From assembly GCA_030525445.1 (NCBI GenBank), contig JAUNEQ010000006.1, positions 1 to 33,135 of the forward strand: a stretch of DNA of 33,135 nt. Reading direction: 5' to 3'. The notes under the pieces were generated by a model. The model was not told the DNA's origin. It did not search any database and saw nothing but the letters and a program-made list of their open reading frames with translations. The position numbers and the translations under genes were made by a program. Of the stretch, positions 1 to 33,135 are shown piece by piece; the stretch's first letter is position 1; every line of letters starts with the position of its first letter. This stretch comes from Coriobacteriia bacterium (GTDB taxonomy: Bacteria; Actinomycetota; Coriobacteriia; Coriobacteriales; Eggerthellaceae).

Positions 1-261
1 GAGCGCGTCGCCGAGCTCATGGCTGAGTACGGCAAGAACCCGAACGATTCCGGCAGCGCCGAGGTCCAGGTTGCCATCCTCACGGAGCGCATCCGCAACC
101 TCACCGAGCACCTCAAGGTGCACAAGAAGGACTTCCACACCCGCACGGGCCTTCTGAAGCTCATCGGTAAGCGCCGTCGCATGCTGGTCTACATCAAGGA
201 CCGCGACATCGAGGAGTATCGCGCCCTCATCGCAAAGCTGGGCATCCGCGACAACCTCTAA
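1..261 (+). CDS. rpsO: 30S ribosomal protein S15 (5' end cut by the window)
   Basis: S15 is a primary 16S rRNA-binding protein of the small ribosomal subunit. It nucleates the platform and contributes to a bridge with the 50S subunit. The frame is open from base 1 and gives 86 visible residues. The family normally has about 89, so only a few N-terminal residues are missing. The signature stretch [18 protein letters not shown], followed by [14 protein letters not shown] and the basic segment [12 protein letters not shown], is a full S15 match. The ATG at base 19 is internal (family Met/Ile position), not the start. A strong terminator follows, then pnp, which is the classical rpsO-pnp order. 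Confidence 0.97.
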
Positions 262-272
262 GAAGAGCAAAC

Positions 273-295
273 AGCCCCGCTTCGGCGGGGCTTTT
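273..295 (+). terminator. Intrinsic terminator of rpsO
   Basis: An 8-bp perfect GC-rich stem (273-280 pairing with 285-292) closes a TTCG tetraloop and runs into a short T-tract. It lies 12 bases after the rpsO stop. The T-tract is only four or five T, so some read-through into pnp is plausible. Confidence 0.9.
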
Positions 296-314
296 GTCGC
301 ATCACGGGTTTCAA

Positions 315-365
315 CCAAAGGGGACAGTCCCCATTGGCCGAACCAGAAGGGACTGTTCCCTTTGG
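315..365. repeat. REP-like inverted repeat with GGGGACAGTCCCC arms
   Basis: The left arm 315-332 and right arm 349-365 are reverse complements at about 16 of 18 positions, separated by a 16-base loop. The left arm contains its own perfect palindrome, GGGGAC-A-GTCCCC (320-332). The element lies in the rpsO-pnp spacer without a coding role. The GGGACA core recurs in other spacers of this window (10233-10336, 26044-26064), which suggests a dispersed REP/REPIN-type family. It could also act as an RNA hairpin in the pnp leader. Confidence 0.7.
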
Positions 366-389
366 CCTACCGGGATGCGGAAGCGGTCG

Positions 390-440
390 GCTGCGCGAGG
401 TGCGCAGCTGCTCGTGGCAGGCGGAATGGCCGCATCTGCC
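390..440 (+). other. Two adjacent hairpins in the pnp leader
   Basis: The first hairpin has the stem GCTGCGC (390-396) pairing with GCGCAGC (402-408). The second pairs GGCAGGCGG (416-424) with CCGC-AT-CTGCC (430-440), with a two-base bulge. Neither has a T-tract, so they are not typical terminators. In E. coli, a hairpin in the rpsO-pnp spacer is the target of RNase III and PNPase autoregulation. A similar role here is inference. Confidence 0.4.
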
Positions 441-490
441 GAAGAAGCCCCGCGCAATAGGGCGTGTGGGAACGAGAGAAAGAGAATAAC

Positions 491-2692
491 TTGAACAAGA
501 TCGTTGAGAGCTTCGAGCTGTACGGCAAGCAGTACCGTTTCGAGACGGGCGAACTGGCCAAGCAGGCAAGTGGCGCCGTGCTCGTCACCCAAGGCGAGAC
601 CCAGATCCTGGTGACGGCCGTCATTTCCAAGGAGCAGAAGGACTACGACTTCTTCCCGCTGACCGTCGACTACATGGAGAAGATGTACGCGGTGGGCCGT
701 ATCCCCGGCGGCTACCTGAAGCGCGAGGGCAAGGCTTCCGACAAGGGCACCCTCACCGCCCGCATGATCGACCGCCCCATCCGCCCGGGTTTCGCCGATG
801 GCTTCAAGCAGGAAGTGCACGTCGTCGCGACCACCTTCGTGGTTGACGGCGAGAACCAGCCCGATTGCATCTGCGTCGGTGGCGCTTCCGCCGCGCTCAT
901 GCTCGCGAGCGCTCCCTTCGAGGGTCCGGTTGCATGCGTGAAGATCGCCCGCGACCCCGAAACCCACGAGTTCATCGTGAACCCGACCTACGCCGAGCAG
1001 GAGGCTTCCGACCTCGAGCTCACGATTGCCGGCGGTCCGGACTTCATCAGCATGGTGGAAGCCGGCGCCCAGGAGATTTCCGAAGAGGATATGCTCGCCG
1101 CCATGGAATTCGGCCAGGAGGCCATCCGCGCCTTCTGCGAGAAGCAGCAGGCGTTCCTCGACAAGTGCGACATCCAGCCGGTGGAATGGCCGGTGCATGT
1201 GGCCGACCCGTCCATCGCCGAGCGCGTCGATGCGCATTTCGACGAGATGAGCGCCGCCCTGAAGGATGCGGACAAGCTCAACCGCATGGCGAAGGTCGAG
1301 GCCCTGAAGGATTCCATCAAGGCCAACGACTTCACCGAGGAAGAGCGCGCCGCGTGGGCGAGCGACATCGCCGCCGCGTGCAAGGCGCTCGAGAAGCATG
1401 CCATGCGCCGCATGGTCATCGAGACCGGCGAGCGTGCTGACGGCCGCCGCCCGGACGAGGTCCGTCCGCTCTACATCAAGCCCGGCTACCTGCCGCGCGT
1501 CCATGGTTCCGGCCTCTTCCAGCGTGGCCAGACCCAGGTGCTCTCCATCTGCACCCTCGGCATGCTTTCCGAGTGGCAGCGCCTCGACACCATCGACCCG
1601 GCCGAGGGCAAGCGTTACATGCACCAGTACAACTTCCCGCCGTACTGCACCGGCGAGGTTGGCCGCATGGGCGCCCCGAAGCGCCGCGAGGTTGGCCATG
1701 GCGCCCTGGCGAGCCGCGCGCTCGAGCCGATGCTGCCCTCCGAGGAGGAGTTCCCGTACGCCATCCGCGTGGTGAGCGAGGTGCTCGAGTCCAACGGCTC
1801 CAGCTCCATGGCTTCCACCTGCGGTTCCACGCTCGCGCTCATGGATGCCGGCGTGCCCATCAAGCGCCCCGTTTCCGGCGTTGCCATGGGCCTCATCAAG
1901 GAAGGCGACGACGTCGTCATCCTCACGGACATCCAGGGCCTCGAGGACTTCCTCGGCGACATGGACTTCAAGGTAACCGGCACCACCGAGGGCATCACCG
2001 CTCTGCAGATGGACAACAAGGCGAAGGGCCTCTCCACCGAGATTCTTGGCCGCGCCCTTGCGCAGGCCAAGGAAGGCCGCGCGTTCATCCTGAATGCGAT
2101 GCTCGAGCAGATCGATGCTCCGCGCGAGACCCTTTCCGATTACGCCCCGCGCATCGAGACCATCAAGATCCCGGTCGACAAGATCCGCGACGTCATCGGC
2201 ACCGGCGGCAAGGTCATCCGCGGCCTTCAGGACGAGACCGGCGCGAAGATCGAGGTCGAGGAAGACGGCACCGTGCGCATCGCTTCCGTCGAGGGCAAGG
2301 GCGGCGAGGCGGCCAAGCAGGCCATCCTCGACATCGTCAAGGTGCCCGAGGTCGGCGAGGTCTACGAGGGCGAGGTCGTCGGCATCAAGGACTTCGGCGC
2401 CTTCGTGAAGCTAACCGCGAGCAAGGACGGCCTGCTCCACATTTCCCGCATGGCGAACGGCCGCGTGGGCAAGGTGGAGGATGTCCTGAACCTGGGCGAC
2501 ACCGTCAAGGTCGAGGTCATCGAGGTCAGCGATCAGGGCAAGATCAGCCTTGACCGCGTCGATAAGCCCGAGGCTCCGGCGGGTTCCGCACCCGAGGGCC
2601 GCGCTCCGCGCAGCGACCGCCCGCGTGGCGAGCGTCCGGCACGTCGTCCGGGCGATGGCAGCAGCCACCGCAAGCCGCGCCGTCGCGATTAA
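491..2692 (+). CDS. pnp: Polyribonucleotide nucleotidyltransferase (PNPase)
   Basis: PNPase is a phosphorolytic 3'-5' exoribonuclease, a cytoplasmic trimer that turns over mRNA and can add 3' tails. The 733-residue product has the full family layout: two RNase PH domains flanking an alpha-helical linker, a KH domain with its GTGG loop at residues 570-573, and an S1 domain starting near residue 620 (GEVYEGEVVGIKDFGAFV). The last ~35 residues form a Pro/Arg/Gly-rich basic tail, a common RNA-binding extension. I place the start at TTG 491 (MNKIVESFELYGKQ) because homologues begin there and a purine-rich stretch precedes it. A GTG at 464 is the alternative and would add nine residues. A strong terminator follows. 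Confidence 0.97.
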   Translation: MNKIVESFELYGKQYRFETGELAKQASGAVLVTQGETQILVTAVISKEQKDYDFFPLTVDYMEKMYAVGRIPGGYLKREGKASDKGTLTARMIDRPIRPGFADGFKQEVHVVATTFVVDGENQPDCICVGGASAALMLASAPFEGPVACVKIARDPETHEFIVNPTYAEQEASDLELTIAGGPDFISMVEAGAQEISEEDMLAAMEFGQEAIRAFCEKQQAFLDKCDIQPVEWPVHVADPSIAERVDAHFDEMSAALKDADKLNRMAKVEALKDSIKANDFTEEERAAWASDIAAACKALEKHAMRRMVIETGERADGRRPDEVRPLYIKPGYLPRVHGSGLFQRGQTQVLSICTLGMLSEWQRLDTIDPAEGKRYMHQYNFPPYCTGEVGRMGAPKRREVGHGALASRALEPMLPSEEEFPYAIRVVSEVLESNGSSSMASTCGSTLALMDAGVPIKRPVSGVAMGLIKEGDDVVILTDIQGLEDFLGDMDFKVTGTTEGITALQMDNKAKGLSTEILGRALAQAKEGRAFILNAMLEQIDAPRETLSDYAPRIETIKIPVDKIRDVIGTGGKVIRGLQDETGAKIEVEEDGTVRIASVEGKGGEAAKQAILDIVKVPEVGEVYEGEVVGIKDFGAFVKLTASKDGLLHISRMANGRVGKVEDVLNLGDTVKVEVIEVSDQGKISLDRVDKPEAPAGSAPEGRAPRSDRPRGERPARRPGDGSSHRKPRRRD

Positions 2693-2735
2693 AGGTTAGG
2701 CACTACAGACTTGCCGATTTGAATAGTTAGCCGAG

Positions 2736-2772
2736 AAATGACCGCTCCGCTTACGGGGGAGCGGTCATTTTT
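2736..2772 (+). terminator. Intrinsic terminator of pnp
   Basis: A 13-bp perfect stem (2736-2748 with 2758-2770) has a 9-base loop, and its 3' arm runs into a five-T tract. It lies 44 bases after the pnp stop and isolates pnp from the downstream regulator gene. Confidence 0.93.
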
Positions 2773-2848
2773 GCGCTTGAAACCTGCTGTTATTCCGTGT
2801 AAATATAAGAGTGTTCCATAATATATATCGAGGGGGGATCGATAGGGA

Positions 2849-3418
2849 ATGAGGAAAAACGGCGATACGAAGGCGGCGATGGCTGACGCTTTGAGAGCAG
2901 CCATGCAGGAAACGCCAATAGACCGGATTTCAATCAAGAACATCACCGATGCGTGTGGGTTGAACCGCCAGACCTTCTACTATCACTTCAAGGATATATA
3001 TGACCTGGTGAAGTGGATGTATGTGCATGATATCGACAAGGCGGTGCAGTCGAGCGTCGAGTCTGACAATTGGCAGGAAGGCCTGAGGCAGTTGCTGAAC
3101 GCATTCGACCGTGAACGCGATTGCCATCTTGCTATCTATAACTCGCGCAATTATTACCCGAACCTGCGCCAGGAGATTCTCGATAGCCTGACGACGCAAT
3201 GCGAGCCGCTGTTTAGGGAACGGTTCAATGAGCTTGGATTCGATTCGCAGTACCGCGAGTTCCTGCTCCGCATGTATGGGCTTATCGTGTTCGAATTCGT
3301 CGAACGCCATGCACGTGGTGTCTCATTCTCGACGATCGACGAGTTTGTTGACAACTGGTTCCGCACGGTTGCATGCCAGTTCGAGGGCGAGCGAAAGCGC
3401 CAGGCGGCTCAGGCATAA
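2849..3418 (+). CDS. TetR-family transcriptional regulator
   Basis: A 189-residue protein with an N-terminal TetR-type helix-turn-helix around residues 10-55. The recognition-helix stretch ITDACGLNRQTFYYHFKDIYDLVKW is typical of the family. The C-terminal half resembles the DhaS-like TetR subgroup (TetR_C_8), which often lacks an obvious small-molecule pocket. The gene is monocistronic: the pnp terminator precedes it and a 21-bp hairpin follows. A GAGGGGGG stretch lies about 13 bases before the ATG, with a closer AGGGA next to it, so the ribosome site is not ideal. No palindromic operator is obvious in the AT-rich upstream region, and the target genes cannot be told from context. Confidence 0.85.
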   Translation: MRKNGDTKAAMADALRAAMQETPIDRISIKNITDACGLNRQTFYYHFKDIYDLVKWMYVHDIDKAVQSSVESDNWQEGLRQLLNAFDRERDCHLAIYNSRNYYPNLRQEILDSLTTQCEPLFRERFNELGFDSQYREFLLRMYGLIVFEFVERHARGVSFSTIDEFVDNWFRTVACQFEGERKRQAAQA

Positions 3419-3455
3419 CAAGGAAAACAGCAGGTACGCATGTTGTAGGCATGAT

Positions 3456-3505
3456 GTGCGCCATGATGGAAGCGGCAGGGCAGGCCGCTTCCATCATGGC
3501 GCACG
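3456..3505 (+). terminator. 21-bp perfect hairpin after the TetR gene
   Basis: Positions 3456-3476 and 3484-3504 are perfect reverse complements with a 7-base loop. The T-rich but interrupted GTCTTCTTCT follows. This is probably an intrinsic terminator, although the stem is unusually long for one. Confidence 0.7.
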
Positions 3506-3611
3506 TCTTCTTCTGGCGACACGCAACGCGCGACTCTTGATGCGCGATGGTGCCCCTTTTGGTTTACCATAGGGCGGTGAATGGTAACAGCATGCGAGGA
3601 AAAGGTTCGCT

Positions 3612-4868
3612 ATGGCATATGAAAAGACAGTCCTTGGCAACGGCGTGACGGTGGTATCGGAATCGATGCCCTGGGTGCGCAGCATCACGATGGGTTTCTG
3701 GTATCACGTGGGAAGCCGCGATGAGCGTCCGAATCAGGCGGGGCTCACGCATTTCATGGAGCATATGATGTTCAAAGGCACGCCGACGATGTCGGCGACC
3801 GAGGTTTCCGAGGCCTTCGATGCGCTGGGCGCCGAGTCCAACGCGTTCACCTCGAAGGAATACACGTGCTACTATGCGCGGTTCGTTGACGAGCGCCTCG
3901 ATGATGTGTTGCCGCTCCTTGCCGACATGGTGGTGAACTCGAGCTTCCGGGATGAGGATATCCGCACCGAGCGCGAAGTCGTCATCGAGGAGATCGCGCG
4001 CAGCGAAGACCAACCCGATGACCACGTCTTCGAGATGTACATGGGCGCGCTTTTGCCCACGCATCCCCTGGGACGCCCCGTCTTGGGCACCCGCAAACTC
4101 GTTCAGGGATATGAGCACGAGGCGTGCCGCGCGTTCCACGACGAGTACTATCACAGCGGGAACCTCGTGGTATCCGCCGTTGGCAACCTCGATCATGCAC
4201 AGCTCGTCCAGAAGGTGGAAAAAGCCTTGGCGGGCATCAGGGTGGGCAAGCGACTCGAACGAGTTCCGGCTCTTGAGAATGCTCGTATCCCATTCGCTTC
4301 TCAGAAGCGCGATACCGAACAAGCGCATCTGGTCTACGGCTTCCCCTGGTACAAGGCGGGGGCGCCCGAGCGGTTTGCCGGGAGCCTCCTCGGCGCAATC
4401 CTCGGCGGTTCGATGTCATCGCGCCTGTTCCAGGAAGTGCGCGAGAAGAACGGCCTGGCCTATTCCGTGATGGCGGGGTCGAGTGTCTACGGTGATTTGG
4501 GCCAGTTCTACGTGTATTGCGGCACACGGCCCGATAACCTGGGGAAAGCGACCGAGATCATTCGCCGCGAACTTGCGCGCATCGCGGATGAGGCTCCCAC
4601 ACAGGACGAGGTGCGCCGTTCCTGCGAGGTGATTTGCGGGCAACTCCTCTTGGGCGTCGAATCGACGAGCGACCGCATGGTGCGCTTGGGCCGCCGCGAA
4701 ACCATGGGCTTGCCTCAAACGGAGGTTTCCGAGCTCATCGAGCGGTATCGCGCCGTGAAGGCGGAAGACGTGCGCGAGGTTGCTGCGAAGTACCTCACCG
4801 TGAGCCCAACCGCCGCCGTCGTCTCGCCATTCGAGGAAGACGAAGCGCGCAAACTCATCTTCGGGTAG
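3612..4868 (+). CDS. M16-family zinc peptidase (processing-peptidase-like)
   Basis: A 418-residue single M16 unit, like the bacterial YmxG/MlpA and mitochondrial processing-peptidase beta proteins. The inverted zinc motif HFMEH lies at residues 47-51 (HxxEH; the Glu is the catalytic base). A third metal ligand is expected in the EREVVIEEI segment near residue 127. The C-terminal half carries the arginine-containing region that closes the chamber (GGSMSSRLFQEVREKNGLAYSV). No signal peptide is visible, so the protein is probably cytoplasmic. The ribosome site is GAGGAAAAGG. The position after pnp and before the dap genes matches mlpA in Bacillus, where regulation of protease production has been reported. 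The physiological substrate here is unknown. Confidence 0.93.
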   Translation: MAYEKTVLGNGVTVVSESMPWVRSITMGFWYHVGSRDERPNQAGLTHFMEHMMFKGTPTMSATEVSEAFDALGAESNAFTSKEYTCYYARFVDERLDDVLPLLADMVVNSSFRDEDIRTEREVVIEEIARSEDQPDDHVFEMYMGALLPTHPLGRPVLGTRKLVQGYEHEACRAFHDEYYHSGNLVVSAVGNLDHAQLVQKVEKALAGIRVGKRLERVPALENARIPFASQKRDTEQAHLVYGFPWYKAGAPERFAGSLLGAILGGSMSSRLFQEVREKNGLAYSVMAGSSVYGDLGQFYVYCGTRPDNLGKATEIIRRELARIADEAPTQDEVRRSCEVICGQLLLGVESTSDRMVRLGRRETMGLPQTEVSELIERYRAVKAEDVREVAAKYLTVSPTAAVVSPFEEDEARKLIFG

Positions 4869-4961
4869 CTGCCCGCTGGAGCGAATAGCCTCCGGAGACT
4901 GAGCATCCCACAACCTCATACCGGTTTTTTCCCGTTTGGAAACATTCCGCATGCGCTGCTT

Positions 4962-4970
4962 TGCTAGTAT
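4962..4970 (+). promoter_or_regulatory. Candidate extended -10 promoter for dapB
   Basis: TGC-TAGTAT at 4962-4970 fits an extended -10 (TGn plus a TATAAT-like hexamer). The -35 is poor: a TTGGAA lies too far upstream, with 23 bases between. The site lies 58 bases before the dapB start. Confidence 0.35.
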
Positions 4971-5028
4971 TCGCAAACAAAATGGGAAATGCGTGCACGG
5001 CTGTTGCATGTGGGTATAGGAGGAAAGC

Positions 5029-5796
5029 ATGATCAGGGTTGCGGTTTCAGGATGTGCAGGTCGCATGGGGCAAGCGGTCGTCGATGCGGTGAATGCCGCC
5101 GATGACATGGAGCTCGTGTGCGGCATCGACCCGTTCGCGAACGGGGAGAGCCTGTATCCGGTGTATGACGAAATCGCGCAAGCGCTCGAGGCCGAGGACT
5201 TCGACGTGATGGTCGACTTCACGCAGCCGGATGTCGTCGAAGGCAACATCCGTGCTGCCCTTCCCGCCGGCGTCGACTGCGTCATCGGCACGACGGGCCT
5301 TTCCAACGAGACGCTCCAGGAGCTGGCCGGGCTCGCTCCGGAAGGCACCTGCCTTTTCGTTGCGCCGAACTTCACCGTGGGCGCCGTGCTCATGATGCGG
5401 TTCGCGGAACTTGCGGCTCCGTATCTGGATGAGGCGGAGGTCATCGAGTTCCATCATGCGCGTAAGAAGGATGCGCCTTCGGGCACCGCGAAGCGCACGG
5501 CGGAAATCATCGCTTCCGCCCGAGGGGGGCAGCCGCAAGTTCCGGGACGCGAGAGCGAGCTTCCGGGATGCGAGGGCGCCCGTGGCGCCGAAGTCGATGG
5601 CGTGCCCGTGCACTCGGTGCGCTCGATGGGCTACGTCGCGAGCCAGGAAGTCATTTTCGGGTCGATGGGGCAGTCCCTCACGATTCGCCACGATTCGTGG
5701 GATCGCACCTCGTACATGCCCGGCGTGCTGCTTGCCGTGCGCAAGGTTCCTGCCGAATCCGGTTTGATCGTCGGTTTGGAACATTTCATGTTTTAA
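5029..5796 (+). CDS. dapB: 4-hydroxy-tetrahydrodipicolinate reductase
   Basis: DapB reduces the DapA product with NAD(P)H to tetrahydrodipicolinate in the diaminopimelate/lysine pathway. The 255-residue protein starts with the dinucleotide-binding loop SGCAGRMG (glycines 8, 11 and 14). The signature EFHHARKKDAPSGTA spans residues 140-154, with catalytic His142 and the proton-donor Lys146. The start has a good GGAGGAAA ribosome site. Residues ~171-184 contain a seven-residue imperfect duplication (VPGRESE / LPGCEGA) encoded by a 21-bp tandem repeat, in a loop region that varies among homologues. The gene lies 63 bases before dapA, so the two are probably coexpressed. Confidence 0.96.
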   Translation: MIRVAVSGCAGRMGQAVVDAVNAADDMELVCGIDPFANGESLYPVYDEIAQALEAEDFDVMVDFTQPDVVEGNIRAALPAGVDCVIGTTGLSNETLQELAGLAPEGTCLFVAPNFTVGAVLMMRFAELAAPYLDEAEVIEFHHARKKDAPSGTAKRTAEIIASARGGQPQVPGRESELPGCEGARGAEVDGVPVHSVRSMGYVASQEVIFGSMGQSLTIRHDSWDRTSYMPGVLLAVRKVPAESGLIVGLEHFMF

Positions 5797-5819
5797 CCGG
5801 TAAAGATGCATCCGCGTGG

Positions 5820-5825
5820 GATAAT
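5820..5825 (+). promoter_or_regulatory. Possible -10 element for dapA
   Basis: GATAAT in the dapB-dapA spacer matches five of six positions of the -10 consensus. No convincing -35 is present at 16-18 bases upstream. It would give dapA a secondary promoter of its own. Confidence 0.25.
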
Positions 5826-5859
5826 TGCCCAAACGTCGCAAAAACGATGAGGAGTTACG

Positions 5860-6759
5860 ATGGTCTACGATAGCAAGCCCATTTTCGGAACGATGATTCC
5901 CGCAATGGTGACGCCGTTCGACAAGGATGGCGAACTCGACCTCGCCCAGGCGCAGGCGCTTGCCGAGCGACTGGTGGACAACGGGGCAGACGGCCTTGTG
6001 ATTAACGGCACGACCGGCGAGAGCCCCACCGTGTTCTATCCCCAGAAGATGAAGCTGTTCCGCGCCGTCGTCGAAGCGGTGAGCGGCCGCGTCCCCATCG
6101 TGGCCAACGTCGGCGATAACTGCACTGCCGACACCGTGCAGTTCGCGAAGGAAGTCGAGAAGCTCGGCGTCGACGGATGCATGCTCGTGGTGCCGTACTA
6201 CAACAAGCCGCCGCAAGAGGGCCTCTATCAGCACTTCCGCACGATCGCCGAGGCCATCGACCTGCCGTGCATCCTCTACAACATCCCGGGCCGTTGCGTC
6301 ATCAACATGGTTCCCGAAACCACGCTGCGCCTGGCCAACGATGTCGAGAACATCGTGGGCGTGAAGGAGGCGAGCGGAAACCTCGAGCAGATCCGCGAGA
6401 TCATCGAGGCTGCGCCCAAGGGCTTCTGGGTGTATTCCGGCGAAGACGAGCAGACCTACGACATCATGAAGATGGGTGGCGCCGGCATCATCTCGACTAT
6501 CGGCAACGTCGCCCCGGCTCGCATGCGCGAGATCGTCGATTACTGCGCTGCCGGCGATTTCGAGGCGGCGGCAAAGGCAAACGAGGCGCTCCTCCCGCTC
6601 ATGAAGGAGCTGTTCATCACCTCGAATCCCATCATGGTGAAGGAGGCGCTCAACCTGTCCGGGTTCCCGGTCGGCGGCCTGCGCCTTCCGCTCATCCCCG
6701 CGACGCCCGAGCAGTCTGCCGAGCTGGCCGAGGTCATGCGTCAGGTGGGCGTTCTGTAA
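5860..6759 (+). CDS. dapA: 4-hydroxy-tetrahydrodipicolinate synthase
   Basis: DapA condenses pyruvate with aspartate semialdehyde, the committed step to diaminopimelate and lysine. The 299-residue TIM-barrel protein has GTTGES at 50-55, PYYNKP at 112-117, YNIPGR at 140-145 (with the catalytic Tyr140) and the Schiff-base lysine in GVKEASGN (Lys169). The ATG follows a GAGGAGT ribosome site. It lies between dapB and the RNase J gene, an order widely kept in actinobacteria and Firmicutes. Together with dapL at 30.0 kb, it covers the key part of the aminotransferase variant of DAP synthesis. Confidence 0.97.
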   Translation: MVYDSKPIFGTMIPAMVTPFDKDGELDLAQAQALAERLVDNGADGLVINGTTGESPTVFYPQKMKLFRAVVEAVSGRVPIVANVGDNCTADTVQFAKEVEKLGVDGCMLVVPYYNKPPQEGLYQHFRTIAEAIDLPCILYNIPGRCVINMVPETTLRLANDVENIVGVKEASGNLEQIREIIEAAPKGFWVYSGEDEQTYDIMKMGGAGIISTIGNVAPARMREIVDYCAAGDFEAAAKANEALLPLMKELFITSNPIMVKEALNLSGFPVGGLRLPLIPATPEQSAELAEVMRQVGVL

Positions 6760-6767
6760 GCATGCAC

Positions 6768-6793
6768 GGGCGCCGCGCTTGCTGCGCGGCCCC
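6768..6793 (+). terminator. GC-rich hairpin after dapA
   Basis: The stem GCCGCGC (6772-6778) with GCGCGGC (6784-6790) has a 5-base loop and can be extended by flanking GGG/CCC with a bulge. There is no T-tract, so termination would be weak. A second imperfect hairpin with ACGCGCG (6857-6863) and CGCGCGT (6881-6887) arms lies closer to the RNase J gene. Confidence 0.4.
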
Positions 6794-6915
6794 TCAATAA
6801 TGCGAGTAACTGGGTGACTGGGCTTCGTGCCTGGTGAAGACCCAGATGTAACAAGGACGCGCGATGCGGTTCATGCCGTACGCGCGTTAGGGTATAGATA
6901 GACGAAAAGGAAGAA

Positions 6916-8781
6916 ATGTCAGAACAGAATACGAAGGCCTCGCGCGCAGATGAAAGTCGCGCGGCGGCGAAGCGTGCGAACGCAGAAAAGGCTTCGCAGC
7001 ATAATCGCACGCAGTACTACAAGCACGTTCAGCTTGAACGCGAGCGTCCGCATATCTCACGCGGCGGCGTCGGTGCCCAGAGGGTTCGCGAAGCCGACCG
7101 CAGGCGTCATTTCGACACGCCGGACAAAGATCCCAACGCCGTGCTGAAAGTCATCCCGCTCGGCGGCCTCGATGCCATCGGAAAGAACATGACGGTCTTC
7201 GAATGCGGGGATGACATCGTGCTCGACGATGCCGGATGCATGTTCCCGGACGACAGCCATCCGGGCATCGACCTCATCTTGCCCGACTACTCGTACCTGC
7301 TGCAAAACGCCGACAAGCTGCGCGGCATTATCATCACGCACGGGCACGAGGACCACACGGGCGCGTTGCCCTACCTGCTGAAGGACCTCGACGAGGAAGT
7401 CGCGATCTACGGCACGAAGATGACGCTCGGCCTCATCGAGGGCAAGTTCAAGGAACACCGCGTCAAGAATGCCCGACTCGTGGAGATCAAGCCGGGCGAG
7501 CAGGTCAAGCTCGGCTGCTTCACGTGCGATTTCTTCTCGGTGAACCATTCCATCCCCGGTTCCGTGGGCGTGTTTTTCCGGAGCCCTGCGGGCAACGTGC
7601 TTCACACGGGCGACTTCAAGCTTGACCAGTCTCCCATCGACGGCGTCTACACCGATTTCGGCGCCATTGCCCGGTTTGGCGAGATAGGCGTCGACCTCAT
7701 GCTTTCGGATTCCACGAACGCGACGGTCACCACCTTCACGCCGAGCGAGGCCGAGGTGGGCAAGGCCCTACGTCGCATCATCAGCCAGGCTACCGGCCGC
7801 GTGGTCATCGCGTCGTTCGCAAGCCATATCCACCGCATGCAGCAGATCTGTGATGCGGCAATCGAAAACGGCCGCAAGGTCGTCGTGACCGGGCGTTCGA
7901 TGGTGCAGAACACCGACATCGCGCGTCGCCTCGGATACCTGCATATCTCGGATGATGACCTCATCGACGCATACGACATCAAGGGCGTCCCGCCCGAGAA
8001 GATTGTCGTGATGTGCACCGGCAGCCAGGGCGAGCCGCTTTCCGCGCTTGCGCGCATCGCCAGCGGCAACCACAAGACCATCAGCCTTGAAGACGGCGAT
8101 ACCGTCATCATTTCCGCGACGCCGGTCCCCGGCAACGAGAAGGCCGTCACGAAGGTCATGAACCTGCTCGCGAAAGTGGGCGCCGACGTATGGGACAAGC
8201 GCCGCGACCTCGTCCACGTTTCCGGACATGGCGGCGCCGAGGAATTGAAGATCGTGCTCTCGATTGCGCGTCCCCGCGCATTCGTCCCGGTTCATGGCGA
8301 GGCGATTCACCTGCGGGCACACGCGAAACTCGGAGAGCTCACGGGTGTGCCCGCCGAGAACATCTTCATCATGGACAACGGAGACACCATCGAGCTTTCG
8401 AGCAAGGGCGTTCGACTGGGTGAGACCGTGCAGAACGGCGTTGTCCTCGTCGATGGCCTGCGTGTGGGCGATACGAGCCAGGACGTGCTCGATGAGCGCA
8501 ACAGCCTTGCCGCGCAGGGTTTCGCGACCGTTGCGTGCGCGATTGACCGCATGCACAACCAGATCATCGGCAACGTCATGGTCGAGATGCATGGCATCAC
8601 GAGCGATGCCGAGCTTGTCGATGAGGCCCAGACGCGCGTTCGCCGCGCTTTGCAGGGCGCGCTCGACGACGATCTTGGCACAAAAGAAATCAAGAAGGCG
8701 TGCCGCAATGCCCTGCTTCGGGTATTGTGGGAAGAGATCAAGCAGCGCCCCATGGTCATCGTGAACGTCTTGGACGTGTAG
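6916..8781 (+). CDS. rnj: Ribonuclease J
   Basis: RNase J is a metallo-beta-lactamase/beta-CASP ribonuclease with endonuclease and 5'-3' exonuclease activity in mRNA decay and rRNA maturation. The 621-residue protein carries the metal motif HGHEDH at residues 142-147, after IPLGGLDAIGKNMTVFE. The beta-CASP region and the downstream SGHGGAEE and PVHGEAIHLRAH motifs are typical of the family. The first ~75 residues form a basic, Arg/Lys-rich, low-complexity extension before the catalytic fold. It probably contacts RNA or partner proteins. The ribosome site is AAGGAAGAA. Downstream gene 8811-9212 follows after only 29 bases and is probably cotranscribed. Confidence 0.96.
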   Translation: MSEQNTKASRADESRAAAKRANAEKASQHNRTQYYKHVQLERERPHISRGGVGAQRVREADRRRHFDTPDKDPNAVLKVIPLGGLDAIGKNMTVFECGDDIVLDDAGCMFPDDSHPGIDLILPDYSYLLQNADKLRGIIITHGHEDHTGALPYLLKDLDEEVAIYGTKMTLGLIEGKFKEHRVKNARLVEIKPGEQVKLGCFTCDFFSVNHSIPGSVGVFFRSPAGNVLHTGDFKLDQSPIDGVYTDFGAIARFGEIGVDLMLSDSTNATVTTFTPSEAEVGKALRRIISQATGRVVIASFASHIHRMQQICDAAIENGRKVVVTGRSMVQNTDIARRLGYLHISDDDLIDAYDIKGVPPEKIVVMCTGSQGEPLSALARIASGNHKTISLEDGDTVIISATPVPGNEKAVTKVMNLLAKVGADVWDKRRDLVHVSGHGGAEELKIVLSIARPRAFVPVHGEAIHLRAHAKLGELTGVPAENIFIMDNGDTIELSSKGVRLGETVQNGVVLVDGLRVGDTSQDVLDERNSLAAQGFATVACAIDRMHNQIIGNVMVEMHGITSDAELVDEAQTRVRRALQGALDDDLGTKEIKKACRNALLRVLWEEIKQRPMVIVNVLDV

Positions 8782-8810
8782 CGATACCGGCCCTGAGAGG
8801 AGAAGGCAAC

Positions 8811-9212
8811 ATGAAGAAGGTCCTTACCGTCGGTGTGTACGACTATTTTCACCTGGGGCACTTGCGCCTCTTCCAGAACGCGAAGAAGCTCGGCGACTAC
8901 CTGGTCGTGGCCGTCCAGGACGGCGATTACATCTTGAAGTTCAAGCCCGATGCGAAGGTCCTCTACACGACGGGCCAGCGCATCGACCTCATCCGCGCAT
9001 TGAAGGTGGTCAACGAGGTTGTTACCTACAAGAGCATCGGCGACGATATCAAGAACTACGATTTCGACGTCTTTGCCATCGGCGAAGACCAGACGCACGA
9101 AGGCTTCCAGAAGGCCGTGCAGTGGTGCAAGGAGAACGGCAAAGAGGTCGTGCGCATGCCGCGCACCCCGGGCATCTGCTCGTCCGACATCAAGCGCAGC
9201 CTGGAGTCGTAA
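8811..9212 (+). CDS. TagD-like cytidylyltransferase (glycerol-3-phosphate type)
   Basis: A 133-residue nucleotidyltransferase fold that joins CTP to a phosphorylated alcohol. Catalytic HLGH spans residues 14-17 (HxGH), preceded by TVGVYDYFHLGHLRL. The second signature, RTPGICSS at 118-125, matches RTxGISTT of the glycerol-3-phosphate cytidylyltransferases. The substrate could be glycerol 3-phosphate, giving CDP-glycerol for envelope polymers, or a related phospho-alcohol. I use ATG 8811 because GAGAGGAG precedes it and homologues begin MKKV. An upstream in-frame start at 8700 lies inside the RNase J gene. The convergent LicD-family neighbour, which handles phospho-alcohol groups, supports a role in surface-polymer decoration. 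Confidence 0.88.
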   Translation: MKKVLTVGVYDYFHLGHLRLFQNAKKLGDYLVVAVQDGDYILKFKPDAKVLYTTGQRIDLIRALKVVNEVVTYKSIGDDIKNYDFDVFAIGEDQTHEGFQKAVQWCKENGKEVVRMPRTPGICSSDIKRSLES

Positions 9213-9223
9213 AGGCGTACGGC

Positions 9224-9334
9224 ATGGGACGCCAGGTCTCCTGAGGATATTGGTTCGAGACGAAAGACGGGCCGCGCAGATTCGCGCGGCCCGTCTTTTC
9301 TTCATGGACATCCTCAAAGGATCTGGCGTCCCAT
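9224..9334. repeat. Nested inverted repeat around the tagD-like/licD terminator
   Basis: Outside the central terminator, ATGGGACGCCAG (9224-9235) and its perfect complement CTGGCGTCCCAT (9323-9334) form 12-bp outer arms. A further partly paired stretch lies inside (GGATAT / ACATCC region). The whole ~110-base spacer can fold as one long structure. The arms carry the same GGGAC core seen in the other palindromes of this window. Confidence 0.6.
9263..9300. terminator. Bidirectional intrinsic terminator
   Basis: A 15-bp perfect stem (9263-9277 with 9284-9298) has a 6-base loop. It has a T-tract on the plus strand and the matching AAAG run for the minus strand. It sits between convergent genes and can serve both. 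Confidence 0.93.
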
Positions 9335-9337
9335 CGT

Positions 9338-10132
9338 CTACAGGAAGTAGCGGCTTTCCTTCTCGATGTGGTCGCCGTCGGGCATGGGCGTGCGCCAGTT
9401 CTCGCCGAACTCGTTGACGAGGGCGGCTTCGTAGTCGGCAGGGCCCCAATACTCGCGATCTTCAAATGGCACGAGCGTGCGGCGGAAGATGAGGTCGATG
9501 GGGCAGATGAGGAAGCTATGCGTGGTCGAGAACGTGGCGAGCGCATCAGTCGGCTCCGCGCTCTGGCTGCGCATGAGCTGGTCGGTCTTGTAGGTCATCT
9601 CGTACGGCTTGATGATGCGCTTCCAGATGGGGGTGACGACCTTCTTTGCGGCCTTGATGAGCGGCGTGCTGCCGGACGACGTATCGGTGATGGCCGTGTA
9701 GACGGTTCGCTTCGCGTGCAGGACCTTCTGGCGGATTTCATCGACATTGTCGTGGACGCCGTCGAGCGGGAAGATGTCGACCCAAGCGCCCGTGCAGTAC
9801 TCGTCGGCGATGTAGATCTGCTTCACGTACGTGGAGGTATCGACGACCTTCGCGAAGAAATACGGGCAGTTCTTCAGGCTCGGGGCGATCATCTGGTACT
9901 TCGGGTCATCGCACCATTCGTTCCAGTGCTCGATGAGCGTGTCGTAGTCATGGCGCGGCATCATGATGTCGAAGTCGTGATCCCAGGGGATGAACCCGCC
10001 ATGGCGGATGGCGCCAAGAAGGCTTCCGCCCTGCAAGACGTAGACCAGGCCATGCTCATCGCAGATGCGGTGGATCGTGCTTGCGATATCGAGTAGTACC
10101 GTGCGGTGCTCTTCAGTGCTCATCGGTTTCAT
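9338..10132 (-). CDS. LicD-family phosphotransferase
   Basis: A 264-residue member of the LicD/fukutin-like nucleotidyltransferase fold. These enzymes move phospho-alcohols such as phosphocholine from CDP carriers onto surface glycans or teichoic acids. The hallmark LQGGSLLGAIRHGGFIPWDH leads to the metal-binding aspartates Asp51, Asp53 and Asp55 (DHDFD), the usual DDDxD variant. The start at 10132 follows an AAGGAGG ribosome site at a good distance. No signal peptide or membrane segment is seen. It lies convergent to the TagD-like gene, which could supply the CDP-activated donor. The acceptor and the alcohol group cannot be told from sequence. Confidence 0.87.
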   Translation of the reverse strand: MKPMSTEEHRTVLLDIASTIHRICDEHGLVYVLQGGSLLGAIRHGGFIPWDHDFDIMMPRHDYDTLIEHWNEWCDDPKYQMIAPSLKNCPYFFAKVVDTSTYVKQIYIADEYCTGAWVDIFPLDGVHDNVDEIRQKVLHAKRTVYTAITDTSSGSTPLIKAAKKVVTPIWKRIIKPYEMTYKTDQLMRSQSAEPTDALATFSTTHSFLICPIDLIFRRTLVPFEDREYWGPADYEAALVNEFGENWRTPMPDGDHIEKESRYFL

Positions 10133-10232
10133 AGCTGCCTCCTTATGGCATGCGAATACCAGCGAATTGTAGCACGGGTGCCTATCGTGCGGGACGCCCG
10201 GGAACGGTGGTTTGCTGCTCCCACTGCCGGCA

Positions 10233-10336
10233 GATGGGACAGAATGCCCCGCAGCATATGGGACACCCTTGGATTCGCTGCAGTTTCGCTGACAGATAAA
10301 TGGTGTCCCATATGCTGCGGGGCATTCTGTCCCATC
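10233..10336. repeat. 35-bp perfect inverted repeat, REPIN-like element
   Basis: The arms 10233-10267 and 10302-10336 are reverse complements at all 35 positions and enclose a 34-base loop. Within each arm the motif ATGGGACA occurs twice (left arm at 10234 and 10258). The size and two-inverted-arm layout fit a REPIN (paired REP sequences) or a small MITE. No transposase gene is present, and I do not see a clear target-site duplication. No long T-run follows, so a plain terminator is unlikely. Confidence 0.8.
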
Positions 10337-10392
10337 CGGCTACCCGGGTGTCTCGTCGCAAAACGAGTGCGTGCGCGTGGGTTTAGTGGGGT

Positions 10393-10423
10393 TTGGTTGC
10401 CTTGAGCGCTCTTGCGGTATACT
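10393..10423 (+). promoter_or_regulatory. Putative ftsK promoter
   Basis: TATACT at 10418-10423 is a good -10 hexamer. The -35 could be TTGCCT (10397, spacing 15) or TTGGTT (10393, spacing 19). Neither spacing is ideal. It lies 46 bases before the TTG start of ftsK. Confidence 0.45.
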
Positions 10424-10469
10424 AACCCGTTAAAACGCAGATGAAACGCAGAATCGCGGGAGTTATCTT

Positions 10470-13004
10470 TTGGCTAACAAACAACAGCAGAAGCAATCGG
10501 GAAAGGCGAATTCGCCGGCGGCGAAGTCGGCGCAGCGTAAGGCGAAGTCGGCGTATTCCGCCGTGTCGCCCTATGAAGACGATGGGTTCGTCGATGCACG
10601 CACCAAACGCGATATTTGCGGGGTCGTTTTCATCGTTTTGGGCATTGCGCTGTTTGCCATGATGCTCATTCCGTCGAAGGCGGTCGTGACCTCCGTCCTT
10701 TCGGAAGTCCTGAGGCTCGCGTTCGGCGCGGGGGCCTATGTGCTTCCGGCGTTCCTGCTGCTCATCGGTTTCAGCTTCATCATTCGCTTCCAACGGCAGA
10801 AAATGCCCACGCGCGTGGCAGTTGGCCTGCTTCTCGTCTTCCTCGCAATTCTGGGTATCATGGGCTTGTTCACGCCCGGTGCAGACATCGCAACGCTGGA
10901 CAAGCTCTTCCTGAAGCAGAATCTCCTTGCGCAAGGCGGCTATGTCGGTGCCGGCATTGCGTGGGTGGGACTCATGTATTTGGGCCTTCCGGTTTCCGTC
11001 ATCGTGCTTGTGGGCCTCATCGTCGTCGCGCTCATGATCATCGGGTTCACGGTGAACCGGCTCATCGACCGCGTGCATCAGATGCGCGACCGCAAGCGCC
11101 TGCACGACAGCCAAGCGGCGAAGAATCCCGACGCGCCCCTCTATAGCAATGGCCAGCAGCCGAAGAAGGGCCTCGTGGGGAGGCGTAAACAGCAACCGGC
11201 GCTTCAGGCCGCTCCTCCAACTATCGGTGGCTTCGATGAGATGCCCGACCGGGCGAACAGGCGCACGATGCGCCTGGGCTCGAGTCCTTCGAGCCAGAGC
11301 GCTCAGCCGACCAGGCGCTCCTCGTCGCGTTCGGCCAAATCACGCGAAGACGTCATCGATGCCGAGGTGCTCGATATCTCGTCGGCGAAGACGCAGCGCT
11401 TCGACGATTCGGCTCCCGCCGCATCGCTCACCCGAAAGCTCGGCTCCAACGACCAGCCGGCGCCGGCGAAACGCAAGCGCGCCGCGAAGAAACCTTCGAG
11501 CACGGCGGCGACGCTGGCGTTCCCGCAGGCGACCGAAGGGTTCGAGCTTCCTTCCATGACGCTCCTGAAGCGTTCGAGCGCCCGCGACAAGAAGCGTGAG
11601 AGCGAGGAGAGCCTGCAGGACACCGCAGAGCTCCTGCAGCAGACGCTCGAGGATTTCGGCGTGCCGGTCGATGTCGTCGGATGGGTTGCCGGCCCGACGG
11701 TCACGCTGTTCAAGATAGACTTGCCCTCGGGCATCCGCGTGAACAAGATCACCAACCTCACCGATGACATCGCCCTCGCGCTGGCGGCGCCCGGCGTGCG
11801 CATCTTTGCGCCTATCCCGGGCACGAATTACGTGGGCGTCGAGGTGCCGAACAAGGTGAGGCAGAACGTGTACCTCGGCGACATCCTGCCCGCCGCGAAA
11901 CCCGGTCCGCTCCAGGTGGCCATCGGCGAGGATGTCGAAGGCCACAAGATGGTGTTCGACTTGGCCAAGATGCCGCACTTGCTGGTCGGCGGCACCACCG
12001 GTTCCGGCAAATCCATTTCCATCAACTCTATGATCATGTCCATCCTCATGCGCGCGACACCCGATGAGGTGCGCTTCATCATGATCGACCCGAAACGCGT
12101 CGAGTTCGCCCCGTACAATGGCATTCCGCATCTGTACGTGCCGGTTGTGACCGAGCCGCGTGAAGCGGCGAGCGCCCTGTCGTGGGGCGTTGCCGAGATG
12201 GAGCGCCGATTGAAGGTGTTCAGCAAGGTCGGTGCCCGTGATATCGGGCAATACAACACGAAGGTCCATCAGGGCGTGCTCGACGAAGAGGGCGGCGAGG
12301 CGGCCAAGCAAATGCCCTACATCGTCATCGTCATCGACGAGCTCGCCGACCTCATGATGAACGTCGGCAAGGATGTGGAATTCAGCATCAGCCGCATCGC
12401 GCAGCTGGCTCGTGCGGCGGGCATCCACATGATCGTCGCGACGCAGCGCCCGTCGACGAATGTGGTCACCGGTCTCATCAAGGCGAACATCACGAACCGT
12501 ATGGCGCTCACGGTGGCCTCGGGCATCGACTCGCGCGTCATCCTCGACACGACCGGTGCCGAGAACCTCATCGGCAACGGCGACATGCTCTTCGGCAAGC
12601 CGGAATTCCCCAAGCCGGTGCGTCTGCAAGGGTGTTTCGTGGGCCCCGATGAGATCGAGGCGGTTGTCAACCACCTCAAGGGACAAGGCGAGCCCGAATA
12701 CCACAACGACATCCTGAAGACCAACCTCATGAGCATGGGCACCCCGGTTTCGGGGAGCAACGGCTCGGCGAGCAACGAGGACCCGCTGCTCTGGGATGCG
12801 GCGGAGCTGGTCGTTGGTGCGAAGTTCGGGTCGACCTCGAACATCCAGCGCCACTTCAGCATAGGATATTCACGAGCAGGCCGTATAATGGACATGCTCG
12901 AAGAGAAGGGCGTGGTGGGGCCAGCAAATGGCAGCAAGCCGCGAGAGGTTTTGGTCGACGAGCTCGAGCTCGAGACCATCAAGGCCTTCGAGGCGAACGA
13001 TTAG
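10470..13004 (+). CDS. ftsK: DNA translocase FtsK/SpoIIIE
   Basis: FtsK is a septum-anchored hexameric ATPase that pumps chromosomal DNA and helps resolve sister chromosomes at division. The 844-residue protein has a charged N-terminus and four membrane segments within roughly residues 50-195. A Pro/Ser/Arg/Lys-rich linker follows. The motor domain has Walker A GTTGSGKS at 508-515 and Walker B IVIVIDE ending near residue 624. The C-terminal gamma winged helix (AAELVVGAKFGSTSNIQRHFSIGYSRAGRIMDMLEEKG) reads KOPS/SRS-type polarity sequences. The start is TTG, chosen for the MANKQQQ N-terminus and the GGGAG ribosome site. It is followed after 23 bases by the RodZ-like gene. Confidence 0.96.
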   Translation: MANKQQQKQSGKANSPAAKSAQRKAKSAYSAVSPYEDDGFVDARTKRDICGVVFIVLGIALFAMMLIPSKAVVTSVLSEVLRLAFGAGAYVLPAFLLLIGFSFIIRFQRQKMPTRVAVGLLLVFLAILGIMGLFTPGADIATLDKLFLKQNLLAQGGYVGAGIAWVGLMYLGLPVSVIVLVGLIVVALMIIGFTVNRLIDRVHQMRDRKRLHDSQAAKNPDAPLYSNGQQPKKGLVGRRKQQPALQAAPPTIGGFDEMPDRANRRTMRLGSSPSSQSAQPTRRSSSRSAKSREDVIDAEVLDISSAKTQRFDDSAPAASLTRKLGSNDQPAPAKRKRAAKKPSSTAATLAFPQATEGFELPSMTLLKRSSARDKKRESEESLQDTAELLQQTLEDFGVPVDVVGWVAGPTVTLFKIDLPSGIRVNKITNLTDDIALALAAPGVRIFAPIPGTNYVGVEVPNKVRQNVYLGDILPAAKPGPLQVAIGEDVEGHKMVFDLAKMPHLLVGGTTGSGKSISINSMIMSILMRATPDEVRFIMIDPKRVEFAPYNGIPHLYVPVVTEPREAASALSWGVAEMERRLKVFSKVGARDIGQYNTKVHQGVLDEEGGEAAKQMPYIVIVIDELADLMMNVGKDVEFSISRIAQLARAAGIHMIVATQRPSTNVVTGLIKANITNRMALTVASGIDSRVILDTTGAENLIGNGDMLFGKPEFPKPVRLQGCFVGPDEIEAVVNHLKGQGEPEYHNDILKTNLMSMGTPVSGSNGSASNEDPLLWDAAELVVGAKFGSTSNIQRHFSIGYSRAGRIMDMLEEKGVVGPANGSKPREVLVDELELETIKAFEAND

Positions 13005-13027
13005 GATAGAACCAAGGAGGGTCAGTC

Positions 13028-14329
13028 GTGCCAGACGATTTCGGATCGCAGTTGCGCCGGGCACGTATGCGTAAAGGCATGGACGTGAACACGGTTGCAC
13101 GTCGTTTGCGTATTCGCCCCGACATCATCCAGGCCATCGAAGAGAGCGATTTCGACCGCATGCCCCCGCGTGGATATGCGCGAAACATGATCAATTCTTA
13201 TGCTCAGCTGCTCGGCTTGAATGCCTCGGAAATCACGAGGTTGTACCTCGACGAACAGTATGCCTACCAGGTAAATGCCGCCCGCAAGAACACGCGCGGC
13301 ACCGGGTTCAGCATGCCCACTTCAAGCCGCACCGCCGCAGCCCGTGCGGAATCCGCCCGGATGCGCCAGGCGCGTTCCGACCACTATGAGGTTTCCGGCT
13401 ATGAACGGGGCGACTTGTCCCAGCCGCGCTATGCACGTCCCCGCGACCGCTACCGTGACAGCGCTCGACCGGGCCGTCAGATGTATGACGATTACGATTC
13501 CGGCCGCATCATGAGCCGTTCCGAGGCGGAACGCACATATCGCAATGCGGGTCATCGCAGCAAGGGTCGCGCGCTTGGCGAGGAGCCTATCTTCAACGCG
13601 GTTGCGAGCCCGGCGCCGTCCCACATGTTCGGCGGCAGGTTCTCGAACGTCAATTGGCCGCTCATCGCCATCGTCGGCGTTGCCGCAATCCTCGTCGTGG
13701 TGCTGCTCGTGCTCATTTTCGGGCCCAAGGGTTCTTCCGATGACGTGAGCAACATGCCCGTCTCCGCCGCTTCCGAGACCGAATCCACGGCTGAATCGCC
13801 CTCCGGCACGACCGCTTCGGCGCCGACGTCGTTCACGTTCAGCTATACCGTGAACAGCGGCACGACCACGTGGATTGAGGTCTACATCGACGGCGAGAAG
13901 CAGATTGCCGACAACGTCGAGGGCCCGGTGACCAAGACCTTCACGACCTCCGGCGTCTTGGAATTCATCTGCGCCGATCCCGCTGGCGTGAAGGCCGTCC
14001 AGGATGGCAAGGACCTCACGCTCACGCCGAATGACAAGGGCATCGTCGACATTAAGATCGATTTCAACGATGTGCTCGCCGCATGGCAGGCCGAACACGG
14101 CGCTGCCGCAGCATCTTCGTCGAGCTCTGCAACCTCCTCGTCTTCATCTTCGAATTCCGAGAACCTGCGCGGCATCGATACCGAGGCGCGGCAGGCTGCC
14201 GATGAGGCGAAGAACGCGGAATCCGACGAGGACGCTGACGAAGAGGACGAGGAAGAGTCCGACCAAGAATACGACGAGGAAGAAGAGGAATACGACGAAG
14301 AGTATTCCGACGAGGAAGAAGAGGAATAG
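13028..14329 (+). CDS. RodZ-like membrane protein with HTH and acidic tail
   Basis: RodZ family proteins link MreB-type cytoskeleton or other partners to the membrane and influence cell shape. The 433-residue protein begins with a Cro-type helix-turn-helix (residues ~5-75; RRARMRKGMDVNTVARRLRI). A basic linker follows, then one membrane segment at ~210-231 and an extracellular beta domain (DUF4115-like, ~268-346). The C-terminus is unusual: a poly-Ser stretch (362-376), then ~35 residues that are nearly all Asp/Glu with a few Ser/Tyr (~399-433). Start is GTG after AAGGAGG. It lies just after ftsK, matching ymfM of Bacillus. No mreB is present in the window. Confidence 0.85.
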   Translation: MPDDFGSQLRRARMRKGMDVNTVARRLRIRPDIIQAIEESDFDRMPPRGYARNMINSYAQLLGLNASEITRLYLDEQYAYQVNAARKNTRGTGFSMPTSSRTAAARAESARMRQARSDHYEVSGYERGDLSQPRYARPRDRYRDSARPGRQMYDDYDSGRIMSRSEAERTYRNAGHRSKGRALGEEPIFNAVASPAPSHMFGGRFSNVNWPLIAIVGVAAILVVVLLVLIFGPKGSSDDVSNMPVSAASETESTAESPSGTTASAPTSFTFSYTVNSGTTTWIEVYIDGEKQIADNVEGPVTKTFTTSGVLEFICADPAGVKAVQDGKDLTLTPNDKGIVDIKIDFNDVLAAWQAEHGAAAASSSSSATSSSSSSNSENLRGIDTEARQAADEAKNAESDEDADEEDEEESDQEYDEEEEEYDEEYSDEEEEE

Positions 14330-14367
14330 CGAATGGCGTGCGTGGCACGTCATCGGGAAGGCTTGCA

Positions 14368-14865
14368 ATGGCGAAAGATTCGAGTTTTGACGTCGTGTCC
14401 CAGGTGGACATGCAGGAAATTGACAATGCATATGGCCAGGCTGCCAAAGAATTGAAGCAGCGTTACGACCTGAAAGACACCGGTTCGAAGATCGACCTCG
14501 ACAAGCGTGCGAAGACCATCACCATCACCGCGCCAAGCGACTTCGTCGTGAAGCAGATCATCGACATCATCCAGTCGAAGCTCATCAAGCGCAAGGTCGA
14601 CATCAAGAGCGTGAGCTGGGGCAAGCTCGAGAACGCCGCAGGCGGCAACGTTCGCCAGGTCGGCTCGATCATCGAGGGCATCGACCGCGATACGGCCGCG
14701 AAGATCAACAAGGACATCAAGGCGAAGAAGCTCAAGGTCAAGGTGACCATCGAAGAGGACAAGGTGCGCGTGTCGGGTCCGAAGATCGACACGCTCCAGG
14801 AAGTCATCGCATTCTTGAAAGAGGAGGACTACGGTCGTCCGCTCCAGTTCGTGAATTACCGGTAA
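14368..14865 (+). CDS. yajQ: YajQ-family nucleotide-binding protein
   Basis: A 165-residue YajQ/DUF520 protein, the normal family length (~163). It begins MAKDSSFDVVSQVDMQEIDNA and ends GRPLQFVNYR, both family signatures, and folds as two ferredoxin-like halves. Members bind nucleotides; some bind cyclic di-GMP in Gram-negative bacteria. Whether that holds here is unknown. I use ATG 14368, which follows GGGAAGG and gives the normal N-terminus. An upstream GTG at 14338 would add ten residues. It lies 38 bases after the RodZ-like gene and 11 bases before rimO, so an operon is likely. Confidence 0.93.
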   Translation: MAKDSSFDVVSQVDMQEIDNAYGQAAKELKQRYDLKDTGSKIDLDKRAKTITITAPSDFVVKQIIDIIQSKLIKRKVDIKSVSWGKLENAAGGNVRQVGSIIEGIDRDTAAKINKDIKAKKLKVKVTIEEDKVRVSGPKIDTLQEVIAFLKEEDYGRPLQFVNYR

Positions 14866-14876
14866 GCAGCAATCAT

Positions 14877-16217
14877 ATGGCAAACACCACAACTCATGCG
14901 CCGAGCGTCGCGTTCGTGACGCTCGGTTGTGCGAAAAACGAGGTGGACTCCCAGGAGATGTCCGCCAAGCTCGTGCGTGCGGGCTATCTTTTGGCCGATG
15001 ACCCGGAACAGGCCGATGTCATCATCATCAACACCTGTTCGTTCATCCAGGCCGCCACCGAAGAAAGCATCGATACCTTCTTCGAGCTCGCGGGTCTCGA
15101 CCGCGTTGCGGCGGGGGAGAGCAAGATCGTGATGGCCGGGTGCTTGCCGGCGCGCTACGGCGCAGACCTCGAAGAAGAGCTCACCGAAGCGCAGGCGTTC
15201 GTTCCCTGCTCACGCGAAGACGACATCGTGCAGATCGTCGCGGGCCTCATCCCCGATTTCGTCCCTGAAGCGCCGGTGCTCACCGAGGAGGGGACCATTG
15301 GGGCGAACGAGTATGCGCTGACCACCGTTGGGGACAATCCGTGGACCGCATACGTGAAGATCTCCGACGGATGCGACCGCATGTGCGCATATTGCACGAT
15401 CCCCTTCATTCGGGGCCATTACCACAGCTTCACGCTCGAGGAAATAGAGCGGGACGTCGACTACAAGGTGGCCTCAGGCGTGCGGGAGATAACGCTCATC
15501 GCGCAGGATACCGGCCGCTGGGGGCAGGATTTCGCAGAGCGGAGCAGCCTTGCGCGCCTGATGGACCATCTGGCCACGCAATTCCCGGAAATCTGGTTCC
15601 GCGTGATGTATATCCAGCCTGAAGGCGTCACCGACGAATTGCTTCAGGTCATGCGCGCCCATGAGAACATCTGCAGCTATCTGGACATCCCATTCCAGCA
15701 TGCTGCGAAGCGGGTGCTCCGCGCGATGAATCGCCGGGGATGCGGTGACGATTTCCGCAACCTCATCTCGCATATTCGCGACGAGGTTCCCGATGTGACG
15801 CTCAGGACGACGCTCATCGCCGGCTTTCCCGGTGAAACCGAGGAGGAGTTCGAAGAGCTGCTCGATTTCGTCTCGGAGGCGGAACTCGATTACGTCGGCG
15901 TCTTCCCGTATTCGCGCGAAGATGGCACGCGGGCTGCAGAGCTCGAAGGGCAGATCGACGAAGAGACGAAGCAGGAGCGTGCGCAAGCCGTTCGCGACCT
16001 CGCAGACAGCGTTTCGGCTGGAGTCATCGCCGCGCGAACTGGTAAGACCATGCCGGTGCTCATCATTGGCACGGAAGAGGACGGCCAGCTGTACGGCCGC
16101 GCGAAGTGCCAGGCTCCCGATGTCGATGGCGTGACCTTCGTGTACCGCGGAGCGCCGGGAGAGATCATCAATACCGAGATTGCCGGCACGTTGATGTACG
16201 AGATGGAAGGGGACTAG
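14877..16217 (+). CDS. rimO: Ribosomal protein S12 methylthiotransferase RimO
   Basis: RimO is a radical-SAM enzyme that methylthiolates the conserved aspartate of ribosomal protein S12. The 446-residue protein has the N-terminal UPF0004 domain with cluster cysteines C18 (LGCAKNEVDS), C54 and C89. The radical-SAM motif C166-x3-C170-x2-C173 (DGCDRMCAYCTIPFIRG) follows, and then a C-terminal TRAM domain. The LGCAKNEVDSQ and GHYHS signatures separate it from MiaB, which is present at 27.6 kb. It is followed after one base by the pgsA-cinA gene, so translation is probably coupled. Confidence 0.94.
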   Translation: MANTTTHAPSVAFVTLGCAKNEVDSQEMSAKLVRAGYLLADDPEQADVIIINTCSFIQAATEESIDTFFELAGLDRVAAGESKIVMAGCLPARYGADLEEELTEAQAFVPCSREDDIVQIVAGLIPDFVPEAPVLTEEGTIGANEYALTTVGDNPWTAYVKISDGCDRMCAYCTIPFIRGHYHSFTLEEIERDVDYKVASGVREITLIAQDTGRWGQDFAERSSLARLMDHLATQFPEIWFRVMYIQPEGVTDELLQVMRAHENICSYLDIPFQHAAKRVLRAMNRRGCGDDFRNLISHIRDEVPDVTLRTTLIAGFPGETEEEFEELLDFVSEAELDYVGVFPYSREDGTRAAELEGQIDEETKQERAQAVRDLADSVSAGVIAARTGKTMPVLIIGTEEDGQLYGRAKCQAPDVDGVTFVYRGAPGEIINTEIAGTLMYEMEGD

Positions 16218-16218
16218 C

Positions 16219-17400
16219 TTGGCTCCCGAAACCACGCAGAAGCTCTGGACGCCCGCAAACAAAGTGACGCTTGCGCGCATCCTCGCCATTCCCGTATTCC
16301 TCGCGGTCGTCATCGCCCCATGGCCCGATTACCTTCCGTACTGGCCCGATGCCGAATCTTGGAAACCGCTCATCGCGGCCATCGTTTTCATCGTGATTTC
16401 GGCGACCGATGCCGTTGACGGCCATTTGGCCCGAAGTCGCGGCGAAGTGACCTCGCTGGGCAAGTTCATGGACCCGCTTGCGGACAAGCTGCTTGTGACA
16501 GCCGCTTTGCTCGTGCTGGTGGAGATGAGCGTGCTTCCCTCGTGGGTGGCGCTCATCATCATCTCGCGCGAATTCATCGTTTCGGGCATCCGCATGGTTG
16601 CGGCGAGCGAAGGCGTCGTCATCGCGGCGAGCTGGTGGGGCAAGGTCAAGACCGTGACCCAGATCGTCGCCATCGTGCTTTTCCTCGTGAAGGGCACCTC
16701 CTGGTTGGGAACGTATGACCAGAGCTTCAGCGACGGCATGTACACCCTCGCTTGGGTTGCCATGGGCCTCGCGATCTTCTTCACCATCGTGAGCATGCTC
16801 GATTACTTCAGCAAGTCCCGTGATCTGCTTGGCTTCACCAAGCATGCGCGTCGGGAAGATGTCGAGAAATACGACTACATGCGCGTTTCGGAAGATTCCT
16901 GGGAGCGCGAATTTCCCACCAACGCCGACCTGGAAGAACAGGCGGCGGCGCTCATCGACCGAGCTCGTGAAGCGGGCGTTATGCTGGGCACGGCCGAGAG
17001 CTGCACAGGCGGTCTCATCGGCGCCACGCTCACCGACATCCCCGGATCGAGCGATGTGGTGGCTGGCGGAATCATCAGCTACACCAATGATGTGAAGCGC
17101 GAGAGGCTTCATGTTCCGGCCGAGGTGCTCGAAGCGCATGGAGCGGTGAGCGAGGAAACTGCGTGCGCGATGGCCGAAGGCGCTCGAAGCGAGCTTGGCG
17201 TCGACATTGCGGTCGCGGTGACGGGAATCGCCGGTCCGGGTGGAGCTGTTCCTGGCAAACCGGTTGGAACGGTTTGGATCGGCGTATCGGACGCGCAAGG
17301 CACCGAGGCTCAGCTTTTCACGTTCGACGGCACCCGTTCGCAGGTGCGCGCGCAGACGGTGCGGGAAGCTTTGAAAAAAATCTCGGAGCGCATTAGGTAA
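16219..17400 (+). CDS. pgsA: PgsA-CinA fusion: phosphatidylglycerophosphate synthase plus CinA/PncC amidase domain
   Basis: Residues 1-~200 form the CDP-alcohol phosphatidyltransferase that makes phosphatidylglycerol phosphate. The motif D64-x2-D67-G68-x2-A71-R72-x8-G81-x3-D85-x3-D89 is complete, and several membrane segments lie between residues 18 and 195. After a charged linker (~200-235) comes a full CinA C-terminal/PncC-type domain (~238-392). Its catalytic serine lies in AESCTGG (Ser261), and TGIAGPGG and PVGTVWIG follow. This domain deamidates NMN. The frame is continuous without a stop. In Firmicutes pgsA and cinA are adjacent separate genes just before recA, so the fusion keeps that order. 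Start is TTG one base after rimO. The internal ATG at codon 221 has no good ribosome site at normal spacing. Confidence 0.92.
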   Translation: MAPETTQKLWTPANKVTLARILAIPVFLAVVIAPWPDYLPYWPDAESWKPLIAAIVFIVISATDAVDGHLARSRGEVTSLGKFMDPLADKLLVTAALLVLVEMSVLPSWVALIIISREFIVSGIRMVAASEGVVIAASWWGKVKTVTQIVAIVLFLVKGTSWLGTYDQSFSDGMYTLAWVAMGLAIFFTIVSMLDYFSKSRDLLGFTKHARREDVEKYDYMRVSEDSWEREFPTNADLEEQAAALIDRAREAGVMLGTAESCTGGLIGATLTDIPGSSDVVAGGIISYTNDVKRERLHVPAEVLEAHGAVSEETACAMAEGARSELGVDIAVAVTGIAGPGGAVPGKPVGTVWIGVSDAQGTEAQLFTFDGTRSQVRAQTVREALKKISERIR

Positions 17401-17425
17401 TTAGATAGCCCAGTTCAGAGCAACG

Positions 17426-17486
17426 ATTTGACCGTTATTTGAGAATTATTTGAGAGAAATTTGAACTACCTCGAAGAATAATTTGA
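17426..17486. repeat. Array of ATTTGA repeats at exact 11-bp spacing upstream of recA
   Basis: ATTTGA begins at 17426, 17437, 17448, 17459 and 17481. The slot at 17470 holds the degenerate CTCGAA. All steps are exactly 11 bases (about one helical turn). The array lies 40 bases upstream of the recA -35 element. OmpR/PhoB-type response regulators bind direct repeats of about this size and spacing, and an AT-rich phased array could also bend DNA. Assignment to a binding protein is inference. Confidence 0.75.
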
Positions 17487-17525
17487 TTTCGGTTCCGTAC
17501 GCTTTGCAAAAGAACAGGCAATCGC

Positions 17526-17553
17526 TTGACACGCGAACGCCCGTTCGTATAAT
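17526..17553 (+). promoter_or_regulatory. recA promoter (consensus -35/-10)
   Basis: TTGACA (17526-17531) and TATAAT (17548-17553) are both perfect sigma-70-type hexamers with 16-base spacing. The start codon of recA is 32 bases downstream. Confidence 0.93.
17534..17547. promoter_or_regulatory. LexA (SOS) box in the recA promoter
   Basis: CGAAC-GCCC-GTTCG is an exact match to the Gram-positive LexA/DinR consensus CGAAC-N4-GTTCG. It fills almost all of the spacer between the -35 and -10, so bound LexA would block RNA polymerase. No lexA gene is in the window. Confidence 0.93.
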
Positions 17554-17585
17554 GGTATGGAATCGAACAATGGCAAGGAGTTGAA

Positions 17586-18632
17586 ATGGACGAAGCCAAG
17601 GAAAACATGCTCAAGCTCACTACCGAGCAGATCGAGAAGAAGTTCGGCAAAGGGTCGATCATGAAGCTCGGCGAGGGAGAGAACGACCTGAATGTGGGCT
17701 TCATCCCCACTGGCGCGTTGCCGCTTGATGCCGCATTGGGCATTGGCGGCGTTCCCCGTGGGCGCATCATCGAGATTTATGGCCCTGAATCGAGCGGCAA
17801 GACGACGCTGGCTTTGCACATCATCGCAGAAGCCCAGGCGACGGGCGGCATCGTCGCTTTCATCGATGCCGAGCATGCGCTCGACCCGGTGTACGCGGCG
17901 AGGCTTGGCGTCGATATCGACGAGATGCTCATCTCGCAGCCCGATACCGGCGAGCAGGCGCTTGAGATTTGCGACATGTTGGTCCGCAGCGGGGCCATCG
18001 ATTGCGTCGTCGTCGACTCCGTGGCCGCGCTCACCCCTCGTGCAGAACTCGAAGGCGAGATCGGAGACACGACGGTTGGCCTCCAGGCGCGTTTGATGTC
18101 ACAGGCTTTGCGCAAGCTGGCCGGTTCTCTGTCCAAGTCGAATACGACGTGCATTTTCATCAACCAGCTTCGCGAGAAGATCGGCGTCATGTTCGGGAAT
18201 CCCGAAACCACGCCCGGCGGCCGTGCCTTGAAGTTCTTCAGCTCGGTGCGTCTTGATATTCGCCGTCGTGACACGATCAAGGACAAGGGAGAGTCCATTG
18301 GCAACCGCGTCCGGGTGAAGGTCGTCAAGAACAAGGTCGCCCCTCCGTTCCGTCAGGCGGAATTCGACATCATGTATGGAACCGGTATCTCCAAATCGGG
18401 CTGCATCCTCGATATGGCAGCGGAATGCGATGTCGTCCATAAGAGCGGATCTTGGTACACCTACGGCGAAGAGCGCTTGGGACAGGGCAGGGAAGCGGCA
18501 AAGCAGCGTCTCGAGGAGAACCCCGGCCTGCGTGAGCAAATCGAGAATAAGGTGCGTGTTGAGTTTGGCATGCCCACCATTGGCGATGCTTCGGAATATG
18601 CCGATGCCGACCCTGTTGTCGAAGAGCTTTAG
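17586..18632 (+). CDS. recA: Recombinase RecA
   Basis: RecA forms filaments on single-stranded DNA, drives strand exchange and stimulates LexA self-cleavage. The 348-residue protein has Walker A GPESSGKT at residues 66-73. The MAW/L1 area, the L2-type stretch [21 protein letters not shown] and an acidic C-terminus (ending DADPVVEEL) are also present. No intein is present. The ribosome site is AAGGAG before the ATG. It has its own strong promoter with a LexA box and is followed by recX after 25 bases. Confidence 0.98.
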
Positions 18633-18657
18633 ACGACGGTTATAGGTCGATGCGATT

Positions 18658-19287
18658 ATGGGCAAGCTTGCGACGATAGAGCGCTTGCAATCCATGATTG
18701 ATGCGGTTTCCGCCCAAGACGAAACGGCATTCGACGTTGTTTCGGGCGGCTTGCGCGATGCAAGCCGTCCGAAAGCAACGCGGAAACGTCGAAAGTCACC
18801 TTCCCCAGACGATGACGGCATACCGCCAGCAAAGAAGGCGTATAACCGCGTCATCGAGCTTTGCGGCTACCACGATTTCTCGTGCGCGAAAATGCGTGAG
18901 CGGCTCAAACGCGAAGGGTTGCCCGCTGATGCTGTCGAGGATGCGATTGAAAAAGCCGTTCGAATTGGGCTCATCGATGATTTGAGATGGGGAGAGATGC
19001 GGGCGAGCGCGCTCATGCGGCGTGGCATGGGCAGGATGGGCATTGTCCGTGAGCTGAAGGAAAACGGAATAAGCGCCCACGACATCGATGGGTGGCCAGA
19101 AGAGTACGAAGAGCGTTTCGGGGATGAATTGCAGCGCGCACTTGGCGTGCTCGAAAAGAATCCGCCACGTTCGAAGAACCTCCGCGCTTCGGCATACGGG
19201 AAACTCATGAGAAAGGGATATGATTCTTCTGTGTCAGCGCAAGCGAGTGGTATATGGTTTGCGCGACAATACGAAGGCAACGAATAA
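18658..19287 (+). CDS. recX: Regulatory protein RecX
   Basis: RecX binds RecA filaments and limits or modulates their activity. The 209-residue protein has the helical-repeat core from ~residue 62 (AYNRVIELCGYHDFSCAKMRERLKREGLPADAVEDAIEKAVRIGLIDD is typical). The match continues with ARSALMRRGMGRMGIVRELKENGIS-like spacing. Residues ~37-55 are a basic linker. The ATG has only a weak ribosome site, consistent with lower expression than recA. Its position 25 bases behind recA indicates cotranscription and SOS induction. Confidence 0.9.
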   Translation: MGKLATIERLQSMIDAVSAQDETAFDVVSGGLRDASRPKATRKRRKSPSPDDDGIPPAKKAYNRVIELCGYHDFSCAKMRERLKREGLPADAVEDAIEKAVRIGLIDDLRWGEMRASALMRRGMGRMGIVRELKENGISAHDIDGWPEEYEERFGDELQRALGVLEKNPPRSKNLRASAYGKLMRKGYDSSVSAQASGIWFARQYEGNE

Positions 19288-19294
19288 TAAGACA

Positions 19295-19309
19295 TCTGAC
19301 ATGTTATGT
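19295..19309. promoter_or_regulatory. Small palindrome before a glycosyltransferase gene
   Basis: TGACAT-GTT-ATGTCA is a perfect 6+6 inverted repeat, 28 bases before the start of the glycosyltransferase gene and just after recX. It could be an operator, but the protein is unknown and the site is short. Confidence 0.35.
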
Positions 19310-19337
19310 CATGATATCGAAAGCCCGAGGAGGAAGC

Positions 19338-20279
19338 ATGCCCAAAGTCTCCGTTATCGTGCCGATGCATAATAGCGCCGACTTGCTTGCCGAAACGCTC
19401 GCGAGCATCGAGACGCAAACACTAGAAGATATAGAGATCGTCTGCGTCGATGACGCGTCGCAAGATTCGACCATGGCGATATTCGAGCTCTTTGCGAGTG
19501 ATGATGATCGTTTCAAGCTCATTCGCTTCGAAGAGAACCAGGGCGTTTCCGCAGCGCGGAACACGGCTATACAGGCCGCTTCCGGAGATTACCTCGCGTT
19601 CATGGATGACGATGACTGGTATCCGCGAAGCAACACGCTCGAGAAACTCTATGAGGCAGCGGCGAGTCACGATGCCCTCATCGCCGGTGGCTCTTTCAGC
19701 GAATTCGACAATCGCACGAACAAGGTGACGGAAGACTACACGGGCAAGGGCCATCTATCCTGCTTTACCTTCACGCGGGAGGGGCGCATCGAGTATTCCG
19801 ACTGGCAAGGTGATTTCGGATTCCAGCGCTTCATCTTCAAGCGAGATTTCATCATAGAAAACGAAATCGAGTTCCCCGCTCTCATCCGTCATGAGGATCC
19901 GGTTTTCTTGGTGAAGGCGATGGTGGCTGCGGGATGGTTCTATGCCATTCCCGATGTGGTGTACCGTTACCGGTTCCATCACAAACCGCGCATGCTTGGC
20001 GAAGAGTCCGTTGACGATGCGTTCAAGGCTATCGCAGAGATACTCGCCATCGCTGCCAACAATGGGTATGACACGCTTCGCGATTATCAAATCGAGCTCC
20101 TCAAGGTGTATTCGGCCGATTCCTTCGGCCTCGTCTTCAACGAGGCAAAGCTTTTGGGCGCACGGGCGAAAGCGTTGCGGAGCATCACCTCTTCCAAGCC
20201 GTTCCGATTGCTTGCCGACGTCGCGGGCTCTTACAAGACGATGCTCGGCGACGTGCTCAAGCAGTACAGCCTGGACTAA
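19338..20279 (+). CDS. Family 2 glycosyltransferase
   Basis: A 313-residue GT-A fold enzyme of the WcaA/GT2 type, which moves a sugar from a nucleotide donor to a surface-glycan intermediate. The N-terminus KVSVIVPMHNSADLLAETLASI and VCVDDASQDST bind the nucleotide sugar. The metal/donor site is DDDD at residues 90-93, after ASGDYLAFM. No membrane segment is obvious, so it probably acts at the inner face of the membrane. I use ATG 19338 after a GAGGAGGAAG ribosome site; an upstream in-frame codon at 19254 would lie in recX. The neighbouring flippase and the two GT2 genes at 25.0 and 26.1 kb suggest one polysaccharide pathway. Sugar specificity is unknown. Confidence 0.88.
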   Translation: MPKVSVIVPMHNSADLLAETLASIETQTLEDIEIVCVDDASQDSTMAIFELFASDDDRFKLIRFEENQGVSAARNTAIQAASGDYLAFMDDDDWYPRSNTLEKLYEAAASHDALIAGGSFSEFDNRTNKVTEDYTGKGHLSCFTFTREGRIEYSDWQGDFGFQRFIFKRDFIIENEIEFPALIRHEDPVFLVKAMVAAGWFYAIPDVVYRYRFHHKPRMLGEESVDDAFKAIAEILAIAANNGYDTLRDYQIELLKVYSADSFGLVFNEAKLLGARAKALRSITSSKPFRLLADVAGSYKTMLGDVLKQYSLD

Positions 20280-20290
20280 ACCTTCAGGAA

Positions 20291-20315
20291 CCTATGGGGT
20301 TGTCCCCGTGATAGG
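20291..20315. other. Short hairpin between convergent genes
   Basis: CCTATGGGG-TTGT-CCCC plus ATAGG can pair with a small bulge. It lies between the convergent glycosyltransferase and flippase genes and has no T-tract. A very similar hairpin (TATGGAG-TTGT-CTCCATA) lies at 21923-21940, which suggests two copies of one short repeat. Confidence 0.45.
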
Positions 20316-20335
20316 CCATATGGTTGGCTTTCACG

Positions 20336-21838
20336 CTATCGGCGTACGAGGGATTTCAGGATGCCTTTCTCGTACGCGTTGAAGGAGAACGCCCAACAGA
20401 TGGCCACGTAGAACACCACGTATGCAATCAGGCACACGATGAGGATGGCCCATGACCCGATTGCAGGAAGCAGCAAGAGGCGTACGAGGAAAACGACGAC
20501 GAACAGCGCAAACGGGGCGGCAGCGATTCGGCAGATATCACCCCAGAAACGTGGGATATCGATACCCGTGCGCTTCCAATAGAACCAATTCATGATGAGG
20601 CCGCTTCCGATGAACAGCGCAAAGGCGGTCGAAACGGCGGCGCCGATGATTCCCATGACCTGAACCAAGGCGATGGTGGCGGCGATGTTGATCACCGCAA
20701 CCGCGAAATAGATGCCAGCGCGGAAGCCATAGGTGTTGTTCACGCGCAGGATGGTGAGCCCGACGTTTTGGATGAGGTCGATGGTGAACGGTATCATGAT
20801 GATGATTGCGATGAGATACGCGTCATGGAATCCTTCGCCCGCCCACAGGCGTATGAAATCGTCTCCGAAGACGACGAACCCCGTGAGCACGGCCCATAGC
20901 ACGAGGAAAGAGATTCTGCCGATCCTGACGAACAGGTCCGATAGCGTTTCGTCATGTTCTTCGCCCCGGTAGATGCGGGTGACTTTGGGAAGGAACACCG
21001 AAGAAACCGCGATTCCCAAGGGCATGTAGCACATGAAGATCTGCGAGGCGATGCCGTATACGGCGACGCTTGCGGTGCCGAAGAAATACCCCAGGATGAG
21101 CTGGTCGGTGCGCCAGAAGATCTGGTCGGCGATCGTCGCGAGCAGGATGGCGCCCGAGAACACGAGCAACGCCCGTGCGAGCGAGCGGTCGAATTCGTGG
21201 AGTCGCACCTTGATTCCCAGACGGCGGCTTGAATAGCCGCGACGTATGACCGCTTCGATGGCGACGGTGATGAGCTGGACGGTCACCGCGGAAATGGCAT
21301 AGGGATAGATGAAGACGGCAAGCGCGATCGCGAATGGCTGCAGCGCGGTGAGCACAACCTGCAATCCGTACTGGAAGGTGAAGCGTTCATGCGCCTCGAT
21401 CGTCGCGCTGTAGATCGAGTTGTTCAAGACGATGATGACGTTCACGATGAGTATCACGAGCATCCAGGAAAGCTCATGGAGCTCGGCGGCCGTGAGCGAT
21501 TCGGCGTACACGGCATTCGCGATGGCGATAAGGGCAATTCCCACCAGTATGGCGAAGGCGGAAAGGATGCGGTACAAGATGCGGGAGACCCCGAGCACGT
21601 TTTCGGCCCGGTCGTATTCTTTCAGCGCGAGGTGCTTGTTGTAGTAGCGCTGGACGGCCGCGGCAATCGTCGAATTCATGATGAGCAGGTACGCCATGAC
21701 CGAACCGACCAATTGATACAGGCCATATTCGTTCGTGCCGATGGTGCCCAGGAGCAAGGGGACATAGATAAGGTTCACCACCACCTGCACGGCCATGTAC
21801 AGGTAATTCACCAATGCTCCTCTAGAACGCTCGCTCAC
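20336..21838 (-). CDS. Polysaccharide flippase (Wzx/MATE-like)
   Basis: A 500-residue integral membrane protein with about 12-14 predicted membrane segments. It resembles the oligosaccharide flippases of the MOP superfamily that move lipid-linked glycan units across the membrane. Typical features are the N-terminal RGALVNYLYMAVQVVVNLIY segment with GTNEYGLYQLVGS, and the FWRTDQLILGYFFG stretch midway. I place the start at GTG 21838 because AAAGGAA precedes it at good spacing; TTG 21859 would add seven residues. It is the only minus-strand gene in this part and is divergent from rny. It probably serves the surface glycan built by the nearby glycosyltransferases. Confidence 0.9.
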   Translation of the reverse strand: MSERSRGALVNYLYMAVQVVVNLIYVPLLLGTIGTNEYGLYQLVGSVMAYLLIMNSTIAAAVQRYYNKHLALKEYDRAENVLGVSRILYRILSAFAILVGIALIAIANAVYAESLTAAELHELSWMLVILIVNVIIVLNNSIYSATIEAHERFTFQYGLQVVLTALQPFAIALAVFIYPYAISAVTVQLITVAIEAVIRRGYSSRRLGIKVRLHEFDRSLARALLVFSGAILLATIADQIFWRTDQLILGYFFGTASVAVYGIASQIFMCYMPLGIAVSSVFLPKVTRIYRGEEHDETLSDLFVRIGRISFLVLWAVLTGFVVFGDDFIRLWAGEGFHDAYLIAIIIMIPFTIDLIQNVGLTILRVNNTYGFRAGIYFAVAVINIAATIALVQVMGIIGAAVSTAFALFIGSGLIMNWFYWKRTGIDIPRFWGDICRIAAAPFALFVVVFLVRLLLLPAIGSWAILIVCLIAYVVFYVAICWAFSFNAYEKGILKSLVRR

Positions 21839-22225
21839 GGGTTCCTTTCTTCCTTGCAACTGCGATTACTCTATCGCTTTTGGCAAGAAGGCGAGCCAAG
21901 GGGCAGTGTCCGGGCATCCAGTTATGGAGTTGTCTCCATATTTGACGGGAATGCGAACCATCAAAATGGGGGCATAGCCGGGTATTTGCGTGGAATAGCG
22001 ATATGCACCAAGCTTTGTGGACTCATAGTGACTATCGGGAAATCCGGACGGCGATGGCAATTTGATGGGGTAGTATTAATTCGCCATGAGTATACATACC
22101 CGGGTAACGGGTATTCAGATATAGACAACTGAATAGCACTACCCTTGGATAATTGTATGCTCATGCCAGTTGACCTGGCATTTTTTATGCGCATTACGAG
22201 CGCACAGAAACATAGGAGCGTATTG
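21839..22225. other. 387-base divergent spacer between flippase gene and rny
   Basis: It is less GC-rich than its surroundings. It contains hairpin 21923-21940 (TATGGAG-TTGT-CTCCATA followed by TTT), a cluster of short palindromes at 22095-22133 and a terminator-like hairpin at 22163-22186. It must hold promoters for both divergent genes, but I see no consensus pair. A 64-codon frame on the minus strand (21866-22060) has no recognisable protein character. Confidence 0.6.
22163..22186 (+). terminator. Terminator-like hairpin in the rny leader (possible attenuator)
   Basis: ATGCCAG (22163-22169) pairs with CTGGCAT (22175-22181) around a 5-base loop and runs directly into six T. It lies only 40 bases before the rny start and in rny orientation. 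It could attenuate rny, or it could end a short leader RNA. Confidence 0.55.
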
Positions 22226-23818
22226 ATGGAGATCATATTTGCTATCGTCGGCATCATTGTCGGCGTTATCGCGGGCGTCCTTGTGGCGCGATCGGTGGGG
22301 GCGCAGTCGGTGAAAAACACCGCGGCCGAAACCGAGCGCATGATGCAGGATGCACGCGAGAAGGCCGAGATCTTGCAGCGCGAGAAGCTGCTTGAGGCCA
22401 AGGACGAAATCACGAAGATGCGCGAGAAGGCAGAGGCCGAACACAGCGCGCGCCTGGACAAGGCACGCGAGCAGGAAAAGAGCCTGAATGCCCGCGAGCG
22501 CTCCCTCGACAAACGCAGCGACTCGCTCGATTCCCGCGAACATCGCCTCTCGAGCATGCAGGGGCAGGTGGAGAAGCGCGAGCGCGACCTCGAGCGCGAC
22601 CAGCGTGCACTCGACGACCTGAAGCGTGATTACGAGGACCGCCTGGATGAAGCCGAAGAGCTGAAGGAGCAGATCAACGTCCGCCTTGAGCAGGTGAGCG
22701 GCATGACCGCCGATGAGGCGAAGGAAGAGCTGCTCGAGAACCTCCGCAGCGAGGTTGCGCTCGAGTCCGCGGCCATCATCCGCGAATCCGAAAACCGCAC
22801 CAAGCTCGAGGCCGATAAGAAAAGCCGCGAGATCTTGAGCCTCGCGATCCAGCGCCTGGCGAGCGAATACACCACGGAGAACACCGTGCATGCTGTCGCG
22901 TTGCCGAGCGATGACCTGAAGGGCCGCATCATCGGTCGCGAGGGTCGCAACATCCGCTCGTTTGAGCAGATCACGGGCGCGAACCTCATCATCGACGATA
23001 CCCCCGAGTGCGTCACGATCAGCTGCTTCGACCCGGTGCGCCGCGAGATTGCCCGCATCACGATGGAGAACCTCATCGCCGATGGCCGCATCCACCCGGC
23101 GCGCATCGAGGAGATGTTCGAGAAGGCGACCAAGTACGTCGACAAGCAGGTGCAGGAAGCCGGCGAGCAGGCTGGCTTCGAGACGGGCATCCACGACCTG
23201 CATCCCGAGCTCATCACGACGCTTGGCAAGCTGCGCTACCGCACATCGTACGGCCAGAACGTGCTCGACCATTCCCGCGAGGTCGCATACCTTGCCGGTT
23301 TCATGGCGAGCGAGCTCGGCCTCGATCCGATCCCGGCAAAGCGCGCGGGCCTGCTTCATGACATCGGCAAAGCCGTGACCCATGAGGTTGATGGCAGCCA
23401 CGCGGTCATCGGTGCCGACCTGGCACGCCGCTTCGGCGAGAAGCCGGAGATTGTGCATGCCATCGAGGCGCACCACAACGACATCGAGCCCAATTCAGTG
23501 TTGGACGTGATCACGCAGGCCGCTGACGCTATCTCGGCGGCGCGTCCCGGCGCACGCAAGGAAACGCTCGATGCCTACATCAAGCGTCTCGAGAAGCTCG
23601 AGGAGATTGCGAACAGCTATGAAGGCGTCGACCGCACGTTTGCCATCCAGGCTGGCCGCGAAGTGCGCGTCATGGTCGTGCCGGAGATCGTCGACGAAGC
23701 CCAGACCACGGTGCTCGCGCATGATATCGCGAAGCGCATCGAGAACGAGATGCAGTATCCCGGCCAGGTGAAGGTGGTCGTCATCCGCGAGAGCCGCGCG
23801 ATCGGCATCGCCAAGTAG
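22226..23818 (+). CDS. rny: Ribonuclease Y
   Basis: RNase Y is a membrane-anchored endoribonuclease that starts mRNA decay in many Gram-positive bacteria. The 530-residue protein has an N-terminal membrane anchor (residues ~3-21) and a long coiled coil of charged heptads (~30-190). A KH domain follows, with GREG in [17 protein letters not shown], then an HD domain with the catalytic pair His378-Asp379 in [10 protein letters not shown] use ATG 22226 after TAGGAG at seven bases; earlier in-frame starts would disrupt the anchor. PNPase and RNase J are also encoded in this window. The next gene, a GHKL ATPase, follows after eight bases. Confidence 0.97.
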
Positions 23819-23826
23819 CAACCACG

Positions 23827-24918
23827 ATGGCCGCTGCCGACCTCGAAGGTTTCATAGGGGAAGTAACAGGGGAGAGCCACCTGCGGGTCGAAGAAGACCT
23901 CGGAGGTGGCTTTGTCCGTCTGCGCACCTCTGAGGCCGAACGCCGTCAGGCCCAGCAGGATATCCGCTGTTCAGAGGATGTCGTGCTCGAGCTCTTGCGC
24001 AATTCTCGCGATGCGGGTGCACGCATGATTTGCATCGCGACGAATCGGGAGGGATCGCTTCGCAACATCACCGTCATCGATGACGGCGGGGGAATTCCCC
24101 ATGACATGTGGCAAAAGGTATTCGAACCGCGTGTGACCAGCAGGCTCGATTCGTTCCATGACGATCGGTGGGGCGTGCACGGCAGGGGCATGGCGTTGTT
24201 CTCCATCGCAAGCAATGCCCGCGCCGCCCAGGTGGTTTCGTCCGGCGAAGGCCTGGGGACCGCGCTCACGGTGCAAACCGATGTGGCATCCTTGGGAGAA
24301 AAGACCGACCAAAGCACGATCCCCCGACTCATCATCGATGAGTCGGGAAGGCAAATCGTCCGCGGCCCCAGGAACATCAACCGCATTGTCATGGAATTCA
24401 CCCTTGTGCAGCGCGGTTCCTGCATCGTTTACCTGGGGACCCCCAACGAAGTGGTCGCCACGCTTGTCGACTACGGAAGCCGCGTGCTGAGCGCGTTCGA
24501 GCGGGCGTTTGCGCAATCGGAAGATGGTTTCCCGGTTTGTCTTCGTCCGGCATTTGCGGCGACTCCCGCCGAGCTTGCGGAAGCAGCCGCCGAGCTTGGC
24601 TTGAGCATTTCGGAACGCAGTGCCCGGAGGGTGCTAGACGGCGAGATAGCCCCGCTTCCCCCATTCGCAAGCGTGGTGGCTGAAGCGTCACGCGTGCAAC
24701 GAGAGCCGCATAAGAATGCGCATGCGCGCGTGAAGGGCGACCGGGTTCGTGTTTCCGCCGAGGACCGCGACGAGTTTGCCGAACGTGTATGCGAGGCATA
24801 CGGTTCGCTGGCACAGAAGTACTATCTTGATGCAGAGGTGAACCCGGCCGTACGCGTCGCGCAAGATGGCCTTCATGTGTTCATCCCGTTCATTCCAGCA
24901 GATGATGGGATGGAATAG
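23827..24918 (+). CDS. Uncharacterised GHKL (HSP90/MutL-type) ATPase
   Basis: A 363-residue protein whose N-terminal ~180 residues are a GHKL ATP-binding domain. The N-box is ELLRNSRDAGA (Glu55, Asn59, Asp62), motif 2 is DDGGGIP (85-91) and motif 3 is GVHGRGM (116-122). The N-box resembles that of MutL/MORC proteins more than that of histidine kinases, and no H-box is present. The C-terminal half (~195-363) has no domain I recognise. No membrane segment is visible. It lies eight bases after rny, so it is probably translated from the same message, which suggests a link to RNase Y. MutL is another relative, but length and C-terminus do not fit a MutL. Function unknown. Confidence 0.82.
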   Translation: MAAADLEGFIGEVTGESHLRVEEDLGGGFVRLRTSEAERRQAQQDIRCSEDVVLELLRNSRDAGARMICIATNREGSLRNITVIDDGGGIPHDMWQKVFEPRVTSRLDSFHDDRWGVHGRGMALFSIASNARAAQVVSSGEGLGTALTVQTDVASLGEKTDQSTIPRLIIDESGRQIVRGPRNINRIVMEFTLVQRGSCIVYLGTPNEVVATLVDYGSRVLSAFERAFAQSEDGFPVCLRPAFAATPAELAEAAAELGLSISERSARRVLDGEIAPLPPFASVVAEASRVQREPHKNAHARVKGDRVRVSAEDRDEFAERVCEAYGSLAQKYYLDAEVNPAVRVAQDGLHVFIPFIPADDGME

Positions 24919-25000
24919 CCGTACTGGGCGAAAATGGCTGCGAGCCGATAGCGAAGAGCTGGCCTAACGCACGGAAAACGATTATGCGAGGAGGATGCAT

Positions 25001-26020
25001 ATGGAGCCACGGGTGAGTGTCATCATTCCCATCTATAACGTGGAGCGATATATTGCCGAGTGCATCGAATCGCTCTTGCGTCAGACGTTCACCGATTTCG
25101 AGGCCATTTGCGTCGATAGCGGGTCGAGCGATCGGTCGATTGAGATTGCGCGGGAGGTGGCCGGAGACGATCCTCGCTTCGTCTTCACGGAAAGCGGCGA
25201 CAACGGGCAGTCAGTTGCACGCAACCGCGCCCTGGACATCGTGCGCGGTGAGTACCTGCTCAACCTCGATTCCGATGACTACTATGTGCCCGATACCCTC
25301 GAGCGCCTGGTGAAAGAAGCGGATGCTTCCTCCCTGGACATGCTCTACTTTTCCGCCAAGACCTTTTACGAAACGGACGACCTCTCGCGGACGAACCCCG
25401 AGCGTCAGGATAACCGCCCGGACATTCCCGGCGTGCTGAGCGGGCCCGACATGTACGTTCAGATGGAGAAGACCGGGGCGTTTCGGCCGTCGGCCTGCAT
25501 GTTCATGTTCAAGCGATCGTTGGTTGAGGAAGCGGGATTGCGGTTCGTCGAGGGAATCATCCACGAGGACCTTCTGTTCACGATGATGATCGTCCCCCTT
25601 GCGAAGAAGACGGCGTTTTTGAACGAGACGTTTTACATGCGCCGCATGCGTGCGGGGTCGACGATGACCACCGCGCGCGGCGTCCGCAACATTCACGGCC
25701 ATCTTGTCGCCTCCATGCATATGGAGGCGTGGCTGCAACAGCATGCGGGGGAATACTCGGCCGAATTCTGCGATTGGTATGCGCATCGCATTCACCACAC
25801 GTGGATGCTCGTTGCACAGGACGTGCGCGACCTAAGCTGGGAAGAGATCGATGCGTTTCGTGACAGCCTGCCGATTGGCGAGCGAATCGCGCTCGATCTG
25901 CATGGGATTGAGCCGGCCTCGTCGCTCGGCGAGGTGCTCGATTCGACGACGTTCAAGGTTGGGCATGCAATGCTCGCATTGCCAACGTACATTAAGGACC
26001 GGTTGGCGAATCACGGATAG
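25001..26020 (+). CDS. Family 2 glycosyltransferase
   Basis: A 339-residue GT-A glycosyltransferase. The N-terminus VSVIIPIYNVERYIAECIESLL and the following ICVDSGSSDRS are the donor-binding part, and DSDD at residues 90-93 is the metal site. The length and C-terminus resemble capsular or exopolysaccharide transferases; no membrane segment is clear. I use ATG 25001 because GAGGAGG lies six bases upstream; an ATG at 24995 is the alternative. The gene is on the same strand as rny and the ATPase with a gap of 82 bases, so readthrough is possible. The acceptor sugar cannot be told. Confidence 0.88.
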   Translation: MEPRVSVIIPIYNVERYIAECIESLLRQTFTDFEAICVDSGSSDRSIEIAREVAGDDPRFVFTESGDNGQSVARNRALDIVRGEYLLNLDSDDYYVPDTLERLVKEADASSLDMLYFSAKTFYETDDLSRTNPERQDNRPDIPGVLSGPDMYVQMEKTGAFRPSACMFMFKRSLVEEAGLRFVEGIIHEDLLFTMMIVPLAKKTAFLNETFYMRRMRAGSTMTTARGVRNIHGHLVASMHMEAWLQQHAGEYSAEFCDWYAHRIHHTWMLVAQDVRDLSWEEIDAFRDSLPIGERIALDLHGIEPASSLGEVLDSTTFKVGHAMLALPTYIKDRLANHG

Positions 26021-26043
26021 CGGCGGGCCTGCAATGGGCTCAT

Positions 26044-26064
26044 GGGGACAACAATAGGGGACAA
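26044..26064. repeat. Direct repeat of GGGGACAA
   Basis: GGGGACAA occurs at 26044-26051 and 26057-26064, 13 bases apart, in the spacer between two glycosyltransferase genes. The core matches the REP-like palindromes at 315-365 and 10233-10336. It is too short for a firm call. Confidence 0.4.
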
Positions 26065-26082
26065 GGTACGTAAGGGGAGATT

Positions 26083-27045
26083 GTGTTAGATAGGGGAATC
26101 AGCTTAGACGAAGCGGAAATCGCGGTTCTCATACCGTGCTATAACGAAGCGGTCACCATCGCGAAGGTCGTCGATGACTTTCGACGGGTGCTTCCGGGGG
26201 CAACGGTGTACGTGTACGACAACAATTCTTCCGACGATACCTCACGGATTGCGGGCGAGCATGGTGCCGTGGTGCGCCGAGAGACGCGACAAGGCAAGGG
26301 CAATGTCGTTCGACAGATGTTGCGCGATATCGACGCCGATGCCTATATTCTCGTCGATGGGGATGACACGTACCCTGCAGAGGACGCGATAAAGCTCCTC
26401 GAGCCCATTCTCGCCGGCGAGGCTGATATGACGGTGGGCGACCGGCTTTCCAACGGCAGCTATGCCGAGGAGAATGGAAGGCGGTTCCATGGGTTCGGAA
26501 ACAACCTGGTCCGCTCGCTCATCAAGCACATCTACGGGTTCGAATTCAATGATGTCATGACGGGTTACCGTGGCTTCAGCCGCATCTTCGCGAAAACGCT
26601 TCCCATCGAATCGCCTGGGTTCGAAATCGAAACCGAGCTCTCCATCCACGCGGTCGACAAGCGGTGGCGCATCAAGGAGATTCCCATCGAGTACCGGGAC
26701 CGTCCCGAGGGTTCCTCTTCCAAGCTGTCCACGTTCAGCGATGGCCTCGCGGTGCTCCGCATGATCGGAAGCCTGTTCAAGGATTACCGCCCGCTTGCGC
26801 TTTTCAGCTCGATCGCCGCGATCTGCATCATCATCGGTCTGGCAATCGGTCTTCCCGTCATCTGGGAATTCAGCGTCACCGGTCTCGTCGAACGGTTCCC
26901 GTCCGCATTGCTTGCGACGGCGTTCGTGGGCACTGGTTTCCTCGCCGAAGCATGCGGGCTCGTGCTCGATACGACGGTGAAATCATCGCGCAAGGAATAC
27001 GAGCTCATGGTGATCGCGGCTTACGATCGATACGGGAGGCTGTAA
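26083..27045 (+). CDS. Family 2 glycosyltransferase with C-terminal membrane segments (DPM1/GtrB-like)
   Basis: A 320-residue GT2 enzyme of the polyprenol-phosphate sugar synthase type. AVLIPCYNEAVTIAKVVDDF and VYVYDNNSSDDT form the nucleotide-binding part, and DGDD at residues 92-95 is the metal site. GNNLVRSLIKHIYGFEFNDVMTGYRGFSR and the EIPIEYRDRPEGSSSKLST stretch are typical of this subgroup. Two membrane segments lie at ~238-260 and ~273-295. Such enzymes usually load a sugar onto undecaprenyl phosphate for later transfer outside the cell. Start is GTG with AAGGGGAG upstream. It belongs with the nearby flippase and transferases. Confidence 0.9.
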   Translation: MLDRGISLDEAEIAVLIPCYNEAVTIAKVVDDFRRVLPGATVYVYDNNSSDDTSRIAGEHGAVVRRETRQGKGNVVRQMLRDIDADAYILVDGDDTYPAEDAIKLLEPILAGEADMTVGDRLSNGSYAEENGRRFHGFGNNLVRSLIKHIYGFEFNDVMTGYRGFSRIFAKTLPIESPGFEIETELSIHAVDKRWRIKEIPIEYRDRPEGSSSKLSTFSDGLAVLRMIGSLFKDYRPLALFSSIAAICIIIGLAIGLPVIWEFSVTGLVERFPSALLATAFVGTGFLAEACGLVLDTTVKSSRKEYELMVIAAYDRYGRL

Positions 27046-27121
27046 CGGGATCGATGCGTGACCATGGCGTTCACCCCGGAGACCGGCTAACCAATGATGA
27101 ATGGGTGGAAAGCGCATGATA

Positions 27122-27170
27122 TATCTCGTGGTTTCCCATTTCGAGATAACTGGGATATAATTCCATCCCA
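27122..27170 (+). promoter_or_regulatory. Putative spoVS promoter with two inverted repeats
   Basis: A perfect TATAAT lies at 27156-27161. It is flanked by TGGGA/TCCCA (27151-27155 with 27166-27170) and preceded by TATCTCG/CGAGATA (27122-27128 with 27142-27148). The second pair overlaps the -35 zone, where no consensus hexamer exists. This layout fits an activator- or repressor-controlled promoter. Confidence 0.5.
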
Positions 27171-27247
27171 CAACACAATCATTTCTGCTGGTAATACACA
27201 AATCGCTATAACGTATGCACAGCAAACGGAGCAATAGAAGGACATAA

Positions 27248-27559
27248 GTGGCAAGCACTATGGAAAAGCAGACTATCGGATGCCTGAGGGTGTCCTCGCA
27301 TTCTTCCCCGGCATCGGTGGCTGGCGCCATCGCCGGCATGATCAAAGACGGCTCTCATGTCGATATCCAGGCCGTGGGCGCTGGCGCCGTCAATCAGGCG
27401 GTCAAGGCGATTGCCATCTCACGTGGTTTCCTGTCACCCATCGGCATCGAGATCATCTGCGTTCCGGCGTTTGCCGATATCGTGATCGACGGAGAGTACC
27501 GCACCGCGATCCGCTTCTCGGTAGAGCCGCGCGTTCCTGTCGTGCCGCAGGGCGAATAG
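27248..27559 (+). CDS. spoVS: SpoVS family protein
   Basis: A 103-residue Alba-like small protein of the SpoVS family. The core LRVSSHSSPASVAGAIAGMIK, VDIQAVGAGAVNQAVKAIAISRGF and EIICVPAFADIVIDGEYRTAI is highly conserved. In Bacillus, SpoVS is required at stage V of sporulation and influences septation; in non-sporulating bacteria its role is unclear, and nucleic-acid binding has been proposed. The GTG start follows AGAAGGA at a good distance; ATG 27260 is the alternative. It lies before miaB, as in Bacillus, and after the glycan genes. The Bacillus neighbour ymdB is absent here. Confidence 0.95.
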   Translation: MASTMEKQTIGCLRVSSHSSPASVAGAIAGMIKDGSHVDIQAVGAGAVNQAVKAIAISRGFLSPIGIEIICVPAFADIVIDGEYRTAIRFSVEPRVPVVPQGE

Positions 27560-27583
27560 CCCCAAATCCCGCATTACCAGCCT

Positions 27584-28951
27584 ATGAATATCGATTTCAA
27601 CGAAGTGAGATTCTGCATCCATACCTTCGGGTGCCAGATGAACAAACATGATTCCGAGCGTGTCGTGGGCATGCTCGAGGCTTTGGGCGCCATGCAAGTC
27701 GAGGCCGTCGAAGATGCCGATGTCGTCATTTTCATGACGTGCTGCGTACGCGAGGCCGCTGATGTGCGCTTGCGCGGCCAGGTCAATTCCATGAAGAACA
27801 TTCCCGTGCGTGCTGGCTCGCCCACGGGCAGGCGTCATGTCGCGATTGGCGGCTGCATCGGGCAGCGTGATGGCGAAGCGCTCGTCCGCGAGCTCCCGAA
27901 TGTGGACGTCGTCTTCGGGACGATGAACCTGGCGTCGTTGCCGCGCCTCATCGCCGACGCGATGAATGACGGCGCCGCCCAAGTTGAGGTTCTCGAGAAA
28001 TCGGACGATTTCCCCACGAGCCTTCCCAGCCATCGCGAAAAGAACTGGAGCGCATGGCTTCCCATCACGATCGGCTGCAACAATTTCTGCTCGTACTGCA
28101 TCGTTCCCTATGTGCGCGGCCGCGAGAAATCCCGCCCGCTCGAGGACATCAAGAAAGAAGCGCGCGGGCTGGTGTTGGCTGGTGCGAAGGAGATCACGCT
28201 GCTCGGCCAGAACGTCAACTCCTATGGCCGCGACCTCTATGGCGAGGCGCGTTTCGCAGAAGTGCTCGATGCCGTGCATGAATCGGGTGTCCGCTATCTG
28301 CGTTTTGCGACCAGCCATCCGAAAGACCTCAACGACCAGGTCATCGAAAGGATCGGCTCGCTCGAACGCGTTGCCCCGGCCCTGCATCTCGCCGTGCAAT
28401 CGGGGTCGGACCGCATCCTCAAGGCGATGAACCGCCGGTATACGGCAGAACATTATCTGGGCCTTGTTGACAAGGTGCGTGCCGCGCGTCCCGATATCGC
28501 CCTCTCCACGGACATCATCGTCGGTTTCCCCGGTGAGACCGAAGAGGATTTCCAGGCTACCTACGACCTCGTGGAGGCGGTTGGATACACCCAGGTGTTC
28601 ACGTTCATCTATTCGCCGCGCGAGGGGACTCCCGCCGCGAAGATGCCGTACGACATTCCCCGGGAAGTCATCCAAGACCGCTTCGACAGGCTTCGCGACC
28701 TCGTGGAACGCAAGGCGTGGGAGGCTAATCGCCTGGACCAGGGCAAGCGCATCGAAGTCCTCGTGGAGAGCGTGAACCGCAAGGACGCTGACGCTGTTTC
28801 CGGCAGGAGCCCCAAGAATCAAAACGTTCACGTCTCGTTGCCGAAGGGCGAGGATCCGGAATCGCTTGTCGGCTCTGTCGTTCAGGCGCAGGTTACGGAT
28901 GCACGCCCGTGGTTCCTTCGTGCTGAGTTTGCCGGTGTGGTGGAACGCTGA
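27584..28951 (+). CDS. miaB: tRNA-2-methylthio-N6-dimethylallyladenosine synthase MiaB
   Basis: MiaB is a radical-SAM methylthiotransferase that converts i6A37 to ms2i6A37 in tRNAs reading codons starting with U. The 455-residue protein has the UPF0004 domain with C17 (TFGCQMNKHDSE), C53 or C54 (MTCCVREAA) and C91. The radical-SAM motif C165-x3-C169-x2-C172 (GCNNFCSYCIVPYVRGRE) follows, and then a TRAM domain. The doubled cysteine at 53-54, in place of the usual TCAIRE, is unusual. The ribosome site is weak. Its stop overlaps the miaA start by one base, and MiaA makes its substrate. Confidence 0.96.
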   Translation: MNIDFNEVRFCIHTFGCQMNKHDSERVVGMLEALGAMQVEAVEDADVVIFMTCCVREAADVRLRGQVNSMKNIPVRAGSPTGRRHVAIGGCIGQRDGEALVRELPNVDVVFGTMNLASLPRLIADAMNDGAAQVEVLEKSDDFPTSLPSHREKNWSAWLPITIGCNNFCSYCIVPYVRGREKSRPLEDIKKEARGLVLAGAKEITLLGQNVNSYGRDLYGEARFAEVLDAVHESGVRYLRFATSHPKDLNDQVIERIGSLERVAPALHLAVQSGSDRILKAMNRRYTAEHYLGLVDKVRAARPDIALSTDIIVGFPGETEEDFQATYDLVEAVGYTQVFTFIYSPREGTPAAKMPYDIPREVIQDRFDRLRDLVERKAWEANRLDQGKRIEVLVESVNRKDADAVSGRSPKNQNVHVSLPKGEDPESLVGSVVQAQVTDARPWFLRAEFAGVVER

Positions 28952-29883
28952 TGGCGTTCGTGCCCGAACTCTCGCAACCCATCATCATCATTGCCGGGCC
29001 GACGGCTTCGGGGAAAAGCGAGTTGGCCCAATGTGTTGCCGAGGTGCTCGACGGCGAGATCATCAGCGCCGATTCCATGCAGGTGTATCGCGGCATGGAC
29101 ATCGGTACGGGAAAGGTGCCCGAAGCCGATAGGCGCGTTCCCCATTGGGGGCTCGACCTCGTCGATCCCGGCGAACCGTATTCCGTCGCGCTCTTTCAGG
29201 AATACGCACGTCGCGCTGCCGCCGACATCGATTCGCGTGGCAAGCGAGTCATCCTTTGCGGCGGAACGGGGCTCTATATCCGCGGGGTCATCGACGGATA
29301 TGAGTATCCGAAGGGTGACCAGGTGGGAAACCCGGTGCGCCAGAAGTACACGAAGGTTCTAGGAGAAGTTGGCGCACAGCAGCTGTGGGAGATGCTGAAA
29401 GAGGCCGATCCTGAATCGGCTGCTATTCTGCATCCCAATAACACCAAGCGGGTCATCCGTGCGTTCGAGATGCTGGCCGAGGGGACGACCTACGCTGCGC
29501 AAAACGCGAAGCTCCAGGTGATACCCCAGGTGCTTCCGGCAACGTATCTGGCGCTTGCCGTGGAACCGGAAGGGCTCGCCAAGCGCATCGAAGCGCGCGT
29601 CGATGGCATGTTCGCCGAAGGGCTGGTCGCAGAAGTGCAAGGGCTCCTGGATGGTGGATGGCGCGATGCCATCACGGCGCCGCAGGCGATAGGCTACAAA
29701 GAGGTCGTCGCTGCGCTCGATGGCTCATGCACGATGGAAGAGGCTTCCGGGCAGATTAAGATGGCCACCCGCCGTTATGCCAAACGGCAACGCACCTGGC
29801 TTCGAGCCGATTCCCGCGTGCGCTGGGTAGATGCCAACGACCCCGAGGCAGTCTTCGAAAAGGCACTCGCCAATCTCAGTTGA
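28951..29883 (+). CDS. miaA: tRNA dimethylallyltransferase MiaA
   Basis: MiaA transfers a dimethylallyl group to A37 of tRNAs reading UNN codons, giving i6A37. The 310-residue protein has the P-loop GPTASGKS at residues 16-23, then ISADSMQVYRGMDIGTGK and a C-terminal swinging segment with TRRYAKRQRTWLR. The ATG shares its A with the miaB stop TGA, which indicates translational coupling, so both steps of A37 modification come from one message. Confidence 0.96.
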   Translation: MAFVPELSQPIIIIAGPTASGKSELAQCVAEVLDGEIISADSMQVYRGMDIGTGKVPEADRRVPHWGLDLVDPGEPYSVALFQEYARRAAADIDSRGKRVILCGGTGLYIRGVIDGYEYPKGDQVGNPVRQKYTKVLGEVGAQQLWEMLKEADPESAAILHPNNTKRVIRAFEMLAEGTTYAAQNAKLQVIPQVLPATYLALAVEPEGLAKRIEARVDGMFAEGLVAEVQGLLDGGWRDAITAPQAIGYKEVVAALDGSCTMEEASGQIKMATRRYAKRQRTWLRADSRVRWVDANDPEAVFEKALANLS

Positions 29884-30001
29884 TGATGGGCCCTGCGTAC
29901 GGCGGCCTTCGATGTTCGTTTCCGAATTGGCAACGGTAGATCTTGGCGTTACCCGAAGGGCTCTCGCTCTATTAGAATGGAGCGGATGAAAGAGGTGGCA
30001 T

Positions 30002-31159
30002 ATGCGTCTATCGAAGTGTTTGCAGGAAACGAAACCGTATCTGTTTGTCGAATTGAACCGGAAACGCGCGGAACTCGAAGCCCGGGGCATCGATGTCGTG
30101 ACGCTTTCCATCGGCGACCCCGATGGGGCGACGCCGCAGTTCATCGTGGATGCCATGAAGGAAGCGGTCGCCAACCCCGCATACCAGCACTATCCCGCAT
30201 ATGCGGGGTCTCCCGAATTCCGCACAGCTGCGGCAGGGTATCTGAAGAATCGTTTCGGAGTCGATGTTGACCCGATGGGCGAGGTACTCGCGCTTATCGG
30301 AAGCAAGGAGGGATTGGTCCATCTCGGGAATGCCTTTATCGACGAGGGGGAGTATGCGCTCGTTCCGAGCATCGGCTATCCCGCCTATTCGGCTGCGGCG
30401 ACGCTTCGCAACGCGCATATTTACCTGATGCCGACAACGCCGGAAAACGGCTATCTCGCGGACTTTTCGCACGTTCCGGAAGAAGTGGTCGCCAAGACGA
30501 AGATCATGTTCCTGGGGTATCCCAACAATCCAACGGGCGCGTGTGCCCCCGAGAGCTACTTCGATGAGGCCATCGCGTTTTGCCGCGAGAACGACATCCT
30601 GCTTGCGCATGACAATGCGTATGCGGATATCAGCTACGACGGGTACCGTCCGCCTGCGTTGCTGCAACGGCCTGGCGCGCGTGAAGTGGGCATCGAGTTC
30701 TTCAGCCTCTCGAAGGGCTACAACATGACGGGTTGGCGTATCGCCTTTGCAGCGGGCAATGCGACGGCGATCAAGGCCTTGGGCACCGTCAAGAACAATC
30801 TCGATTCCGGGGTGTTCAACGCGGTGCAGCAAGCCGGCATTGCCGCGCTCACGAGCGACCAGTCGACGGTGCGCTCGCAATGCGCCATCTATCAGCGCAG
30901 ACGTGACGTCCTCGTACCCGCGCTCAATGATATGGGGCTCGCCTGCGAAGCCCCGAAAGCCACCATCTATGTTTGGGCGCGAATTCCCGAAGGCTACACG
31001 TCCATGCAGTTTGCCGACTTCCTGCTGAACGAGGCCCATGTGGCCGTCACTCCCGGCAGCGGTTATGGCGCAGATGGCGAGGGATTCATCCGCATCAGCC
31101 TCACCGTGACTGATGACAGGCTTGAAGAGGCGATTCAGCGCATGCGCGCCGTTTTGTAG
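30002..31159 (+). CDS. dapL: LL-diaminopimelate aminotransferase (DapL-like)
   Basis: A 385-residue class I/II PLP aminotransferase. It starts with the family phrase LSKCLQETKPYLFVELNRKRAELEARGIDVVTLSIGDPD. It contains YPNNPTG (173-179), the Asp204-x2-Tyr207 pair that holds PLP, and Schiff-base Lys238 in SLSKGYNMTGWR. DapL converts tetrahydrodipicolinate directly to LL-DAP, bypassing the succinyl and acetyl branches. The call is supported by dapA and dapB in the same window and by DapL use in related lineages. A different aminotransferase specificity cannot be excluded by sequence alone. An AGAGGTGG ribosome site precedes the ATG. Confidence 0.85.
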   Translation: MRLSKCLQETKPYLFVELNRKRAELEARGIDVVTLSIGDPDGATPQFIVDAMKEAVANPAYQHYPAYAGSPEFRTAAAGYLKNRFGVDVDPMGEVLALIGSKEGLVHLGNAFIDEGEYALVPSIGYPAYSAAATLRNAHIYLMPTTPENGYLADFSHVPEEVVAKTKIMFLGYPNNPTGACAPESYFDEAIAFCRENDILLAHDNAYADISYDGYRPPALLQRPGAREVGIEFFSLSKGYNMTGWRIAFAAGNATAIKALGTVKNNLDSGVFNAVQQAGIAALTSDQSTVRSQCAIYQRRRDVLVPALNDMGLACEAPKATIYVWARIPEGYTSMQFADFLLNEAHVAVTPGSGYGADGEGFIRISLTVTDDRLEEAIQRMRAVL

Positions 31160-31251
31160 GCTGTGATCCCCAGCCTTACCCGAATCGGAGCGTTGTGCGC
31201 ACCATCGCCGCTATTGCCCTAGCCGGTCGCGGAGCGCGACGTCAAGTGCGG

Positions 31252-31265
31252 TACAATAGCCCGCA
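31252..31265 (+). promoter_or_regulatory. Possible -10 element giving a leaderless hflX mRNA
   Basis: TACAAT at 31252-31257 ends seven bases before the ATG of hflX at 31265, so transcription would start at or near the A of the ATG. No Shine-Dalgarno sequence lies before this start. No consensus -35 is found at normal spacing. Confidence 0.4.
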
Positions 31266-32545
31266 TGAGTGAATTCCATTATCCGAAAGAAGAGCAGGAA
31301 CGAGCGCTGCTCGTGGGCGTTGAGCGCCCCGATGCGACGTGGTCGCTCGAATCGTCGCTCGAAGAACTCCGCCGCCTCACCGAAACCGCGGGCGCGGAAG
31401 TGGTCGCGGCCACGACGCAAAGGCTCGAGAAGCCGAATCCCAAGACGTTTGTGGGCAGCGGCAAAGCCGAGGAAATAGGCGAGCTCTGCCGCGCAAACAA
31501 CATCGACCTCGTCATCCTCGATGACGAGCTCACGCCGAGCCAACAGTCGAACCTCGAGAAGACCGTCGGCAAAGACGTCAAGGTCATCGATCGCACCGCG
31601 CTCATCCTCGACATCTTCGCGCTGCACGCGACGACGAAGGAAGGCCGCCTGCAAGTTCGCCTGGCTCAAAACGAGTACCTGTATCCGCGGTTGCGCGGCA
31701 TGTGGGCGCACCTTGCGAGCAACCGCATGGGCGGCGGCGTCGGCAGCCGATTCGGCGAAGGCGAGAGCCAGCTCGAAGTCGACCGCCGTATCGTTCGCGA
31801 TCGCATCACGAGCATCCGGCGGCAACTGAAAGAGCTCGAGAAGAACCGGGCGATTCAGAGGCAGAAGCGACAGGAGAGCGGCATTTTCCGCGTATGTTTG
31901 GCGGGTTATACGAATGCCGGCAAGTCGAGTTTGCTCAACCGGCTCACCGATGCCGGCGTCCTCAGCTACGACAAGCTATTTGCCACGCTCGACTCGAAGA
32001 GCAAGAAGCTCCAGCTGCCCGATGGTCGTGAGGTGACGCTCACGGACACGGTTGGCTTCATCCAGAAGCTGCCGACGAAACTCGTGGAAAGCTTCAAGAG
32101 CACCCTCGACGAGATTCGCGAAGCAGATCTTGTGCTTCATATCGTGGATGCGGCCGATGCGGATTTCGAAAAACAGGTGAAGACGGTCGACGAGATCCTC
32201 AACCAGATCGATGCCGGCGATATCCGGCGGGTGATGGTGTTCAACAAGATCGACCTGCTCGACGATTCAAAGCTCGAGAACCTTCGGTACCGCTACCCCG
32301 AGGCGCTCTTCATCAGCGCGCATGAAGGCAACGGCATCGATGACCTGCTCGCGTATGTGCAGCAAGCGGCTGCTGATACGGGGTATATCTTCCAGGTGCT
32401 TATTCCGTATAACCGGGGAGACGTGTCGAGCCTTGCCCACAGCAAGTGCCATATCATAGAAGAGGAACACGTGGCCGAGGGTACGCGCATGAGGGTTCAG
32501 GTGAGCGCTCCATATAAGGCGCTTTTCGCGAAGTTCGCAGAATGA
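31265..32545 (+). CDS. hflX: Ribosome-associated GTPase HflX
   Basis: HflX binds the 50S subunit and splits stalled or stress-inactivated ribosomes. The 426-residue protein has the N-terminal HflX domain (LRRLTETAGAEVVAATTQRLEKPNPKTFVGSGKAEEI is typical) and a coiled linker with GGVGSRFGEGESQLEVDRR. The GTPase domain has P-loop GYTNAGKS at residues 214-221 (Lys220), G3 DTVGFIQKLP and G4 NKID. The start has no ribosome site and sits seven bases after a TACAAT, which hints at a leaderless mRNA. It lies after dapL with a gap of 105 bases. Bacillus also has hflX in the miaA region. Confidence 0.95.
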   Translation: MSEFHYPKEEQERALLVGVERPDATWSLESSLEELRRLTETAGAEVVAATTQRLEKPNPKTFVGSGKAEEIGELCRANNIDLVILDDELTPSQQSNLEKTVGKDVKVIDRTALILDIFALHATTKEGRLQVRLAQNEYLYPRLRGMWAHLASNRMGGGVGSRFGEGESQLEVDRRIVRDRITSIRRQLKELEKNRAIQRQKRQESGIFRVCLAGYTNAGKSSLLNRLTDAGVLSYDKLFATLDSKSKKLQLPDGREVTLTDTVGFIQKLPTKLVESFKSTLDEIREADLVLHIVDAADADFEKQVKTVDEILNQIDAGDIRRVMVFNKIDLLDDSKLENLRYRYPEALFISAHEGNGIDDLLAYVQQAAADTGYIFQVLIPYNRGDVSSLAHSKCHIIEEEHVAEGTRMRVQVSAPYKALFAKFAE

Positions 32546-32571
32546 GGCAAGCGGTCCGACCCATTGCCTCA
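32543..32571 (+). other. Hairpin overlapping the hflX stop
   Basis: TGAGGCAA (32543-32550) and TTGCCTCA (32564-32571) pair perfectly around a 13-base loop; the hflX stop TGA is part of the left arm. No T-tract follows, so it is a weak or atypical terminator. Confidence 0.45.
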
Positions 32572-32590
32572 TAAAAGAAAGGATAGCAAC

Positions 32591-33135
32591 ATGTACGATT
32601 ATCTGGTGGTAGGAGCGGGCATCTCAAGCGCGGTATTCGTGCACGAGGCGCGCAAGCTGGGAAAGACCTGCCTTGTCATCGATAAACGAGACCATATCGC
32701 AGGCAACGTGTACTGCGAGGAGGTCGAAGGCATCAACGTCCATAAGTACGGCGCGCACATCTTCCACACCTCCATCCGCCGCGTATGGGATTACGTGAAC
32801 CAGTTTGCGGAGTTCAACAACTACATCAACAGCCCGGTGGCCGTGTACAAGGGCGAGCTGTATAACCTTCCCTTCAACATGAACACGTTTGCGCAGATGT
32901 GGGATGACGTGCGCACGCCTGCTCAGGCTCAGGCGAAGATCGCGGCGCAGGTTGCAGAGGCGGGCATTGGTGAGCCGTCTAATCTCGAAGAGCAGGCGCT
33001 TTCTCTTGTCGGGCGCGATGTCTACGAGAAGCTCATCAAGGGATATACGGAAAAGCAGTGGGGCCGCGATTGCAAGGACCTGCCGGCGAGCATCATCAAG
33101 CGCCTTCCGTGCCGTTTCCGCTTCGACAACAACTA
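32591..33135 (+). CDS. glf: UDP-galactopyranose mutase (3' end cut by the window)
   Basis: Glf is a flavoenzyme that converts UDP-galactopyranose to UDP-galactofuranose, a donor for surface glycans. 181 full codons are visible of an expected ~370. The start has the FAD-binding strand DYLVVGAGISSAVF, where the usual third glycine of GxGxxG is replaced by Ser. It continues with HKYGAHIFHTS, NNYINSPVAVYKGELYNLPFNMNTFAQMW and IKGYTEKQWG, all family signatures. The ATG has an AAAGGAT ribosome site 45 bases after hflX. It suggests that galactofuranose is part of the envelope glycan made by the transferases upstream. Confidence 0.95.
   Translation, partial: MYDYLVVGAGISSAVFVHEARKLGKTCLVIDKRDHIAGNVYCEEVEGINVHKYGAHIFHTSIRRVWDYVNQFAEFNNYINSPVAVYKGELYNLPFNMNTFAQMWDDVRTPAQAQAKIAAQVAEAGIGEPSNLEEQALSLVGRDVYEKLIKGYTEKQWGRDCKDLPASIIKRLPCRFRFDNN

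Follow-up and report, generated by a model that had tools for sequence, protein, structure and literature searches.

An 11-bp repeat array upstream of recA in a Coriobacteriia bacterium as a probable SARP-activated, SOS-independent competence promoter

Upstream of recA in a Coriobacteriia bacterium of the family Eggerthellaceae lies an array of 11-bp direct repeats. Judged from its sequence and from its counterparts in related genomes, it probably belongs to a SARP-activated, SOS-independent competence promoter that precedes the LexA-controlled promoter of the gene, with a SARP encoded next to secA as the regulator. The window, i.e., the whole stretch of DNA analyzed here, comprises 33,135 nucleotides. 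Our computations established the array itself, its genome-wide copies, the target genes and a fixed promoter geometry. They also showed that the register is conserved while the repeated word drifts, and that a single SARP gene is conserved. Throughout, G000 denotes the window's own genome (an 82% assembly) and G001 and G002 two genomes of the same genus; all three are incomplete. The features of the recA locus are as follows.

16219 to 17400, plus strand: PgsA-CinA fusion, the upstream gene, 393 aa (a single ORF with Pfam matches to CDP-OH_P_transf and CinA)
17426 to 17469, plus strand: putative upstream activator array, four tandem ATTTGA-N5 units of 11 bp (exact matches; units shared by at least nine G000 promoters)
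17470 to 17480, plus strand: CTC element CTCGAAGAATA, -40 to -30, over the -35 region (consensus CTCATAACGTT in other G000 promoters)
17481 to 17491, plus strand: last repeat ATTTGATTTCG, -29 to -19, 17 nt from the -10 hexamer
17498 to 17503, plus strand: putative -10 hexamer TACGCT (TANNNT) of the array promoter (aligned with other G000 promoters)
17526 to 17553, plus strand: second, downstream promoter with TTGACA (17526-17531), LexA box CGAACGCCCGTTCG (17534-17547) and TATAAT (17548-17553), from sequence
17586 to 18632, plus strand: recA, 348 aa, array target gene (ORF; 39 of 41 genomes each gave a single best match)
18658 to 19287, plus strand: recX, downstream of recA (Pfam RecX_HTH1 and RecX_HTH2)

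Five ATTTGA copies had been reported in the preliminary description at 17426, 17437, 17448, 17459 and 17481, and all of these coordinates are exact. The copies share a single, exact 11-bp register, which lies far beyond the shuffles: among 2,000 dinucleotide shuffles of 17401-17585, one register never held more than two copies (two were reached in 1 shuffle), compared to the five observed. In 100 shuffles of the whole window, four of six slots were never filled by any hexamer at lags of 6 to 15. When motif density in shuffled sequence, as proposed previously, is taken as the yardstick, it is the 11-bp register that is unusual, while ATTTGA itself is not enriched and occurs 11 times in the whole window against 14.2 expected. 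Tandem Repeats Finder detected the array as a short repeat with an 11-bp period, in line with a chance or neutral tandem repeat. We regard such an origin as hardly credible, given that the unit is only partly conserved, that none of the 2,000 shuffles exceeded two copies in register, and that the structure recurs before functionally linked genes, including com genes.

The position at 17470 had been described as a degenerate slot of the array. It is indeed occupied by CTCGAAGAATA, which is however not a decayed repeat but a conserved element of the promoter family. A -10-like hexamer, TACGCT at 17498-17503, had been overlooked. As this hexamer follows the array, the array appears to form a promoter of its own. 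Assuming that TACGCT spans -12 to -7, the CTCGAAGAATA slot covers -40 to -30 and the last repeat -29 to -19. Transcription is predicted to start near 17510, which places the four-unit array at -84 to -41. Further downstream, and apart from the array promoter, a CGAAC-N4-GTTCG box is present at 17534-17547. The LexA-controlled promoter described there previously was seen with all its elements (TTGACA, CGAACGCCCGTTCG and TATAAT) and is kept in G001 and G002. From established knowledge of Gram-positive LexA boxes, we take 17526-17553 to function as a LexA/SOS promoter.

The end of the PgsA-CinA gene is separated from the array by 25 bp. G005, which belongs to another genus and is a complete genome of 3.4 Mb, has an ORF of PgsA-CinA size at the corresponding place. 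When the recA leader was folded as RNA, nothing notable emerged (z -1.4). Elsewhere in the window, at 313-367, two 28-bp near-repeats contain the palindrome GGGGACAGTCCCC / GGGACTGTTCCC, with 3 matches against 0.27 expected.

To survey the remainder of G000, we used the pattern ATTTGA-N5-ATTTGA with one mismatch allowed, which gave 23 matches compared to 0 for the reversed control pattern; a looser array pattern gave 27 compared to 0. These and the following regulon counts derive from pattern searches. A genome-wide search for further arrays had been suggested before, and the same layout was found in front of at least nine transcription units. The array is thus not a regulatory feature of recA only, as a genome-wide set of promoters carries it. 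Arrays of three to six units precede comEA-comEC, yraN-comM-dprA, the Tad-pilus operon, in which cpaB is the first gene behind the array, and rpsF-ssb. Further targets are a nuclease of the PD-(D/E)XK (Rpn-like) type, two ~300-aa proteins without family match and a large thioester/SpaA-domain surface protein. The assignments of cpaB, rpsF and ssb were made by eye, other domain assignments, where given, by domain searches.

Alignment of nine G000 promoters revealed a common layout of (NTTTGAN5)3-6, a CTC slot resembling CTCATAACGTT, one more repeat, six bases and TANNNT. The TANNNT hexamer aligned in eight of the nine; cpaB departs with CATCCT, and its row carries a one-base offset due to the anchor chosen. 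The distance from the last repeat to the -10 is 17 nt in the aligned G000 promoters and in most promoters of G005. The targets in G000 include classic proteins of natural transformation together with accessory genes. With comEA, comEC, dprA, ssb, recA and uptake pilus genes under one control element, the arrays very likely mark a natural-competence regulon. The suggestion that recA receives a second, SOS-independent input is therefore very probably right, the array and its own -10 representing one member of this predicted regulon.

Several array-controlled genes encode proteins of ~300-330 aa without Pfam or NCBIfam match (L042:2495-3388, L043:3010-3960, L190 and L194). Proteins of this type show a DUF559-like C-terminus by eye and occur in all three congeners. 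Large SpaA/thioester-domain surface proteins with a competence array were seen in several genomes (L041 at G000:C88, L185 in G005 and L189 in G001), which suggests that an adhesin is co-produced with the uptake machinery. An initial assignment of L181 as radC was dropped, as it has no Pfam match.

Conservation in relatives had been proposed as a check of the array, and its outcome was divided: the 11-bp register is kept, but the ATTTGA word is not, and changes across all examined promoters of a genome together. Within the window's genus, the array words are TTTGAG, TCTAAG and TCTGAG, and in another genus CGCTKGA. G001 and G002 keep both the register and the target genes with TCTAAG or TCTGAG as word, and in G002 the -40 to -30 slot reads CTCGGAACT and is fixed. 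G000 has target genes in common with G001, G002, G005, G007 and G009, where they stand under other words. G005 carries CGCTKGA arrays with 110 overlapping matches against 0 for the control, distributed over ~20 promoters. Their geometry equals that of G000, with ACGCCAT in the slot and a TATNAT-like -10, a statement from which two of 15 promoters, misplaced by the script, are left out.

Array targets in G005 include recA, comEA, yraN-comM, a comF-type gene, rpsF-ssb and cpaB, as well as several toxin-antitoxin pairs of RelE/HigBA, BrnTA-like and AbiEi type, a DUF559 protein and a surface protein. Toxin-antitoxin modules were found directly behind arrays at L169, L170, L174, L175, L176, L178 and L183 in G005 and at L201 in G009, and include RelE/HigBA-type, AbiEi, BrnTA-like and RelBE-like systems. 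From this position, they are predicted to share the competence regulon. Behind another array in G009 (L200:513-623), a hydrophobic ORF of 36 aa, MTDLALFAAALQLLSSVIVLVAVIVERLPIRKDGEP, looks like a small membrane toxin or a signal peptide.

A lag test blind to the motif was applied to 90 upstream regions. Lag 11 was significant in 25 of them, compared to 4, 2, 2 and 4 for lags 8, 10, 13 and 14. Lags 9 and 12 were also raised (16 and 9 regions), mainly in the comM and comEC flanks with coding DNA, where codon periodicity weakens the test. Eight of 30 recA upstream regions passed at lag 11, and more may be missed; the window's own recA array was found via its word and not via this coarse test. Membership of recA in the regulon is patchy across the relatives, a point against the proposed recA promoter.

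These comparisons also bear on intrinsic DNA bending, which had been put forward as an alternative. According to this explanation, the phased array would act as a UP-like or architectural element and no specific activator would be involved. The units in the window are AT-rich and helix-phased, as bending would have it. However, the CGCTKGA units of G005 and G009 lack A-tracts and occupy the same register and place, and the words are specific and change together across a genome. Because G005 holds the register with a GC-rich, A-tract-free word, we consider intrinsic bending very unlikely.

The geometry of the arrays was then compared with known systems. In published SARP promoters, direct repeats are 11 or 22 bp apart and the 3' repeat is located 8 bp from the -10 (PMC10936776). 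The afs box of AfsR consists of two 11-bp repeats at -40 to -19, of which the upstream one lies over the -35 (PMC10936776), and the operators of PimR are composed of heptamers with 4-nt spacers (PMC5930380). The arrays described here likewise show direct repeats at these spacings and a repeat pair at -40 to -19 with the upstream one over the -35. While the exact 8-bp distance to the -10 depends on how the heptamer is placed within the 11-bp unit, the slot positions do not. As the published SARP repeat positions equal the array positions, a SARP fits.

AfsR at afsS of Streptomyces coelicolor (PDB 8HVR, 8JKE and 8K60) shares with the arrays the 11-bp direct repeats, the -40 to -19 pair, a weak -35 and a regulator with DBD and BTAD. 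It differs in having two slots where four to eight are present here, and in controlling antibiotics, whereas our arrays show competence targets, a fast-drifting word and, in the long forms of the regulator, a C-terminal DBD-BTAD. The number of units, above the two or three usual in Streptomyces, is a point against the SARP reading. The PimR/SARP-LAL operators of Streptomyces natalensis resemble the arrays in their three tandem heptamers with 4-nt spacers, and their SARP likewise carries a large ATP-binding part (PMC5930380). In PimR, however, the SARP part is N-terminal instead of C-terminal, and the single target pimM contrasts with ~10 to 20 promoters here.

We could identify a BTAD gene at the Pfam cut-off in most of 41 genomes (one copy in 34, two in one, none in six), and profile A1 recovered a SARP in two of the six negative genomes, G025 and G034. 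This profile aligns with EmbR and AfsR over DBD and BTAD. The proteins show the SARP arrangement of an OmpR-type wHTH followed by a BTAD, with Trans_reg_C sub-threshold in G005. Wherever the downstream neighbor was read, the SARP gene lies directly upstream of secA, with the exception of G007, in which it is followed by a gene for cytochrome bd. Between the SARP gene and secA, a BrnTA-like pair is found in G005 and a short gap in a few others, and in G001 comFC lies near the SARP gene.

In most genomes, the DBD-BTAD forms the C-terminus of a protein of 840 to 1,000 aa with a P-loop-like APxGFGK stretch near the N-terminus, while the SARP of the window's genus is short (~290 to 320 aa). When L342 of G005 was set against L339 and L340 of G002 and G001, the SARP of the window's genus seemed to have dropped the long P-loop part at the N-terminus but to have kept the DBD-BTAD and, in G002, the adjacency to secA. 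Where array words differ between genomes, the recognition helix of the SARP differs as well, whereas G005 and G009, which share a word, have similar helices; this link between helix and word is qualitative. By reading of the alignment, the positions corresponding to the base contacts T88 and R92 of AfsR are among those that vary.

In G000, neither the Pfam search nor profile A1 returned a BTAD protein, and no SecA was found either. As SecA is missing too from this 82% assembly, the SARP/secA locus is probably located in an assembly gap; if so, the secA of G000 would be expected to adjoin a short SARP whose helix resembles KKRNCFYNLWYV. G040 carries arrays and gave no SARP match, and a contig ends just upstream of its secA. 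In G004 (98% complete), another gene lies upstream of secA, and no SARP, ComEC or ComM was found. This single case would fit a joint loss of the SARP and comEC/comM. The SARP gene itself is preceded, at a distance of 270-340 bp, by array-like 11-bp repeats in L344 (G036, near flipped position 156) and L343 (G007, near flipped position 2518), so that autoregulation of the SARP is possible.

The preliminary description had read the 11-bp spacing as a sign of an OmpR/PhoB-type response regulator. Pho boxes bound by such proteins consist of 11-bp direct repeat units, occupied head to tail by a wHTH fold. They thus resemble the arrays in their repeats, and the fold is the same as in the SARP candidate. 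The SARP candidate, in contrast, has a BTAD and no receiver domain. The OmpR-type winged-helix fold of the original idea stands, but a response regulator is the less likely binder: those OmpR/PhoB orthologs (PF00486) that could be compared have identical or near-identical recognition helices in G000, G001, G007 and G009 despite differing words, and show no co-variation with the word.

Should the regulon be right and the binder be another protein, candidates would be, for example, a classical OmpR/PhoB protein, against which these invariant helices argue, or a response regulator with a SARP-like wHTH. The latter, the best of the alternative regulators, is present in the window's own genome (G000:C42, L337) and in G002 (G002:C39, L338). 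It combines a receiver domain with the SARP-like wHTH, its DBD is detected by the SARP profile with E values of 2.6e-9 and 5.7e-11, and it is flanked by a LytS-type kinase and an ECF sigma factor. However, G000 and G002 have nearly identical versions of its helix though their words differ, and no such regulator was found in G001 (85% complete). Overall, we judge such a change of binder to be improbable.

MerR- or BldC/CarH-type proteins also recognize 11-bp head-to-tail repeats. CarH binds tandem 11-bp direct repeats, one of them over the -35 (PMC9304148), but it represses, and does so with the word nnnnTnnACAn. No fitting MerR candidate was found here: the three congeners have only one MerR/CarH-like protein (PF13411) in common, which resembles HspR and whose helix is conserved, and they share no HTH_17/BldC-like protein (PF12728). 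A binder of this kind is accordingly rated as highly improbable. A search for regulator genes beside tad, comEA, comFC, yraN and recA in G005 gave none that was convincing.

Returning to the SARP next to secA, we infer that it binds the arrays and activates from them, and that the targets give transformation. The array with TACGCT would represent an activator-dependent recA promoter within the natural-competence regulon. An activator of the SARP type, with OmpR-type wHTH and BTAD, would bind head to tail with one molecule per 11-bp turn. The protomer pair on the last two slots (-40 to -19) may touch RNA polymerase and sigma region 4 in the manner of AfsR on afsS, and the extra upstream units may add cooperativity or a threshold. 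Once the regulator is active, recA would be co-expressed with ComEA-ComEC, YraN-ComM-DprA, SSB and the Tad pilus regardless of DNA damage, while the downstream LexA promoter would retain the SOS response of the gene.

Competence regulons of Firmicutes are run by ComX and ComK, and transformation of Micrococcus luteus depends on the Flp/Tad system. From general knowledge, the target set described here has comEA, comEC, dprA, ssb, recA and pilus genes in common with these, but, unlike in Firmicutes, no ComX or ComK box is present. In January 2026, the competence regulator of Micrococcus luteus, and that of Actinomycetota, was described as unidentified (PMC12849477). In the open-access literature, we found no report linking SARPs to competence and none of transformation in Coriobacteriia. 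SARPs are a known class of activators that bind sites with the array layout seen here, and in this literature they had not been tied to a competence role.

Beyond the recA locus, we lean toward the idea that one SARP acts as master switch of competence in the class Coriobacteriia, with its word rewritten per species in all 9 to 20 promoters at once, and that in some species it also drives toxin-antitoxin modules and nucleases. Eggerthellaceae are gut bacteria for which few genetic tools exist. With the arrays, a promoter code, a list of targets and a named candidate gene become available for tests in culturable members of the family. If true, our reading would explain an increase of recA without DNA damage and would add DNA uptake to the antibiotic control exerted by SARPs. 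It would also provide a clear example in which a regulator and all of its regulon change their recognition sequence together.

Follow-up and report, generated by a model that had tools for sequence, protein, structure and literature searches.

A MutL-like GHKL ATPase encoded directly behind RNase Y in Coriobacteriia: a candidate ATP-operated partner of the ribonuclease

The gene directly downstream of rny in Coriobacteriia encodes a GHKL ATPase belonging to a real, conserved family that has neither a name nor an assigned role. In many bacteria the decay of mRNA begins with RNase Y, whose known specificity factors come from work on Firmicutes. The best reading of our results, to which we give a probability of roughly one half, is that the ATPase is an ATP-operated factor, or switch, acting with RNase Y. 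Near-universal in Coriobacteriia and placed behind rny, it is a promising candidate for an ATP-driven factor that assists or regulates RNA decay. Searches of the literature for a GHKL or HATPase_c_3 ATPase linked to RNase Y, and for RNase Y in Coriobacteriia, returned no paper on the family, and the single RefSeq record of a Collinsella orthologue that we found labels it merely 'ATP-binding protein'.

The features discussed here are collected in Table 1. "The window" denotes the whole stretch of DNA that was analysed, 33,135 nucleotides from a coriobacterial genome. The preliminary description of this DNA had placed the ATPase open reading frame eight bases behind the gene for RNase Y, and both parts of that statement hold: exactly 8 bases separate the last base of the rny stop codon from the ATPase ATG, and the upstream product far exceeds the TIGR03319 cut-off of 454 bits and carries the RNase_Y_N, KH and HD domains. 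A longer reading frame for rny opens at a TTG at 22145.

Table 1. Features of the rny-ATPase region and of the encoded ATPase (window coordinates; residues numbered from the ATG).
Feature	Coordinates	Strand	Description and basis
rny, RNase Y	22226..23818	+	530 aa from ATG 22226; TIGR03319, 693.5 bits; RNase_Y_N, KH_1 and HD (Pfam)
GHKL ATPase gene	23827..24918	+	363 aa; subject of this study; open reading frame as translated
MutL/TopoVI-like GHKL ATPase domain with N-terminal strap, residues ~34-205	23926..24441	+	AF2 model, VIA, sequence homology
Motif I, Glu55..Asn59	23989..24003	+	No variation in 77/77 aligned homologues
Motif II, DDGGGIP, residues 85-91	24079..24099	+	D85, G87 and G89 invariant in 77/77 homologues
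Motif III, GVHGRGM, residues 116-122	24172..24192	+	Residues checked invariant in 77/77
C-terminal region, residues 206-363	24442..24915	+	Helical domain, low-confidence linker (~291-310), long helix, beta hairpin; no convincing family match
Putative HTH-like segment, residues 247-270	24565..24636	+	Two helices in the AF2 model; invariant Ser262, Arg264, Arg268
spoVS	27248..27559	+	Usual gene next after the ATPase; PF04232, E 4.7e-35; two glycosyltransferase genes intervene in the window

The protein belongs to the GHKL ATPase superfamily, as seen from its Pfam scores, its motifs and its fold. Up to an E value of 1, Pfam returned HATPase_c_3 (PF13589, residues 49-165; 41.1 bits against a cut-off of 25) and HATPase_c (PF02518; 30.5 bits against 26.4, E 5e-7), and no other family. 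All three GHKL motifs had been described as intact, and the alignment bears this out: E55, N59, D85, G87, G89, G116, H118, G119 and G121 do not vary in any of the 77 aligned homologues. In a deeper set of 15 sequences reaching Rubrobacter-like proteins, E55 is found in 14 (Gln replaces it in L144) and the three motif II residues in all 15, while motif III is degenerate in the Rubrobacter-like L182. By analogy with GHKL biochemistry, Glu55 is presumably the general base and Asn59 the Mg site, and the intact motifs predict that the protein binds and hydrolyses ATP. The open reading frame lies far beyond chance, because homologues with E values of 1e-70 to 1e-155 occur in 58 of the 60 genomes searched, the window's own counted.

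The adjacency to rny proved to be conserved. rny lies immediately 5' of the ATPase gene in all 30 relative loci, a count that takes in the window's own, and in all 80 named loci, which are the best of 411 found; the spacing in the latter is -7 to 131 bp, with a median of 10. The same arrangement was found in 19 of 20 representatives of other, deeper families, with spacings up to 545 bp; the twentieth locus ends at a contig edge. Fourteen further loci include nine holding both genes, with rny directly 5' and on the same strand in every case and at most 336 bp away, and five (L169-L173) that have no ATPase gene. In Collinsella the gap is 1 bp, and no terminator-like site was found between rny and the ATPase gene.

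The two genes usually form part of a longer string, cinA-recA-recX-rny-ATPase-spoVS-miaB-miaA. The rny-ATPase pair of the window is flanked by family-2 glycosyltransferase genes and a polysaccharide-flippase-like gene (19254-21859 and 24995-27045), which stand between it and recX at one end and between it and spoVS at the other; the pair itself has no insertion. The string that is split here is compact in most relatives. An interval between miaB and miaA holding mutS-mutL, as in Bacillus, had been brought up for this gene string; it does not occur in the Coriobacteriia loci, where miaB and miaA lie within 150 bp of each other in 72 of the 73 loci showing both. Many deep loci carry between spoVS and miaB a PHP gene resembling RNase RNM or 3',5'-nucleoside bisphosphate phosphatase (in L146 at 7107-7922 on the minus strand, in L153 at 10319-11137 on the plus strand); in L170 and L171, where the ATPase gene and spoVS are missing, the PHP gene directly follows rny. 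Just 5' of the rny start in the window, a terminator-like hairpin followed by T's (22163-22181) could be an attenuator or leader element; the number of such sites in the window is not above chance.

The ATPase gene is also nearly always accompanied by rny across the phylum. Of 197 Coriobacteriia genomes, 195 gave a match and 194 are counted as holding a real family member, since the match in G170 is weak (E 1.5e-4) and is probably a histidine kinase. The family recurs in deep Actinomycetota families, among them one (f40) that we call Rubrobacter-like from its gene content. Of 396 genomes sampled evenly across the phylum, 160 have the ATPase family (E 1e-8) and 263 have rny; as raw counts, with kinship ignored, 157 genomes have both, 3 the ATPase only, 106 rny only and 130 neither. 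The three ATPase-only genomes (G455, G551 and G566) are MAGs, 67-79% complete. A deeper profile run on 30 of the 106 rny-only genomes found no full-length family member; short matches to the ATPase domain appeared in 20 of the 30 at E 0.001, the best at 1.7e-7. The dependence therefore runs one way, the ATPase going with rny in 157 of 160 genomes and rny standing alone in 106. RNase Y itself does not need the ATPase, since many rny-bearing Actinomycetota are without the gene, as is G010 (locus L169), from the same family as the window; this genome, complete at 1.4 Mb, has kept rny-spoVS-miaB and lost the ATPase gene.

In support of a link to RNase Y we count the adjacency, the insertions that spare the pair, the co-occurrence, the 1 bp gap in Collinsella and the absence of an intervening terminator, together with the RNase RNM-like PHP gene downstream in deep loci and the distribution of RicT considered below. 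Adjacency by itself does not point to RNase Y in particular, because the whole string from recA to miaA is syntenic, and adjacency inside such a string is weaker evidence than that of two otherwise free genes. The ATPase could thus serve another process of the string, in translation or tRNA modification with miaB and miaA, or with SpoVS, and be merely co-transcribed with rny. This is consistent with the position of spoVS, which in 72 of the 77 Coriobacteriia loci with enough sequence follows the ATPase gene at no more than 600 bp, and with L170, L171 and L172 lacking both genes near rny. It also fits the evolutionary rates of the seven string genes, compared over 46 of the 53 loci having all seven (from the set of 80): the ATPase covaries with miaB at 0.37 and with recX at 0.33, whereas its value with rny is -0.013, rank 20 of 21 pairs, in a test that is weak because rny is very conserved (tree length 3.7 versus 21). 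Rate covariation thus gives no support to a specific link with RNase Y. On the other hand, spoVS is further off in the window and in L061, L099, L107 and L128, with rny still adjacent; none was found near the ATPase gene in the Rubrobacter-like L144, L175, L176 and L182, all of which still lie behind rny; and G010 has spoVS without the ATPase gene. We consider a role elsewhere in the string unlikely, though it is the likeliest of the alternatives to a partner of RNase Y.

The fold of the protein bears on a second alternative. An AF2 model built from the 77 homologues has a mean pLDDT of 90.4, and the end of the ATPase domain at residue 205 is taken from it. The best solved relatives identified by VIA are N-terminal domains of MutL (B. 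subtilis 9n2k_B, Z 12.3, rmsd 4.3, 153 residues aligned), and topoisomerase VI subunit B (9o0g_D, Z 11.9, rmsd 3.8, 145 aligned) follows within one Z unit. The suggestion that the ATPase part is MutL-like thus stood up, being borne out by the top VIA fold, by the best NCBIfam match and by sequence homology to a Clostridial MutL-like open reading frame (L185), which spans residues 46-154 only. The NCBIfam matches are all partial and far under their cut-offs, the best being to MutL (TIGR00585, residues 48-147; 50.2 bits against 180). MORC had been proposed as a further relative; neither MORC nor HtpG (Hsp90) is in the Pfam list, and in Foldseek TRAP1, an Hsp90, appeared at E about 1e-3, with MORC absent among the matches listed.

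With the N-terminal ATPase of MutL, MLH1 and PMS2 the protein shares the GHKL motifs, a strap-like N-terminal segment and the ATPase fold, but it has a different C-terminal domain, no detected S5-type transducer (no such Pfam match up to E 1, and MutL homology stops near residue 154) and no C-terminal endonuclease, and there is no MutS in its host genome or in those of relatives. Its ATPase part folds like those of topoisomerase VI subunit B and GyrB (Z 11.9 and 10.9, respectively), but the protein lacks topoisomerase domains and has low sequence similarity to them. The ATP-binding fold is common to sensor histidine kinases too, as the HATPase_c match shows, whereas the protein is nearer to HATPase_c_3 and MutL and, in Pfam, has no sensor or dimerisation-phosphotransfer domain.

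We rejected MutS-MutL mismatch repair as the protein's main role on account of the low TIGR00585 score, the missing transducer and endonuclease, and the lack of MutS1; the preliminary idea of a compact MutL does not survive in this form. MutS1 (TIGR01070) was found in 0 of 41 relatives, the window's own genome (82% complete) counted, in a search that was positive in 11 of 14 controls, and MutL over the cut-off likewise in 0 of 41. In a panel of 30 genomes, MutL exceeded the cut-off only in the Rubrobacter-like G243 (two proteins, beside its copy of the ATPase family), and NucS exceeded it in two, both as short partial matches and neither in one of the 11 Coriobacteriia. These results agree with the report of Castaneda-Garcia et al. 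(PMC5290159), in which NucS and MutS-MutL are given as absent from Coriobacteriia, with room left for unidentified pathways, and Rubrobacteria as having MutS-MutL and no NucS.

The protein might then be a diverged MutL-like factor of DNA repair, working in a mismatch-repair or recombination pathway of lineages that have no MutS, MutL or NucS. Its nearest relatives in sequence and fold are MutL N-domains, recA-recX lie upstream, and the gap in the repair repertoire described above would leave a place for it. However, the MutL match is no indication of repair, since topoisomerase VI fits the model equally well, and G243 keeps its family copy alongside two MutL-type proteins. The absence of the transducer, homology that ends near residue 154 at scores far under the curated cut-off, and the tie of the gene to rny make repair distinctly improbable. 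If it were true, it would bear on mutation avoidance in a bacterial class that lacks all three proteins.

A role in defence against phages or other mobile elements was rejected: PADLOC gave one weak hit only (REase_II, E 0.01), no phage record matched, and the core-gene spread of the family argues against it. Three plasmid records matched the family search; one is a Collinsella replicon with the same gene string, the second an annotated mutL, and the third an open reading frame directly behind a MutS-like one, which we read by eye as MutL.

The C-terminal half had been said to match no recognisable family, and we likewise found no convincing match with Pfam, NCBIfam, Foldseek or VIA. Folded alone by AF2, its 158 residues give a pLDDT of 91.7. 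No Pfam family was found in this region of the window protein, Foldseek returned nothing at E 0.001, and the best VIA match (Z 5.5) covers about the last 57 residues; the fold-search negatives apply to families represented among the matches listed. The domain is conserved, and its most constant feature is an S-x-R-x-x-x-R signature, Ser262, Arg264 and Arg268, invariant in 77/77 homologues and in 15/15 of the deep set. From the helix pattern and consensus, residues 247-270 appear to be HTH-like. In the Rubrobacter-like L144, L175, L176 and L182 the protein is shorter and its ATP motifs are partly degenerate, with the Ser/Arg/Arg signature kept and the gene still behind rny. That the protein is an ATP-regulated transcription factor, binding DNA through this helix pair with its invariant signature, is very improbable: Pfam matches to HTH families are found (HTH_20 in 3 of 77 members, HTH_AsnC in 2 of 77), but all are weak (best E 0.025), the region has no fold match, and in the window protein the segment carries a net negative charge.

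For a factor acting with RNase Y, the following mechanism can be envisaged from the fold and the conserved residues. Binding of ATP would bring the lobes of the MutL-type ATPase together as a dimer by way of a conserved strap at the N-terminus (EAERRQA..DIR, residues 36-47), and the closure would move the C-terminal HTH-like domain with its Ser262/Arg264/Arg268. The moved domain could then contact any one of RNase Y, RicT and the substrate RNA and thereby control the site or timing of RNase Y cleavage, and hydrolysis involving Glu55 would reset the switch. Dimerisation, ATP hydrolysis, binding to any of these partners and an effect on RNA decay are what we infer for the protein. The C-terminal region as a whole is net acidic, which is unfavourable to nucleic-acid binding and which we count against the proposal. 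If it is right, the MutL-type GHKL switch would extend to RNA metabolism.

The partners of RNase Y give some room for such a factor. In B. subtilis, a stable complex of RicT with RNase Y is described in PMC10470536 as requiring RicA and RicF. In our 30-genome panel RicT (PSP1) is found in 30/30 and Com_YlbF, the RicA/RicF domain, in 0/30, so that a different partner of RNase Y is plausible in these lineages. The pattern is suggestive only as a pointer to such a partner, and the absence of RicA and RicF is not special, because RicT without Com_YlbF is also seen in control genomes, Thermus and Thermotoga among them. The ATPase would resemble RicA, RicF and RicT of the B. subtilis Y-complex in its proposed role alone, that of an accessory factor; unlike them it is an ATPase encoded beside rny, with no Com_YlbF or PSP1 similarity (Pfam up to E 1, HATPase families only). 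How RNase Y is directed in lineages with rny and RicT and no RicA or RicF is a question that the ATPase would make directly testable. A more specific proposal is that Coriobacteriia and other deep Actinomycetota have recruited a MutL-type ATP-gated clamp for RNA decay, which would replace RicA and RicF and, under ATP control, load RNase Y with RicT or substrate RNA, as an ATP-driven specificity factor; we regard this version as quite unlikely.

The PSP1 open reading frame itself differs in length among the panel genomes. It is long, 447-613 aa, in G000, G003, G005, G007, G021, G038 and G044, which belong to the window's family and order, and 205-356 aa in the 19 panel genomes outside Coriobacteriia, which suggests an extra part on RicT.
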